A model generated the notes under the pieces. The model was given only the letters and a program-made list of their open reading frames with translations, made no database searches and had not been told where the DNA came from. A stretch of 56,736 nt of DNA from Bacteriovoracaceae bacterium (GTDB taxonomy: Bacteria > Bdellovibrionota > Bacteriovoracia > Bacteriovoracales > Bacteriovoracaceae): contig JAGLPP010000048.1 of assembly GCA_023137315.1 (NCBI GenBank), positions 1 to 56,736 of the forward strand, in the 5' to 3' direction. Of the stretch, positions 1 to 56,736 are shown piece after piece. Numbering within the stretch: the stretch's first letter is position 1; each line of letters begins with the position of its first letter. The position numbers were made by a program, and so were the translations under genes.

Positions 1-1
1 T

Positions 2-2130
2 GTTGCAGCAAACGAACTGGTAGCAACTGTCACTATAGCTCTTGTTAATGATGATATTTACGAACTGGACGAAACTCTTGTCGTAACTGCAACGAACCTT
101 CTTTTTGCCACAATGGGTGCCAGCGATACGTTGATTATTTTAAATGACGAGGCCACACCATCGCTGACGATTACTGGGACGGACGATGTGAGTGAGGGAA
201 GTGCCGGGCCGCACATGTTGACAATTTCGGTGAATGGAACAACCTCTTTGGATATTACGGCCACCTTGCAGCTTACAGGGACTGCAACGGAATACGGCGA
301 TTACACCATTTCGGCCACATCATTTTATATTACGGCCGGTACAACAACTGCCACTGTTGCGCTTTCCTTGATCGACAATGTGTTGAATGAAAATGATGAA
401 ACAATCGACTTCTCTTTTAATGAAATAACAAATGCCACCGATGGTGCCACTTTGCTTGTAACCATCAGGGATGACGATGCCACTGTTGATCTTAATGTCA
501 CAGCGACTTCGAGTATTACTGAAGTTGGAGGCGAGTACGTTTTCACCATTACCCTGTCTGCGTCGAGTGGGCTGGATGTATCTGGTACGATTTCCACTTC
601 GGGATCGGCAACTCTTTCAAGCGATTATACAATTTCAAAGAACACTTTTGATATCGTAGCAGGAGATATAACAGACACTGTGACAGTGTCCGTTATCGAC
701 GATCAGGATTACGAGCAGGCGGAATTTATTATTCTGGATGCGACAAGTATTTTAAATGCCAACGCAGTCACATCACAGGCAAGTACAAGTATCGTTAATG
801 ATGACGCTCAACCTGTTTTATCAATTACAGCTAATAGTACATTTTCAGAAGATGGTAGCGCATACGTTGTAACAGTGAACGCCGGAACACTGTCTTATCA
901 GGATATTACGGCCACTTTGACAGCGACTGGATCGGCATTAAACGTAACAGACTATACTCTCTCAGGAACGGCCATCTCCATTTTGGCCGGTAGCAGTTCA
1001 GCGACGGCAAGTATTACTATTATTGACGATACAATTGATGAAATTGACGAGACAGTATCGTTCTATTTGACCGCTGTTAACAACGCAAGTTTTACAACAA
1101 CGGTGTCAAGTGTGATTATTGATGCCGATGCAGCACCTGTGATTTCCATAACGGCAAGTTCATCCATTACGGAAACAAGCACAGGTCCGCATCTTGTTAC
1201 GATTTCAATTGATGCCTCCAGCTCTTTGGATATTACAGCGACTCTATCCATGGCCGGAACAGCATTGGAGGATATTGATTACACCGTTACAGCAACGGAA
1301 GTCAGTATTCCCGCTGGAAGCATGTCTACTACGGCCAGTTTTGTCATAGTTAGTGATTCTGTTGATGAGGCGGATGAAACAATTATCATGTCCTTTGACG
1401 GACTTCAAAATGCGACACTCGGGGCGTCTTCAACCCATACGGTTACGATTATTGATGATGATATTACTCCAATCATCACTCTTGGTGGTACGACCTCTGT
1501 TGTCGAGGGACAGGGGATTTATGTACTTGAAGTGATCTTGGATGCCACATCAGGAAGAACTGTGAGCGCAGATATTAATGCCGCTGGAACGGCGACCAAT
1601 GTGGATGATTACAGTCTGAGCAAAACCACCTTCAGTGTCGCGATCGGAAGTTTATCAGACACCGTGACTGTCAATCTGGTTAATGACACTCTTGATGAGG
1701 ACAATGAAACTCTCCAGATTTATATTGATAATTTATCAAACGCAATTGCAGGAAACGCAACAGTGAGTACGACAATAAATGACGATGATCCGTTGCCGGA
1801 GATCAGCTTCAGCGTTGCCAGTCAGAGTGTGCTTGAGAGCGCAAGCGAGGCAATCATTACATTCAATCTGGATACGGAAAGTTCCAAGGATGTTACGGTT
1901 TATTGGGAAGTTGGTGGAACGGCCTCTGCCGGCAGTGTGGATCATGATCTGGTCGATGGTAATGAGACTATTGTTGCTGGAAATACGCAGGTGCAAAAGA
2001 CTATTGTACTGACTGATGATTATCTGACGGAGGGAACGGAGACAATCATTATTACTGTAACTTCCGCTCTTACGACAAACGCATCTGTAAGTTCGCCCAG
2101 CGTTCATACGGTAAATCTTACTGATGATGA
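2..2130 (+). repeat. Tandem Calx-beta coding repeats, about 330 bp each
   Basis: The closing acidic motifs of successive units fall near 150, 475, 805, 1130, 1460, 1790 and 2125, a period of about 330 bp. The first unit is cut by the window edge. Units are diverged at DNA level but regular in length. Confidence 0.7.
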
Positions 2131-3358
2131 TGAGCTAAAGCTGGCACTTGGTGATGAACATTCGTGTGTTTTATTTGATGGAAAGGTCAAGTGCTGGGGG
2201 GATAACTCGTACGGACAGCTTGGATGGGATACTTCCACACCTGGTTACGGTACTGCCTACGGGGATTCGATATCAGAGACTGCAACATTGGCACACTATC
2301 TGGAACTTGGTACAGGACTGACGGCGAGAGACATCACAGCCGGCGCATATCATACCTGTGTACGTTTTATAGGCGGAAAGATCAAATGCTTCGGTTTTAA
2401 TAATCACGGCCAGCTTGGTTATTCCGATACCGACAACAGGGGAGAAAACGGTACTGTCGATATGGGAGATAATCTGAGTTATATTCAGGATCAGGAGAGC
2501 AATGATATTGTTGCCGATGAAATTTCGTCGGGAGGTTATCATAACTGTGTTAAAAAGAGTAGCGACGAAGTTGTTTGCTGGGGACAGGGTACATTTGGCC
2601 AACTTGGTAATGGCGGTACTGCTGATGTTGGAGATGATGAATATCCGCCTGCAACTGCAGTGACTTTGGATGGTACACCTGTTGCGGTGGAGTCCGGTAA
2701 ATTTCATACATGTGTAAATCTTAACAATCTCAGTACACAGTGTTTTGGTTACGGAACCTATGGTGCCCTTGGAAATGATAATAATCTTTCCGTTGTTACG
2801 ACGGCTACAACGCCTGTTGTCTGGGACCCTGTCGCCGATGGTGTTCTTCAGTGGATCTTTGCCGGCAACGGGCATAATTGCGTTAGCTTTGATACCGATA
2901 ATGTAAAATGCTGGGGTTATAACAGTAACGGAGAACTTGGTCTCAACGATATATTACATCGTGGTAATGATGCTGGAGAGATGGCGGTGTTGCCACAGGT
3001 TTCCATGCCGGTTGGGGGAACAATTGGTGCAATGGGACTCGGTAACCAACACACCTGTGTTCTTATAGCGACCACTCCCTATTGTTGGGGAGATAATTCA
3101 TACGGACAGCTTGGTATTAATACAACAACTGCCCAGATCAATGCTGCCTCATCTTCTGCGGTTTTAACCGTTGGTGGAGTGACGGATAATATTTTCGCCG
3201 GAATGAATCATACTTGCGCAGTTACAGGCCCAAGATCAATCAAGTGTTGGGGGCGTAACAATAAAGGGCAGATCGGAGTGGGAGATACCGAGAGTAAGGG
3301 AAGTTCTGCCAGTTCGCCAAACAGTATGGGAGATTTATACAATCATGTTTTTCCGTGA
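2..3358 (+). CDS. Calx-beta / RCC1 repeat surface protein (5' truncated)
   Basis: The reading frame is open at the left edge, so the N-terminus lies outside the window; about 1118 residues are visible. The first two thirds are Calx-beta units of about 110 residues, each with a DYT-type motif, a (D/N)E(D/N)ET motif and a closing D-rich loop. In this family the acidic loops bind Ca2+. The last third has seven RCC1-like blades of the form HxC...C(W/F)G..N..G(Q/E)LG, each with a paired cysteine, as in ATS1/RCC1-type beta-propellers of secreted bacterial proteins. I infer an exported or surface protein, possibly an adhesin. No C-terminal anchor or sorting domain is recognisable; the protein ends shortly after the last blade. 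Confidence 0.85.
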   Translation, partial: VAANELVATVTIALVNDDIYELDETLVVTATNLLFATMGASDTLIILNDEATPSLTITGTDDVSEGSAGPHMLTISVNGTTSLDITATLQLTGTATEYGDYTISATSFYITAGTTTATVALSLIDNVLNENDETIDFSFNEITNATDGATLLVTIRDDDATVDLNVTATSSITEVGGEYVFTITLSASSGLDVSGTISTSGSATLSSDYTISKNTFDIVAGDITDTVTVSVIDDQDYEQAEFIILDATSILNANAVTSQASTSIVNDDAQPVLSITANSTFSEDGSAYVVTVNAGTLSYQDITATLTATGSALNVTDYTLSGTAISILAGSSSATASITIIDDTIDEIDETVSFYLTAVNNASFTTTVSSVIIDADAAPVISITASSSITETSTGPHLVTISIDASSSLDITATLSMAGTALEDIDYTVTATEVSIPAGSMSTTASFVIVSDSVDEADETIIMSFDGLQNATLGASSTHTVTIIDDDITPIITLGGTTSVVEGQGIYVLEVILDATSGRTVSADINAAGTATNVDDYSLSKTTFSVAIGSLSDTVTVNLVNDTLDEDNETLQIYIDNLSNAIAGNATVSTTINDDDPLPEISFSVASQSVLESASEAIITFNLDTESSKDVTVYWEVGGTASAGSVDHDLVDGNETIVAGNTQVQKTIVLTDDYLTEGTETIIITVTSALTTNASVSSPSVHTVNLTDDDELKLALGDEHSCVLFDGKVKCWGDNSYGQLGWDTSTPGYGTAYGDSISETATLAHYLELGTGLTARDITAGAYHTCVRFIGGKIKCFGFNNHGQLGYSDTDNRGENGTVDMGDNLSYIQDQESNDIVADEISSGGYHNCVKKSSDEVVCWGQGTFGQLGNGGTADVGDDEYPPATAVTLDGTPVAVESGKFHTCVNLNNLSTQCFGYGTYGALGNDNNLSVVTTATTPVVWDPVADGVLQWIFAGNGHNCVSFDTDNVKCWGYNSNGELGLNDILHRGNDAGEMAVLPQVSMPVGGTIGAMGLGNQHTCVLIATTPYCWGDNSYGQLGINTTTAQINAASSSAVLTVGGVTDNIFAGMNHTCAVTGPRSIKCWGRNNKGQIGVGDTESKGSSASSPNSMGDLYNHVFP
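2140..3330 (+). repeat. Seven RCC1-like coding repeats
   Basis: Seven blades begin with HSC, HTC or HNC and carry C(W/F)G...G(Q/E/A)(L/I)G. Six to eight blades would be enough to close a propeller. Spacing varies because of insertions between blades. Confidence 0.7.
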
Positions 3359-3375
3359 CCGGGACTTGAAAGAAT

Positions 3376-4323
3376 ATGTTTGAAACAAATATTCAGAATG
3401 CATGGGAAAATTACAAGGAGGATTTTGGCCTTGGACGTATTGCCCTGTTTATTTGTTTTTTCAATCTTTTTTTGTTTATTCTTTGCTTGTTGATCTTTGG
3501 CCGCATATATCCGCTATGGTTGCTTCCAATTCCAATTTGCTTTGCATTCTATGCCTTTCGTTCCAGTATCGTAAAAAAAGGAAATTTGGTGATTTTTCTG
3601 ATGAATATCATCATGACAAATATTGTTATTACGTTTAATTATTTCATGGTTGGTGAGTTTGATAGAATGGCCTCCATGCTTCCCCGGAGGGATGCATTGC
3701 TTGCTTCGTTTGATAATTGGCTTTTTGGAGGGCCTGTCGCACTGGTCTTTGAAAATATTTTTATGAATACGGGAATTATTGCGTCCTTGTTTTATGATAT
3801 TATTATTGTCTCTTATATTCTTTATTACGTATTTCCTTACTTTGTGGGCATACTTTATTACCAACAACTTCCCGTGGAAAAAAAATCGCGTATAGGAAGA
3901 TATTTTGCCAGCGTAATTATTTATTACTCATTGAACTATCTGCTATATATAATCATTCCAGTGACCGGGCCCCAATACTATATGAGCGAATACTTCTATA
4001 ATCCACTTCCATTCTCGTGGATTGGGCTTGTTTGGTATGACACTATAAACGGGATGCAGACGACTTTTATTGATTGCTTTCCATCGGGCCATGCAGGGGC
4101 GGCATTTTTGTTTGTCTTTTGGCTCTATCGTATCAATCACATGTACAGATTTCTTTTTACATTCATCTGGATTCTGATCATGTTGGCAACTTTGGCCCTG
4201 CGATACCATTATACGCTTGATCTTGTGGCCGCAATTCCACTTGCTCTTTTTTCATATAAACTGGGAAAATACCTGCTTCCGATCGGGGTGGATGTATTGA
4301 ACTTGAGGGAGAATCGGTATTGA
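3376..4323 (+). CDS. PAP2-superfamily integral membrane phosphatase/transferase
   Basis: A 315-residue protein with about six hydrophobic segments. Near the C-terminus are PSGH (residues 236-239) and RYHYTLD (276-282), giving the His and the H-x3-D signature of PAP2 phosphatases. A GPQYY motif before these recalls the Aur1/inositolphosphotransferase-like branch (PAP2_3). The family removes or transfers phospho-headgroups of lipids at the membrane. It starts 17 nt after the Calx-beta gene and its stop overlaps the TTG start of the next gene by 4 nt, so the two are probably co-translated. Substrate unknown. Confidence 0.8.
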   Translation: MFETNIQNAWENYKEDFGLGRIALFICFFNLFLFILCLLIFGRIYPLWLLPIPICFAFYAFRSSIVKKGNLVIFLMNIIMTNIVITFNYFMVGEFDRMASMLPRRDALLASFDNWLFGGPVALVFENIFMNTGIIASLFYDIIIVSYILYYVFPYFVGILYYQQLPVEKKSRIGRYFASVIIYYSLNYLLYIIIPVTGPQYYMSEYFYNPLPFSWIGLVWYDTINGMQTTFIDCFPSGHAGAAFLFVFWLYRINHMYRFLFTFIWILIMLATLALRYHYTLDLVAAIPLALFSYKLGKYLLPIGVDVLNLRENRY

Positions 4324-5027
4324 AAGGAATACTTACATTGATTCCAACACCTATTGATGAGGAAAATCAACTGGAAGCTTGCGCTAAAGAACTTCTGCAA
4401 ACTGCGTTTATCAACGAAAAGGAAAAATCAATTTTTGTAGTTGAAGAGCATAAAGCGGGAAGAAGAAGGTGGATTCGTTTCGGTCTTCCAAGGGAGGCCG
4501 TGGAGGATTTTTTTCTTTATAACGAGCATAATAATCAAAAGTCGGCGGAGAAACTTCTTTTAGAGCTTAAAAGTGGTAAAAATATTTATCTCATGAGTGA
4601 TGGAGGACTACCGGCATTTTGTGATCCCGGAAGAATTTTGGTGGACCTTTGTCATAAAAACAAAATAAAAGTGACGGCCACACCGTTTCCGAATTCGATT
4701 ATTCTTGCACTTTCCATGTCCGGATTTGAGAGCAATAAATTTGTTTTTGAAGGTTTTCTTCCGCGTGAAAAAAAAGAAAGAATGAAACGGTTAAATGAAA
4801 TTCTTAAAGATAAAAGAACTCTTGTTTTAATGGACACTCCTTACAGGCTGGAAAGAATTCTTGATGAATTAAAGGTTGCAATGAAAAAACATTCAAGAGA
4901 GATTTTTCTGGCTATGGATATTGGCAGTTCCACTGAAGAACTTCTCAGGGGAACGGTGGAAAGCGTACTCAAGCGTTTAAAGGAAAAAAAACGGGAATTT
5001 GTTATTGTGATAAATGCTTGTGTGTGA
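4320..5027 (+). CDS. SAM-dependent methyltransferase, RsmI-like tetrapyrrole methylase family
   Basis: A 235-residue protein with the order of motifs seen in RsmI: an N-terminal IPTPI segment, then SDGGLPAFCDPG (where RsmI has SDAGTP...DPG), a proline-rich turn before the SGFES segment, and FEGFLPREKKER. RsmI 2'-O-methylates 16S rRNA C1402, but this protein is shorter than typical RsmI (about 280 residues) and its first motif is degenerate, so it may be a paralogue with another substrate. TTG start, overlapping the PAP2 stop (TTGA). Confidence 0.75.
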   Translation: MKGILTLIPTPIDEENQLEACAKELLQTAFINEKEKSIFVVEEHKAGRRRWIRFGLPREAVEDFFLYNEHNNQKSAEKLLLELKSGKNIYLMSDGGLPAFCDPGRILVDLCHKNKIKVTATPFPNSIILALSMSGFESNKFVFEGFLPREKKERMKRLNEILKDKRTLVLMDTPYRLERILDELKVAMKKHSREIFLAMDIGSSTEELLRGTVESVLKRLKEKKREFVIVINACV

Positions 5028-5102
5028 TGTTCGTAGAAATATGTGTTCCAATTACCGTATTAATGATTGTTGCTGTTGGATAGATGATATATTTTTCCCC
5101 GG

Positions 5103-5129
5103 TTGACAAAATATATTGATGAATATAGT
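5103..5129 (+). promoter_or_regulatory. Candidate sigma-70 promoter
   Basis: TTGACA at 5103-5108 is a perfect -35; TATAGT at 5124-5129 is a plausible -10 with a short 15-nt spacer. It precedes the 15-codon ORF at 5172 and the GNAT gene. The spacer holds AATATATTGAT (5110-5120), repeated exactly at 5274-5284. Each copy is followed by ATCAAT, so each can fold into a small hairpin. Confidence 0.35.
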
Positions 5130-5171
5130 TTCTAATCAATATTATTTGTCAGTTAAAAAGGGAGGTACTCT

Positions 5172-5219
5172 ATGAAAAAGAAAAATTTATTTGTGGCCTC
5201 CTTATCTATTAGAGCATAA
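5172..5219 (+). other. 15-codon ORF with strong ribosome site (leader peptide or gene remnant)
   Basis: ATG at 5172 is preceded by GGGAGG at 5160-5165 with good spacing. The product starts MKKKNLFVASLS, like the front of a signal peptide, and stops after 15 codons. CCTCC at 5197-5201 inside the ORF is complementary to the ribosome site. The 284-nt gap between 5028 and 5311 holds only this ORF, the candidate promoter and the short direct repeat. Either a leader peptide for the GNAT gene or the stub of a decayed exported protein. Confidence 0.35.
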
Positions 5220-5311
5220 GCGTCCACAAAACAATTCTGGAAACATTTAACAATCTTTGATTGAAGTTCAATTAATATATTGATCTTTAATCAATCAAAA
5301 AGGAAGTATTT

Positions 5312-6082
5312 ATGAAATTAGTTGAAACTAATAAGGGCGTTTCTGTATTTAATGGAAACAGTTGTGTCGGTAAATTACGAGGGGAAAGTGTAAGTGATGG
5401 ACTGTACATTATTTTTAAAATTGAAGTTTTTGATAATTTATTAAAGGATGAAACAGGAAAGGAGTTAGTGACATGGGTTCGGACAAGTTATCCGAAAAAA
5501 AGGATTTTATGTTTGAGCTGGGATAAAAAAGAGGATATTGAATACGAAGCTATTCTTAAGTCTTTAGGTTTTAAAATTGATTTTGAAAAGGCTTATTACT
5601 CCAGAGAACTTGAAAACATGGAATATATTGAAGAGCCAAGATTACTTTATCGGCCTGTTCAAGATGTTGGTAGAGATATTTTTTCTCAAATTCTGGATGA
5701 GGTTAGAATTGGAGATCATGCTGAAACGAAGTCTATTCCGATAGAAGAGAATTTCCCTCTATTGCTTGAAAGCATGAATGAATCATGGGCCGGAATATGG
5801 AAAGTGGCATATTTTGAAAATGAAATTGTTGGTATCGTTTTACCCGATATTTTTCCTGAAAAACCTCACATGGGGTCACTTGCATATTTTGGAGTTGTTC
5901 CGAAATTTAGAAATAAGAATTTTGGAACAATCTTGCACAGAAAAGGATTAAGCCTGATTAAAGAGCTTAAAGCAAATGAGTATTTGGATTCCACTCATAT
6001 AAAAAACCTGTCCATGATTAAAATCTTTGAAGCAAACGGTTGTAAGCTAAAAGGCATTCGCAGGCATTGGACTAATGAATGA
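5312..6082 (+). CDS. GNAT-family N-acetyltransferase
   Basis: A 256-residue cytoplasmic protein. The C-terminal half carries the GNAT acetyl-CoA loop: a strand ending GVVP, then KFRNKNFGT (the R/Q-x-x-G-x-G/A equivalent), followed by a helix and the N-terminal part of the last strands around the NLSMIKIFEANGC motif, typical of the 'N...x-x-x...GF' end of the fold. The N-terminal 120 residues are not recognised and may be a second degenerate GNAT-like domain. Good ribosome site (AAGGAAG) before the ATG. Acceptor substrate unknown. Likely monocistronic, facing the response regulator tail-to-tail. Confidence 0.8.
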   Translation: MKLVETNKGVSVFNGNSCVGKLRGESVSDGLYIIFKIEVFDNLLKDETGKELVTWVRTSYPKKRILCLSWDKKEDIEYEAILKSLGFKIDFEKAYYSRELENMEYIEEPRLLYRPVQDVGRDIFSQILDEVRIGDHAETKSIPIEENFPLLLESMNESWAGIWKVAYFENEIVGIVLPDIFPEKPHMGSLAYFGVVPKFRNKNFGTILHRKGLSLIKELKANEYLDSTHIKNLSMIKIFEANGCKLKGIRRHWTNE

Positions 6083-6128
6083 TCTTGGAATCAAGCTTGA
6101 GAGAAGGTGTTCTTTTACCTGTCCGTAT

Positions 6129-6509
6129 CTAAAAATTGCAATCTTTGAGAAGTTTTCCAATTTTGGCGATATCAAAAGGTTTGTGAAACAGTTCCAAAGC
6201 GCCTTTTTTAATGGCATCTTCCCTGCTGATACATGAAAATCCGGTGATTAGCGTGACTTGCGGTGTTTCAGAATTATAATTCTTTATTTTTTCCAGAAGT
6301 TCAATGCCATCTCCGGCCGGCATTCTTACATCAGTTAACACAAAATCAATTTTATTGTTACAAACGATTTCAAATGCCTCATCACCACCAGATGCTTCAA
6401 TTATATCCAAATCTACAAAATGTAATGATATTATCAGTTTAATAGCTTCTCTGACTACATCATCGTCATCAACCAGTAACAGTGTGTTTTTTTGTATAGC
6501 TTTGCACAT
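6129..6509 (-). CDS. Single-domain response regulator (CheY-like receiver)
   Basis: A 126-residue receiver domain with nothing attached. Visible: acidic pocket DDDD (residues 14-17), phospho-acceptor D60 in LTDVRMP, T89 in the switch position and K110 in FHKPF. The FHKPF motif is typical of NtrC-like or hybrid-kinase receivers. It would be phosphorylated by a histidine kinase encoded elsewhere, as no kinase lies nearby. ATG start with AGGAAAAAG ahead of it. Confidence 0.9.
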   Translation of the reverse strand: MCKAIQKNTLLLVDDDDVVREAIKLIISLHFVDLDIIEASGGDEAFEIVCNNKIDFVLTDVRMPAGDGIELLEKIKNYNSETPQVTLITGFSCISREDAIKKGALELFHKPFDIAKIGKLLKDCNF

Positions 6510-6677
6510 ATCTTTTTCCTATCCAGAAAAACATTATAGGTAATTTTATGACTTACATACTTTTGAGTCAATTGGAATTAATTTTAGCGAAACAGGACTT
6601 GTATTACGGTAATGTTTGTATATTGGTGCACAGCACACATTTTACATATAGATGCGTTTGGTCTAAAACATGCGTCA

Positions 6678-6686
6678 TGTTATAAT
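6678..6686 (+). promoter_or_regulatory. Extended -10 promoter element before the mevalonate operon
   Basis: TGTTATAAT is a perfect extended -10 (TGnTATAAT). The -35 at 6658-6663 (TTGGTC) is weak. The ribosome site AGGAG begins at 6691, so transcription from here would begin within or just before it. The 194-nt gap 6510-6703 shows nothing else I can name. Confidence 0.5.
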
Positions 6687-6703
6687 GTGCAGGAGCGAAG
6701 AGA

Positions 6704-7753
6704 GTGAGTGAAGGCGACATCAGAAAAAATGATCATATTTCATTGACCGGATATTCCCAGATAAATCCAGATGAGGTTGATACACGGTTTTGTTATGAAC
6801 CAATGCTTTCCTCCCATAAGGACATGGAAAGTGCCTACAGACCATTTCAGTTTTTAGGTAAACAGATGCATTACCCTGCCTGGATTTCAAGTATGACAGG
6901 AGGAAATGGTGAAACCCAAGAGATAAATTATAATCTTGCGCGTGTTGCCGGAAAATATGGATTGGGAATGGGTCTTGGCTCTGTGAGAAAGCTTCTGGAG
7001 GATGATTCGGCCTTCGATAGCTTTAATCTCCGTCCGATACTTGGCGATAATACGCCCTTGATGGCAAATATTGGTATTTGCCAGGTTGCTGAACTTGTAA
7101 AAAAAGATGCAATTTTCGCCATGGAGGATGTTCTTAATTCACTTAAGGCCGACGCCCTTATGGTTCATGTTAATCCATTGCAGGAATTTTTTCAGTCGGA
7201 GGGAGACAGGCTCTCTGAAGCCCCAATTAATGTAATCAAGAAGCTTTTGGGAAAGGCAAATTTTCCGGTGGGAGTGAAAGAGGTTGGCCAGGGTTTTGGG
7301 CCATTGTCACTAATGGAGCTTGTTGCTTTACCACTGCAGGTTTTGGAATTTGGTGCCTTTGGAGGAACAAATTTTACGAAATTGGAGCTTTTAAGACATA
7401 ACAATAACAAATATTTAAGCAATATGACACCGGTGGCCATGGTTGGACATACAGCTTCTGACATGGTAAATCAACTCGCACAATTGTTCAGTGAGCAATC
7501 CAGGGAAATACTTCCCCGGGAGTTTATAATTTCTGGTGGAATACGTTCGTGGATTGACGGTTATTACCTTGTTACAAAGCTGGATGGAATTCTTGGAGAG
7601 TACGAATCTTGTAAAGAAAAAAAATGTGTTTTTGGGCAGGCTGGCGCCTTTTTGGCCCATGCGTGCGAATCATTTGAGTCCCTGGACGAGTATGTGGAAC
7701 AAATGATCTGTGGATTAAAGTTGGCGAAAACATATCTCACTGTTCGTGAGTAA
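6704..7753 (+). CDS. fni: Type 2 isopentenyl-diphosphate delta-isomerase (FMN-dependent)
   Basis: Interconverts IPP and DMAPP, the last step of the mevalonate route, in the cytoplasm. The 349-residue length fits IDI-2. Visible motifs: RKNDHI at the N-terminus, SSMTGG (62-67), GMGLGSVR (88-95), MANIG (120-124), HVNPLQE with a following EGD (the metal/substrate segment), VKEVGQG, and SGGIRS near the C-terminus for FMN phosphate. GTG start chosen from the upstream AGGAG. First gene of a five-gene operon; the HMG-CoA reductase follows after 18 nt. Confidence 0.92.
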   Translation: MSEGDIRKNDHISLTGYSQINPDEVDTRFCYEPMLSSHKDMESAYRPFQFLGKQMHYPAWISSMTGGNGETQEINYNLARVAGKYGLGMGLGSVRKLLEDDSAFDSFNLRPILGDNTPLMANIGICQVAELVKKDAIFAMEDVLNSLKADALMVHVNPLQEFFQSEGDRLSEAPINVIKKLLGKANFPVGVKEVGQGFGPLSLMELVALPLQVLEFGAFGGTNFTKLELLRHNNNKYLSNMTPVAMVGHTASDMVNQLAQLFSEQSREILPREFIISGGIRSWIDGYYLVTKLDGILGEYESCKEKKCVFGQAGAFLAHACESFESLDEYVEQMICGLKLAKTYLTVRE

Positions 7754-7771
7754 TCCAAAAGGGGAATGTTC

Positions 7772-9094
7772 TTGCAACGGATATGTGGTTTTTCAAAACT
7801 TGGCAAATTACAAAAGCTGGATTTTGTTGTTAACAAGTATCTTGATGGTTCTACCAATGCACGGGAACTAATGATTGATTCTTGGCATCGTCGTGATGAT
7901 GAGCAAAAACTTCTTGAACAATTCAGTGAAAATACTGTCACAAATTTTCATCTTCCTTATGGAGTGATTCCGGAGCTTTTTATTAACGGGAAATCATATT
8001 GTGTTCCAATGGTTACGGAGGAAAGTTCCGTCGTTGCGGCCTGTGCCCGTAGTGCCAAGTTCTGGAGGGAAAGGGGAGGATTTCATTCGGAGGTCATTTC
8101 CACGACAAAGGTGGGGCAGATTCATTTTTCCTGGCACGGAGATAGTTCAAAACTAAAGGAATTTTTTACCAGAAAAAAAGATGAACTTCTTTTGTCGGTG
8201 GAATTTTTGAATAAAAGCATGGCCCTCAGGGGAGGGGGAATCAGCGGTGTCAGTCTTGTTGATAGAACAGAAGATGAACCCAGGTACTATCAATTACTTG
8301 TTGAATTTGAAACATGTAATGCCATGGGGGCGAATTTTATCAACTCCGTCATAGAGGCAATGGCAGAAAATTTCAGTCAGATGGTTGTCAGAGAGTTGAC
8401 TTTTTCATCAACTGAAAAAGAAATTGAAATTATCATGGCCATAGTTTCAAATTATAATCAGGATTGTGTTGTAAAAACCAGTGTACGATGTTTGATCAAG
8501 GATTTGCTTGATCCAAAGCTCGGTCTTGATCCTGATTGTTTTGTGCGAAAGTTTAAAAAGGCCGTGAGAATATCAAAGATTGATCGTGAACGCGCAGTTA
8601 CTCACAACAAGGGGATTATGAACGGAATTGATGCCGTTGTTTTGGCGACTGGAAATGATTTTCGTGCGGTTGAGGCCTGTGTTCATGCCTGGGCATCAAG
8701 AAGTGGAAAATATCAGGGATTAACTGATGTTGATTTGTCCGACGGCCATTTTGAATTTTCCATGAAGATTCCCATGTCAATAGGTACTGTCGGTGGGCTG
8801 ACATCGTTGCATCCAATGGCCAGACTTTCTTTGGATATGCTTGGACTTCCCGATGCAGAGGAATTGATGAGTATTATTGCATCTGTAGGGCTTGCACAGA
8901 ATTTTGCGGCCATTCGGTCGTTGATTACTGATGGTATCCAGAGAGGACATATGAAAATGCATCTGATGAATATTCTGAATCATTTGGAGGCAAATGAAGA
9001 GGAAAAACAGATGTCACAAAAATATTTTTCGGACAGGGTTATTTCATTTACTGATGTCAGGGACTATCTGGCAGGTCTAAGGAATTATCATTAA
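7772..9094 (+). CDS. mvaA: Hydroxymethylglutaryl-CoA reductase, class II
   Basis: Reduces HMG-CoA to mevalonate, the committed step. About 440 residues, the usual class II size and far shorter than class I. Catalytic set visible (numbering from the TTG start): Glu83 in VTEESS, Lys280 in HNKGI, Asp296 in TGND and His393 in RGHMK; also the ENTVTNF and LPYGVIPE segments and GTVGGLTSLHP. An in-frame ATG at 7766 lies directly against the AGGGGA ribosome site; TTG at 7772 gives proper spacing and mirrors the layout before mvaD, so I prefer it. The stop overlaps the next ATG by one base (TAATG). Confidence 0.93.
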   Translation: MQRICGFSKLGKLQKLDFVVNKYLDGSTNARELMIDSWHRRDDEQKLLEQFSENTVTNFHLPYGVIPELFINGKSYCVPMVTEESSVVAACARSAKFWRERGGFHSEVISTTKVGQIHFSWHGDSSKLKEFFTRKKDELLLSVEFLNKSMALRGGGISGVSLVDRTEDEPRYYQLLVEFETCNAMGANFINSVIEAMAENFSQMVVRELTFSSTEKEIEIIMAIVSNYNQDCVVKTSVRCLIKDLLDPKLGLDPDCFVRKFKKAVRISKIDRERAVTHNKGIMNGIDAVVLATGNDFRAVEACVHAWASRSGKYQGLTDVDLSDGHFEFSMKIPMSIGTVGGLTSLHPMARLSLDMLGLPDAEELMSIIASVGLAQNFAAIRSLITDGIQRGHMKMHLMNILNHLEANEEEKQMSQKYFSDRVISFTDVRDYLAGLRNYH

Positions 9095-10116
9095 TGAGTA
9101 GATTATCAAATTTAAAAAAAGTACAACCGAAACTTGACCATTTTTGCTACGGCAGGGGAAAGCTACTGCTCTCTGGCGAATATTTTGTTTTGGATGGGGC
9201 ACGTGCCCTGGCCCTTCCGGTATCGGTGGGACAGTCGTTGTCTGTGAGATATGTTCCATCTTTTAATCCAGTACTTTACTGGAAGAGTTTTGATTCTGAT
9301 GACAATCTTTGGTTCCAGACAAGTTTTGAATTCTGGCATTTTGATTGTTTGGAGGAAAATCCTGATAAAGAGGTGCTCTTCTTGCAGAAAATTCTGCGGC
9401 AGGCGAGGAAGCAAAATTCACATTTTTTAAGGGACGAAGTTGATGTCTTTGTTGAAACCAGGCTCGAGTTTCCGTTGGATTGGGGACTTGGTAGCAGTTC
9501 AACCTTGATTCATAATGTTGCCAACTGGGCCTATATCAGTCCGTTTGAACTTCTTTTTAATGTGTATGGTGGTTCGGGATATGATGTGGCCGTAGCACAG
9601 TCTGAATGTCCCATAGTTTATGAAAAGGATGGTTCCGTTCCTAAATGGAGTCTTGGCAGTTTTGATCCTCCTTTTAGGAATAATCTTTATTTTGTTCATT
9701 TGGATAGAAAGCAGAACTCCATGGATGCCATTGAGCACTATAATTGTAAAAAACCCCATGATAAAAAAATTATTGAGGCCCTGTCCGGGATAACTGAAAA
9801 AATGGAGAAGGCCAATACGCTTTTTGAGTTCGAGTGTATGATGAAAGAGCATGAGGAAATAATTTCCAAAACACTGGAGTTACAAAGGGCCAGGGACAAA
9901 TTTTTCAGTGATTACTGGGGGGAGATAAAATCCCTTGGTGCGTGGGGTGGGGATTTTGTACTGGCAAGTAGCGATCGTAATTTTGAAGAGACAAGAAAAT
10001 ATTTTGCGGGTAAGGGGTTTAATGTTGTTATTCCTTACGAACAACTTGTTCTAAATAATAACGAGGATGATTTTGTTAATCAGGGCCCGATTGAAAGATT
10101 CAAATACCTACACTAA
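9094..10116 (+). CDS. GHMP kinase of the GYDIA type (candidate phosphomevalonate kinase)
   Basis: A 340-residue GHMP-fold protein. Visible: GKLLLSGEY near the N-terminus (21-30), the phosphate loop DWGLGSSS (129-136) and GYDVA (162-166), a variant of the GYDIA motif that names a GHMP family found in bacterial mevalonate operons. By elimination it should phosphorylate phosphomevalonate, since a separate mevalonate kinase closes the operon; this is inference. The classical GAGGGG C-terminal motif is replaced by GAWGGDF. Translationally coupled to mvaA (1-nt overlap). Confidence 0.8.
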   Translation: MSRLSNLKKVQPKLDHFCYGRGKLLLSGEYFVLDGARALALPVSVGQSLSVRYVPSFNPVLYWKSFDSDDNLWFQTSFEFWHFDCLEENPDKEVLFLQKILRQARKQNSHFLRDEVDVFVETRLEFPLDWGLGSSSTLIHNVANWAYISPFELLFNVYGGSGYDVAVAQSECPIVYEKDGSVPKWSLGSFDPPFRNNLYFVHLDRKQNSMDAIEHYNCKKPHDKKIIEALSGITEKMEKANTLFEFECMMKEHEEIISKTLELQRARDKFFSDYWGEIKSLGAWGGDFVLASSDRNFEETRKYFAGKGFNVVIPYEQLVLNNNEDDFVNQGPIERFKYLH

Positions 10117-10130
10117 CAGGGGAAATTTCA

Positions 10131-11246
10131 TTGTTCCAAGCAGTTAATGAATATTCCAGAGATGATCTGTGGAAAAAGATAGATAAGGAATTTCCTGAAG
10201 GTCAATTGGTTTGCGAAATGCCTTCCAACATCGCTATTGTTAAATACTGGGGAAAAAGGGACATTCAGCTTCCTCAAAATCCTTCATTGAGTTTTACCTT
10301 AAGCGAGGCAAAAACAAAGACGGCCATATCCTGGCAGATAACGAAAAATCCCGGAGATGGTGGGATTGGTGTTGATCTGCTGTATGAGAATAAAAAAAAC
10401 ATTCAATTTGAAGAAAGACTTCGGACATATTTTTCATCCATCAGGGAGCTGTGCCCATTTATTGATCTTGTTGATTTTAAAATTGCTACAGAAAACACTT
10501 TTCCACATTCTGCAGGTATAGCTTCTTCGGCGTCTGGTTTTGCTTCAATTGCCGTTGCACTTATGAGTCTTTTCAAAAAGTTTACCGGAATACAGCTTTC
10601 AGATACGGAATTTTATGAGCAGGCATCCAGATTGGCACGACTGGGGTCTGGCAGCGCAAGTAGGTCGGTTTTTTCGTCATTTGCCTTTTGGGGAAGACAC
10701 AAGGCAATGAATATTGGAAGTGATGAATATGCCATGCCGATTGATGATGTTGATCCTGTTTTTTCAACAATGAGGGATGCAATTTTAATAGTAGACAGTT
10801 CACCAAAGGAAATTTCAAGCTCCAAAGGCCATAGGCTCATGCAGGAACATCCATTTGCGCAGGTTCGTTATGATCAGGCCGGAAAAAACTTTGAACAGTT
10901 GTATCGAACATTGCAAAACGGTGACCTGGAAAGTTTTATACAAATCTGTGAAAGTGAAGCGATGACCTTGCATGCTCTGATGGCGACAGCTTCCCCGTCA
11001 TATACGCTCATGAGGCCAAACACTCTGGAGATTATTTCCAGAATAAAAAGCTTTAGAAAGCATTCAGGACATCCCGTATGTTTTACCATGGACGCAGGGC
11101 CGAATGTCCATCTGCTTTTTCCTGAGGCGGTTGAACATGAAGTGATTGGCTTCATTGAAAGTGAACTGGTTCCATTTTTAGAAAATGGACAATGGATAAA
11201 TGACAGGGTTGGTTCCGGTAGTCGAGAGTTTTTGTCTTATGCCTGA
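10131..11246 (+). CDS. mvaD: Diphosphomevalonate decarboxylase
   Basis: Converts mevalonate 5-diphosphate to IPP with ATP and loss of CO2. 371 residues. Motifs: SNIAIVKYWGKRD (32-44), HSAGIASSASGFA (126-138, the ATP loop), RLGSGSASRS (170-179) and MDAGPNVH (320-327), whose Asp321 is the catalytic base position. TTG start with AGGGGA 7 nt upstream. Its last codons overlap the mevalonate kinase start by 8 nt. Confidence 0.95.
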   Translation: MFQAVNEYSRDDLWKKIDKEFPEGQLVCEMPSNIAIVKYWGKRDIQLPQNPSLSFTLSEAKTKTAISWQITKNPGDGGIGVDLLYENKKNIQFEERLRTYFSSIRELCPFIDLVDFKIATENTFPHSAGIASSASGFASIAVALMSLFKKFTGIQLSDTEFYEQASRLARLGSGSASRSVFSSFAFWGRHKAMNIGSDEYAMPIDDVDPVFSTMRDAILIVDSSPKEISSSKGHRLMQEHPFAQVRYDQAGKNFEQLYRTLQNGDLESFIQICESEAMTLHALMATASPSYTLMRPNTLEIISRIKSFRKHSGHPVCFTMDAGPNVHLLFPEAVEHEVIGFIESELVPFLENGQWINDRVGSGSREFLSYA

Positions 11247-12189
11247 GATAAAAAAGTTTTATTCAAAAATTCTTTTGTTCGGGGAATATTCAATCATCAG
11301 GGATTCAATGGGGCTTGCCATTCCATATCCCTTGTTTGACGGGTATCTGACCTTTCCTTATGAGAAACCCGGTGTGAGCATGGTTATTGATTCGGAAATG
11401 CGGGCCTTTGTATTATATCTCAAGGATCTTTTGAATTCCGGTGAACAGGATATATCACTGCTTGGTGATTTTGATATTGATTCCTTTGATTTTGATGTCA
11501 GCAGGGGGTTGTATTTTTGCTCCACTATTCCACAGGGGTATGGAGTGGGAAGTTCCGGGGCACTTTGTGCGGCGGTTTATGACAGGTATTCAAAAAACAA
11601 ATTTAGCAATGGCAATATTTCCGCTATCGAACTTTCAAAATTGAAGAGGATTTTTTCGCTTTTGGAATCACATTTTCATGGCGCAAGTTCAGGTATTGAT
11701 CCGTTGATCAGTTACTTGAAACGTCCTATCCTGATCAAAAGCATGGATGATCTTCAGCTTATCGATCTGCCTGATTATACAGAGGAGAAAGGGGGAATCT
11801 TTCTTCTTAATACAGGCAGGGCAAGAAGGACAGAACCACTTGTTAACCTGTTTTTGGAAAAATGTAATGTGGAGAGTTTTTCAGGACTTTGTCAGAACGT
11901 CTTGTTGCCGATTACCAACGGATGTATCAAGTCTTTTCTTGATATGGATCAGAATTCAATGTACGAGTTTTTCAGAGAGCTTTCAGATTTTCAATATCGT
12001 CACTTTTCTCCGATGATTCCCAAATTATACCGCCAGATATGGAGGGAAGGGCTGAAAAGTGAGTTATTCTATCTTAAATTATGTGGTGCCGGAGGAGGCG
12101 GATTTCTTCTTGGCATAACCGCGGATTTTTTGAAGGCCGGGAAAAAGCTCATCAAAAGCGAAATAAGGCCTCTTAGTTTTCAGCGGTGA
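11239..12189 (+). CDS. mvk: Mevalonate kinase
   Basis: Phosphorylates mevalonate; a GHMP kinase of 316 residues from the ATG at 11239. An in-frame ATG at 11200 exists but would lie wholly inside mvaD. Visible: SKILLFGEYSII (9-20), the phosphate loop GYGVGSSGAL (100-109), HFHGASSGID (145-154) and a full GAGGGGF motif near the C-terminus. The GASSGID region is characteristic of mevalonate rather than phosphomevalonate kinases. Last gene of the operon; its 3' end overlaps the convergent crotonase gene by 17 nt. Confidence 0.88.
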   Translation: MPEIKKFYSKILLFGEYSIIRDSMGLAIPYPLFDGYLTFPYEKPGVSMVIDSEMRAFVLYLKDLLNSGEQDISLLGDFDIDSFDFDVSRGLYFCSTIPQGYGVGSSGALCAAVYDRYSKNKFSNGNISAIELSKLKRIFSLLESHFHGASSGIDPLISYLKRPILIKSMDDLQLIDLPDYTEEKGGIFLLNTGRARRTEPLVNLFLEKCNVESFSGLCQNVLLPITNGCIKSFLDMDQNSMYEFFRELSDFQYRHFSPMIPKLYRQIWREGLKSELFYLKLCGAGGGGFLLGITADFLKAGKKLIKSEIRPLSFQR

Positions 12190-13018
12190 CGTTTAATTTC
12201 TTGTGGGTTTTGAGAATGTCTTTGAATTCCATTGCGGAGATGAATTCCGGTTTTTTCCCTTCCAACTTGGCCTTTATGGAACGCTTCCAGTCTTCGGCAT
12301 ACATTGCACCAAAGGCAAAGTTCTTTTCATATTCCATGGCATGTTCCAAATCCGGTATAATGGATTCAAGCATGCTTCTTTTTGCCTGAATCCTGGCCAC
12401 TGGTGATTGTTCGGATATCTTTTTCATCTGGGTTTTTATGATGGTTTCGTCTGTGTATGATTTATAAATAAATCCACTGGAAATCAATTCGTTCATGGTT
12501 ATTGGTTGGGAACTTAATACCCAGTTTTTGGCCGTACTTTTTGGGATGACAGTGCTTAGGAAACCAACTCCGCCACAAGCAGGAATAAGTCCCATGTCCA
12601 GATGGTTGAAGTGGATGGAGCTTTGTTCGTGGGCAAATCTGATATCCGCACCTATGGCAAGTTCTGCAGCGGCACCGATGGCACCATGGCGGAGATCTAT
12701 AAGGATGGTCTGAGGTAGAAAAAACATTGAATGAATTAATTTTTGAAACTTAATGAGATATTTTTGTATTTTGTGATCAGGGGTTTTAAGAAATTCATTG
12801 TAGTCAAAGCCTTTTGACAGGAACTCCAGCCTTGATGTTAGAAGGATTGTGTTGATTTCCATGTGGGATGCGCACCAGGAAAGAAGTGATTCGAGTTCAA
12901 ACATCATCTCAAAGTTGATGGCATTCCAAAGATCAGGACGGTTAAGTTCCACTGTAATGGAACGTGTCTTTGAGTCTAAAATTGTGTTGAGAGTTGAGAA
13001 GTTAAAAATAGATGCCAT
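12173..13018 (-). CDS. Enoyl-CoA hydratase/isomerase (crotonase) family protein
   Basis: A 281-residue crotonase-fold protein. Recognisable are a substrate-pocket segment SRLEFLSKGFDYNEF in place of the usual FSAGADL, the second oxyanion segment GAIGAAAELAIGADIRFA with its Glu, and GLIPACGGVGFL. In this family acyl-CoA is bound at the oxyanion hole and hydrated, isomerised or hydrolysed. The first oxyanion motif is unusual, so the reaction cannot be assigned. Good ribosome site (AAGGAAGG) before the ATG. Possible roles: fatty-acid or leucine catabolism feeding HMG-CoA; this is only suggested by position. Confidence 0.82.
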   Translation of the reverse strand: MASIFNFSTLNTILDSKTRSITVELNRPDLWNAINFEMMFELESLLSWCASHMEINTILLTSRLEFLSKGFDYNEFLKTPDHKIQKYLIKFQKLIHSMFFLPQTILIDLRHGAIGAAAELAIGADIRFAHEQSSIHFNHLDMGLIPACGGVGFLSTVIPKSTAKNWVLSSQPITMNELISSGFIYKSYTDETIIKTQMKKISEQSPVARIQAKRSMLESIIPDLEHAMEYEKNFAFGAMYAEDWKRSIKAKLEGKKPEFISAMEFKDILKTHKKLNVTAEN

Positions 13019-13151
13019 GTTACCTTCCTTGGTTCATGGATTTAATTATCCTTCTATAAGATTTTTTCAAATAACTGGGATATTTGTCAAAAAAAATGTG
13101 TTGTTAGTGTTAAAAAAAAACGATTTTGTAGTTTTTTCGGGTGGTTGAAAA

Positions 13152-13168
13152 GACAAATCATTTTTGTC
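13152..13168 (-). terminator. Possible weak terminator after trxB
   Basis: GACAAA and TTTGTC form a 6-bp stem with a 5-nt loop, followed on the minus strand by TTTTC. This is weak. The remaining 185-nt gap (13019-13203) shows T- and A-runs but nothing I can name. Confidence 0.25.
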
Positions 13169-13203
13169 GGAAATTTCTTGACATGTTTTTTATAAACGTA
13201 ATT

Positions 13204-14136
13204 TCAGGTTGTTGTATGTTCTTCCAGAAACCGCTCTGCCTTAATGGCACCCATACAACCTGATCCAGCGGCAGTGATGGCCTGTCGATAATATGGGTCT
13301 TGAACGTCACCGCAGGCAAAAATTCCAGGTTTGCTGGTTTCCGGGCCGTTGCTGGTTTTTATAAGTCCCTGATTATCAAGTTCAAGCTGGCCTTCCAGGA
13401 ATGATGTATTTGGCAGATGGCCGATTCCAAGAAAAAAACCATCTGTTTTTCTTTCGGAAAGAGCTTTTGTTTTTACATTTTTTACGATTATTGAGGTTAA
13501 TCCGGTCTCATTAAATTTAAGTTCCACGGGGATTGTATCCCAAACGACTTCAATGCCTGGATTGTCGAAGATTTTTTGTTGTGAGATTTTGCTTGCACGT
13601 AATGAATCTCTTCTGTGAAGTATGTAAACTTTTGAAGCAAAACGACTTAGAAAGGTTGCTTCTTCCATGGCAGTATCACCACCGCCGACTACGTGGACGA
13701 TCTTGTCCTTGTAAAAGAAACCGTCACAAGTGGCGCATGCACTTACACCTTTTCCAATGAGTTCTTTTTCATTGGGAAGGCCTGTATATTTTGCGGAGGC
13801 ACCAGTGCTGATAATGACTGTTTGGGCAATAAATTCATCACCGTTTTCACAGATTATTTTATATGGGTGTGAATTGAAATCCACTTTTGAAACGTTGGTG
13901 GATATGAACTCGGCACCGAAACGTTTTGCCTGGTTTCGCATATTATCCATTAGTTCGGGGCCTGTGATCCCTTCTGGAAATCCTGGAAAGTTTTCCACAT
14001 CAGTTGTTGTTGTTAGTTGACCGCCTGGTTCATGTCCTTCCAGTATGATTGGCGACATGTTTGCCCTGGCTGAATAAATTGCTGCGGTCATTCCGGCAGG
14101 TCCGGTTCCGATAATTATGCAATCTGTTTGTTTCAT
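13204..14136 (-). CDS. trxB: Thioredoxin-disulfide reductase
   Basis: FAD/NADPH enzyme that reduces thioredoxin in the cytoplasm. 310 residues, the standard low-molecular-weight length. Visible: FAD motif GTGPAGMTAA (10-19), GGQL, redox-active CATCD (C134, C137), NADPH motif GGGDTAMEEA (151-160), HRRDSLRAS and a C-terminal GDV motif followed by RQAITAAGSGC. Follows the small gene upstream after 9 nt, probably one transcript. Confidence 0.96.
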   Translation of the reverse strand: MKQTDCIIIGTGPAGMTAAIYSARANMSPIILEGHEPGGQLTTTTDVENFPGFPEGITGPELMDNMRNQAKRFGAEFISTNVSKVDFNSHPYKIICENGDEFIAQTVIISTGASAKYTGLPNEKELIGKGVSACATCDGFFYKDKIVHVVGGGDTAMEEATFLSRFASKVYILHRRDSLRASKISQQKIFDNPGIEVVWDTIPVELKFNETGLTSIIVKNVKTKALSERKTDGFFLGIGHLPNTSFLEGQLELDNQGLIKTSNGPETSKPGIFACGDVQDPYYRQAITAAGSGCMGAIKAERFLEEHTTT

Positions 14137-14145
14137 TTTAACTTT

Positions 14146-14388
14146 TTACTCTTTATCAGTACTTGTGGTTGCATCTTCGTTAGCAGCTTCGGCAGCAGCT
14201 TGGTCAGATTTCATTTTTTCAACATTTTTTATCCGTTCAGGACGATCATCCTTGTCTTGATTCAACTCATAATAAGCTTTTACAGATATCAACTCATCCG
14301 GGGTGGGAGCTTGCCTGGTTAGAACAAAAGTTTCTTCTGTTATTGTGCATTTGTGTTTGAATGTTTGTACGTATTTCCTTCTTGCCAT
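14146..14388 (-). CDS. Small conserved-looking cytoplasmic protein upstream of trxB
   Basis: 80 residues, basic N-terminus (MARRKYVQTF) with one Cys, then a charged Ala/Glu/Lys-rich tail without recognisable domain. AAGGA lies 8 nt before the ATG, and the gene sits 9 nt upstream of trxB in the same direction. I do not recognise the family and no function is assigned. Confidence 0.65.
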   Translation of the reverse strand: MARRKYVQTFKHKCTITEETFVLTRQAPTPDELISVKAYYELNQDKDDRPERIKNVEKMKSDQAAAEAANEDATTSTDKE

Positions 14389-14428
14389 CTGTCCCGTCCT
14401 TAATTTAAAAAAATATTCTTGGATGAGT

Positions 14429-14455
14429 TTTATATAAAAAGCCGCTTTAGTTCAA
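14429..14455 (-). promoter_or_regulatory. Candidate promoter for the 80-aa gene and trxB
   Basis: On the minus strand TTGAAC (14455-14450) and TATAAA (14434-14429) are separated by 15 nt. A 6-bp inverted repeat CAAGAA/TTCTTG (14453-14468) overlaps the -35 and could be an operator; that is a guess. Confidence 0.35.
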
Positions 14456-14533
14456 GAAAAACTTCTTGTTACTTGTGTGCGCGCCGCATTGAAGTTTTCG
14501 TTTTATGCTAACCTGTGTTAATATACACACACA

Positions 14534-14546
14534 CAAGACGGAGTAA
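14534..14546 (+). repeat. CAAGACGGAG repeat, copy 1
   Basis: CAAGACGGAGTAA, identical over 13 bases to copy 2 and copy 5. Its GGAG also serves as the ribosome site of the next gene. Confidence 0.6.
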
Positions 14547-14548
14547 AA

Positions 14549-16048
14549 ATAAATACTATCAAGTTTATACTACCTATCCTGGCTATCTGTCTTCTAATTG
14601 AGGTCAAGGCATCAATTATCGAACAAACCAGGGTTCTTGAAATAAGTGCTTCTGGTCGAAGTGTTATTCTTGATCTTGGGTCAAACGATCAAATTCAAGT
14701 CGGTGACTACGCGAGATTCTATTTTCTTGCTAAAGATCGTGGCATGGAATATTTGGAACACCCAATGATAAATCACCTCGCCTATGGAAAAGTTCTCAGG
14801 GTAACGCAGAGGTATTCCTTTTGGTATTTGCAGGATATTAGGAAACTTGATCTGTTAAAAATCGGAGCAAAGATTAATCTGGCGGTAATGCGAAAGGTTT
14901 TAAAGGGAAGAAGAGGAAATGATGCTGTTTTAACGAAGCAGACAGTTCTTCCTGCGAAAGTTTCCGTCAGCGAATTTGGGAAAAGTTCGCACGATGGAAT
15001 TCCAGACAGCTATATCAAGCATAAAAAAGACTATGATGAAAGTGAAATCGTTGTAAAAACACAAATGCGACATGAGAAGGATTTGGTATCTGAAGTCTAT
15101 TCAAGTTGGCAAAAAGATTCCCCGAAACAAATGGAAGGATTTGATGGGAATCTGGAAACAAGATATTACGATGAAATTCCCCAGGAAGCTGCGGTGTCAG
15201 TAGTGAGAAAGAAGAATGACAGGGACGTTTTTGATTCTGCGATGGATGGGGCTGTCTTGAGCATGAATGAAAAAAATCTCAGAGGAGAGAATAAAAAGGC
15301 CCTTCAGGAGATAGCCTCCAGAATGGGGGATGATGAAATTGAAAATATTTTGGATACCGACGGCCGGTGGTCGAAGGAGATGAGCGATGAACGGTTGAGA
15401 AGATTCATGATTGATACTGGAATTTCCCATGAGATGTCGAGGCAGAGGTTTGCGCTGAAAAACAGTGTGGCACTTGAATTTATTTTTCGTTATGTGACCG
15501 GATTGGTAAAACATGGCGCCAATGTGCAGGAAACAGAGCAGAAAAAAGGAAAATATTATTCGTTTGGTATTGAGTATCAGCTTATAAGGCTTAATGAACG
15601 TTACAGACGGTGGACCGCAGAATTATTTTACGAGAATGGAACCAATACATATCAAATACGTGACGAAGTGAATGTCAGTTCATCTGAGGGGCACTACAAG
15701 ATTGGATTAAACTGGTATTTCTACAACTATCCATCAACAATCCATAGATTACTGATTCATCTTGGAACAAGGATTGGATATGGAAGTGCGAACATGTCGT
15801 CATCTATCCCTGCTGAGTCGTACAAGGGAACAGTGCTGACATTTCCAACAGCACATATCGGGATCAAGTACAGGATCAAGGCTGGTGATGAAGTTGACTC
15901 TGAATCCGGTATCGGCCTTGGATTGAATGCTCTTTTGCAATATGAACAACTGCGTTTTACCTCCAGCGGAGGAAAAAATAGCGATACCAATGGAACATTT
16001 GCAGTAAATGATTTAAAATTTTCCATGGGAATAGGAATGTTTTTTTAG
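14549..16048 (+). CDS. Exported protein with periplasmic head and predicted beta-barrel tail; apparent ATA start
   Basis: The first in-frame ATG is at 14744, but the frame is open upstream to a stop at 14519. The upstream codons read as a good signal peptide: NTIKFILPILAICLLIEVKAS. GGAG (14540-14543) sits 5 nt before an ATA codon at 14549, and no ATG, GTG or TTG precedes 14744. I therefore place the start at ATA, giving 499 residues. The head has a QVGDYARF motif resembling VVGDHAKF in the next gene; the C-terminal 200 residues show alternating strands ending in Phe-Phe, as in outer-membrane barrels. The two neighbours look like diverged paralogues. Function unknown. Confidence 0.65.
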   Translation: MNTIKFILPILAICLLIEVKASIIEQTRVLEISASGRSVILDLGSNDQIQVGDYARFYFLAKDRGMEYLEHPMINHLAYGKVLRVTQRYSFWYLQDIRKLDLLKIGAKINLAVMRKVLKGRRGNDAVLTKQTVLPAKVSVSEFGKSSHDGIPDSYIKHKKDYDESEIVVKTQMRHEKDLVSEVYSSWQKDSPKQMEGFDGNLETRYYDEIPQEAAVSVVRKKNDRDVFDSAMDGAVLSMNEKNLRGENKKALQEIASRMGDDEIENILDTDGRWSKEMSDERLRRFMIDTGISHEMSRQRFALKNSVALEFIFRYVTGLVKHGANVQETEQKKGKYYSFGIEYQLIRLNERYRRWTAELFYENGTNTYQIRDEVNVSSSEGHYKIGLNWYFYNYPSTIHRLLIHLGTRIGYGSANMSSSIPAESYKGTVLTFPTAHIGIKYRIKAGDEVDSESGIGLGLNALLQYEQLRFTSSGGKNSDTNGTFAVNDLKFSMGIGMFF

Positions 16049-16065
16049 TTATTCCAAAATTATTT

Positions 16066-16078
16066 CAAGACGGAGTAA
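16066..16078 (+). repeat. CAAGACGGAG repeat, copy 2
   Basis: CAAGACGGAGTAA, 13 bases identical to copy 1, between the two exported genes. Confidence 0.6.
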
Positions 16079-16091
16079 TTCCCAGAGGCAG

Positions 16092-17243
16092 GTGAAAATG
16101 GAAAGATTATGGATAATTCTTTTGATTGTATCTTTATCAGTCCAGTCATTGCAGGCGTTGGAGATTGATGAGAAATTGACTTGCCGAATACTTCGATTGT
16201 CGTCAACCAAAAAAACAATGTTAATCAATCGAGGACTCGAAGATGGGCTAGTAGTAGGGGACCATGCGAAGTTCTTTATTACATCTGGGGTGATAAGCAG
16301 GGGAGTTGTTATAAAAGCTGCTCCAACACGCTCAATATGGGCACTGTACCGATTGGTCAATCCAAGTGAGGTTGGTGTTGATAGAGTGATCAATCTGAAA
16401 ATTGCGGCACCAGTCAAGCTTACAGGCGACGTATCGAGGGCCTTTGGCATGGATCGTTTTGATGCGGGGGCCACAGTACCGGTTATTACCGGTGGTGGAA
16501 ATGTGGAACTTGGTGGAAGAGTCGGAGATATTCCGGTTGATTACTCAAAGAGACGAAGAGAAAGAAAAAGTGAAGACAAGGAACTTGAGAATATGTATTC
16601 AGGGCAGGGAATGTTGCGGCGAGGGGCCGTCGGTGCGGAAAGTGGTGTGGATATCAGAAAGGATTGGGAGATTTGGGGCCTTCTTCAGTTTAATTCCATG
16701 AGTGGTTCAACTCAAAGCGGAAGTTTGGCAGAGTATTCCGACGATAGCACTTCAATGAGCGGTTATTTGGGGGTTGAGACATATTTTACAAATCGCGCTG
16801 GATGGTACAAGGATATCTCCCCATTTGTTTTTCTCCACAGCGAAACGCTGGCCTTCTCATATGATGACGGAAATTCAAAATCCACCAGCAGTTTGATGGA
16901 ATTTGGCGCTGGAATTAATTATCATTTTCTGGCCGATCCATTTTCATATAACCGGATCATTGGATTTCTTACAACTTCACTGGCTTACGGTTCGGTTGCT
17001 TACAAGGTTGAGTCTGCACTAACGAAAACTACCAAAACATCGTCCACAAAGGATCTCAGTGGAAAAGCACAATCGGTTAATTTTGGCATTGGTGCCAAAT
17101 ATTATTTTGTATTCGGTCTTGGTATAAAAATGATGATTGATTATTATACAAGGGCCGAATCGTATGCTCTGGCAGATGAGGCAGCATTTGATAGGACTTT
17201 CGCTGGATTCAGGTATCTGGCGGGGCTTTCCTATAGATTCTAG
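16092..17243 (+). CDS. Exported protein, paralogue of the upstream gene, predicted outer-membrane barrel
   Basis: 383 residues from GTG at 16092; ATG at 16098 is also possible (AGGCAGGTG precedes it). It has a signal peptide ending near LQALE, then a head with LINRGLEDGLVVGDHAKFF, parallel to LDLGSNDQIQVGDYARFYF in the previous gene. A charged linker rich in Arg/Glu/Lys follows, then a barrel-like domain with alternating aromatic strands and a terminal YRF, the usual outer-membrane insertion signature. Probably co-transcribed with the upstream gene (43-nt gap). Function unknown. Confidence 0.75.
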   Translation: MKMERLWIILLIVSLSVQSLQALEIDEKLTCRILRLSSTKKTMLINRGLEDGLVVGDHAKFFITSGVISRGVVIKAAPTRSIWALYRLVNPSEVGVDRVINLKIAAPVKLTGDVSRAFGMDRFDAGATVPVITGGGNVELGGRVGDIPVDYSKRRRERKSEDKELENMYSGQGMLRRGAVGAESGVDIRKDWEIWGLLQFNSMSGSTQSGSLAEYSDDSTSMSGYLGVETYFTNRAGWYKDISPFVFLHSETLAFSYDDGNSKSTSSLMEFGAGINYHFLADPFSYNRIIGFLTTSLAYGSVAYKVESALTKTTKTSSTKDLSGKAQSVNFGIGAKYYFVFGLGIKMMIDYYTRAESYALADEAAFDRTFAGFRYLAGLSYRF

Positions 17244-17272
17244 ATTCATTATCAAAATTATCAAAAAATTAT

Positions 17273-17286
17273 CAAGACGGAGGAAA
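17273..17286 (+). repeat. CAAGACGGAG repeat, copy 3; left arm of the inverted pair around the RAYT
   Basis: CAAGACGGAGGAAA is an exact 14-base inverted match to 18277-18290. Confidence 0.65.
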
Positions 17287-17291
17287 GGAGT

Positions 17292-17315
17292 ATGAGTAAA
17301 GAGGTTGCATTTTGA
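17292..17315 (+). pseudogene. Seven-codon ORF with strong ribosome site, likely stub of a lost gene
   Basis: GGAAAGGAG is followed by ATG and only seven codons (MSKEVAF) before TGA. It lies in the position of a third member of the upstream exported-protein series, just before the transposase gene. The rest of 17244-17502 is AT-rich and holds nothing else recognisable apart from a 7-bp inverted repeat AATCACG/CGTGATT (17458-17503) at the transposase stop. Confidence 0.3.
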
Positions 17316-17502
17316 ATTATTTTTTTTAATGCTTTTTACTGATTGTAACTTCTTGGGAGAATATTAGCGTGATGATTTTTTTGAATTATTGAAGATTATT
17401 GGATTAAAATTTGTAAAAAATTTGGTTTTTGGTACAGCGATCCTGTTTTAGATTGATAATCACGATATTTGGGGCATCATTTTATTGTTTTCAGAACGTG
17501 AT

Positions 17503-18192
17503 TTAAGTTGAATTGAGAGATTTGTAATTTTTTGTGCGATGATTTTTGATGTTATCATATCTTTGTTTGACCCAAACGGGATTTCCTATAAACAAGGTTG
17601 TCGAATAATTTTGTTTTTTAAACAGTAATTTTTCGTCTTTAAGAATTTCCTCCACCATTTGTAGATATGCTTCATTTCTTTTCTGGTCTGTATTTCCGAA
17701 TTCTAAAAATATTGGCGAGTCTGTAATAAGAGGGTCGGTTTTTCCGTAGGCGTAATGTCTGAACGAAGAATATCGATATTTATCAGGATGTTTTACGATG
17801 TGAGCACGTACTGGATTTAAGTCTATATAGTTCATAACTTTGATTAAAGCAGAATCTTCCTCAATTACATGAGACTTAAATCGATCCATGCAAACCTGCC
17901 CGCGTTTTCCTGTTTTTTTATTGTAGTGACGAGCAAAAAGTGAATTAACAATCCTTATAAAATTGGAAAGATTTTCTTTTTTATCGCAATGACCGGCTAA
18001 ATGAACATGAGAAGACATTAGGCAATATGAATAGATTTCGATTTGATACCGATCCTTGTATTTAAGGAGCAGATCATAATAATATTTCTTAAAATAATTA
18101 GTTTTGAAATAAAATGACTTGTTGTGGCATTGCCACGTTAGATGAAAATAACAATCATTATAAATAATAAGATATCGCGGTAAACTTGCCAT
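17503..18192 (-). CDS. REP-associated tyrosine transposase (RAYT, Y1/HUH family)
   Basis: 229 residues. The HUH nuclease motif is HVH (H62, H64) in the SSHVHLAG context, and the catalytic-Tyr segment is NYIDLNPVRA with Y122, diagnostic of TnpA_REP/RAYT proteins. These enzymes cut and join single-stranded DNA at REP-type hairpins and are usually single-copy and domesticated. No strong ribosome site precedes the ATG. It is flanked at 230 nt (3' side) and 85 nt (5' side) by a 14-bp inverted repeat whose core recurs three more times nearby, a candidate cognate repeat. No accessory TnpB is present. Confidence 0.88.
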   Translation of the reverse strand: MASLPRYLIIYNDCYFHLTWQCHNKSFYFKTNYFKKYYYDLLLKYKDRYQIEIYSYCLMSSHVHLAGHCDKKENLSNFIRIVNSLFARHYNKKTGKRGQVCMDRFKSHVIEEDSALIKVMNYIDLNPVRAHIVKHPDKYRYSSFRHYAYGKTDPLITDSPIFLEFGNTDQKRNEAYLQMVEEILKDEKLLFKKQNYSTTLFIGNPVWVKQRYDNIKNHRTKNYKSLNST

Positions 18193-18276
18193 ATATTGCT
18201 ATATACACGACATGGCAAAAAAATAAAGTCTTATCTGTTTTAAATTACAGGAAGAGAAAATTTAGGTTTTCAACTT

Positions 18277-18290
18277 TTTCCTCCGTCTTG
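18277..18290 (-). repeat. CAAGACGGAG repeat, copy 4; right arm of the inverted pair
   Basis: On the minus strand it reads CAAGACGGAGGAAA, upstream of the transposase start. Confidence 0.65.
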
Positions 18291-18303
18291 TATTTATTTG
18301 TAT

Positions 18304-19593
18304 TTACTTTACGATGACAATATTGCCGATACAACTTATCTTGTAACGGTTTTTTTGGGGACTTTGAAATTCCATCCCCTCATGTTGTTCTCCGGCCGTG
18401 TGGAGGAGGGGGGATATCTGAAAGTTGATTCCAACAATAGCATTACCACCTTTTTTAAATGCCTTTTGTCGAATTTTTTCAGCCAGATCAGTATAGATTT
18501 CATTTAAGCTAGAACAGTACCGGTCTAAAACTTCATTTACTCCGTCTTGATCGGCTTGATTGTTATCAAAAATATTTAATTCAAAAGGATTGGTCTTTTT
18601 CTTATCATCATGGATTGAATTAATTGCTTCCAGCTTGTCTTCACCAATTACGGTATGCTCTGAGACCAGATCTATATATTTGATAATTTGATAATTTTGC
18701 AGAGTGGGTGTTGTTGTGAGGATAATGGATTCAAGCTTGACCGGTTTTTCCGTGAGATTGAGATTTTCCATTTTGTTTTGATGTAGGTTGTATTTACTAA
18801 CAAGACCACGAGAAGATATTTCACAGCTTTTAGAAGGGTGTAGTTGTTCGGAAAGTCCGAACTTGATGTCGACATCATATTGTCTAAAGCGGTGGGCCAG
18901 AGTTATTGCAGCATATTCGCTTATTTGAGATATTAAAACCGATCCGTTTTGCACTCCATGAACAATTGTTTCTTCATTTGTTTTATTTATTATTTTAAAG
19001 TCGCGTAAAATCCTTACAATGTCTTCGGAATCTTCAATATACCTGATGTTTTGGACAATCAGGGCAAATGGAGGATTTCCGCCAGAGGAAATCGTGCCCG
19101 TACAAATACTTTCTCCAAAATGTTGGATGTCTTCAAATCCCTCGGATTTATGATGTTGGATTTCTTCTGGTTCCGTATATGTAAATTCCTCCTCGACTAC
19201 CTGAGAATTATCATCATCTTCCTCTGATGTGTTGAAAATGCTTTCAGTGCTGATTTGTTGTGTAAATTCAGGAGGTTCCTCTATTTCTGTATCCGCTTCC
19301 GCTTCTTCTGGTTCCGGTTCCTCATCAATGTCCGAGGGAGAAAATTGCTCCGTCTTATCATCTTTCTTATCATCTTTATCATCAAATATGGACTCTTCTT
19401 CTTCTATTTCCGGTTCTTCGAGGTCAGATTCATCGGATGGCGCTGAATCGTCATCTTTTTTGTCAATGCCCTTTTTATCGAGAACACGATCGACGCTGGT
19501 ATCATCCAAATGTTCGTATTCAGACAGATTTTCGATTCGTGTGAGATCGTCCTTGTCCTCGGAGTCATTGATTTTATCGTCAGCATCACTCAT
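18304..19593 (-). CDS. Acidic protein with C-terminal YbjQ (DUF74) domain, secA operon
   Basis: 429 residues from the ATG at 19593, which has AGGA 9 nt upstream; an in-frame ATG at 19656 lies inside secA and is rejected. Residues 1-150 are extremely Asp/Glu-rich and likely disordered. From about residue 286 comes ILTTTPTLQNYQI with IDLVSEHTVIGED, and later KAFKKGGNAIVGINFQI, the two signatures of the YbjQ/heavy-metal-binding-like fold, which forms pentamers in known structures. Residues about 160-280 are a separate unrecognised domain. Last gene of a run PP2C-M23-secA; gap to secA is 14 nt. Biochemical role unknown. Confidence 0.8.
   Translation of the reverse strand: MSDADDKINDSEDKDDLTRIENLSEYEHLDDTSVDRVLDKKGIDKKDDDSAPSDESDLEEPEIEEEESIFDDKDDKKDDKTEQFSPSDIDEEPEPEEAEADTEIEEPPEFTQQISTESIFNTSEEDDDNSQVVEEEFTYTEPEEIQHHKSEGFEDIQHFGESICTGTISSGGNPPFALIVQNIRYIEDSEDIVRILRDFKIINKTNEETIVHGVQNGSVLISQISEYAAITLAHRFRQYDVDIKFGLSEQLHPSKSCEISSRGLVSKYNLHQNKMENLNLTEKPVKLESIILTTTPTLQNYQIIKYIDLVSEHTVIGEDKLEAINSIHDDKKKTNPFELNIFDNNQADQDGVNEVLDRYCSSLNEIYTDLAEKIRQKAFKKGGNAIVGINFQISPLLHTAGEQHEGMEFQSPQKNRYKISCIGNIVIVK
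18537..18549 (-). repeat. CAAGACGGAG repeat, copy 5, inside the YbjQ gene
   Basis: On the minus strand it reads CAAGACGGAGTAA, 13 bases identical to copies 1 and 2. Here it encodes QDGV within the coding sequence. Confidence 0.5.
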
Positions 19594-19607
19594 TTTTGCG
19601 TTCCTGA

Positions 19608-22151
19608 TCAGGCCCCGTGGCAATGTTTGAATTTTTTGCCTGAGCCGCATGGACATGGATCGTTGCGTCCAACCTTGTTTTTGCTTCTTGTTACTGTCCT
19701 GCCGCCGTCTTGGGCCATTTTTTGGGCATTTTTAGAGGCCTGTATTTGGTCTTCGAGATGTTTCTGTTGTCTCGCTTTGAGTTGTTCTACCTCTTCAGGT
19801 GTGTAAAATTGAACTTTGAATATATTTTCGACAACAGATTTTTTCACTTCGACTTTCATGTTTCCAAAAAGTTGAAATGATTCACGCTTGTATTCGTTGA
19901 GAGGATCTTTTTGGGCGTACGCACGAAGATTGATTCCTTCTTTTACGGAATCCATGGCGCAGAGATGGTCTTTCCAGTGTTGGTCAAAAATTGAAAGGAG
20001 GATTTCACGGAGTGCCATTTTGATTTGTTCGGAATCATATTTTGCAAATTTTTCTTCAAGAATTTTTTTGGCCTCTTCTGCAAAATATTTTTCGATGTCA
20101 CCTTCATATTTCTGCGAGCATTCAAGAGCGTTTATTTCCTGTTTGGTGTTGAAAGTTGTTTGAAAACCATTTTGCATCTCATCCCATGGCCAGGCTTCGA
20201 GTGGCACCTTGCGACTTGGTCTGTATGCTTCCAGCAGATGTACCGAAACATCTTCGGTCATTTCCGTGACAAAACCAAGGTTGTCCTTGTCTGAGAGTAT
20301 TTCCTTTCTCAGACGGTAAATGACCCTTCGTTGTTCGTTCATTACGTCGTCATATTCCAAAAGGTGTTTTCTTATTTCAAAATGGTAGCCTTCAACTTTT
20401 TGCTGGGCCTTGGCAATTGCATTGCTGATCATTTTGTGCTCGATTGGTTCGTCCTCGTTCATTCCAAGGGTTCCCATGATTCCCTGGATTCTTTTTGAGC
20501 CGAATATTCTCATGAGATCATCTTCAAGGGAGAGAAAGAATCTGGATTCACCGGTGTCTCCCTGTCTTCCTGATCGTCCTCTGAGCTGGTTGTCAATTCG
20601 ACGTGACTCATGTCTTTCTGTTCCAAGGATGAAAAGGCCACCAAGATTTTTTGTTTCTTCCGAGAGCTTTATATCGGTTCCACGGCCGGCCATGTTTGTT
20701 GCGATTGTTACAGCGTTTTTTTGTCCTGCCATCGAAATTATTTTGGCTTCACGGTCGTGCTGTTTAGCATTTAAAACTTCGTGTGGGATTTTTATTTTTT
20801 TGAGAAATTTGGAAATCTGTTCAGAATTGTCTATTGATATTGTGCCGACCAGAACGGGCTGTCCATTTTTGTGAAGTTTTTGAATAAGTTTCCCAACGGC
20901 TTTGTATTTTGCATCCTTTGTTTTGTAGATTACGTCAGCATTATCGACCCTGACCATAGGCAAGTTTGTTGGAATAACTGACACATCCAATTTATAAATT
21001 TTTCTAAATTCCTCTGCTTCTGTGTCGGCGGTACCGGTCATTCCGGAGAGACGGTTGTAGAGTTTGAAGTAGTTTTGAAAGGTGATTTGTGCCAATGTCT
21101 GGTTTTCAGTTTTTACTGTAACACCTTCCTTTGCTTCCGTGGCACCATGAAGGCCGTCAGACCACCTTGATCCTTCCTTTAAACGTCCGGTGAATTCATC
21201 AACGATGATGACCTTGCCGTCCTTTATTACATAGTCAACGTCTTTTTTGAAAAGATAGTGTGCCTTTAGTGCCTGGTTTAGATGGTGCAGTATATTTACA
21301 TGTTCCACGCTGAAAATATTTTCAATACGCACGATCTCCTGAATACGTGTAACTCCATCATCGGTAAAATTGGCGGAACGGGATTTTTCGTCCACTGTAA
21401 AATGGGTCTCTTTCGTAAGTTGCGGTATAACCTTGTTTGCGATGTTATAAAGCCCTGTACTTCCCTCAGCCGGGCCCGAAATAAGGAGTGGTGTTCTCGC
21501 TTCATCTATCAGAATGGAATCCACTTCATCCACGATACAATAGTTGTGCGGGCGTTGGACATAATCATCCAGCGAAAACTTCATATTGTCCCTGAGATAG
21601 TCGAAAGCGAATTCATTGTTTGTTCCGTAGGTGATGTCAGCCTGGTATGCGTCTTTTCTTTCCTCATCTTCAATATTTGCAGTAATGCATCCAACTTTCA
21701 GTCCCAACCATGTTGGAATTTTTCCAGTCCAGTTTGAGTCTCTTGAGGCGAGGTAATCGTTTACCGTGACCAGATGTGCACCTTTTCCTGAAAGACCATG
21801 TAGATAAAGTGGCAGGGTGGAAGCAAGCGTCTTTCCCTCTCCGGTTTTCATTTCCGCAATTTTTCCTTCAAAGAGTATGATTGCACCCATGAGCTGTACA
21901 TCAAAGGCCCTCTCGCCAAGAACTCTTTTCCCAGCCTCTCTGACAGTTGCGAAAGCCTCAGGCATGATTGATTCAAGTGAGGCACCTTTTTTTATCATTT
22001 CCTTTAATTTGGGAGTTTGTGCCTTGAGTTCGTTGTCACCCATTTGTTTCATTTTTTCTTCATATGAGTTAATTAGATCAACGATTGGTTGTAATCTTTT
22101 GAGTTCTCTCTCATGCTTTGTTCCAAAGATTTTTTTAATAACTGATAACAT
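19608..22151 (-). CDS. secA: Preprotein translocase ATPase SecA
   Basis: Motor of the Sec translocon at the inner membrane. 847 residues. Visible: Walker A MKTGEGKT (101-108), DEVDSILIDEARTPL (DEAD-type box), helicase motifs including TNMAGRGTDIKL and QLRGRSGRQGD, and the C-terminal zinc motif CPCGSGKKFKHC. The tail binds zinc and, in other species, SecB or ribosomes. GGGAG lies 7 nt before the ATG. Located between the M23 peptidase and the YbjQ-domain gene, likely one transcript. Confidence 0.98.
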   Translation of the reverse strand: MLSVIKKIFGTKHERELKRLQPIVDLINSYEEKMKQMGDNELKAQTPKLKEMIKKGASLESIMPEAFATVREAGKRVLGERAFDVQLMGAIILFEGKIAEMKTGEGKTLASTLPLYLHGLSGKGAHLVTVNDYLASRDSNWTGKIPTWLGLKVGCITANIEDEERKDAYQADITYGTNNEFAFDYLRDNMKFSLDDYVQRPHNYCIVDEVDSILIDEARTPLLISGPAEGSTGLYNIANKVIPQLTKETHFTVDEKSRSANFTDDGVTRIQEIVRIENIFSVEHVNILHHLNQALKAHYLFKKDVDYVIKDGKVIIVDEFTGRLKEGSRWSDGLHGATEAKEGVTVKTENQTLAQITFQNYFKLYNRLSGMTGTADTEAEEFRKIYKLDVSVIPTNLPMVRVDNADVIYKTKDAKYKAVGKLIQKLHKNGQPVLVGTISIDNSEQISKFLKKIKIPHEVLNAKQHDREAKIISMAGQKNAVTIATNMAGRGTDIKLSEETKNLGGLFILGTERHESRRIDNQLRGRSGRQGDTGESRFFLSLEDDLMRIFGSKRIQGIMGTLGMNEDEPIEHKMISNAIAKAQQKVEGYHFEIRKHLLEYDDVMNEQRRVIYRLRKEILSDKDNLGFVTEMTEDVSVHLLEAYRPSRKVPLEAWPWDEMQNGFQTTFNTKQEINALECSQKYEGDIEKYFAEEAKKILEEKFAKYDSEQIKMALREILLSIFDQHWKDHLCAMDSVKEGINLRAYAQKDPLNEYKRESFQLFGNMKVEVKKSVVENIFKVQFYTPEEVEQLKARQQKHLEDQIQASKNAQKMAQDGGRTVTRSKNKVGRNDPCPCGSGKKFKHCHGA

Positions 22152-22183
22152 TTAAAACTCCCGCAATATCTGCAAAAAAACGT

Positions 22184-23254
22184 TTAATCCAGTATATAGT
22201 ATAATGGGTCAACAGGGGTACCGTTAATTCTTATTTCGTAGTGAAGGTGAGGGCCTGTGGAGTAGCCGGTGTTTCCGACGTATGCGATCAGGTTTCCCCT
22301 TTTTACCGATTGTCCCTTTTTGACCTTTGCCTTTTGTGCATGCGCAAAGATTGTTTCCAGGCCATAACCATGATCGATCTGTACAAGAATTCCAAAACCT
22401 GGTTTCAACCCGGAATATGTTACAATCCCGTCGGCAGGCGCAACGATTGGTGTTCCTGTATTGGCTCCTATGTCCAAACCTTCATGCATTTTTATTCTTC
22501 CTGAGTAGGGACTTTTTCTATGTCCGTAGTAGCTTGTCAGCCACCCCTTCGCAGGTAAAAGTGTGGGGGTGGATTTTAAAAACGAGTCCCTGTCGAGAAG
22601 GTGCTGGTCCACCTGATGTATGTCAACTTCAAGTTTTTTGACGATGTCCTTGAGTTGATTGAACTGATAGTCGAATTTGGCAAATTGACCGGCGAGTGCA
22701 AAACTTTTTTTTGTCAAATCGCTCCATTCCTTGGTGATTTTATATCCAGTTTGACGTCCGAAATTTTCAGCAATTTTTATCTCGTAAAGTTTTTTCAGGT
22801 TGATGTAGTCTTCTTTTTTTTTAATTTCCCCAGGTGAGTTGAGGCTTTGTAATATTGACTTTCGATCGTTGGTCTTCTTATCTTTTTTTGTTTCATTTGA
22901 AGTGTCTGGTTCCCTGTTGAAGTACTCCTTGGTCATGTCTATTTTTTTCAATCCGGTGATGATTTTAAGTTTTTCCTCAAAAGTGTGAATCCTGCGAATA
23001 TCCTCGGTCAGGGCGTTGATTTTTTTCTGGTTGATTTTTATTTGTTCTTCCAGAATGCGATTTCTGGTTTTTAGATGTTTGTTTTCATAAACCTGCTGAA
23101 CGATCTTCCAATAGTCATAGCCAATGATGGAAAAAAGGATGGCAAACAGAGCAAAAAAGAACATGGATGCTCGAAAAAGAATTCGCGGGATTCTGAAGGA
23201 TTTTACCCCTTTCTCTCTTTCGGGAATAACCATGACGGTGAAATATCGATCCAA
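22184..23254 (-). CDS. M23-family murein endopeptidase-like protein with coiled coil
   Basis: 356 residues: a short cytoplasmic N-terminus, one membrane helix (about 20-45), a long coiled-coil region, then an LytM/M23 domain. Zinc ligands are visible in HEGLDIG and GPHLHYEI, and the sequence closes PVDPLYYILD. All ligands are present, so it may be active (cleaving peptidoglycan crosslinks in the periplasm) rather than an EnvC-type activator. TTG start: AGAGGTA is well placed before it, while the in-frame ATG at 23233 lacks a ribosome site. Gaps to neighbours are 32 and 52 nt. Confidence 0.88.
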   Translation of the reverse strand: MDRYFTVMVIPEREKGVKSFRIPRILFRASMFFFALFAILFSIIGYDYWKIVQQVYENKHLKTRNRILEEQIKINQKKINALTEDIRRIHTFEEKLKIITGLKKIDMTKEYFNREPDTSNETKKDKKTNDRKSILQSLNSPGEIKKKEDYINLKKLYEIKIAENFGRQTGYKITKEWSDLTKKSFALAGQFAKFDYQFNQLKDIVKKLEVDIHQVDQHLLDRDSFLKSTPTLLPAKGWLTSYYGHRKSPYSGRIKMHEGLDIGANTGTPIVAPADGIVTYSGLKPGFGILVQIDHGYGLETIFAHAQKAKVKKGQSVKRGNLIAYVGNTGYSTGPHLHYEIRINGTPVDPLYYILD

Positions 23255-23306
23255 GATTTACCTCTGTTATTGCTTATCCTATCTATCAAGTTTAAACGTG
23301 TGTTAG

Positions 23307-24050
23307 CTATCTGGCAAGAATCAGGATGACGGATATGTTGTCCTGGCCGCCGTTTATATTTGCAAGTGAGACAAGGACATTTGTTGCCTTTTTTAAATCG
23401 CTTTCATTTGCCGTTTCACAGTCAGGGATACATTCTTGAAGAATGTGCATAATATCTTTCTCATTTATCTTATTGTAAAGGCCGTCGGAACATATGACGA
23501 AAAGATCGTTTTTCAACACCTTGTAAGTGAAGACGTCCACTTGTACATCCTCTTCAAAACCCACTGCTCGTACCAGGATATTTTTTCGTGGGTCTTTGAA
23601 TGCCTCCTGACGAGTATATAATCCAAGATTGATTTTCTCCTGGATAAGTGAGTGGTCTTTTGACAACAGGTATATTTTATTTTTGTTCACCAGATAACCA
23701 CGGGAATCACCAACATTGGCAATATAGAGAGTCTGGCCTTTGAAGAAAAAACTAATGACAGTGGTTCCCATCCCATCCAGCTCAGGGTTTTTGTCACTTT
23801 CCATTTTGATAATATCGTTGGCATGTTTAATTGATTCAAGCGAAACATTGATTGGATTTTCTTCAAAATTTTTCAAAATATATTCTGGGATGTGTTTGGC
23901 GGCCAGATTTGAGGCAATATCCCCACCGTTGTGTCCACCCATTCCGTCTGCAATAACAAAAATCCTCTTACTTTTGTTTAGATAGATGGAATCCTGATTT
24001 GTTTGCCGTGTTTTTCCAACATCGGTCAAACCCGTACAAAGGAGCGGCAT
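23307..24050 (-). CDS. PP2C-family protein serine/threonine phosphatase
   Basis: 247 residues, the length of bacterial PrpC/Stp1. Metal-binding motifs are all present: N-terminal GKTRQTNQDS, DGMGGHNGGD, GDSRGYL, CSDGLYNKI and GGQDNIS. It dephosphorylates Ser/Thr on proteins in the cytoplasm with Mn2+ or Mg2+. It is divergent from prkA, a Ser/Thr kinase gene, 170 nt away, which makes an antagonistic pair plausible but unproven. First gene of the PP2C-M23-secA-YbjQ run. Confidence 0.93.
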   Translation of the reverse strand: MPLLCTGLTDVGKTRQTNQDSIYLNKSKRIFVIADGMGGHNGGDIASNLAAKHIPEYILKNFEENPINVSLESIKHANDIIKMESDKNPELDGMGTTVISFFFKGQTLYIANVGDSRGYLVNKNKIYLLSKDHSLIQEKINLGLYTRQEAFKDPRKNILVRAVGFEEDVQVDVFTYKVLKNDLFVICSDGLYNKINEKDIMHILQECIPDCETANESDLKKATNVLVSLANINGGQDNISVILILAR

Positions 24051-24071
24051 ATGCTCTTCCCCGACTTGTTT

Positions 24072-24139
24072 AATGTGGTATCTTTCCCCGTTCCTGTTCT
24101 ATTCTGAGGAGTTTTTTGATTTATGTCAATGTGGTATCT
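24072..24139. promoter_or_regulatory. 12-bp direct repeat in the PP2C-prkA divergent region (candidate operator)
   Basis: AATGTGGTATCT occurs at 24072-24083 and 24128-24139, 56 bp apart. The second copy overlaps the PP2C -35; the first falls downstream of its expected start point. This layout would suit a regulator binding two sites. Confidence 0.4.
24101..24129 (-). promoter_or_regulatory. Candidate promoter for the PP2C/secA run
   Basis: On the minus strand a perfect TTGACA (24129-24124), a 17-nt spacer and CAGAAT (24106-24101). One copy of the 12-bp direct repeat overlaps the -35. Confidence 0.4.
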
Positions 24140-24171
24140 ATTTTCTTCTTTTATAAGAAATAACAAAAATG

Positions 24172-24177
24172 TATAAT
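24172..24177 (+). promoter_or_regulatory. Candidate -10 of the prkA promoter
   Basis: Perfect TATAAT 34 nt before the GGAGGA ribosome site of prkA. No convincing -35 at the usual distance, so an activator or another sigma factor may be needed. Confidence 0.35.
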
Positions 24178-24220
24178 AATTAAGAGGTTGTGAATGTTTA
24201 TGTTTCTCGTGGAGGAATGA

Positions 24221-26275
24221 ATGCAAATTGATATCAAAAAGTTTATGGGTGAGAATTTTAAAGTTGAAGATTTTACTCATCTTCATTGGAGTGGAGGTTT
24301 TCAGGAGTATCTGAATGTTGTGACGGAGAATCCGAAGGTGGCTAGAAATTCTTTTCAAAGAATTCATGACATGGTTATAGCTTATGGAACAAGCTCCTAT
24401 AAGGAGTATAAAAAGGACATAACGCGCTATCACTTTTTTGATGATCCAGATGGTGACGGCATGGACGCGGTTTTTGGTATTGATGTGCACTTGATGAAGC
24501 TTGTGAATTTCTTCAAGTCAGCAGCTTGCGGTTATGGAACGGAAAAAAGGATTCTTTTGCTTCACGGCCCTGTTGGGTCTGCGAAATCCTCAATTGCAAG
24601 GCTTTTAAAGAAGGGGCTGGAGCGTTATTCGAAAACCGATGATGGGGCACTTTATACATACGAGTGGTTTGATGAAGATGTAACTGAAATCATGGGAGGG
24701 CAAAAATTGTTTCCATGTCCCATGCACGAGGAGCCATTGAAGCTGATACCGGAAGAGGTTAGGGGAAAATTTTATGAGCAACTCAATAAAGGGAAAAAGG
24801 CACATGAAAAAGTGACTTTTGACGGTGTTGTTTGTCCAGCTTGTCGATACATTTTTAATGAATACCTGAAAAAATATGATGGTGACTGGCTCAAAGTTCT
24901 GGATCACATAAGGGTAAAGAGACTGCTTCTTTCTGAAAAAGACAGGGTTGGTATTGGAACATTCCAACCGAAAGATGAGAAAAATCAGGACTCGACGGAA
25001 CTTACCGGTGATATCAACTATAAAAAAATTGCCCTCTACGGGTCTGATTCGGACCCACGTGCTTTTAATTTTGATGGTGAATTCAATATTGCCAACAGGG
25101 GAATTGTTGAATTTATTGAAATGCTTAAATTGGATGTTGCCTTTTTATATGATCTTCTCGGTGCATCACAGGAGCATTCGATAAAACCAAAAAAGTTCTC
25201 ACAGACTGATATCGATGAGGTGATTTTAGGGCATACCAACGAACCGGAATTCAGAAAGCTTCAAAGTAATGAATTTATGGAAGCTCTGAGAGATAGGACC
25301 GTAAAGGTAGACGTGCCTTACATTACGAGACTTGATAATGAGGTCAGAATTTATCACAAGGACTTCAATCCCAAAAAGATTCCTCATGTTCACATTGCCC
25401 CACATACAATTGAGATGGCCTCTCTTTGGGCGGTTTTAACAAGACTTGAGGAGCCGAAAAAGTCCGATCTTACAAGAATTCAGAAATTGAAACTCTATAA
25501 CGGCAAAACCCTTCCAGGATATAACGAAGATAATGTCAAGGAACTGAGAAAGGAAGCTGTGAGGGAAGGACTTGAGGGAATTTCCCCACGTTACATCCAA
25601 GACAAGATTTCCAATTCACTTGTGAAAAACGGTGAGGTTGGATGTCTTAATCCTTTTATGGTTTTTAACGAGTTGGAGGCCGGACTTAAACATCATGCCC
25701 TGATCAACTCACAGGAGCAGATTGAATATTTCAGGGATATGCTGGCGGTTGCAAGGCAGGAATACGAGGATACGGTCAAAAACGATGTGCAAAAAGCGAT
25801 AAGTGTGGACGAGTCGGCAATTCAGACTCTTTGTGCCAACTATATCGATAATGTCAAGGCCTGTACGCAGAAGGAAAAAATTCGCAACAAGTATTCCAAC
25901 AAACTTGAAGATGCTGATGAAAGATTCATGCGCTCTATTGAGGAGAAAATAGATATCCCGGAGTCGCGTAAAGATGATTTTAGACGTGAAGTGATGAATT
26001 ATATCGGAGCACTTGCGATTGAAGGCAAGACTTTTGATTATAAAATGAACGAAAGATTGCATCGTGCGCTGGAGCTTAAGTTGTTTGAAGACCAGAAGGA
26101 TTCAATCAAGCTTACTACTATCATCTCCAAAGTTGTGGACAAGGAAACGCAGGAAAAGATTGATGTGGTAAAATCAAGGCTGATAAAGAATTTTGGATAT
26201 TGTGAGATTTGTGCAACTGATGCTCTGAATTTCGTTGCGTCTATTTTTGCCAAGGGGGATTCTGCAAAGTCATGA
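24221..26275 (+). CDS. prkA: PrkA-family serine protein kinase
   Basis: 684 residues: an AAA+ domain with Walker A GPVGSAKS (116-123), a CPMHEEPL...CPAC Cys-pair region typical of PrkA, and a C-terminal kinase-like domain. PrkA (YeaG in E. coli) takes part in stationary-phase and nutrient-stress responses; AAA+ activity and Lon-like behaviour have also been proposed for homologues. It heads the three-gene cluster prkA-yeaH-spoVR, overlapping the next start by 4 nt (ATGA). Strong GGAGGA ribosome site. Confidence 0.95.
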
Positions 26276-27381
26276 ATCACCCAATAAAAAGAGATCATTC
26301 CAGATTTAGAAAAATTATCAAGGGAAAGATCCGTGATAATCTTCGCAAGTATATTGCCCGTGGGGAAATGCCAATACCCAAGGGGGATGGAACTTTTCGG
26401 ATACCCATGCCGTCCATTGATACTCCAAGATTTCGTTTTGGAGACAAGGAGCAAGGTGGGACGGGGCAAGGGGATGGCCAGCCAGGTGATCCAATTGATG
26501 GAAACCCCAATGAGCCAGGTCAGGGCGAGGCTGGTGAGGGCGAGGGAAAAAAAGAGCTTGAGGTGGATCTTACGTTGGAGGAACTTGCAAGTATTCTTGG
26601 AGAAGAACTCGAACTCCCAAATATTCAGCCAAAGGGAAAGAAGACCATGCAATCCGAAACCGATCGCTACACCTCAATTGGCGTAGTTGGGCCGGACTCG
26701 CTTAAGCATTTCAAAAGGACCTACAAGGAGGCCTTGAAACGTCAGATTGTCACTGGGACATATGACACCAACAATCCAATTATCATTCCGGTTAGACGTG
26801 ATTTTCGATATCGGGCCGCAAAAAGTCATGTGGAGTATGAGAACTCTGCCGTGGTGATATACATGATGGATGTTTCAGGTTCAATGGGTGATGAGCAAAA
26901 AGAGATTGTCAGAACTGAAAGTTTTTGGATTAACCTCTGGCTTAGAAGTCAGTACAAGGACATTGAAATACGATATATTATTCACGATGCCACAGCAAAA
27001 GAGGTGGATGAGTATACCTTTTTCAGGACCAGGGAGAGTGGTGGAACCTTGATATCATCAGCGTATAAGCTATGCAGGGATATTATAAAGGACGATTATG
27101 ATCCGAGTGAATGGAATATTTATCCTTTTCACTTTTCCGATGGTGATAACTGGTCAACGGATGATACCAAACAATGTTTGGAAATTCTCGACAACGATAT
27201 TATTCCATCTTCAAATGTATTTTGCTATGGGCAGGTTGAGAGCCGTTATGGTTCAGGACAGTTTTACAAGGATCTTCAGGGTAAATACACGGAGAAGGCT
27301 GATGAAGTGATTCTGAGTCAGATAAAAAACAAGGATTCGATATTGGATTCCATAAAGGATTTTCTGAGTAAAGGAAAGTAA
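26272..27381 (+). CDS. YeaH/YhbH family protein (DUF444, VWA domain)
   Basis: 369 residues. A Gly/Gln/Asp-rich flexible segment (about 58-95), then a VWA-like domain with the metal-ion site DVSGS (200-204), followed by [10 protein letters not shown] and GGTLISSAY. In the conserved cluster it is always next to PrkA and SpoVR and is thought to act with them. Start overlaps prkA by 4 nt, indicating translational coupling. Confidence 0.93.
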
Positions 27382-27385
27382 TGTA

Positions 27386-28903
27386 ATGAATACGATGACC
27401 AGACCGGTAGATGGTGAACTATTAAGGCTCAAGGAAGAGATCGAACAGTATGCCATTGATTATGGACTGGATTTTCATCCGGTCGTTTTTGAAATGTGTG
27501 ACTATGATACGATCAATATCCTTGCAGCACTCGGAGGTTTTCCAAACAGATATCCACACTGGAGATTTGGGATGGAATACGATCAGATGTATAAGGGATA
27601 TGCGTATGGACTACAGAAAATTTATGAAATGGTTGTAAATACCAATCCATGTTATGCCTATCTTTTAAGTGTGAATAATACAGTGGATCAGAAGATTGTC
27701 ATGGCCCATGTTTATGGGCATGCTGATTTTTTCAAGCATAATGCCTGGTTTAAAAACACAAATCGCAACATGATGGATGTGATGGCCAATCACGGGACAA
27801 AAATCAGGCGATATATGGCGAAATACGGACAAGGCAGGGTGGAGGATTTTATTGACAAGGTTCTTTCACTTGAAAATCTTGTGGATGTTGACATTCTTTT
27901 TGATAAAACGGATTTTTCATCAAATGTCAGTGTTTCGGATGAGGTGGATGAATTTACAGAAGATGAAGGTGTGTCCGGGCCATTGAAGTCGTTTATCAGA
28001 AGTAAGGAAAGGTGGAATAATAAACAGAAGAAGGTCGGGAAAAAAGAGAAGAAAGTTAAAAAGGTGGATTTCGAAAAACTTCCCACAAGGGATGTCATGC
28101 TTTTTCTTTTGGAGCACGGACCTGTTGAGGAGTGGGAATCGGATATACTGGGAATTCTTCGGGAAGAGGCGTATTATTATCTTCCACAGAGGCTGACAAA
28201 GATTATGAATGAGGGATGGGCTAGTTACTGGCATTCCACAATCATGACCCAAAAGGCGGCAAGACCGTCGGATATTATTCACTTTGCCGATCATCATGCA
28301 GGTGTCATGCAAATGAGCCAAAAGCGTCTTAATCCATACAAGATCGGTATTGAGCTTTTTCGCGATATTGAATTTCGTTGGAATAGCGGTCGTTTCGGGA
28401 AGGAATACAACGATTGCACTGATATGTATATCAAGGAAAACTGGGATAAAAAATGTAATCTTGGACGGCAAAAAATTTTTGAAGTCAGGAAAACCCATAA
28501 CGATATTACATTTATTGATGAATTTTTCACAAAGGATTTCTGTGAGAGGATGCAGATTTTTACGTATAAACACAATCCACGCACAGGTCGCAATGAGATT
28601 GATACACGTGATTTTGAAGCGATAAAGCAAAAACTTCTTCAGCAGCTAACCAACTTCGGTTCACCAATTATCAGGGTTGAAAGTGCCAACGATAATAATC
28701 GCGGAGAACTTCTTTTAAGACACATTCATCAGGGAGTTGGTTTGGATATCGTTTATGCTGCAGAGACGATGAAAAATGTTCATGCCATCTGGAAAAGGCC
28801 CGTTAATCTTGCTTCCATGGATGATGGAAAGGAGATCAAGTACACATTTGACGGGAAAGAAATGAAAGTGGTTGGAGATTCATCAGGTGGTGGACAAAAA
28901 TAA
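27386..28903 (+). CDS. SpoVR-family protein
   Basis: 505 residues. The family core is visible: WRFGMEYDQMYKGYAYGL, ENTNPCYAYL-like NTNPCYAYLL, AHVYGHADFFKHN, and NEGWASYWHS. Named for a B. subtilis sporulation gene (cortex formation) but widespread in non-sporulating bacteria beside prkA and yeaH, as here (4-nt gap). An inserted charged, Lys-rich stretch occurs near residues 195-230. Its stop abuts the stop of the convergent TPR gene with no gap. Confidence 0.94.
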   Translation: MNTMTRPVDGELLRLKEEIEQYAIDYGLDFHPVVFEMCDYDTINILAALGGFPNRYPHWRFGMEYDQMYKGYAYGLQKIYEMVVNTNPCYAYLLSVNNTVDQKIVMAHVYGHADFFKHNAWFKNTNRNMMDVMANHGTKIRRYMAKYGQGRVEDFIDKVLSLENLVDVDILFDKTDFSSNVSVSDEVDEFTEDEGVSGPLKSFIRSKERWNNKQKKVGKKEKKVKKVDFEKLPTRDVMLFLLEHGPVEEWESDILGILREEAYYYLPQRLTKIMNEGWASYWHSTIMTQKAARPSDIIHFADHHAGVMQMSQKRLNPYKIGIELFRDIEFRWNSGRFGKEYNDCTDMYIKENWDKKCNLGRQKIFEVRKTHNDITFIDEFFTKDFCERMQIFTYKHNPRTGRNEIDTRDFEAIKQKLLQQLTNFGSPIIRVESANDNNRGELLLRHIHQGVGLDIVYAAETMKNVHAIWKRPVNLASMDDGKEIKYTFDGKEMKVVGDSSGGGQK

Positions 28904-30253
28904 TCATATCTCGAGTTTTAACAGAAGTTTTACAGCATCCGTATCGTCAAGTTCCCCAATTTCCTTTTGATCAATAAATATTTCTTCATCTATTGGAGAG
29001 ATGGTGCTTTTCTTTTTCAGGTTTTTCTTGAAATAACTTTGTTTGTGAATTGTAGTCTGAGTGGATTTCAAGTGTTTTGAAAAGTTTTTCCACACCATGG
29101 TTTGAAGCTGAATCCAGCAGTCTATTCCACTGAACTTTTTGCATGCTTCATCAGAATATTGATCGAGCTTGTCATGATAATCGAGAACGCTTGCAAGAAA
29201 GATTTTTATTTGAAGAATTTTATTTGGAATCTGATCGCCAAAGGTTATGTTGAGTCTCTCCAATTGTTCCCATGCTTTTTTATAATTTTCAAGATGTGTG
29301 TTAAACATTGCATTCAAGGCAAGGATTTGTTGTTTATCAACACCGGTGTGATTCAGCCGTTTGGTTAGATTTTTCCCCATATCCCATTTTTCCAACGCTA
29401 TAGTCAGTGGAATGGCCCGTTCAAGTGCATTTTGTGAATTACTCTTTTTTTTCAATGCCAGGTTGTAATGTCCCAGGGCAAGCTCATGTTTTTTTGCTGA
29501 TAATTCGATATTTCCCTTGATATTCTCAGCATTGGCAGAATCAATGTCCTCAATAAACTCCATGACCTTTTGTTTATCCTCCATATGAAGGTAAAGAAAT
29601 CCAATCAATTCCCTGATATTGTGTGATGAAAAGGATTCTTCTGAAAAAATGTGTAAATCTTTAAGAATTTGATCTTCCTGATTGGCAAAAAGGGCAAGCT
29701 TCAATATTAATTTTACTTTCTCATTACTGTCGGCGTTGATTAGCATTCTGTGTGTTGTTTCGTAGTCGAGGATGGTTTTTTTCTCATCGCTTTCATCCGC
29801 GTCAATTTTGATGATTTTTTCGCGAATTTTAACTATATTATCAATCCAAAAATGATTATTGTGCGTAAAGGGTGCTGTTCTGAGCTTACAGAGGTGGAGT
29901 TCCTTTTTTATTTCTTTCATCGTTTTATTCAAGGAAATGAGGTTGATGATATTCATCAGGCATTGGTGTCTGTACTGGGTGATGCCAGTTTGTCCAAGAA
30001 CGAGACTTTTGTTGTAATCACCGTCAATAAAGGCAATAAGTGACAGATACCATTTTCTAACATCCTCAAGATTATCCGGAAGTTTCGTAATGCCCTCCAG
30101 AAGATGCCTTGCTTTTTCAATATTGCCGTTAATGATATAGTATTTTGCCAGAACAAGGTGATTCTTGCTGGATATTTCAATACCTGCGGCCGACCTGAAA
30201 ATCAGACAACTGATCATTAGCAGAGAGAGTAGACATGAATAAATACCTTTCAT
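28904..30253 (-). CDS. Exported TPR-like repeat protein
   Basis: 449 residues with a signal peptide (MKGIYSCLLSLLMISCLIF, cleavage near AAG). The body is helical with TPR-like pairs (for example LAKYYIINGNIEKARHLLEGI and ALGHYNLALKKKSNSQNALER). Probably a periplasmic scaffold or interaction protein. No enzyme motif. Alone on its strand, tail-to-tail with spoVR. Family not recognised. Confidence 0.7.
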   Translation of the reverse strand: MKGIYSCLLSLLMISCLIFRSAAGIEISSKNHLVLAKYYIINGNIEKARHLLEGITKLPDNLEDVRKWYLSLIAFIDGDYNKSLVLGQTGITQYRHQCLMNIINLISLNKTMKEIKKELHLCKLRTAPFTHNNHFWIDNIVKIREKIIKIDADESDEKKTILDYETTHRMLINADSNEKVKLILKLALFANQEDQILKDLHIFSEESFSSHNIRELIGFLYLHMEDKQKVMEFIEDIDSANAENIKGNIELSAKKHELALGHYNLALKKKSNSQNALERAIPLTIALEKWDMGKNLTKRLNHTGVDKQQILALNAMFNTHLENYKKAWEQLERLNITFGDQIPNKILQIKIFLASVLDYHDKLDQYSDEACKKFSGIDCWIQLQTMVWKNFSKHLKSTQTTIHKQSYFKKNLKKKSTISPIDEEIFIDQKEIGELDDTDAVKLLLKLEI

Positions 30254-30338
30254 GTAAAGATTATCGGATATCGCTCCGATAAAGTTAACGTCTTGGATTT
30301 ATAAAGGAAAGACTTACCGTCAAGGATGAGGGGGTTGA

Positions 30339-32021
30339 ATGTCGGGAAAGATTATTCTTGGAAGTGTTTTTCTTTTTTTGTTTCCGTTTTACATTGTGGC
30401 AATTGTTCCACTTGATGCTCTGCTTTTAGGTGATCTTGACGAAAGATATGATCCTGGATTGATGGACGCCTATCGTGATATTTTTATTCAGGATGAGGAT
30501 CCCAAAATAATTTCAGATAAAAATATTCGAGAGAAACGGGTTCTGGCGTTGGCGCGTGGATTTTACCAGGAAGGGAAGAATTTAAAACTTTTTTGTGAAA
30601 CCAATAATGATATTCAATATCCGACTGATTGGGACGAAGTGAGGGCCAAGCGATCGGTCTTGGCGACTTTTCAGTATCTTGGATTGGATATTACAATGCA
30701 GTTTTTAGTGAAATATGTTCGTGAGTTGGAATTTTCCGATGATGAGTTTGGTAATTTTGCCGACGGATTGATTGGAAATTATTGCTCAAAAAATATTTCC
30801 TTTATAAGCACAAAAAATCTCAGGAAATGGTTTCAGGCCCGCTATCATGATTATGATCCGGAAGCTGATTACAATATCCCAAATCTTTCCGGGAATAAAT
30901 ATTTTTCAGGGATAAAAACCTTCGATGGATGTACTGATTGTCTTAAGAATGAGTTTTTTGTTGCGATTGATCTTTTTCGTTCTTTTTGTTCGTGGGGTGG
31001 GAAGACTAAAAATCTGAGATTGATGACACATCTAGTGAGAAATCCTGTGATTTATTCCTTTCTTGTAAGAAGAATGACAATGAAAATGCTGGATTGGGAA
31101 CAGCATAATAATGCAATTTTCAAAAGACCGATGGAGGATATGGCCGCAGTTGTGTGCAGGGATCTGATATGTCGTCTTACGACTAAAAAGAGCAAATTTG
31201 AAAAACGAATGCCTCATGGCCTCGGAGGAAAGGATCTTGAGGATGATTTTAAAAGAATTTATTGCGAACATTTTCAAAATGTGCAGTTTGAAACCGCAAA
31301 CGAACCCCATGTTATAAAAAAATGGATTGAAGAAATGAATGATGATCACGTTGGTTATCAGGAATCCCTGTTCATTTCATTTTTAACGGGTATACCGGAT
31401 TTTCTTTTGAGGGGGCATGGATTGATACAGGGAGAAGAGCTGCTTTCTGGCAGTTTTGATTTTCTTTGGAAGAGGTGGGGATATTCCAAGCTTGGCAAAT
31501 TTGGAATGGACCTTTATTATGAGGAATCTTTGACGATTGAGACAGTCGACAGGAAGTTATTCTTTGACAGAACCCTTCCTCGTTTCAAGGTAATGTTTGA
31601 TGTTAATATGGGGGAATTTGACAGAGTGAACCAGATGGTTGGAAAAGTTGCCGTGAAATTTAATGTTGAAATTTCAAAAAGTCTTTTGGCCTGGTTTCGG
31701 GCAAAGTGGTACGCCTTCGATCCTTCGGATAAGCTGGTTACATATACGAGGGATGATCTTGTTCATCTTTTTGCAAGGCATCTCGTCCCACAGATAGAAA
31801 AGTCACGAAGCTCGTTTCGTATTCCTCCCTGGCAAACGGGACTTGAAAGGCTTGTTGCCAAAGAGCTTTTACAACAGGTTGCGATGTATAGTGGAAGATT
31901 TTTTAAAGGAGACCGCCACGAAAAAATCAAGGTGCCTGTTCAGTTTAATTATGCCCCATTCGCTCTTAAATATATCAGACACAGGTTTTTAACTGGAAAA
32001 AAAAGTGGCCGGAAAGATTAA
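30339..32021 (+). CDS. Unknown 560-residue protein overlapping the sigma factor gene
   Basis: An N-terminal hydrophobic segment (residues 4-28) acts as signal or anchor; the rest is soluble, mixed helix with many Phe/Trp/Arg residues and several scattered cysteines (for example CTDCLKN). I do not recognise the family. Its last 17 nt overlap the GTG start of the rpoH-type gene, so the two are likely translationally coupled. A role connected to envelope stress is only suggested by that linkage. Confidence 0.75.
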   Translation: MSGKIILGSVFLFLFPFYIVAIVPLDALLLGDLDERYDPGLMDAYRDIFIQDEDPKIISDKNIREKRVLALARGFYQEGKNLKLFCETNNDIQYPTDWDEVRAKRSVLATFQYLGLDITMQFLVKYVRELEFSDDEFGNFADGLIGNYCSKNISFISTKNLRKWFQARYHDYDPEADYNIPNLSGNKYFSGIKTFDGCTDCLKNEFFVAIDLFRSFCSWGGKTKNLRLMTHLVRNPVIYSFLVRRMTMKMLDWEQHNNAIFKRPMEDMAAVVCRDLICRLTTKKSKFEKRMPHGLGGKDLEDDFKRIYCEHFQNVQFETANEPHVIKKWIEEMNDDHVGYQESLFISFLTGIPDFLLRGHGLIQGEELLSGSFDFLWKRWGYSKLGKFGMDLYYEESLTIETVDRKLFFDRTLPRFKVMFDVNMGEFDRVNQMVGKVAVKFNVEISKSLLAWFRAKWYAFDPSDKLVTYTRDDLVHLFARHLVPQIEKSRSSFRIPPWQTGLERLVAKELLQQVAMYSGRFFKGDRHEKIKVPVQFNYAPFALKYIRHRFLTGKKSGRKD

Positions 32022-32973
32022 AAAAAGTGCAAAAAAAGTAATCGCTAAAAAGACCACCGGCCATCTGGATGAATTTGAAAATGGTGGTAATCTTCCAGTT
32101 GTGCGTGATGATAAGTTTGAAGTTGCCGTATATGAACCTACCGTAGAGCACGATCCACTTCGTTATTATCTCAGGGAGATTAACAAATATGATCTATTAT
32201 CACCGGAACAGGAACAGGCCTTAACAAATGCCCTTTGGGAAAGTGGAGATATTGAAATTGCCAAAAAGCTGGTTGTGGCAAATTTGAGGTTGGTTGTAAA
32301 AATTGCCATGGAATATCGTAGCACTTATCAAAATGTCATGGATCTTATTCAGGAAGGGAATTTTGGGCTGATGAAGGCGGTGTCTAAATATGATCCGGCA
32401 AAAGGAACAAAGCTTTCCTACTATGCCAGTTGGTGGATAAAATCATACATTCTTAAATTCATACTTGATAATTTTCGACTTGTTAAAATTGGAACAACCA
32501 ATGAACAAAAGAAACTATTCTATAATCTATTGAAGGAGAAAGAGCGTTTGACGAACATGGGAATCACGCCTGATGCTAAACGATTATCACAAAATCTTGG
32601 TGTCTCGGAAAAGGCCGTGGTGGTGATGGATCACAGGTTGAGCAAGGGGGGGGGAGAGGTAAGTATTGATACTCCGCGATATGCTGACTCAGTTTTAACG
32701 CTGGGCGAAACACTCTCTGATGGTGATGAACTTCTTGAGGATAAGGTGGCGCAGGGCCAGGAGGTTGATATTCTCAAAAAACACCTGCAGGATTTTTTGG
32801 TGGATTTGAACAAGAGAGATGGTGAAATCTTTAAAAAACGCCTACTTAGCGAAGTCCCTCCTTCTCTTCAAAGTATTGCAGATGAATACGGTGTTTCAAG
32901 GGAGCGAATTCGCCAAATTGAAGAAAGGCTTCTTAAAAAATTAAAAGTTTACATGTCTGAATTTATTCGATAA
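32005..32973 (+). CDS. rpoH: RpoH-type sigma-70 factor
   Basis: 322 residues. Region 1.2/2.1 PLRYYLREI, region 2 NLRLVVKIA with DLIQEGNFGLMKAVSKYDP and the -10-binding FSYYASWWI-type motif (here LSYYASWWIK), the RpoH box QKKLFYNLLKEK, region 3, and the region 4 helix-turn-helix LQSIADEYGVSRERIRQIEERLL. The RpoH box separates it from RpoD and RpoS. It directs heat-shock type transcription in other proteobacteria. An N-terminal basic extension of about 40 residues is unusual. GTG start inside the upstream gene. Confidence 0.92.
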   Translation: MAGKIKKSAKKVIAKKTTGHLDEFENGGNLPVVRDDKFEVAVYEPTVEHDPLRYYLREINKYDLLSPEQEQALTNALWESGDIEIAKKLVVANLRLVVKIAMEYRSTYQNVMDLIQEGNFGLMKAVSKYDPAKGTKLSYYASWWIKSYILKFILDNFRLVKIGTTNEQKKLFYNLLKEKERLTNMGITPDAKRLSQNLGVSEKAVVVMDHRLSKGGGEVSIDTPRYADSVLTLGETLSDGDELLEDKVAQGQEVDILKKHLQDFLVDLNKRDGEIFKKRLLSEVPPSLQSIADEYGVSRERIRQIEERLLKKLKVYMSEFIR

Positions 32974-32989
32974 TAATTCAGACAGTTAT

Positions 32990-33008
32990 GGCCGGATTAT
33001 TTCCGGTC
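32990..33008 (+). terminator. Possible terminator or leader hairpin between rpoH and rpsO
   Basis: GGCCGGA and TCCGGTC form a 7-bp stem (one G-T pair) with a 5-nt loop, followed by GGGCTTTTG and, a little later, a run of six T. Confidence 0.45.
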
Positions 33009-33095
33009 GGGCTTTTGTAATCGCTTTTTTCTAGGTTTTGGTTGAAGGTCTGCGGGGTTTTGATTTTTTACTTGGATATTAGTATGGAGGGCATA

Positions 33096-33362
33096 ATGAT
33101 ATCAACTGAACGTAAATCGGAAATTATCAAGGAATTTGGTAAGACAGAAAAGGACACAGGATCGTCGGAAGTTCAAGTGGCAATCCTGACCAACAGGATT
33201 AATGGTCTCAGGGATCATTTTTCAGGGCACAAGAGGGATTTTCATTCCAATAGGGGACTTTTGAAAATGATTGGAAGAAGAAGAAAACTTCTTAGATACA
33301 TTGCCCATCAAGATCAGCAAAGATATGCAGATCTGATTAAACGGCTTGGACTAAGAAAGTAG
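33096..33362 (+). CDS. rpsO: 30S ribosomal protein S15
   Basis: 88 residues, matching S15 length, with the family signatures [37 protein letters not shown] and the C-terminal [12 protein letters not shown]. Binds 16S rRNA in the platform of the small subunit. The ATG at 33096 is chosen for length and GGAGGG just upstream; an in-frame ATG at 33042 would add an unsupported 18-residue head. rpsO followed by pnp is the arrangement known from E. coli and many bacteria. Confidence 0.97.
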
Positions 33363-33373
33363 TTGTGGTTAAA

Positions 33374-33403
33374 TAAAAAGGGAGTCAAGAGACTCCCTTT
33401 TTA
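33374..33403 (+). terminator. Intrinsic terminator after rpsO
   Basis: AAAAAGGGAGTC and GACTCCCTTTTT form a perfect stem with a 4-nt AAGA loop, ending in a T-run. Confidence 0.9.
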
Positions 33404-33547
33404 TTGTGTTGGCAGGTTTTAGCTTCAGGGAGGAAGAAGGATTTGAGAGATATTTGAGGATACATGTTTAAAATGTTCTGAAATATCTTTTAAATTCAAT
33501 TTTCCCAAATGCATAAACTTTCCAGACATTAATATGTTAAAAAAAAA

Positions 33548-33572
33548 TTTACCGTATATTTCATACGGTAAA
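33548..33572 (+). promoter_or_regulatory. Leader hairpin of pnp
   Basis: TTTACCGTAT and ATACGGTAAA form a perfect 10-bp stem with a 5-nt loop, 22 nt before the pnp start. In E. coli a pnp leader stem-loop is cut by RNase III and used for autoregulation; a similar role here is inference. No other feature is seen in 33404-33547. Confidence 0.55.
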
Positions 33573-33594
33573 TGTATCCGTTTGGGAGAAACAG

Positions 33595-35763
33595 ATGAAC
33601 GAAAACAAAAAAGAGTACAAAATTAATTATGGTGGCAAGGAAGTTATCGTTGAAACTGGTCGTTTGGCCAAACAAGCCGATGGTTCCGTGCTTGTATCCT
33701 GCGAAGGAACACAGGTCCTGGTGACGGCTTGCTCAAGTGACACAATCAAGGATGGACAGGACTTCTTTCCTTTAATGGTTGATTATCGTGAAAAATTTTA
33801 TTCCGCCGGAAAATTTTTGGGCGGTTTTATGAAAAGGGAAACAAGGCCGACAACACACGAAACCTTGAATTCAAGATTGATTGACCGTCCAATAAGACCT
33901 CTTTTTCCAGAGGGATATTTATTCGATACGATCATCCAGGCAACAGTTATGTCTTACGATCCAAAGTCCGATCCAGAGGTATTGGCCGGAATCGGAGCTT
34001 CAGCCGCACTTACCGTATCCGACATTCCCTTTTTAGGGCCAATTGCTTTTTGCAAGGTCGGAAGAATTGACGGTAATTTTGTTTTGAATCCGGAATTTGA
34101 TGAGTGGCCGAATTCTGATATGAATATTGTGGTTTCAGCTTCCAGGGATGCCATCCTGATGGTCGAAGGTGAGGCCAACGAAGCAAGTGAAGCTGAGGTA
34201 CTTGAGGCACTGAACTTTGCCCATGAAAGCATAAAGCCTTTTTGCGAAATGCTCATGACCATGCAAAAAGAAGTCGGTAAAACCAAAAGGGAATTTATCT
34301 CGGCCTCTGCGAATAAAACGTTGGTTAAAAAAGTAAGGGCGGATTTTGAGTCTGATGCCAGGGCATCTCTTTTAATTTCCGAAAAGCTCAAGAGACAAAA
34401 TGCCGTAAAGGCACTTACATCCAAGGTCTCCGAGGCAATGAAAGAAAATCCCGAGGCATTCGGTTTGACCTCTGATGATTCGTTTTCACAGGAGGCATAC
34501 AAGGGCGTTGATGGACTTCTTTATGATATGATGAGGGCCGATATTCTTGATAATGAAAAAAGAATCGGCGGTCGTAAACTTGATGAAGTAAGACCAATCG
34601 AAACGGAAGTAAATATTTTAAATTCTCCGCACGGTTCTTCCCTGTTTACAAGAGGGGAAACACAGGTTTTATCCACCGTAACAGTCGGTGGTTCCGAAGG
34701 TGAGCAGATGGTGGACAGTATCACCGGTATTAGCTTTGATAAGTTTTATCTTCACTACAGCTTCCCGCCTTTTGCGGTTGCTGAAGCGCGAGGATATCGT
34801 GGTGTAGGTAGAAGGGAGCTTGGACACGGAAACCTGGCATATCGTGCCATACGGGCAGCATTGCCGAAGGACGATGATTTTGGTTATACGCTGAGAGTAT
34901 GTTGTGAGGTCTTGGAGTCCAACGGTTCTTCATCAATGGGTTCTGTTTGTTCCGCCTCCATGGCGTTAATGGATGCCGGAATTCCTCTTTCATCACCTGT
35001 CGCTGGTGTTGCCATGGGACTGGTTACTGATGGAAAACGTCACAAAATCCTGACTGATATTTTAGGTGATGAGGATCACCTGGGCGATATGGATTTTAAA
35101 ATTGCAGGGACAGAAAAAGGGATTAATTCAATTCAAATGGATATTAAGATTACAGGTATTACAGAAGATATTATCAGTGCAGCTTTGAAACAGGCCAAGA
35201 AGGGCCGGTTGCATATTATTGGTGAAATGGCCAAGACGATCAAGGAAACAAGATCGGAAATGAGAGACAATGTTCCAAAAATTGAAACCTTTCAAATTGA
35301 TAAGGATAGCATTGGCTCTTTTATTGGGCCAGGTGGCAAGAATATCAAGGGACTACAGGAGCGTTACGGCGTGAAGATCGAATGTTCCGACGATGGAACA
35401 ATCAAGGTTTTCGGTCAGGATGCGGATGAGCTGAAAAAACTTGTGGCCGAGGTTGACATGCAGATGAACGGTCCGGATGTTGGTGCCGAGTTCAATGGTA
35501 AAGTGGTTACAATCAAGGAATATGGTGCCTTTGTTGATATCGCACCGGGAGTTTCAGGTCTTGTGCATATCTCTGAAATCGCCAACACCAGGGTTAATAA
35601 CGTGAATGATTACATGGATGAAGGTGATATGGTTGATGTGAAGGTTTTGGAAATTGACAGAATGGGCAGGGTAAAACTTTCAATCAAAGCAGTAAAACCA
35701 CTTGAAGCAAAACCAGGCCGTGGTGGTGACAAACCACAAAAAGAAAGAAACGACAGAGGGTAA
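33595..35763 (+). CDS. pnp: Polyribonucleotide nucleotidyltransferase (PNPase)
   Basis: Phosphorolytic 3'-5' exoribonuclease. 722 residues: two RNase PH domains (first with FFPLMVDYREKFY and RPIRPLFPEGY, second with GRRELGHGNLAYRA and SMGSVCSASMALMDAG), a KH domain with SFIGPGGKNIKGL, and an S1 domain with KVVTIKEYGAFVDIAPG. All domains are intact. GGGAGAA precedes the ATG. Followed by dut after 11 nt. Confidence 0.98.
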   Translation: MNENKKEYKINYGGKEVIVETGRLAKQADGSVLVSCEGTQVLVTACSSDTIKDGQDFFPLMVDYREKFYSAGKFLGGFMKRETRPTTHETLNSRLIDRPIRPLFPEGYLFDTIIQATVMSYDPKSDPEVLAGIGASAALTVSDIPFLGPIAFCKVGRIDGNFVLNPEFDEWPNSDMNIVVSASRDAILMVEGEANEASEAEVLEALNFAHESIKPFCEMLMTMQKEVGKTKREFISASANKTLVKKVRADFESDARASLLISEKLKRQNAVKALTSKVSEAMKENPEAFGLTSDDSFSQEAYKGVDGLLYDMMRADILDNEKRIGGRKLDEVRPIETEVNILNSPHGSSLFTRGETQVLSTVTVGGSEGEQMVDSITGISFDKFYLHYSFPPFAVAEARGYRGVGRRELGHGNLAYRAIRAALPKDDDFGYTLRVCCEVLESNGSSSMGSVCSASMALMDAGIPLSSPVAGVAMGLVTDGKRHKILTDILGDEDHLGDMDFKIAGTEKGINSIQMDIKITGITEDIISAALKQAKKGRLHIIGEMAKTIKETRSEMRDNVPKIETFQIDKDSIGSFIGPGGKNIKGLQERYGVKIECSDDGTIKVFGQDADELKKLVAEVDMQMNGPDVGAEFNGKVVTIKEYGAFVDIAPGVSGLVHISEIANTRVNNVNDYMDEGDMVDVKVLEIDRMGRVKLSIKAVKPLEAKPGRGGDKPQKERNDRG

Positions 35764-35774
35764 AAACACGATTG

Positions 35775-36227
35775 ATGGTAACCGTAAGAATAAAGAAACT
35801 TAAACATTTTGATGAATCATTGCCACTGCCGTCCTATGAAACAGATGGGGCGGCAGGGGCCGATATCATGGCATCACTTGGGCCTGGGGAGAAACTTGTT
35901 CTGGCACCTGGTGAGAGATTTTTGATTCCGACCGGTCTTGTTTTTGAAATTCCAAAAGGATTTGAAGTACAAGTAAGGCCCCGCTCCGGACTTAGCTATA
36001 AAACCTCCCTTATGGTTTTAAACAGTCCTGGTACAATTGACAGCGATTACAGGGGAGAAGTGAAAATTATCATGGGCAATCTTGGAAACAAGGATGAAAT
36101 CATTTCCCATGGAGACAGGGTTGCACAATTGGTTGTTGTTCCGGTTATGCAGGCGAATTTCAGCGCTACAGACTCATTAAGTGAAACGAAGCGTGGAAGC
36201 GGTGGATTTGGCTCGACAGGGAGATGA
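35775..36227 (+). CDS. dut: dUTP diphosphatase, trimeric type
   Basis: Hydrolyses dUTP to dUMP, keeping uracil out of DNA and supplying the dTMP precursor. About 150 residues with the five dUTPase motifs in order: AGADI, RSGLSYK, TIDSDYRGE, GDRVAQL and GSGGFGSTGR. ATG at 35775 preferred to the TTG one codon earlier. Ninth nucleotide after the pnp stop region, so probably co-transcribed. Confidence 0.97.
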   Translation: MVTVRIKKLKHFDESLPLPSYETDGAAGADIMASLGPGEKLVLAPGERFLIPTGLVFEIPKGFEVQVRPRSGLSYKTSLMVLNSPGTIDSDYRGEVKIIMGNLGNKDEIISHGDRVAQLVVVPVMQANFSATDSLSETKRGSGGFGSTGR

Positions 36228-36236
36228 TGAGTTTTT

Positions 36237-36521
36237 ATGGAAAGACTTCTCGATTACACCAAAGCTGCTGATGAGGTTGAGGCCTTCAAGATAGTCAGGG
36301 AAAATATGACGGATGACTATCTTTCACAATTTCATATAGAACATGAGATTTCGTACGATGATAAAAAGAGAACAATGATTGCCTCTGGTCGTGGTTTCAC
36401 GTTGACAGTAATTTTCAAGGAAGAATGGGTTGAATGTGAATTGGATATGTCTTTTCTTCTTAAACCTTTCAAGAGAAAAGTTCTTGATGCTTTGAAGGGG
36501 CAGCTTGAGCAGGTGATTTAA
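36237..36521 (+). CDS. Small protein resembling the PHA-granule system family
   Basis: 94 residues: a short helix, then YDDKKRTMIASGRGFTLTVIF and ELDMSFLLKPFKRKV, a pattern like the small polyhydroxyalkanoic-acid system proteins (PF09650 type), which have a central beta-sheet and a closing helix. The match is by eye only. It lies 9 nt after dut in the same direction. Confidence 0.6.
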   Translation: MERLLDYTKAADEVEAFKIVRENMTDDYLSQFHIEHEISYDDKKRTMIASGRGFTLTVIFKEEWVECELDMSFLLKPFKRKVLDALKGQLEQVI

Positions 36522-36551
36522 TTTCGGCTGCAACTGCTCCGGTTTTCTATT

Positions 36552-37595
36552 TTAATTTGAATTTCCAATTAGTGACAACTGTTTTGTCAGGCAGTGAATT
36601 GCTCCTTGATTAAACATCATATCGTGTATTGGTATGGCAATTACCTGATAACCCAAATCTTTATAGACTTTAATGGCCATTTCATCAAATTTTGCATATT
36701 GAGCGGTATATTCATCTGTTCCATCATCGTATTTAGGAACATAGACTATACCATTAAGTATTAATGAATTTGTATAAGATAATGTCCACGCATTATTGAG
36801 ACTATCTTCGGCATTCATAATTCTAACAACTCTATAGTTTTTTGATATTGTTTTGGCAACTTCATCAAGTACCTTTTTCCTTGATGGATTCTGTGAATCT
36901 GCAACCAACATTGTATCATTTCCCATATACTTCATGAAAATATCAACATGACTCGTTTTTTCGTGTGGTAATATGGGAAGCCAATGCACTTTTTTAATAT
37001 TTAAAATTGTCTTTAACTCATATTCGATTTCTTTTTTTGATAATTTATGATGGTAGGTATTCCATTTAAAAACTTTTTCAGTAATAAAAAGCTGTTGTTC
37101 ATCGTCAACGAGCAGGTTTCCTCCTTCCAGATATAATCTGGATTTTTCCAAGGGGATATCAAGAAGTTTTGCAATTGATTCACCAACATTATTCGCAGTT
37201 TTTCCACTTGCATATTTGAATTGGACAAATTTTTTCTTGCCATTTTGATCAATGACAATTTCTGGAAAAAAGTCTCTCGCCCAATTGCTGTCATTTGGAA
37301 TATCTATAACTTTAAAACGCTCGCTATTGATATCTTCATTAAAATGTTTTTTATAAAACACATCAGATCTTGAAATAATTATTGCTCCGACTTCACTAGG
37401 AAGGTCGGCCAACATTTGTTTATGAAATTTTAAAAGAGGTCGGTAATTATCAATATTTGCAAGAATTAAAATATTTGATTTTTCTGTTTCTGGTATCAGC
37501 CCAGCTTGTTCCTGGCCCTTATCGTAAGCGTATGATGTCGTGTAAAGCAATAACAAGAGTAGTAGATTTAAGTATAATTTATTTTGCAAGTTCAT
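36552..37595 (-). CDS. Exported agmatine/peptidyl-arginine deiminase family protein
   Basis: 347 residues with a signal peptide (Leu-rich, cleavage near SYAYD). The guanidine-hydrolase fold of PF04371 is indicated by NWARDFFP (W105, R107, D108), EGGN (157-160), HVD (H216, D218) and the C-terminal GAIHCLT with catalytic C335. All catalytic residues are present. Cytoplasmic members act on agmatine; exported members include the peptidylarginine deiminase of Porphyromonas. The signal peptide suggests an extracytoplasmic target, possibly arginine side chains or free arginine derivatives. Strong GGAGAG ribosome site. Confidence 0.9.
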   Translation of the reverse strand: MNLQNKLYLNLLLLLLLYTTSYAYDKGQEQAGLIPETEKSNILILANIDNYRPLLKFHKQMLADLPSEVGAIIISRSDVFYKKHFNEDINSERFKVIDIPNDSNWARDFFPEIVIDQNGKKKFVQFKYASGKTANNVGESIAKLLDIPLEKSRLYLEGGNLLVDDEQQLFITEKVFKWNTYHHKLSKKEIEYELKTILNIKKVHWLPILPHEKTSHVDIFMKYMGNDTMLVADSQNPSRKKVLDEVAKTISKNYRVVRIMNAEDSLNNAWTLSYTNSLILNGIVYVPKYDDGTDEYTAQYAKFDEMAIKVYKDLGYQVIAIPIHDMMFNQGAIHCLTKQLSLIGNSN

Positions 37596-37871
37596 AACTT
37601 CTCTCCGTTCACCAAATTAATCGTTTTGTGATGATTTTTTATATCATGCTTTTTAAGATAGACAACAATATAGAATCAGGTGTGTATTGTTTTTAGAATC
37701 AGTACTGTTTTTAGGCCAGTATGCTTGCAAGGAAGGGGGGACGCTACACAAAACCTATATACGTGGTACCACTCAACTTTTGACGCATTTTTCTGCTAAA
37801 TAAACCATGTCATTTTTACTAAACATGTTGACTTGGAAGAAGTTAATCCACTCGCTCTTTATGTCACTTTT
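37596..37871. other. Intergenic region with a 10-bp palindrome
   Basis: 276 nt without a supported gene. It holds a perfect palindrome GTGGTACCAC (37763-37772) and an imperfect tandem duplication starting TAGAATCAG at 37671 and 37694. Either could be regulatory; no protein or RNA gene is recognised. Confidence 0.4.
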
Positions 37872-39083
37872 TCATTGGCCCCGTATTTTCTTCAGATCAA
37901 CAATTATCGCACCTATCTCTTCTTTTTTCGATTTTTCGGGAAATAATTTCTGCATTTTTTCAAAATCCTTAATAGCAAGTCCGTATTTTTTCAAAGCATA
38001 ATATGCCTTTCCTCTTTCAAACAGTATTTCAAAATCACCAGGAACAGTATTTAAAATATACGTATAATCTCCAATCGCTTTAAGATGATTCTTAATCAAG
38101 GAATAGGCTATCCCTCTATTTTTATAAGCATTGGTATAATTGTTCTTTAAATGAATTGCCTCAGAGAAAGAGGATATTGCTTCATTAAATTTTCCAATAT
38201 CCAAAAAAATATTCCCCAAATTATAGTGTGTACGAAAAAGGTTGGGACGAATAGAAATCGATTTTTTGTAAGCCTCTACGGCCTCACTTCTTTTACCGAG
38301 CCTGCGATATGCCAGTCCCATGGTTGAATGTGCATGGGAAGATTCGGGATATAATCGCACACCTTCTTTTGCATCCTTAAATGATTTATTCAATTCCCCC
38401 AGCACCCCGTTTATATAAGACCTATTAATGAATGCTTCTCCATTGTCTCTATTATACTTAATTGCTTTGTTGCAAAATTTTATCCCACCTTGAAATAATT
38501 TTTTATATCCTGCCAATAAACAAGCATTCGAGTAAATACTTGAAACAAGCTGTTCTTTTGATGCTTGTACAAATTTAATTTTCCCGGGATCAAGGTATAG
38601 AAGTTTGGCGATATTATTATCTGAAAGGTTTTTTCCATTCAGCGTTGTTTCAATGTTTTGTTTTTTATATTTTAAATAAATATGTCCTGGAATCAGGATT
38701 GGCTGAAACTCAACCCCAAGTCTGTTGCCCAAAGATAAAAATAATATGGAATAACTAAAACAGTTTCCAGTTCCTTGATCCAGCAACACGTTAAGTAATC
38801 CCTCTTCTTCCAAAATTGTCGGTTTTTTATCTACATTTTCAGGAATTGAATAAATATGTTTAATAATGGTATCAACGATTTTTTCCTTGCCTGCATTATT
38901 CGCTTTTATATTCTTTGCTAATTTATCCATCCTTTGAAGATATGTTTTATTATTAATGGAAAATCCCAGTTCTTTTGCAATTTCCAATGCGATAATTTCA
39001 ATATTTTCAAATCTGGTTTTGGCAATGCCATTATCGCAAAAAACAATAAGCAAAAATACAAATGTAAATATCTTGTTTAACAT
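37872..39083 (-). CDS. Exported transglutaminase-like / TPR protein
   Basis: 403 residues from the ATG at 39083, whose product begins with a clear signal peptide (MLNKIFTFVFLLIVFCDNG); an upstream ATG at 39137 would add a charged head before it and is rejected. Residues about 80-150 carry QGTGNCFSYSILFLSL and PGHIYLKY, the Cys and His arrangement of the SirB1/transglutaminase-like fold. From about residue 210 follow five or more TPR units (for example AHSTMGLAYRRLGKRSEAVEA). Periplasmic. A Cys-His protease-like or amidating function is possible, the substrate is unknown. Confidence 0.82.
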   Translation of the reverse strand: MLNKIFTFVFLLIVFCDNGIAKTRFENIEIIALEIAKELGFSINNKTYLQRMDKLAKNIKANNAGKEKIVDTIIKHIYSIPENVDKKPTILEEEGLLNVLLDQGTGNCFSYSILFLSLGNRLGVEFQPILIPGHIYLKYKKQNIETTLNGKNLSDNNIAKLLYLDPGKIKFVQASKEQLVSSIYSNACLLAGYKKLFQGGIKFCNKAIKYNRDNGEAFINRSYINGVLGELNKSFKDAKEGVRLYPESSHAHSTMGLAYRRLGKRSEAVEAYKKSISIRPNLFRTHYNLGNIFLDIGKFNEAISSFSEAIHLKNNYTNAYKNRGIAYSLIKNHLKAIGDYTYILNTVPGDFEILFERGKAYYALKKYGLAIKDFEKMQKLFPEKSKKEEIGAIIVDLKKIRGQ

Positions 39084-39402
39084 GGCCCTGCCCCTATTCT
39101 CTGAACGTCTTTTGTTTGAGATATTTATGTTTAGCAAATCAATTACACTTTTCCTAGTGCGTTAAAAAAGAAACGCCCTTGATTTTTAAGATAAGCCGTG
39201 GCCCTAAGTTTACAGCATCGGCAACTTTTTATTACGTTACTGTAAAATAAATTCAAAGTAGCTTAAACAAAAAAGCACATAGAAATCGAGCACTTACGCA
39301 ACTTGCAAAAAACTACCCAGATGATGCCTATGAAAAAATAGAGCGACGTGGCAAATTTGCTGCATAGAATTAACCGCATAGCAACTCAAAGGAGAAAAGC
39401 TT
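39084..39402. other. Intergenic region with a possible coding remnant
   Basis: 319 nt between divergent genes. One 38-codon stop-to-stop frame (39251-39367) without a start codon reads as protein-like (ending LAKNYPDDAYEKIERRGKFAA). It may be the tail of a lost gene. No promoter is convincing. Confidence 0.3.
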
Positions 39403-39801
39403 ATGAAAAAATTAATTTTGGCACTTATGTTTTCTGTGATTACGTTTCAATCCGTATCCCATGCATATGTTATCAGTATGATTCCATATTGTATTGTTAA
39501 CAACTTTCCGCATGATGAGTGCGACTTGAAACCAGATCTGGCAATATTCATACCACCATTTATTCTTCTTTTGCCATTTGCTATTTTAGCAGATAATGAG
39601 AATAAAACTTCCGAGATTGATACCAAAGAGCTTCTTGATCAAGGATATTCCAAAGAAGAAATTCAAGAAATTGCCGTTTCTTGGAATGATTTGAAAGATG
39701 AACTTAGAGAGAATTATAGCAAAGAAGAATTGAAACAAATGAGTATTTCCGAGTTTTCGGAGATTACTTCCAACTATCTATCACTTACAAGTTTGAATTA
39801 A
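39403..39801 (+). CDS. Small exported protein, unknown
   Basis: 132 residues: signal peptide (MKKLILALMFSVITFQSVSHA), two cysteines (IPYC, DECD), a hydrophobic stretch PPFILLLPFAILA, then a charged helical tail with two near-identical YSKEE motifs (GYSKEEIQE and NYSKEELKQ). AAAGGAGAAAAG gives a strong ribosome site. It stands first in a row of same-direction genes. Family not recognised. Confidence 0.75.
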   Translation: MKKLILALMFSVITFQSVSHAYVISMIPYCIVNNFPHDECDLKPDLAIFIPPFILLLPFAILADNENKTSEIDTKELLDQGYSKEEIQEIAVSWNDLKDELRENYSKEELKQMSISEFSEITSNYLSLTSLN

Positions 39802-39803
39802 AA

Positions 39804-40430
39804 ATGAAAGTATTACTGCTTATCATATTAATTATCATTTCAACTTCGGTTACAGCGAAAGAGAGAACACAGGCATCTGTCTGTATTCTCTCTTTCTTTA
39901 AAAAACAATCGAGAGAGCACAGGCTTGTATTAAAGGTATTTAAAAACCATAAATATTCAAGGATTGTTTTGATTGAAAGTACAAAAGATATTGAAAAATG
40001 CTTTAAAGACACTTATGAGGAAATCATATGGGTTGGACACACCACCTCTAATATCTTTGCAGATGGCACTCCCCAGTTTGTCTATTATAAAGGAAAAAAA
40101 TCAGTACCTATCTACGGTAGAGTTTATCAAAATCTTTTGAAAATGCTATACCTGCAGGCGCGCGAGGGCCGTATTACAAAAAAATTCAGAATAGCAGGCT
40201 GTGGTGTAGGGGCTTTTTCAAAAGGGAGAATCTACAATTTTTTAGAAGAGCTAAATAAATTGGGGGTTGAAATTGAGATTTCACCGACAAGACCTATTTT
40301 GTCAGCAATTGCCGGGCACCCGGTAACTTCATTGAGAGGATCGTGGCTTGTTAAAAGTGCGGATTGCAATGATGGCACGAAATGGGGACGTAGAAAGAGC
40401 ATGTATTGTCCAGCGGATTTCAACCAGTAA
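39804..40430 (+). CDS. Exported protein with caspase-fold-like His...Cys arrangement
   Basis: 208 residues with a signal peptide (MKVLLLIILIIISTSVTA). A hydrophobic strand ends in IIWVGHT, and after an insertion another strand ends in IAGCGVGAFSKG, followed by a helix and GVEIEISPTRPI...AGHPV. This strand-His then strand-Cys order resembles clan CD peptidases and CHAT-like domains, where the pair is the catalytic dyad. The similarity is by pattern only. Begins 2 nt after the upstream stop, so co-translated. Confidence 0.75.
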   Translation: MKVLLLIILIIISTSVTAKERTQASVCILSFFKKQSREHRLVLKVFKNHKYSRIVLIESTKDIEKCFKDTYEEIIWVGHTTSNIFADGTPQFVYYKGKKSVPIYGRVYQNLLKMLYLQAREGRITKKFRIAGCGVGAFSKGRIYNFLEELNKLGVEIEISPTRPILSAIAGHPVTSLRGSWLVKSADCNDGTKWGRRKSMYCPADFNQ

Positions 40431-40470
40431 ATATAATAAAGAGATTAACCCTTATTGCCGAGAAGTAGAT

Positions 40471-41604
40471 GTGAAAGCTCCAAATAACGATAACCTGGTT
40501 CAAATATTCAATGCAAATTTAGATAATCTTTTTTCATTATCTACAACATTAATGGAGAGAACCAGAGAGAGTATGTATGTCGAGGTTTTGATCAATTATC
40601 TTCAAAAAGATATTAATAAGCTAAGGCTTGTTGTTGATAAGATTTCAAGTGAAGCTTCTCTTCAAGATTATGAAATTATCAGTTCAATCTCCAATCTGAG
40701 ATACAAAATTGCAAGTAAGAGTTATTGTGCAAATGATATTGAAAAAACTCTTGCGATTGTTGATGGATTTCCTGTTTGGAAGGGAGATGTATACATGGTT
40801 TGTGCATATGCCTATGCACGACTTGATAAGCATGTTAAGTCTAAAATTCTTTTTAAAAAAGCCTTCAACGCATTAAATGGAATTGGAGCAAAGAGACGTG
40901 CTCTTCTTGCTCTTCAAAACTATATAGTTGCAGAAAGTAATATCTATGATGGAAAAAAACTGATAGGTGAATATAAACATCTCATTCGCAAGGCAATTCA
41001 ATTTGGATATCCCACCATTGCGGCCGGTGGCTATCTTAATCTCTCCAGACAGTTTCAGAAGCACGGTGCAATAAGGACGGCATTAAAAAATATTGAAAAA
41101 GCAGAATATCTGATTGATGAGGATAGTGGAATTCTTCAATATTATTTAATTCTTTCTCATAAGTGTCACCTTCTCATTCAGTTAAATCGAAAGGATGAGG
41201 CGAGAATACTTATTGATGAACTTACTCATAATAACCACAAAGAGATCATTGAGAATGTAAAATTCCTGGAATCATTAATTTGTGATGATGGAAATAAACT
41301 TGAAAAATTGAATTTAAATTCCATGGTAGACTCATGGAAGGAGAGAGTTACATCTAAAAAAGAGATAAAATTGGGAAAATTAGAGGAAAAACTTATTGAG
41401 TTTATATCTGAATCGCCACGAACCAAAATTGAAATTATCTCTCATCTATATGGACAAAATTTGGATTATGTGGTTTTGGATAATCGATTTAAAAACCTGA
41501 TTGGACGTTTTAGAAAGAAGGTTCCAGATCTTATTGTTTTCGAGGATGAGAAATATAGAATATCAGATACAATGTTTTTGAAGGAGCTTGGAAGTGAAGT
41601 TTAG
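40471..41604 (+). CDS. TPR-like protein with C-terminal winged helix
   Basis: 377 residues from GTG at 40471. An in-frame start at 40348 would run inside the upstream gene; the GTG has only a weak GAGAAG ahead, so the start is uncertain. The body is helical with repeat pairs (for example AYARLDKHVKSKILFKKAF and RALLALQNYIVAESNIYDG). The last 65 residues, from LEEKLIEFISESPRTK to FEDEKYRIS, look like a winged-helix DNA-binding domain of the kind found in some TPR regulators. No signal peptide: a cytoplasmic regulator among exported proteins. Confidence 0.72.
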   Translation: MKAPNNDNLVQIFNANLDNLFSLSTTLMERTRESMYVEVLINYLQKDINKLRLVVDKISSEASLQDYEIISSISNLRYKIASKSYCANDIEKTLAIVDGFPVWKGDVYMVCAYAYARLDKHVKSKILFKKAFNALNGIGAKRRALLALQNYIVAESNIYDGKKLIGEYKHLIRKAIQFGYPTIAAGGYLNLSRQFQKHGAIRTALKNIEKAEYLIDEDSGILQYYLILSHKCHLLIQLNRKDEARILIDELTHNNHKEIIENVKFLESLICDDGNKLEKLNLNSMVDSWKERVTSKKEIKLGKLEEKLIEFISESPRTKIEIISHLYGQNLDYVVLDNRFKNLIGRFRKKVPDLIVFEDEKYRISDTMFLKELGSEV

Positions 41605-42148
41605 ATTGTTGATTTTTACCACTGTATTATTTTGTACAATTAACGTTGTTGCCAACAGTGGAGAATATAGCTGGAATCTTCCATATGTCTGTTCAGATTA
41701 TGAACTTAATGGGATAAAAAAAAGATCCTGTTCAGAAGGTGCAGTAATTGCTCTTTCCACAAAAAGATCCAGAAGACTAATGTGCCAATTTGGAAAACAT
41801 ACATTCGAAAACAACAACTGCCGTTATTTTGTTATTACAACGACTCATCAAAGCAAAGGCAAAAATGATTATCTATGCTTTGGCTCCAGAAAATGTAAAA
41901 AAAGCAACTCACTTGAGGTTAAAAATAAAATAGTTGATAACCTGAATGATGTGATGCTTGTTGAATTCAGACCCAAAACGACAGAAACGGGTTATTTTGC
42001 CTCGGCCATAAAAGATAGAGGATCATACCATTTTGTTGCAAAAGGAACGATAGAGGGTGATGAAATTCTTCCATCGTCTTCGACAAAATATACATATCGC
42101 TTACATACAGAAAAATCAACGTTCTCCACGGCACATCACGAGATGTAA
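41594..42148 (+). pseudogene. 5' part of an exported gene, apparently frameshifted
   Basis: GTG at 41594 is 7 nt after AAGGAG and opens with a signal peptide (MKFRLLIFTTVLFCTINVVA); the start lies inside the end of the previous gene. Several cysteines occur (VCSDYEL, RSCSEG, LMCQF, NNCRYF, LCFGSRKC). The frame ends at 42148, but from about 42115 the next frame carries a smooth protein-like run (NVLHGTSRDVIFFGDSAES) into the downstream ORF. A one-base shift at the A-run 42111-42115 would join them into about 623 residues. Mutation, sequencing error or programmed slippage cannot be told apart. Confidence 0.6.
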
Positions 42149-43464
42149 TATTTTTTGGAGATTCAGCTGAATCCATGGGGCCAGGTTCATTTTTGAATCC
42201 TCTGGCCAGACCGTTTATACCTCTTCGACGAGATATAAAAGGAAAGAAGATTGCTTTTAAAGATACAATAAAGAAAATGCATGCAAAAAAACTACTTTTT
42301 TCAGGAAAATTTAATCTTCCTGCATATCTGACAGTTGGCGCCAGCGGTGCACCGTTAATGAGGTATATTGGACATTCAACACACGATATTCAGGGAGTAG
42401 GATTGAGTAGAAGCACAGTGGTGGAAAGCTCTCTGTTTTCCGACCGAAAAGTTCTTGATACCCTTATAAGCGAATATCTGAAAAAATATCCAAACAATGC
42501 AAGTTCAAAAAAAAGTGATGATAAGATTAAACATGCCATTGGTGATGTTAAGTGGAATCTTTATCAGGACGGTAGTTATGGACAGGTTATAGAACTTTCA
42601 GAAAAATTTAAAAATATATTAGGCTGCAACAATCTGTCTTTTGGTAACAATAGAAAGAAAAGAGATGAATATCGTCAATCAGGAGATGATTACTTGGATT
42701 CAGGGGATGATTATCTGGATTCTGAAGATAACGCAAAATATAATAATAAAAAGAAAAAATCACCAATAAAAAAAATAAATAAAGAAGTGATTATCAAACT
42801 TTCCGGGAAGCCTGGACTTTATCTGGATTCTAAAAATATTTTTGGATTTGTTATTAAGAAAAAATGGAGAAAAGGAAAACCCATTAATATTTATGCAAAT
42901 AATGAATCAATTTACATGCTCCAGGAGCTTGTTGGAAAGTATAATATAAAACCTATATACGCTTATAGTGACATAAGCGAGGATAAGGTTGAACCTTTAA
43001 ATCTTTTTAATATGCGATATCCTGTAAAAGATTCCATACCACCAAAAGCTGAGAAGATTTGTAATGGAAAGATGGAAATATGTACTACTTTAAAAGTAAA
43101 TAAAAAGAATCAAGAAATTGAAATTATCATAGAGGGAATAGGGGGAAACAGAATAAGCAAAAAAATTATTCTTGATAAATATGGACATGTAAAAGATAAA
43201 AAGCAGAATTATTTCTCACCATGGTTAATGGTTAAAGGTGATAATGAAAATTACCTGATAGATATAAAGGGACTCTATTTCCTGGATATCAATACAGTAA
43301 CCTATCCACTAGTAAAAGAAAAAAAGTATTCACGTTCTAAAAAGATGGAAATAGTGAGAAGTAAAAATAATAGTAGACTTTTAATCTCTAAACGAAAGTT
43401 TGGCGAAAAACTTGGTGCTTCTCCAGAAAATTTTTCATTTCAATACGCTGAAGGTAGTAGATGA
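42115..43464 (+). pseudogene. 3' part of the frameshifted exported gene
   Basis: An in-frame ATG exists at 42175, but the frame reads as coding before it, with no ribosome site at 42175. Visible: FFGDSAES, a basic segment, PAYLTVGASGAPLMRYIGHSTHDIQG, a highly charged middle, and a tail rich in Lys/Ile. The gene family is not recognised. The middle includes a tandem SGDDYLD repeat. The FFGDS motif might recall SGNH hydrolases, but the rest of that family's signature is not evident. Confidence 0.6.
42679..42720 (+). repeat. Tandem 21-bp repeat (SGDDYLD x2)
   Basis: Units 42679-42699 and 42700-42720 differ at only two bases and encode SGDDYLD twice; a third partial unit follows (SED). Recent slippage in a coding linker. 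Confidence 0.75.
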
Positions 43465-43522
43465 AATGGAATTTATTGCCCATGTTATACAGATCGCATT
43501 TCAGTAAATAACTTTTCCAGAT

Positions 43523-43813
43523 ATGCCGATACCCATTATGAGCACAACGCTCTTTCCGAGGGGGGTTGCCAAAGTGAATATTTTAGGCGGTATCGCTGAG
43601 ACAGGCAATTGGGGAGGAATTCCGATTCTTTTGATTCTTGCGACGATCAGGATCTATCTTGAGGTGATTGGTTTTGATTTCAATGAATTGCCTCTGACAA
43701 AACTTGTGGCAGGACGGGCCGGAGCTGATTTTTCCGGCAATTTTCACAAAATGGGCCTTGTCTTTTCTGTTGGTTATATTGTTTTTTTTGCGCCATTTTA
43801 TCTTCTGGCCTGA
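43523..43813 (+). CDS. Small hydrophobic protein, doubtful or gene remnant
   Basis: 96 residues with two hydrophobic stretches (GGIPILLILATIRIYL and GLVFSVGYIVFFAPFYLLA). Neither ATG (43523 or 43538) has a ribosome site, and a stop lies 15 nt upstream of the first. It could be the C-terminus of a truncated membrane protein. It ends 8 nt from the convergent App1-type gene. Codon use resembles the core genes more than the AT-rich island before it. Confidence 0.35.
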   Translation: MPIPIMSTTLFPRGVAKVNILGGIAETGNWGGIPILLILATIRIYLEVIGFDFNELPLTKLVAGRAGADFSGNFHKMGLVFSVGYIVFFAPFYLLA

Positions 43814-43821
43814 ATTATAAT

Positions 43822-44892
43822 TTAAAAAAATGTTTCAACGAGATTCTGTTTTGATCGTAAAAAAGAAAATGGCAATTTCATATCTTCGTCGTTTTTGGTT
43901 TTTCTGATAAGGATTTTTATCTTTGTGTTTATCTTTGATTTTTGGAGAAGCGATTTTACCTGATACATTTTTCCCAAAAAGTATGAATGTTGTTTTCCGC
44001 GTAATTTAAAAATTCGATGATGTCTTATTTCATTCCAGATTTGCCATGGGTCCGGTCGATCCTGGAGAATACATGCGAATGTCATGTAAATGATTGGATC
44101 TGATTCATAATCATCGCCAACCAGAACGATCTCTTCAGGAACGCCAGTCATAAGTATAATGTCGAAGAGGTGCCCGAGCTTATACGGACCCTGGGATTTT
44201 ATGTCTTTCGGGGAAAGATGGCCTTCCGAGATTGAAAGGAAGTGACGATAATCCTTTAAAAAGATGCTGGCATCGTAGATACCGTTACGATAAAGCCAGT
44301 CCCGGATGGTATTTTCGTAAAAATGAGGGGAGGCGGAAACAATAAAAGGATGAAACCCATTATTGATATATCCCATCATGATGTCCATGCTTTTTTTTAC
44401 TGTGGGATATGATTCAAGCGGATGAGTAAGGGAGTAGTAGATATCACCCGGGGTTGATGAACGGGTATCCACAAGGGTTTTGTCAAGATCGGAAATAATG
44501 ATTTTTTTTGGAGCGGCAAGCGTGGTTGGAAGATATGTTCCAAGTAGTAATTCAACGCCTTCAAGTCTGCTTGTTTCAAAAACTTGAAGTGATTTTATAG
44601 CTGTTCCTTTATTCTCAATTGGGATTTTAAAGGAAAAATTACCGAATGAATCGGAAGTATACGATTTTGTGAAAATCTCCTTATGGTGATGATTGTATGC
44701 ACGGATTTTTAACATGAATTCGTGTGCCCATAGCAGGCTGATGGATTTTACAGGCCGTGATGGTTTAAATTGATATTTTTCAGGATGGTGCCAGGTGTGG
44801 AAATTACTGTCCGAAAGTGAAATAGAGGTCCTGATACTTATGAACTCGTTGGTTTTGAGTGCCAGAAAATGTACAGGATATGGTCTTTTCAA
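43822..44892 (-). CDS. App1-type (DUF2183) HAD-like phosphatase
   Basis: 356 residues. Residues 1-125 are an N-terminal beta domain. Then the HAD-type motif SDLDKTLVDT (D135, D137), VSASPHF (motif II), PYKLGHLFDI (Lys) and LVGDDYESDP (motif IV) give the catalytic set of the App1/DUF2183 family, known in yeast as phosphatidate phosphatase. TTG start with GAAGG ahead. Last gene in a run with the Hsp20 fusion (5-nt gap). No signal peptide; substrate unknown. Confidence 0.85.
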   Translation of the reverse strand: MKRPYPVHFLALKTNEFISIRTSISLSDSNFHTWHHPEKYQFKPSRPVKSISLLWAHEFMLKIRAYNHHHKEIFTKSYTSDSFGNFSFKIPIENKGTAIKSLQVFETSRLEGVELLLGTYLPTTLAAPKKIIISDLDKTLVDTRSSTPGDIYYSLTHPLESYPTVKKSMDIMMGYINNGFHPFIVSASPHFYENTIRDWLYRNGIYDASIFLKDYRHFLSISEGHLSPKDIKSQGPYKLGHLFDIILMTGVPEEIVLVGDDYESDPIIYMTFACILQDRPDPWQIWNEIRHHRIFKLRGKQHSYFLGKMYQVKSLLQKSKINTKIKILIRKTKNDEDMKLPFSFLRSKQNLVETFF

Positions 44893-44897
44893 TTTTT

Positions 44898-46085
44898 CTA
44901 CGCCTTCTTAACCTTGAAGGAAAGAATACCATTTTCATATTTTTGAACGATGTCCTTTTTATTGGTGATTTCCGGAACATTGAATTGGCGAACCATGCTT
45001 TCTGATCGTTTTGCCTTGGATACGTCGTTTTCATTTGTGGAGAGGTGATCGGAATAACGACGGGAAAATGTTATCCTGATTGTCCTCTTGTTCGGAGTGA
45101 GGATGACATTGTCTTTTTCATGTTCTGGAACCTTGATTGAGATCAGGTAAGAATCCTCATTATCCTTGATTATTGGTTCCAGCGTATTTATTTTGTAAAA
45201 CGGGTCACGAGACTTGTTATTGATGGCCGTCATTTTTGAAGAGTGTGAGGAGACGAGGGATTCAAGCTCATGTCTGAATTTTTCCTTCATATTTAAAAGA
45301 GCGGCCTGTTGAATTTTTTCAAGTTCGATGGTTTTTTGCTTAAAGCGCAGATCGGATGACAGGATAAGTTTTTTGTAATGTTTTTCCTTGGTGGCAACTG
45401 CCCTTTTGTTTGCCATCATTTGCTGGTTGCGTATGATGGCGTTTTTATTTTCCAGTTTTCTTAGAAATTCCAGTTGTTCCCGATCGAGCTTTTTCAGGGA
45501 ATTTTCATATTGTTTTTGAGTAAAATCGCGTTTTTTAACATAGTCCCCGGTACTTTGAGCACCACCATCACTTTCCAATCTTCCTTTTGCAGCATTTTTC
45601 TCATTTTTCAGCGAATTAATGGAGTGCATCTCACTGTTCAGGTTCTGAACCATTCGATTCATTTTCTGTTGACTTTCAAAGGCGGTGTCGTCCATCTCTT
45701 TGCGGGTGTTTTCGTGGATACTTGTTATAATATCCTGTTGTTTTAATTTCTCGGTTTCCTGCTGATTTTGATTTTGAAAAATCAGATTTTGTTTATGAGT
45801 GTTCAATTTTTTCTGTGTATTGGTTAGATTTCTTCTATAATTTTCCAGGCGGTTTTCGTGGGAAGTTATATAATTTTTAAGATTTGCCCCGTTTTTTTCA
45901 TGTAACTCCATTAAGGCCCTTTCGTTTTCGATGATGGATGCCTTTTTTTTGCCTTCATAGAATTTGTCCACTTTTTTAATTTCATTTTCGCGGACTTTTG
46001 TGTTTCGTACGAGTTTCTTTTGCAGGTTATCCATGCTCTTCTTGTATTGCTTTTCCTGCTGTATTTGTTGTCGGTCAACTTTCAA
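44898..46085 (-). CDS. Coiled-coil protein fused to an Hsp20/alpha-crystallin domain
   Basis: 395 residues. Residues 1-280 form a long coiled coil rich in Gln, Lys, Glu and Asn. Residues about 300-395 match a small-heat-shock domain: YLISIKVPEHEKDNVILT, IRITFSRRY, MVRQFNVPE and a closing YENGILSFKVKKA, the typical ACD end. Small heat-shock proteins are chaperones that hold unfolded proteins; the coiled-coil head may set oligomerisation or location. TTG start behind AGGGG, one base from the previous stop. Confidence 0.85.
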   Translation of the reverse strand: MKVDRQQIQQEKQYKKSMDNLQKKLVRNTKVRENEIKKVDKFYEGKKKASIIENERALMELHEKNGANLKNYITSHENRLENYRRNLTNTQKKLNTHKQNLIFQNQNQQETEKLKQQDIITSIHENTRKEMDDTAFESQQKMNRMVQNLNSEMHSINSLKNEKNAAKGRLESDGGAQSTGDYVKKRDFTQKQYENSLKKLDREQLEFLRKLENKNAIIRNQQMMANKRAVATKEKHYKKLILSSDLRFKQKTIELEKIQQAALLNMKEKFRHELESLVSSHSSKMTAINNKSRDPFYKINTLEPIIKDNEDSYLISIKVPEHEKDNVILTPNKRTIRITFSRRYSDHLSTNENDVSKAKRSESMVRQFNVPEITNKKDIVQKYENGILSFKVKKA

Positions 46086-46086
46086 T

Positions 46087-46371
46087 TTAAAACCCCTTCA
46101 CTTTTGACAGAGGGCCTTCGCATATATCCTTTCGACTTGTGTCGCCCATGCACATCCATGTACGGAGAAGATCCACGCTGATTGATTCACTTCCTCCGTG
46201 ATACGAGATGTAGCTCACTGGGTCCATAGTTGAAGTTACAAGATATGATTTGGATTTTTGAGTCAGATTGTATTTTGATTTTACGTAGTACTGATAGGCC
46301 CGGTACTCGGCTGACGACATTACCGGTAACAGAAAAATGATAAGTGATGACAATAACATTTTTAAAAGCAT
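46087..46371 (-). CDS. Small exported protein, unknown
   Basis: 94 residues with a signal peptide (MLLKMLLSSLIIFLLPVMSSA) and a Tyr-rich body with two cysteines (MCMGD and DICEG). Lies between two genes of the run with gaps of 1 and 15 nt. Family not recognised. Confidence 0.7.
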   Translation of the reverse strand: MLLKMLLSSLIIFLLPVMSSAEYRAYQYYVKSKYNLTQKSKSYLVTSTMDPVSYISYHGGSESISVDLLRTWMCMGDTSRKDICEGPLSKVKGF

Positions 46372-46386
46372 GAGCTTTCCAATGAA

Positions 46387-46695
46387 TCAGTGCAACTCTG
46401 TTTTTTTATCTAATATCCTGCCTTCGACCATTTTGAAAAATACCTTCAAAAAAACATCCCGTTCTGAGTTGCTAAGTGAATAAAGTACTGTGCGTTTTCG
46501 ATCGAGACTTTTATGTTTGGCCAGACGGTTAATGATTTTTTGTGCTTTCTCTTTTTCGTTTTTTGTGATGCGGGCAAAACGATTGAGACTAACATTTTCA
46601 ATCCAGTTATTTGGAAAGAGTGGGAAATGTCCATGCATGCCAAGTTCAACGAGAGATTTAATTCCGCTTAAATTGTTTTGAATTTGATAGTCCAA
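46387..46695 (-). CDS. Small cytoplasmic protein, unknown
   Basis: 102 residues, basic, with a helical core (TKNEKEKAQKIINRLAKH). TTG start with an AAGGAG ribosome site 8 nt upstream, which supports translation. First gene of the four-gene minus-strand run ending in the App1-type gene. Family not recognised. Confidence 0.6.
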   Translation of the reverse strand: MDYQIQNNLSGIKSLVELGMHGHFPLFPNNWIENVSLNRFARITKNEKEKAQKIINRLAKHKSLDRKRTVLYSLSNSERDVFLKVFFKMVEGRILDKKTELH

Positions 46696-46948
46696 ATGTG
46701 CTTCTCCTTGCTAGAGCGTTTTACACTTATAATTTTATTATGAAACCACACCTCTTTTACAGTGGGGAGATTTTGCCATGGTAGCTGCCTGTATTGGTCT
46801 ATGGTGTAAAATCAATGAGTTGAAGGACCATGTAAATGGAAAGAAGTTTACATCTGGCCCGTGACAGTGTTTTTGTGTAAAATATTTTTATGTCACCGAT
46901 GAGCGTCGTTGCTGATTGTGGAGACGACAATTTACAAGGAAGACCATT
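46696..46948. other. Divergent intergenic region
   Basis: 253 nt between two divergent genes. GTGTAAAAT occurs near 46804 and near 46874. No convincing promoter pair and no gene. Confidence 0.4.
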
Positions 46949-47887
46949 ATGAAACACCATTATAAATTGATTCCACTTATTTTTTTTCTTGTAGTGACCA
47001 GTAGTGGTACGTGGGCCCTTGTCGATTATTCCGAGCAGGAGGCCCCGATGGTTAACTCTGCTGTGAAGAAAAACAGGGTGGTTGGGGCGAAATCCATTAG
47101 AAGGGTTGGGGCCGGAAGGCAAGGCGGTGGTGCCTCTCTTATTGATTCTTTTTCATTCAGAACGGGAATTGAATCAATGAAGGTAAATTATGAGGGCCAT
47201 TCCAGAAAAGTGACCCGTTTTATTGGAAATTCACATATTCAGACCAATTATAATGTTTTTACCAATATCAACTACTGGTATGCCTCTTCAGACAGTGATT
47301 CGCTCGCCAGCACATCGAGGACCCAGGCAGGTAATCCGACAGTGAGGTTGGGATTTAACTGGCTCAAATTTGGGAAGGCCGAAGAGATGGCCACAATTGA
47401 TCTTTATGGCGGCGCAATGTTTAAGGCGACTGACAGTGAATTTGGAAGCTCGAGATTCGACAAGCTGGCAGGAGTGGAGACATCCAAAAGATTTTTTGAT
47501 CTTGCATTGGCCCTTGGATGGGAGCTTCGGATTACTGGTTCACCGTCCAACCCTGATGAATCAGCTATTGGTAACATCAATAAATTGTCAGCGGCCATCG
47601 GTTGGCGCGTTTCACCGGATATTAATTTTTCAGTTGAAGGTGTGAACTACAAGGTGTCCGGTAACAAGGGAACGGAGCACGATTCCATTATGACAAGAGG
47701 TTTTTCATTCTCCTATATTTCTCCTAAAATGAATCTGAAAATTGGAACATTTATCGGGCTTGAGATGGGGGCGATATTTCGTACAGACAAAGTGGAGATT
47801 AGTGAAGAGATTGTTGGTGCAAAATTGTGGGATCTGGAAGGTCTTTACGGAAATTCGATTTTTGGTGGGTTGAATCTGACGATTTAG
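46949..47887 (+). CDS. Exported beta-barrel-type outer membrane protein
   Basis: 312 residues from ATG 46949, which has AAGGA upstream; a TTG at 46916 would precede the signal peptide. Signal peptide MKHHYKLIPLIFFLVVTSS, then a Gly/Arg-rich linker, then alternating strands with aromatic belts (TNYNVFTNINYWYASS, MATIDLYGGAMFK, INFSVEGVNYKVSG). It ends in LNLTI rather than the usual Phe/Tyr. Function unknown; likely porin-like or structural. Confidence 0.72.
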   Translation: MKHHYKLIPLIFFLVVTSSGTWALVDYSEQEAPMVNSAVKKNRVVGAKSIRRVGAGRQGGGASLIDSFSFRTGIESMKVNYEGHSRKVTRFIGNSHIQTNYNVFTNINYWYASSDSDSLASTSRTQAGNPTVRLGFNWLKFGKAEEMATIDLYGGAMFKATDSEFGSSRFDKLAGVETSKRFFDLALALGWELRITGSPSNPDESAIGNINKLSAAIGWRVSPDINFSVEGVNYKVSGNKGTEHDSIMTRGFSFSYISPKMNLKIGTFIGLEMGAIFRTDKVEISEEIVGAKLWDLEGLYGNSIFGGLNLTI

Positions 47888-47896
47888 GGGAAATCT

Positions 47897-48778
47897 TTGA
47901 ATATAAGAAAAATTTATATCTGCGAAAACTGTCGCAAGATAGTTAATGTCCTTGATGAGCTTCTTTTTGTTGAGGAAAAATCAACCAGGGGCTTTTGTTG
48001 TGAGTTGTGTATTGAGCAGTTTTACACCCCGGTAATACAATTTTTTGAAGATATTGAAAATAATTGTCGAAAAGAGATGAATCTTGGAGATGAGGATTGT
48101 CTTGAGTGTGCTAATGGCCCGGAAAAAATGTTCCATGCATTAAAGCGACCGGATGAAGCATGGCTGCTTTCCAATGAACTTGGTGATAACTATTACAGTT
48201 TTATTACAAGATATGAACAAGGAAATGAGACTATCTATCTGGTTGTGATTTGTCTGGTATATAATTTCAGGCCCTCTTTTGTTCTTCTGGCAACGGCCAC
48301 GAAAAGCCTGGAGCTTTTAAGTCGGTTTCAGATTGGAGAGCAGGTTGATGAGGTGACAGATTCCCTGAAGATGACAGAAGAAAGTGATGAGAGCATAAAA
48401 GGGGAAATTGATGAGCATGTGATGAATATGGTTGAACTCAAAAAATCAGTATTGCTTTCCTGGTTGTTGGAGAGAAGAACCGAGGATGATGTGGACATTG
48501 AAATGTTCAGTTCCTATCAGCATCATGAACGTTTGACGATTGATTCCGCCGATGAGATTTATAAGTGGCAGGATGCCGAAGGTGATATGATGTTCACTTA
48601 TATCAAGGCCCATGAGCACGACGGTGAGAGTTTTTATTATCTGGTAATATGTATTCTTTACGTTGATGATGAGGGAGGACAATTCGCCCTGCCAGTCCTT
48701 TCTTTTCCATCAAGGGATCCAAAGCTATATGATTTTTTCAAGAAAGGTGAACGTGTCATTGGTGCGTTGAAGAATTAA
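47897..48778 (+). CDS. Unknown protein with N-terminal Cys-pair (zinc-ribbon-like) head
   Basis: 293 residues. The head has YICENCRKIV and FCCELCIEQFYTP, two Cys pairs 24 residues apart, suggesting a bound zinc. The body contains two similar acidic beta-rich segments (YYSFITRYEQGNETIYLVVIC and MFTYIKAHEHDGESFYYLVIC), so the protein looks like an internal duplication. No signal peptide. TTG start with AGGGGA 6 nt upstream. Its stop overlaps the convergent lipoprotein stop. Confidence 0.65.
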   Translation: MNIRKIYICENCRKIVNVLDELLFVEEKSTRGFCCELCIEQFYTPVIQFFEDIENNCRKEMNLGDEDCLECANGPEKMFHALKRPDEAWLLSNELGDNYYSFITRYEQGNETIYLVVICLVYNFRPSFVLLATATKSLELLSRFQIGEQVDEVTDSLKMTEESDESIKGEIDEHVMNMVELKKSVLLSWLLERRTEDDVDIEMFSSYQHHERLTIDSADEIYKWQDAEGDMMFTYIKAHEHDGESFYYLVICILYVDDEGGQFALPVLSFPSRDPKLYDFFKKGERVIGALKN

Positions 48779-49446
48779 TCCTGAAATTTATGGTAGACAA
48801 ACTGCTGTGCTTCATCAAAAACCTGGCAATAGCTCGAATCACCGTATCTATCCAGCCAGTTGGCGCAGTGGATATATGCATCAGGAAGCATAATTGGTTG
48901 TTGTGGATATGGTGAGGAAAAATAGTATGGTACATCCAGCATTATAAGGACACCAGTGATGTCAAAGCTGCTGTATCCAGATCGATTTTTAAGTACGGTC
49001 ACCTTGTAGACCGTTTTTGGATCAGTTGCATGGAAACATCTTGGTTCGCCGATATAGATAACCTTGTTATCGGTGTCATACACAGGAATCATGCAAGTCT
49101 GGATGTTTGGTGGAGGGGTTTTAAGCTGAACATAAATGTCGAGTTCGTTATTTTTTCCCTGACAAATATTGTATTCTCCAAGGTGGGTGGTTGTTGTTTT
49201 AAAATTGCGTTCTCCGTCCGAGGACCACGAGCAATGGGCTATTTCTTCCGGAACCTTGAGTGTTCCACCATCAATGAGCAATTCGTCACCGGAGGATGGT
49301 GGAGTGCTTATTGCCGGAGGGATGTCATTCCGAGTACTTTCTGAAATTGGATTGATGGATTTTGAGTCGATGGTCGCACGTCGGTTGCGTGTTTCCACGC
49401 ATGAAACCAAGGCAATCGCAAGAACGATAAATAATATTGTTTTCAT
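48775..49446 (-). CDS. Lipoprotein, unknown
   Basis: 223 residues from the ATG at 49446. Signal peptide with lipobox LVSC at the end of MKTILFIVLAIALVSC; a start ten codons earlier at 49476 would precede it and is rejected. Seven or more cysteines in the mature part (AHCSW, NICQG, QTCMIP, RCFHA, IHCAN, SYCQV) suggest disulfides. Family not recognised. Convergent with the zinc-ribbon-like gene, overlapping by 4 nt. Confidence 0.78.
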   Translation of the reverse strand: MKTILFIVLAIALVSCVETRNRRATIDSKSINPISESTRNDIPPAISTPPSSGDELLIDGGTLKVPEEIAHCSWSSDGERNFKTTTTHLGEYNICQGKNNELDIYVQLKTPPPNIQTCMIPVYDTDNKVIYIGEPRCFHATDPKTVYKVTVLKNRSGYSSFDITGVLIMLDVPYYFSSPYPQQPIMLPDAYIHCANWLDRYGDSSYCQVFDEAQQFVYHKFQD

Positions 49447-49564
49447 AAATTCATTCTTCCTTATTAATCGACCCACTCGTTAACATATCGGTTTTGTGGG
49501 GGATTTTTTTAGTAAAATCCGCAACTTTTCTTGATTTTAAGGTTTTTTTGTCGAAAAGGTTTAT

Positions 49565-50860
49565 ATGAAGAAGGTATTAATTGTTCTTATCACCCTGATA
49601 TTTGGTTGCATGGTTGGAGGTACCTGTATTTTTTGGAAATATGGTGCGCATCTTGGTTATGCATGGGTGATTAAAAACGGCCAGAAGAACAAATATCTTC
49701 AAATGGAAAAGGGGAATTGGGAGCTTCTTGCTGGTGAAAGTTTAAATGGCAGTGATTTAAGTGCGAAAGACGCTGGTTCTGCGTGGAAGAATCTTCACTT
49801 TTCGGATTATCTAATTCCAATACCGCTTCATCATCCGATTTATGTCATAGTTCCATATATCGGAAAGACCATGAAAAAGGGTGTTCCTCAAATGGGTTTT
49901 AAATTTTTGGCACCGGCCAAAGATTCCACTTTTGTATTTTTTCACACTATGTCTGATGTTGGTTTTGTTCTTCGCGCTGACGATCAACCGTTTTTTTCCC
50001 TCCCTCTTATATGGGATGTTATCTCACAAAAAACAAGTGAAGAAATCTGGAAGGATCTTTTCAGGAAAAATCTGGCCCTGACATCCAGTCCGGATATCAT
50101 CTCCTCCTCTGAGTATTATAAACATCTTGCAAGGATGGAGGGGAGGGTTTCCTGGCGGGAACTTGCTTATAATCTGTATTTACTCTGTCTCCGGCAAAAA
50201 TATTTTGGTGATTCAACACTAAAATTACTCTGGTCTTCTTCCGGGATGGGGGTTTTTGAGAAAAAAGCAACCAATAGTGCTTACCGTGATGAAGTTTATC
50301 ATTTTCGTCTGGAGGATAATCGTATAAAGCGTCTTTATCTAAGAACAAAAAGGGGGGCCAATCCCTCCGATGTTTACAGAAAAAAACTTAATTCAAAAAT
50401 GAAGTTGAAGCTCTCGTATCCAGGTGCATCCAATATACTTTATATTGAATCGAAGTCACTAGATTATGAAAAAAGAATTGGTCAGGAGGGGATGGCCTAT
50501 CGTTTTGCGGCCTGGACCCATGTGGTGGAAAACAAAAATTTTCTTGAGGAAATTATACTGTTTTTGGAAAAAGGAAAAAACAACATGATTCAGCTGGCCC
50601 CATTGTATGAATATGCCCTGAAAAAATATGGTACAAATTTTTCGAAACTTGATAATACGAGAAAGGAAAGCGGTAAGGTTTTTCTTGAAAGAAAAATTGG
50701 AGATGAACAGAAAAAGCAGATTCAGGATGCGATAACGGAAAATGCCATGGACGGGGAAAAATTCCCAAACAATCAGGACAAGGTTGATTATCTGCTTAGA
50801 AAGGCAAAAGAATCCAAAAAAAATTCAGACAAGAGGGATGATATCTTAACGGTGGATTAA
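49565..50860 (+). CDS. Membrane-anchored unknown protein
   Basis: 431 residues. One N-terminal hydrophobic segment (residues 3-26) with no lipobox, then a soluble region. The C-terminal 70 residues are charged and lack structure cues. No recognised motif. Ends 2 nt from the convergent SH3/barrel gene. Confidence 0.7.
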   Translation: MKKVLIVLITLIFGCMVGGTCIFWKYGAHLGYAWVIKNGQKNKYLQMEKGNWELLAGESLNGSDLSAKDAGSAWKNLHFSDYLIPIPLHHPIYVIVPYIGKTMKKGVPQMGFKFLAPAKDSTFVFFHTMSDVGFVLRADDQPFFSLPLIWDVISQKTSEEIWKDLFRKNLALTSSPDIISSSEYYKHLARMEGRVSWRELAYNLYLLCLRQKYFGDSTLKLLWSSSGMGVFEKKATNSAYRDEVYHFRLEDNRIKRLYLRTKRGANPSDVYRKKLNSKMKLKLSYPGASNILYIESKSLDYEKRIGQEGMAYRFAAWTHVVENKNFLEEIILFLEKGKNNMIQLAPLYEYALKKYGTNFSKLDNTRKESGKVFLERKIGDEQKKQIQDAITENAMDGEKFPNNQDKVDYLLRKAKESKKNSDKRDDILTVD

Positions 50861-50862
50861 CT

Positions 50863-51744
50863 CTAAAATTTGTAACTTATTCCAAGGTAGTAATTTGTTC
50901 CTGTGAGCGATTTGAGTGTTTTTGTATCCCCGGATTCCATGGATACCTTGACGGGGGCAACGTTTCTAATATGCGCCCTGTGAAAACTCAGGCCATTAAC
51001 GATACCAAATTTGTGGTATGGAAAATATTTGAATTGTAGACCTGCTTGCGTTCCATACATTTCGCCTCTTTCATCCTGATCTGTTTCGTTATACAGACAT
51101 TTGAGCTTGAAATCCATGCTCATGAATACGCCGCCGAAAAGGTCCACGGTTATATATTTGAATTTAAGAGGACTCCAGAAAACTAAGGCATCAACAAGGA
51201 GTGCCTTCATTAATAAAATTTCCTGTTTTTGGTTGATGTAACTGAGGCCTACGCCGAAAGTATATCTTTTTGAGGGATTTCTGTGGTCAAATAGCAGGGA
51301 ATAAAATTGTGGTCTTGTTCCACGCGTATCCCCGGCAGCTTTTGAAAGCTCCTCCCACTCATCTCCTAAAATGAAAACGTTGTTGGTTAGTGTTAGATGG
51401 TTGTTCTTGTTAAGTTCGTCACGTTCCTCAGCCTGGGCAAAATCATGTTCCAGAAGCGTAAAACTTTGTTTTGACTCGAGCTCTGAAAATTGAATGTCTT
51501 CTATCTTTATCCATGCAACCTTGCCTGAAACCAAAACAGGAAGGATTGTGCCATATTTACGGGGGATTTCTCCAACTCTTATCTTTTTTCCACGTGCTGC
51601 AAATCCCAGGGGCGAGGTTAATTCCTGGTCAGCGTAGATGATGGCCTTTTCCGCTTTTACATGGGCATATTGGGCCGCCAAGGCAAAATTTATCAGAAGT
51701 GACGACGCAAGGATTAATGTTGGCAAAAATTTAAATAAACCCAT
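50863..51744 (-). CDS. Exported SH3-like / beta-barrel protein
   Basis: 293 residues: signal peptide, then a bacterial-SH3-like segment (VKAEKAIIYADQELTSPLG...VAWIKIEDI), a linker, and a barrel-like C-terminal domain ending GISYKF, a typical outer-membrane insertion signal. In other proteins the SH3 part binds cell-wall components. Family not assigned further. Confidence 0.72.
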   Translation of the reverse strand: MGLFKFLPTLILASSLLINFALAAQYAHVKAEKAIIYADQELTSPLGFAARGKKIRVGEIPRKYGTILPVLVSGKVAWIKIEDIQFSELESKQSFTLLEHDFAQAEERDELNKNNHLTLTNNVFILGDEWEELSKAAGDTRGTRPQFYSLLFDHRNPSKRYTFGVGLSYINQKQEILLMKALLVDALVFWSPLKFKYITVDLFGGVFMSMDFKLKCLYNETDQDERGEMYGTQAGLQFKYFPYHKFGIVNGLSFHRAHIRNVAPVKVSMESGDTKTLKSLTGTNYYLGISYKF

Positions 51745-51800
51745 TCGGGAATATTATCCTGAATGGGTTGTGATTTGTAAAGAAAATGACTTTCTGGCGT

Positions 51801-52175
51801 TTATTCCTGTAGTGACTTTTCTATTTCTTCCAAGCGGTCAAGAATATCTTCAATTTTTTCTTTAATGTGTTTAGCAGAAATTCCATGTCCACAAGAAACT
51901 TTTAAAACGATTGCATGCTGTCTAATCCTGCCGGCATTATTTATTGCCTCTTCATTATTGGTTTCCTCTTCAACGAGAGCTAAAAGACCTTTTGCCGGTT
52001 TTTTGAGTTCATCTTTAATGATACTACATGCTAAGTCCCTGTCGCCAGTATCAAGGGCCTCAAGCACATCTTGGGAGCATTGTTCTATAAGTTGAATTCG
52101 TTCCATTAAATCGTTGCTGATAGAAAATGCATTTAAGCAGGATAATGTTAAAATTAAAAAAAATAGTTTTTTCAT
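51801..52175 (-). CDS. Small exported helical protein
   Basis: 124 residues from the ATG at 52175 (AAGGA upstream); an in-frame start ten codons earlier is rejected because the signal peptide (MKKLFFLILTLSCLNAFS) begins here. The mature part is helical and acidic with three cysteines (EQCSQ, LACSI, VSCGHG). Unknown. Confidence 0.7.
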   Translation of the reverse strand: MKKLFFLILTLSCLNAFSISNDLMERIQLIEQCSQDVLEALDTGDRDLACSIIKDELKKPAKGLLALVEEETNNEEAINNAGRIRQHAIVLKVSCGHGISAKHIKEKIEDILDRLEEIEKSLQE

Positions 52176-52279
52176 TGTGATTCCTTTGTTTAAAAATTCA
52201 GACAATTTTCATTTAGTCCGAACTATTTTGTATTTATCAATTTATACAGGAAATTTGAGCCGGATTTGCTAAAAAGGCA

Positions 52280-52921
52280 CTAAATTGTAATTTTTACTAC
52301 TTTATTAAAGTTCCTGTTTGGGATGTACACTGTCTGTTTGAGGTTCAATTCTTCGAATATGTAGCCGTATCTCGGGTTTACGTATATGAAGATGTCTTCT
52401 GATGGATGGGTTGCATTTTCCAGTATATTGGTTATTACTTTACGAAGCACATCTTCACGGAATGGATTGTAGAAAAAATAGATATTTGGGCCGGTGGGGA
52501 TCTTGTAATTGATTGCATCGAGATGAATAAATGTAATTGGAGCTGTCGATTTTTTCGATCTTGATAAAAATTGTTCAAGATTATTTTTTGCAGAAAGATG
52601 AAGGTTTTTTGCAAATTCCACTCCTGTAACATTTTTAAGGCCCCATTTCGAAGCCGCTATTACGACACGACCTTTTCCAGAACCAAAATCAATGAACGTA
52701 TATTTTCCAAAGTCAATATTTAGTGAACTTCTTATTTTTCTTAAAGTGCAATATCTTGTTGCTTGATATTTTTTTGCGTGTTGAAGTGATTCGCTGAATG
52801 TTTCAAAAGATGTGGATTCCATCTGTTTTTGCGTATTGATACCCCAAATGAGGTCCTGGATCGAATCGTTAATGTGATCCCAGGCATTTATAATTTTTGA
52901 GATAATATGTTTTACGTCCAC
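52280..52921 (-). CDS. Class I SAM-dependent methyltransferase
   Basis: 213 residues. Motif I FIDFGSGKGRVV binds SAM; ITGVEFAKNL-type motif (here VTGVEFAKNLH) gives the acidic loop; IYFFYNPF is the motif IV equivalent. The NPF motif is like the NPP(Y/F) motif of N-methyltransferases but with one residue changed. Substrate unknown. GTG start with no strong ribosome site, 3 nt after the MltB gene, so probably coupled to it. Confidence 0.8.
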   Translation of the reverse strand: MDVKHIISKIINAWDHINDSIQDLIWGINTQKQMESTSFETFSESLQHAKKYQATRYCTLRKIRSSLNIDFGKYTFIDFGSGKGRVVIAASKWGLKNVTGVEFAKNLHLSAKNNLEQFLSRSKKSTAPITFIHLDAINYKIPTGPNIYFFYNPFREDVLRKVITNILENATHPSEDIFIYVNPRYGYIFEELNLKQTVYIPNRNFNKVVKITI

Positions 52922-52924
52922 GGA

Positions 52925-53911
52925 TTAGTGAGTCCCATTGAAATAATCCATTAGGTAAATAGCCTTGAAAGCAAAAATGTTGGATCTGTTCCATCTCAAA
53001 ATGACATTGAAATTGTGATGTATGGCCATATATCGTTGGTCATTAAATTTTAACTTGATTATTTTCGATTGAAATTGCGGATAAGGTATCGGGGTTCCGT
53101 TCATTAGGGTTATGCCACGTTTATTCCAGATTCGATTTTTTTTCCATTTTCCCAGAATGCTTTTTTTTGATTTCCTGGCAGGGAGCTTTATCTGGTGACC
53201 GATTGGTTTTTTCAGATGCCATCTGTTTTTTTTAAGATAGTTTGCAATAGAGGAGAATATGTCCGGCAGGGAGTTCCAGATATCTTTTTTCCCGTCATTA
53301 TCAAAGTCCTGGGCGAAGACGAAGAAATTTGTAGGCATGAACTGACATTGACCTATGGCACCGGCCCAGGAACCCAGCATCTCATCAGGATTGACATGTC
53401 CCCGGTCAATTATTTTCAATGCGCTCAAAAGTTCCCTCGTAAAAAATTTTTTTCTTCTGCTTTTATAAGCGAGGGTGGCCAGTGCCTCTGTGACATTAAA
53501 ATTTCCAACAAAGTCTCCATATTCAGTTTCGATGCCCCATAGGGCAACAATGATTTTGCCATCCACCTTGTACTTTTTTTCCACTTTCAAAAGAAGTTCC
53601 CGATGCTTTTGATAAAGTTCCTTTCCGCGTGATGTAATAAACTGGCCTTTTCTTTTTTCCAAAGGAAGCCAGTTTTTCAAAAATTCACTGGAAGTGAGAT
53701 TTGGTGGTTTTTTTTGCTTCTTGTACAGGGCGTAAACCTGGTCGTTAAATTTAATATTGGAAATAGTTTTATGGATAGTGGTCCTTTTTATACCATTTTT
53801 CATGGCCTTTTTTGCAAAGGTCTTTTTCCACGTTGAAAATGATGACGCAAGTGAGCTTGTGGAGAAAAATACGAGCAATAAAATCAGGAGAAACCCTTCT
53901 ATTCTAATCAT
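52925..53911 (-). CDS. MltB-type lytic murein transglycosylase
   Basis: 328 residues from the ATG at 53911, whose product begins with a signal peptide (IEGFLLILLLVFFSTSSLA); an in-frame ATG at 53989 would overlap the divergent gene and is rejected. The MltB/Slt35 core is visible: ALWGIETEYGDF with catalytic Glu, TLAYKSRRKKFF, GSWAGAIGQCQFMPTNF, and DFDNDGKKDIW, the EF-hand-like Ca2+ loop. It cleaves glycan strands to give anhydromuramic ends in the periplasm. No lipobox, so soluble or membrane-anchored by the signal. Confidence 0.9.
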   Translation of the reverse strand: MIRIEGFLLILLLVFFSTSSLASSFSTWKKTFAKKAMKNGIKRTTIHKTISNIKFNDQVYALYKKQKKPPNLTSSEFLKNWLPLEKRKGQFITSRGKELYQKHRELLLKVEKKYKVDGKIIVALWGIETEYGDFVGNFNVTEALATLAYKSRRKKFFTRELLSALKIIDRGHVNPDEMLGSWAGAIGQCQFMPTNFFVFAQDFDNDGKKDIWNSLPDIFSSIANYLKKNRWHLKKPIGHQIKLPARKSKKSILGKWKKNRIWNKRGITLMNGTPIPYPQFQSKIIKLKFNDQRYMAIHHNFNVILRWNRSNIFAFKAIYLMDYFNGTH

Positions 53912-53955
53912 AATAAACTCTATCATGAATATACTGATTACGATTGCTATATTCG

Positions 53956-53964
53956 TGATATAAT
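53956..53964 (+). promoter_or_regulatory. Extended -10 promoter element before the pcm-like gene
   Basis: TGATATAAT is a perfect extended -10 with no clear -35. AGGAG follows at 53971, so transcription would begin at or in the ribosome site, as in front of fni. Confidence 0.45.
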
Positions 53965-53981
53965 TTAGACAGGAGTTGGAA

Positions 53982-54692
53982 TTGAACAAACTTTTATTAA
54001 TATTAATGATCGGAATATTTGTTGCCGGTTGTCACGAAAATTCCAAAGCAATGGATTACAAGGCCATGAGAAAAAAAATGGTGGAAACGCAGATTAGAAG
54101 CAGGGGGATCGTTAATACACGTGTTCTCCGTGTGATGGGGAACGTTCCCAGGGAGAAATTTGTTCCTGAGGGGTACAAGCCGCTTGCATACGAGGATGGC
54201 CCTTTGCCGATCGGCGAGGGGCAGACAATCTCACAGCCATATATTGTTGCGTATATGACTGAAAAACTGGAGCCAAAGACGTCAGATAAGGTGTTGGAAA
54301 TCGGGACTGGCTCAGGGTACCAGGCGGCCGTTTTATCCAAACTTGTTAAAGAGGTCTACACCATTGAAATTGTAGCCCCGCTGGGTGAGGACGCAAAAAA
54401 ACTTCTCAAAAGACTGGGGTATAAAAACATCTTTGTTAAAATTGGAGATGGTTATCGTGGCTGGAAGGAGAATGCACCATATGATCTTATCATTCTGACG
54501 GCAGCACCGCCAAGGATACCTGAACCACTTCTTGAGCAATTAGCGGAGGGCGGAAGGCTTCTAGCCCCGGTTGGAGATATTTCACAGGAGCTTGTCTTGA
54601 TTAGAAAAACCAATGGGAAATTTGTAAGAGAGTCATTGCTTCCCGTGCGTTTTGTTCCAATGACAGGTGAAATCCAAAAGGAAAATAATTGA
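53982..54692 (+). CDS. pcm: Exported protein-L-isoaspartate O-methyltransferase (lipoprotein)
   Basis: 236 residues from TTG 53982 (AGGAG 6 nt upstream); a TTG two codons earlier is too close. Unlike standard Pcm, it starts with a signal peptide and lipobox VAGC. The enzyme part is complete: EDGPLPIGEGQTISQPYIVA, EIGTGSGYQAAVL for SAM, and ILTAAPPRIPEPL near the end (the standard motif is TAAP..IP..L). It repairs isoaspartyl residues by methyl esterification. SAM is not normally available outside the cytoplasm, which makes the location puzzling. Divergent from the MltB gene, 70 nt apart. Confidence 0.9.
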   Translation: MNKLLLILMIGIFVAGCHENSKAMDYKAMRKKMVETQIRSRGIVNTRVLRVMGNVPREKFVPEGYKPLAYEDGPLPIGEGQTISQPYIVAYMTEKLEPKTSDKVLEIGTGSGYQAAVLSKLVKEVYTIEIVAPLGEDAKKLLKRLGYKNIFVKIGDGYRGWKENAPYDLIILTAAPPRIPEPLLEQLAEGGRLLAPVGDISQELVLIRKTNGKFVRESLLPVRFVPMTGEIQKENN

Positions 54693-54776
54693 AAATACGA
54701 AGAGTGGTCTTTGACATGGAAATACCCTCATGATATTTTTTTATCTGTTTTTAGTGACGTTTAAAAAAGAGGATCT

Positions 54777-55355
54777 ATGAGAAAATCATGTCTTGTGCTG
54801 CTTATGTCTTTATTTCTTACTTCCTGCGGTATTCAATCCATTCCACGCGCTAACAATGAAGTGGAAGCGGCATGGGCCGAGGTTATAAACCAGTTTAAAC
54901 GAAGAGCGGATCTTATCCCCAATCTTGTAAATATCGTTAAAAAATACGCCGAACACGAAAAGGAAACCCTCCAGGCCGTTGTCGAAGCGAGGGCCAAGGC
55001 AACCAGTACAAATGTCAATGTGGGGAATCTGAATCCAGGGATGATGCAAAAATTTCAAAGTGCACAATCAGGATTAAGCTCTGCACTTTCAAGATTGATG
55101 GTAGTGGTGGAAAAATATCCTGATTTGAAGGCAAATCAAAATTTCAGGGATCTTCAGGCACAGCTTGAAGGAACCGAAAATCGCGTTACAATTGCACGAA
55201 GGCGCTATATCGAGACAGTTAAAATGTACAATAATCTGATTACTGTTCCGCCGACTTCGTGGACAAACAGTATCCTTTATCATCACGCCAAAAAACCACA
55301 GTTTACAGTCGACAACGTAAAAGAGGTTGAAAAGGCACCAGAAGTGAAATTTTAA
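54777..55355 (+). CDS. lemA: LemA-family lipoprotein
   Basis: 192 residues. N-terminal signal with lipobox LTSC, then the LemA core: VEAAWAEVINQFKRRADLIPNLVNIVKKYAEHE, followed by a long helical bundle. Membrane-associated; function unknown in the family, but often paired with TPM-domain proteins as here. The 84-nt gap to the upstream gene (54693-54776) shows nothing recognisable. Confidence 0.93.
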   Translation: MRKSCLVLLMSLFLTSCGIQSIPRANNEVEAAWAEVINQFKRRADLIPNLVNIVKKYAEHEKETLQAVVEARAKATSTNVNVGNLNPGMMQKFQSAQSGLSSALSRLMVVVEKYPDLKANQNFRDLQAQLEGTENRVTIARRRYIETVKMYNNLITVPPTSWTNSILYHHAKKPQFTVDNVKEVEKAPEVKF

Positions 55356-55357
55356 AT

Positions 55358-56110
55358 ATGAGTAATTTTATAAAGATCAATTTTTTTATTGCTTTGTTTT
55401 TCAGTACGTTTTTATGGGCGGTGGAAATTCCGAAGCTTACAGGTTCCGTGGTTGATAATGCTGGTATTTTTCGATCAGGGGAATATTCCGTCATATCTTC
55501 GGCAATCAGGAATTACTACCAAAAAACGGGAGTTCAATTTCAGATATTGACGATGAATTCATTGAAAGGTGAAAGCATAGATGTTTTTTCCATCAGGCTG
55601 GCAGAAAAGTGGAGAATAGGGAAAAAAGGTGGTTCAGGAGTTATAATCCTTGCGGCGTTAAAAGATCGAAAAATAAGAATTGAAGTTGGTGGAGGCCTGG
55701 AAGGGGAGCTAACCGATGTTTTTTGTTCCAGAATTATCAGACAATTAATGGCACCTCAATTCAAGAAAGGCCAATATGCCATTGGTTTTGCCGCTGCCCT
55801 TACGACCATGTCCCAGAAGATGGGAAAAAAAATGATTTTTACCGATGGCCAGATGAATCGCACATCAGGAATTCACCGGCGATCAAAAAGAAGGGGCCTT
55901 TCATTTTTCGGCCTTATCATTATTTTCTTTCTGTTTCGTGGTATTTTTTCCAGACGAAGAGGAACTGGTTTGTTTTCTGCCCTTCTTCTTGGAAGTATGC
56001 TTGGCGGAGGGGGAAGATCCTTTGGCGGCGGAGGAGGCGGCTTTTCAGGCGGTGGCTGGTCTGGAGGCGGAGGTGGTTTCAGTGGCGGTGGCGCTAGCGG
56101 AGGTTGGTAA
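55358..56110 (+). CDS. TPM-domain protein, YgcG-like, with Gly-rich tail
   Basis: 250 residues: signal peptide, then a TPM_phosphatase domain (VVDNAGIF at its front, WRIGKKGGSGVIIL and IRIEVGGGLEGELTD), a basic segment, one membrane helix (SFFGLIIIFFLFRGIF) and a tail of Gly/Ser repeats with single Phe/Trp. Such tails are common in YgcG. The domain has been linked to photosystem repair phosphatases in plants, but the bacterial role is unknown. 2 nt after lemA. Confidence 0.9.
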   Translation: MSNFIKINFFIALFFSTFLWAVEIPKLTGSVVDNAGIFRSGEYSVISSAIRNYYQKTGVQFQILTMNSLKGESIDVFSIRLAEKWRIGKKGGSGVIILAALKDRKIRIEVGGGLEGELTDVFCSRIIRQLMAPQFKKGQYAIGFAAALTTMSQKMGKKMIFTDGQMNRTSGIHRRSKRRGLSFFGLIIIFFLFRGIFSRRRGTGLFSALLLGSMLGGGGRSFGGGGGGFSGGGWSGGGGGFSGGGASGGW

Positions 56111-56736
56111 ATGTTTCATCGTAAAATACTTAATCAGGCGGATTTGGAAAAAATCAAACGGTGTGTGGAAGAAGTTGAAAAGACAACTTCAGGAGAGATT
56201 GTTCCGGCCATTGTTCCCAAAAGTGATTTCTATCCAGGTGCGCTTTGGAGAATAGCTTTTGCTTTTTCACTTCTTTTTACATATGTTTTCTATTATTTCA
56301 TTGATGATCTTCCATTTTCATACTACATGGTTGTCGAAATTCTTCTTATCCCTGTTGGATTTTTGGTTGCACGGATTCCCTTTATTTTCAGATTGGCCAT
56401 AACGTCCAGGGAGCTGGAGGAAGAGGTTTATCAACGGGCCCTGGAGATGTTTCACAGTCAGGGAGTTGTAAATACCAGGGATCGCAGCGGAATATTGATC
56501 TTTGTTTCAAAGCTTGAAAGAAAAATTATTATTCTGGCGGATTCTGGTATTAATTCAAAAATTCCAGAGAAATTCTGGGATAAAATTGTTGAAAAAATGG
56601 TTCCAAAAATCAAAAGCGGCAAGCTGGCAGATGCTTTCTGTGATGCCATCGAGGAATGCGGCGAACAACTTACAAAAAACTTTCCGATAAAGTCGGATGA
56701 TCAAAATGAACTTCCCAATGATGTTGTCGGTACGTG
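56111..56736 (+). CDS. Second TPM-domain protein (3' truncated by window end)
   Basis: Starts at ATG immediately after the previous stop and stays open to the window edge; about 208 residues are visible. It has an N-terminal TPM-like start (KTTSGEIVPAIV), two membrane segments (about 48-90) inserted early in the domain, then GILIFVSKLERKIIILADSGI, the classic TPM core. This is the shape of the second gene of lemA-TPM-TPM operons. The end of the protein is outside the window. Confidence 0.88.
   Translation, partial: MFHRKILNQADLEKIKRCVEEVEKTTSGEIVPAIVPKSDFYPGALWRIAFAFSLLFTYVFYYFIDDLPFSYYMVVEILLIPVGFLVARIPFIFRLAITSRELEEEVYQRALEMFHSQGVVNTRDRSGILIFVSKLERKIIILADSGINSKIPEKFWDKIVEKMVPKIKSGKLADAFCDAIEECGEQLTKNFPIKSDDQNELPNDVVGT

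What the first reader, a model, noticed from the sequence alone, without database searches (positions are those of the whole stretch)
14534..18549. A REP-associated transposase sits among five copies of one motif, two of them an exact inverted pair around it
CAAGACGGAG occurs at 14534, 16066 and 17273 (plus) and at 18290 and 18549 (minus, read leftwards); I saw no further copy in the window. The copies at 17273 and 18277 match as a 14-bp inverted repeat bracketing the RAYT gene, and three copies share a 13-base form ending TAA. RAYT proteins act on short repeats near their gene, but known REPs carry a GTAG-type tag beside a hairpin; this motif is different. Rival view: GGAG is a ribosome site and the copies before genes are leaders carried along by gene duplication.
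Basis: partly seen in the sequence, partly recalled or inferred. Interest (0 to 1): 0.75.

Follow-up and report, generated by a model that had tools for sequence, protein, structure and literature searches.

The report
Transposase element with CAAGACGGAG end tags
The repeated ten-letter motif marks both ends of a one-kilobase mobile element that carries a REP-type transposase, and relatives of this transposase in many other bacteria have the same core motif at their ends, so this is a real transposase and DNA-tag pair of a known general kind with a tag not found in the papers read.

Summary
CAAGACGGAG occurs five times at 14534-18549; all five are CAAGACGGAG[TG]AA, and that 13-mer occurs nowhere else in the 3.15-Mb genome. 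Comparative data show otherwise.

The genome's single RAYT (17503-18192, minus) lies in a ~1.02-kb insert (17273-18290) bounded by the 14-bp inverted pair. In the two closest relatives this gap is 0 bp. Among 80 homologous transposases, a strongly supported clade of 56 including ours carries the core GACGRA[GC] upstream and inverted downstream. Exact GACGGAG is found 35/53 forward versus 3/53 reverse upstream, and 35/48 inverted versus 0/48 direct downstream. No RAYT outside the clade has the pair. Multi-copy elements in a relative diverge exactly outside the motif, so it is the terminus. Genomes with the GGGG-form tag hold 30-100 copies against 0-6 control.

This is a TIRtron-like RAYT element with a hairpin-less tag distinct from GTAG-REPs and from the published TIR consensus GGGGWSAS. 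Residues reading GTAG in E. coli TnpAREP are replaced. The ribosome-site and duplicated-leader rivals fail. The origin of the three solo copies is unproven.

The parts
17273..18290 (.). RAYT element (about 1.02 kb) inserted between two convergent genes
   Evidence: Bounded by a 14-bp perfect inverted repeat; the stops of the flanking genes are adjacent (0 bp) in relatives L011/L012 versus 1060 bp here
17273..17286 (+). Terminal tag CAAGACGGAGGAAA at the end downstream of the RAYT stop
   Evidence: 3'-side inverted core conserved in clade, 35/48 versus 0/48 direct
18277..18290 (-). Terminal tag CAAGACGGAGGAAA at the end upstream of the RAYT start
   Evidence: 5'-side core conserved in clade, 35/53 versus 3/53 reverse
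17503..18192 (-). REP-associated-type tyrosine transposase (Y1 HUH), 229 aa; HUH = H62-V63-H64, catalytic Tyr = Y122
   Evidence: PF01797 43 bits over cut-off; NF047646 67.3 bits, below its 80-bit cut-off; fold match to TnpAREP 4er8; H62, H64, Y122 invariant
14534..14546 (+). Solo tag CAAGACGGAGTAA in the leader of the gene at 14549-16048
16066..16078 (+). Solo tag CAAGACGGAGTAA in the gap before the gene at 16092; the gap is 12 nt without the motif in L011/L012, 43 nt here
18537..18549 (-). Solo tag CAAGACGGAGTAA inside the YbjQ-domain gene (codons of DQDGV), in a stretch absent from the two nearest relatives
14549..16048 (+). Context: envelope-type protein of unknown family (no Pfam hit), paralogue partner of the next gene; no ATG, frame opens with ATA
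16092..17243 (+). Context: predicted outer-membrane-type protein, paralogue of the previous gene
   Evidence: weak, sub-threshold match to an outer-membrane barrel model
18304..19656 (-). Context: YbjQ-domain protein, next to secA (19608-22151)

Best explanation
The segment 17273-18290 is a mobile or once-mobile RAYT element (TIRtron-like). Its single-strand HUH transposase recognises CAAGACGGAG at both ends, as inverted terminal tags, nicks there through Tyr122 and rejoins strands. The element entered the junction between the 16092-17243 gene and the YbjQ gene, probably by horizontal transfer, since its nearest RAYT relatives are in MAGs labelled as other Deltaproteobacteria/Myxococcota. The three CAAGACGGAGTAA copies within 2.7 kb are solo tags, most likely left or placed by the same enzyme acting on nearby single-stranded DNA. 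Shown: insert, inverted tags, clade-wide conservation, tag as element terminus in relatives, genome-wide tag enrichment in several relatives. Inferred: cleavage at the tag, direction of transfer, origin of the solo copies.
For: Insert versus empty site. Only Y1 transposase of the genome. A 56-member clade with support 100/99 holds all 36 inverted pairs, with none among 24 outside. Strand-controlled enrichment on both sides. Close relatives carry variants of the same 10-mer: CAAGACGGAC, CAAGACGAAG, CCAGACGGAG, TCAGACGGAG. In ten G333/G334 copies pairwise identity is 0.28 and 0.27 outside the tags and 0.78 and 0.59 inside. GGGGACGGAG counts versus reversed control: 98 v 6, 100 v 4, 51 v 1, 48 v 0 in RAYT-clade genomes, control level in 12 genomes that gave no hit of this clade in the RAYT searches. 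Extra copies of the own 10-mer near clade RAYTs: 12 versus 0 control in 47 loci. Fold match to TnpAREP. GTAG-reading residues W94, Q95, E100, R104 replaced by C101, M102, S107, E111.
Against: In its own genome the tag is not dispersed: outside the locus it is at chance, and the broader AGACGRAGG is not enriched (29 versus 38). There is one element copy only, so mobility here is not seen directly. No clear target-site duplication. The assembly is a 223-contig draft, so repeats may be missing.
Confidence: 0.85

Rival explanations
1. The motif is a ribosome-binding leader (GGAG) copied with duplicated genes; its nearness to the RAYT is an accident.
For: Two copies precede paralogous tandem genes; the copy at 14534 has GGAG five bases before the likely start of its gene.
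Against: Flanks of the two leader copies are unrelated (8/30, 4/30). The gene pair lies side by side in the fetched relatives without the motif. The copy at 16066 is 16 nt from its start codon, 18290 precedes no gene at ribosome-site spacing, and 18549 is inside a gene. In RAYT relatives the core is 42-187 nt upstream and inverted downstream, which no ribosome site would give.
Confidence: 0.04
2. The tags are only target sites: the element inserts next to pre-existing GACGGAG-like words, and the solo copies are old local repeats of other origin.
For: Solo tags exist apart from elements; in G333 and G334 some solo tags are shared at matching places.
Against: The core is present at both ends in inverted orientation at steady distances from the gene; a target word would be on one side or in direct orientation. 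Genomes without a clade RAYT show no excess.
Confidence: 0.12
3. The RAYT is a domesticated housekeeping protein and its flanking tags are binding sites for regulation of its own gene, not for movement.
For: Single copy in its genome; most RAYT families are reported as vertically kept single-copy genes (established view in the RAYT literature).
Against: The nearest relatives lack it at this place. Relatives hold up to seven or more copies per genome with diverging flanks. The tag is also on the far side of the gene.
Confidence: 0.08

Closest known systems
TIRtron / TIRYT (Di Nocera et al. 2013, PMC3733652)
   Same: RAYT-like gene without GTAG REPs, flanked by inverted repeats at steady distances; repeats sometimes present as genomic families
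   Different: Published TIR consensus GGGGWSAS; here the core is GACGRA[GC] (CAAGACGG or GGGGACGG do not fit position 7). Most TIRYTs belong to subclass 2.1 with C-terminal HTH domains (PMC6006769); none was found here
REPtron with GTAG REPs (E. coli TnpAREP, 4ER8)
   Same: HUH-Tyr fold, catalytic residues, paired tags around the gene, tags dispersed in the genome in several relatives
   Different: No GTAG and no hairpin at the tag as a rule; residues that contact GTAG are replaced
REPINs
   Same: In G242 short units of 67-149 bp are bounded by inverted tags
   Different: Interiors of these units are unrelated to each other; in the window no such pair exists apart from the element itself
IS200/IS605 elements
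   Same: Y1 HUH transposase and fold
   Different: Here inverted terminal tags; no subterminal hairpins found as a general feature
CGTC-tagged REPs (PMC3733652)
   Same: The reverse complement CTCCGTCTTG contains CGTC
   Different: CGTC REPs are reported as palindromes without a dedicated transposase; the window copies have no adjacent palindrome

Membership tests
RAYT / TnpAREP proteins | HUH motif and catalytic tyrosine of Y1 transposases | tested here: met
   H62, H64, Y122 invariant in 16 and 14 aligned relatives; PF01797 over cut-off
RAYT / TnpAREP proteins | TnpAREP-type fold | tested here: met
   Best PDB fold match 4er8, E 4.7e-5, TM 0.67 by target; sequence profile matches only 4er8
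RAYT / TnpAREP proteins | NCBIfam NF047646 curated cut-off | tested here: not met
   67.3 bits against 80; all 16 clade members match the model at some score
REPtron | GTAG- or GTGG-tagged hairpin (REP) beside the gene | tested here: not met
   Neither GTAG nor CTAC is in the non-coding parts of the element (sequence); tag-side folding no stronger than controls in the clade
REPtron | Many dispersed REP copies in the host genome | tested here: not met
   13-mer five times, all local
TIRtron | RAYT-like gene flanked by terminal inverted repeats | tested here: met
   14-bp perfect pair; clade-wide
TIRtron | TIR motif GGGGWSAS (reported for many, not all) | tested here: not met
   Window ends read CAAGACGGAG; relatives' ends read GGGGACGGAG
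TIRtron | C-terminal HTH domain of subclass 2.1 (PMC6006769) | tested here: not met
   Only Y1_Tnp found in Pfam for all members
TIRtron / RAYT element | Transposase binds and cuts the repeat | not testable with these tools
   Needs a single-strand cleavage assay
Ribosome-binding leader | GGAG 5-9 nt before a start codon at each copy | tested here: not met
   Fits one of five copies

The most novel reading that the evidence does not exclude
The tag itself, a unit of about 10-13 nt without a hairpin, is copied or moved one at a time by this RAYT clade. This would account for single tags in leaders and inside genes near the RAYT here, tandem 12-bp tag arrays in G332, dispersed tags in G333, G345, G073 and G242, and tag pairs around unrelated DNA in G242. 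It would be among the smallest mobile DNA units known.
Probability: 0.3. Interest if true: 0.78.

Novelty: new variant of a known kind. Interest (0 to 1): 0.52.

Why it matters
RAYT elements are usually recognised by GTAG hairpins, and TIR-flanked ones are hardly studied. A clade of more than 50 transposases with a clear short tag, mapped element ends, dispersed tags and altered tag-reading residues makes the link between RAYT protein sequence and DNA tag directly testable, and asks how repeats can spread without a hairpin. It also shows that a short motif at chance frequency genome-wide can still be a true transposase end when judged by comparison across species.

Tried and rejected
Genome-wide REP family in the own genome: rejected, counts at chance. 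Ribosome site or duplicated leader: rejected. Canonical REP with hairpin: rejected for the clade as a whole, though one group (nzgw603 MAG) has a strong hairpin beside the tag. CGTC-REP: rejected, no palindrome. Clean insertion of the tag in the YbjQ gene: the stretch is absent from the two nearest relatives but is longer than the tag, so inconclusive. A clean presence/absence case for a solo tag between G333 and G334: not found; solo tags were shared, or break points fell at tags amid larger rearrangements; a second attempt gave too little alignable sequence. A single-protein scan of genome contigs found nothing; the alignment scan found 42 named relatives.

Full report
Observation. CAAGACGGAG occurs exactly five times in the window, at the stated places and strands; shuffled sequence gives 0.03. 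It is the only 10-mer of the window found five or more times within 4.1 kb. All five copies extend to CAAGACGGAG[TG]AA, and this 13-mer occurs five times in the 3,145,539-base genome, all here. The other three 10-mers in the genome are what base composition predicts (3.0 expected). The pair 17273-17286 and 18277-18290 is a perfect 14-bp inverted repeat.

What lies there. The gene 17503-18192 (minus) encodes a 229-aa Y1 HUH protein: PF01797 above cut-off, REP-associated model NF047646 just below cut-off, invariant H62, H64 and Y122, and a predicted fold (pLDDT 82.6) whose best PDB match is TnpAREP with its REP hairpin, 4er8. It is the only such gene in the genome. It sits between the convergent genes 16092-17243 and 18304-19656. 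In the two closest relatives with the same gene order (secA, YbjQ-domain gene, the two paralogues) the stop codons of these convergent genes touch, and no RAYT is present; here they are 1060 bp apart. The RAYT segment is therefore an insert, and the 14-bp inverted pair lies 29 bp and 13 bp from its edges.

The tag belongs to the transposase clade. I collected homologous RAYTs from the phylum and from named genomes and looked at their flanks. RAYTs of our clade carry GACGGAG, or a one-base variant, upstream in forward orientation and downstream in inverted orientation. In ours the core is 95 nt before the start and 230 nt after the stop. Exact core: upstream forward 35 of 53 against reverse 3 of 53; downstream inverted 35 of 48 against direct 0 of 48; with GACG[GA]A[GC], 46 against 5 and 39 against 4. 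RAYTs outside the clade: 0 of 27 upstream and 3 of 28 downstream, which appear to come from clade members with truncated starts. In a maximum-likelihood tree of 80 proteins one clade of 56 (100/99) holds all 36 paired cases, and none of the 24 outside has a pair. The closest relatives show near-identical 10-mers: CAAGACGGAC, CAAGACGAAG, TAAGACGAAG, CCAGACGGAG, TCAGACGGAG. These relatives are MAGs labelled Deltaproteobacteria or Myxococcota, so horizontal transfer into the window's lineage (Bdellovibrionota, inferred from matching contigs) is likely.

The tag is the element end. Ten copies from two genomes of one genus (G333, G334) agree inside the tags (pairwise identity 0.78 and 0.59) and not outside (0.28 and 0.27); the ends read GGGACGGAG...CTCCGTCCC. 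Genomes with such RAYTs hold many GGGGACGGAG words against the reversed control (98 v 6, 100 v 4, 51 v 1, 48 v 0, 50 v 6, 30 v 5), while 12 genomes that gave no hit of this clade in the RAYT searches stay at control level. Not every genome with a clade RAYT shows the excess: G257, G279 and G290, whose ends read differently, do not. Solo tags cluster near RAYTs: 12 extra copies of the own 10-mer against 0 control in 47 loci, two of the 12 in our own locus; in G333 and G073 clusters reach into coding regions. In G242 eight short units (67-149 bp) are bounded by inverted tags with unrelated interiors. In G332 the tag forms 12-bp tandem arrays.

Why not GTAG. In E. coli TnpAREP the residues W94, Q95, E100 and R104 belong to the GTAG-reading region (PMC6006769). 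In the profile alignment to 4er8 these positions are C101, M102, S107 and E111 in our protein. Hairpins beside the tag are not a general feature (mean z -0.40 inside against -0.21 outside). So the tag differs from REPs both in sequence and in lacking a hairpin; the nearest published relatives are TIRtrons (PMC3733652), whose reported motif GGGGWSAS and C-terminal HTH domains are not met here. I found no mention of the GACGGAG core in the main text of the RAYT papers held; figures and supplements were not readable, so priority is not certain.

Rivals. The ribosome-site view fits one copy of five. The duplicated-leader view fails because the flanks of the two leader copies do not match and because the gene pair lies side by side in the fetched relatives of the same family with no motif at the junction. 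The target-site-only view fails to explain inverted tags at both ends at fixed distances.

How it most likely works. By analogy with TnpAREP, which cuts single-stranded REP DNA and transfers strands (PMC8266576), this RAYT probably binds its tag on single-stranded DNA, cuts nearby through Tyr122 and rejoins strands, so that tag-bounded DNA can move or be copied; the solo tags would be by-products. Binding, cutting and the making of solo tags are inferred, not shown. In the window's genome the system looks quiet: one element, five tags, no dispersal.

Limits. The own assembly is a 223-contig draft at 95% completeness; no same-genus genome is held; a clean presence/absence case for a solo tag was not found.

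Noticed in passing
L127-L149, L043 and other clade RAYT loci, 29-33 nt before the start codon: A sigma-54-like promoter (TTGGCAY-N5-TTGC, GG-N10-GC) sits before many clade RAYT genes: 24 of 54 forward, 0 reverse; 3 of 28 in other RAYTs. The window's RAYT has no good match.
   Followed up: partly
L197-L204 (genome G242): Eight short units of 67-149 bp with perfect 10-13 bp inverted tag ends (GGGGACGGAG, mostly followed by CTC) and unrelated interiors, REPIN-like.
   Followed up: partly
L208 and L209 (genome G332, contigs C139 and C480): The tag GGGGACGGAG forms tandem arrays with a 12-bp period.
   Followed up: partly
L178:593-5098 (genome G333, contig C8): A 1501-residue low-complexity open frame holds nine in-line copies of GGACGGAG, mostly GGGGACGGAGCACC.
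   Followed up: no
L132, L133, L136, L145: In one MAG (nzgw603) the tag AAGACGAAGG is followed by a strong hairpin, and in L145 it is repeated in tandem, closer to a classic REP.
   Followed up: partly
window:14549-17243: Two adjacent paralogous envelope-type genes with no Pfam family. The second has relatives in all but one of the same-family genomes searched and in none of 38 others of the phylum.
   Followed up: partly
window:14549: The gene 14549-16048 has no ATG; the frame opens with ATA five bases after the GGAG of the solo tag, so a tag insertion may have changed its start.
   Followed up: partly
L179:2800-6500 versus L195 (G333 versus G334): Several break points between the two genomes coincide with copies of the tag, including the RAYT element start.
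   Followed up: partly
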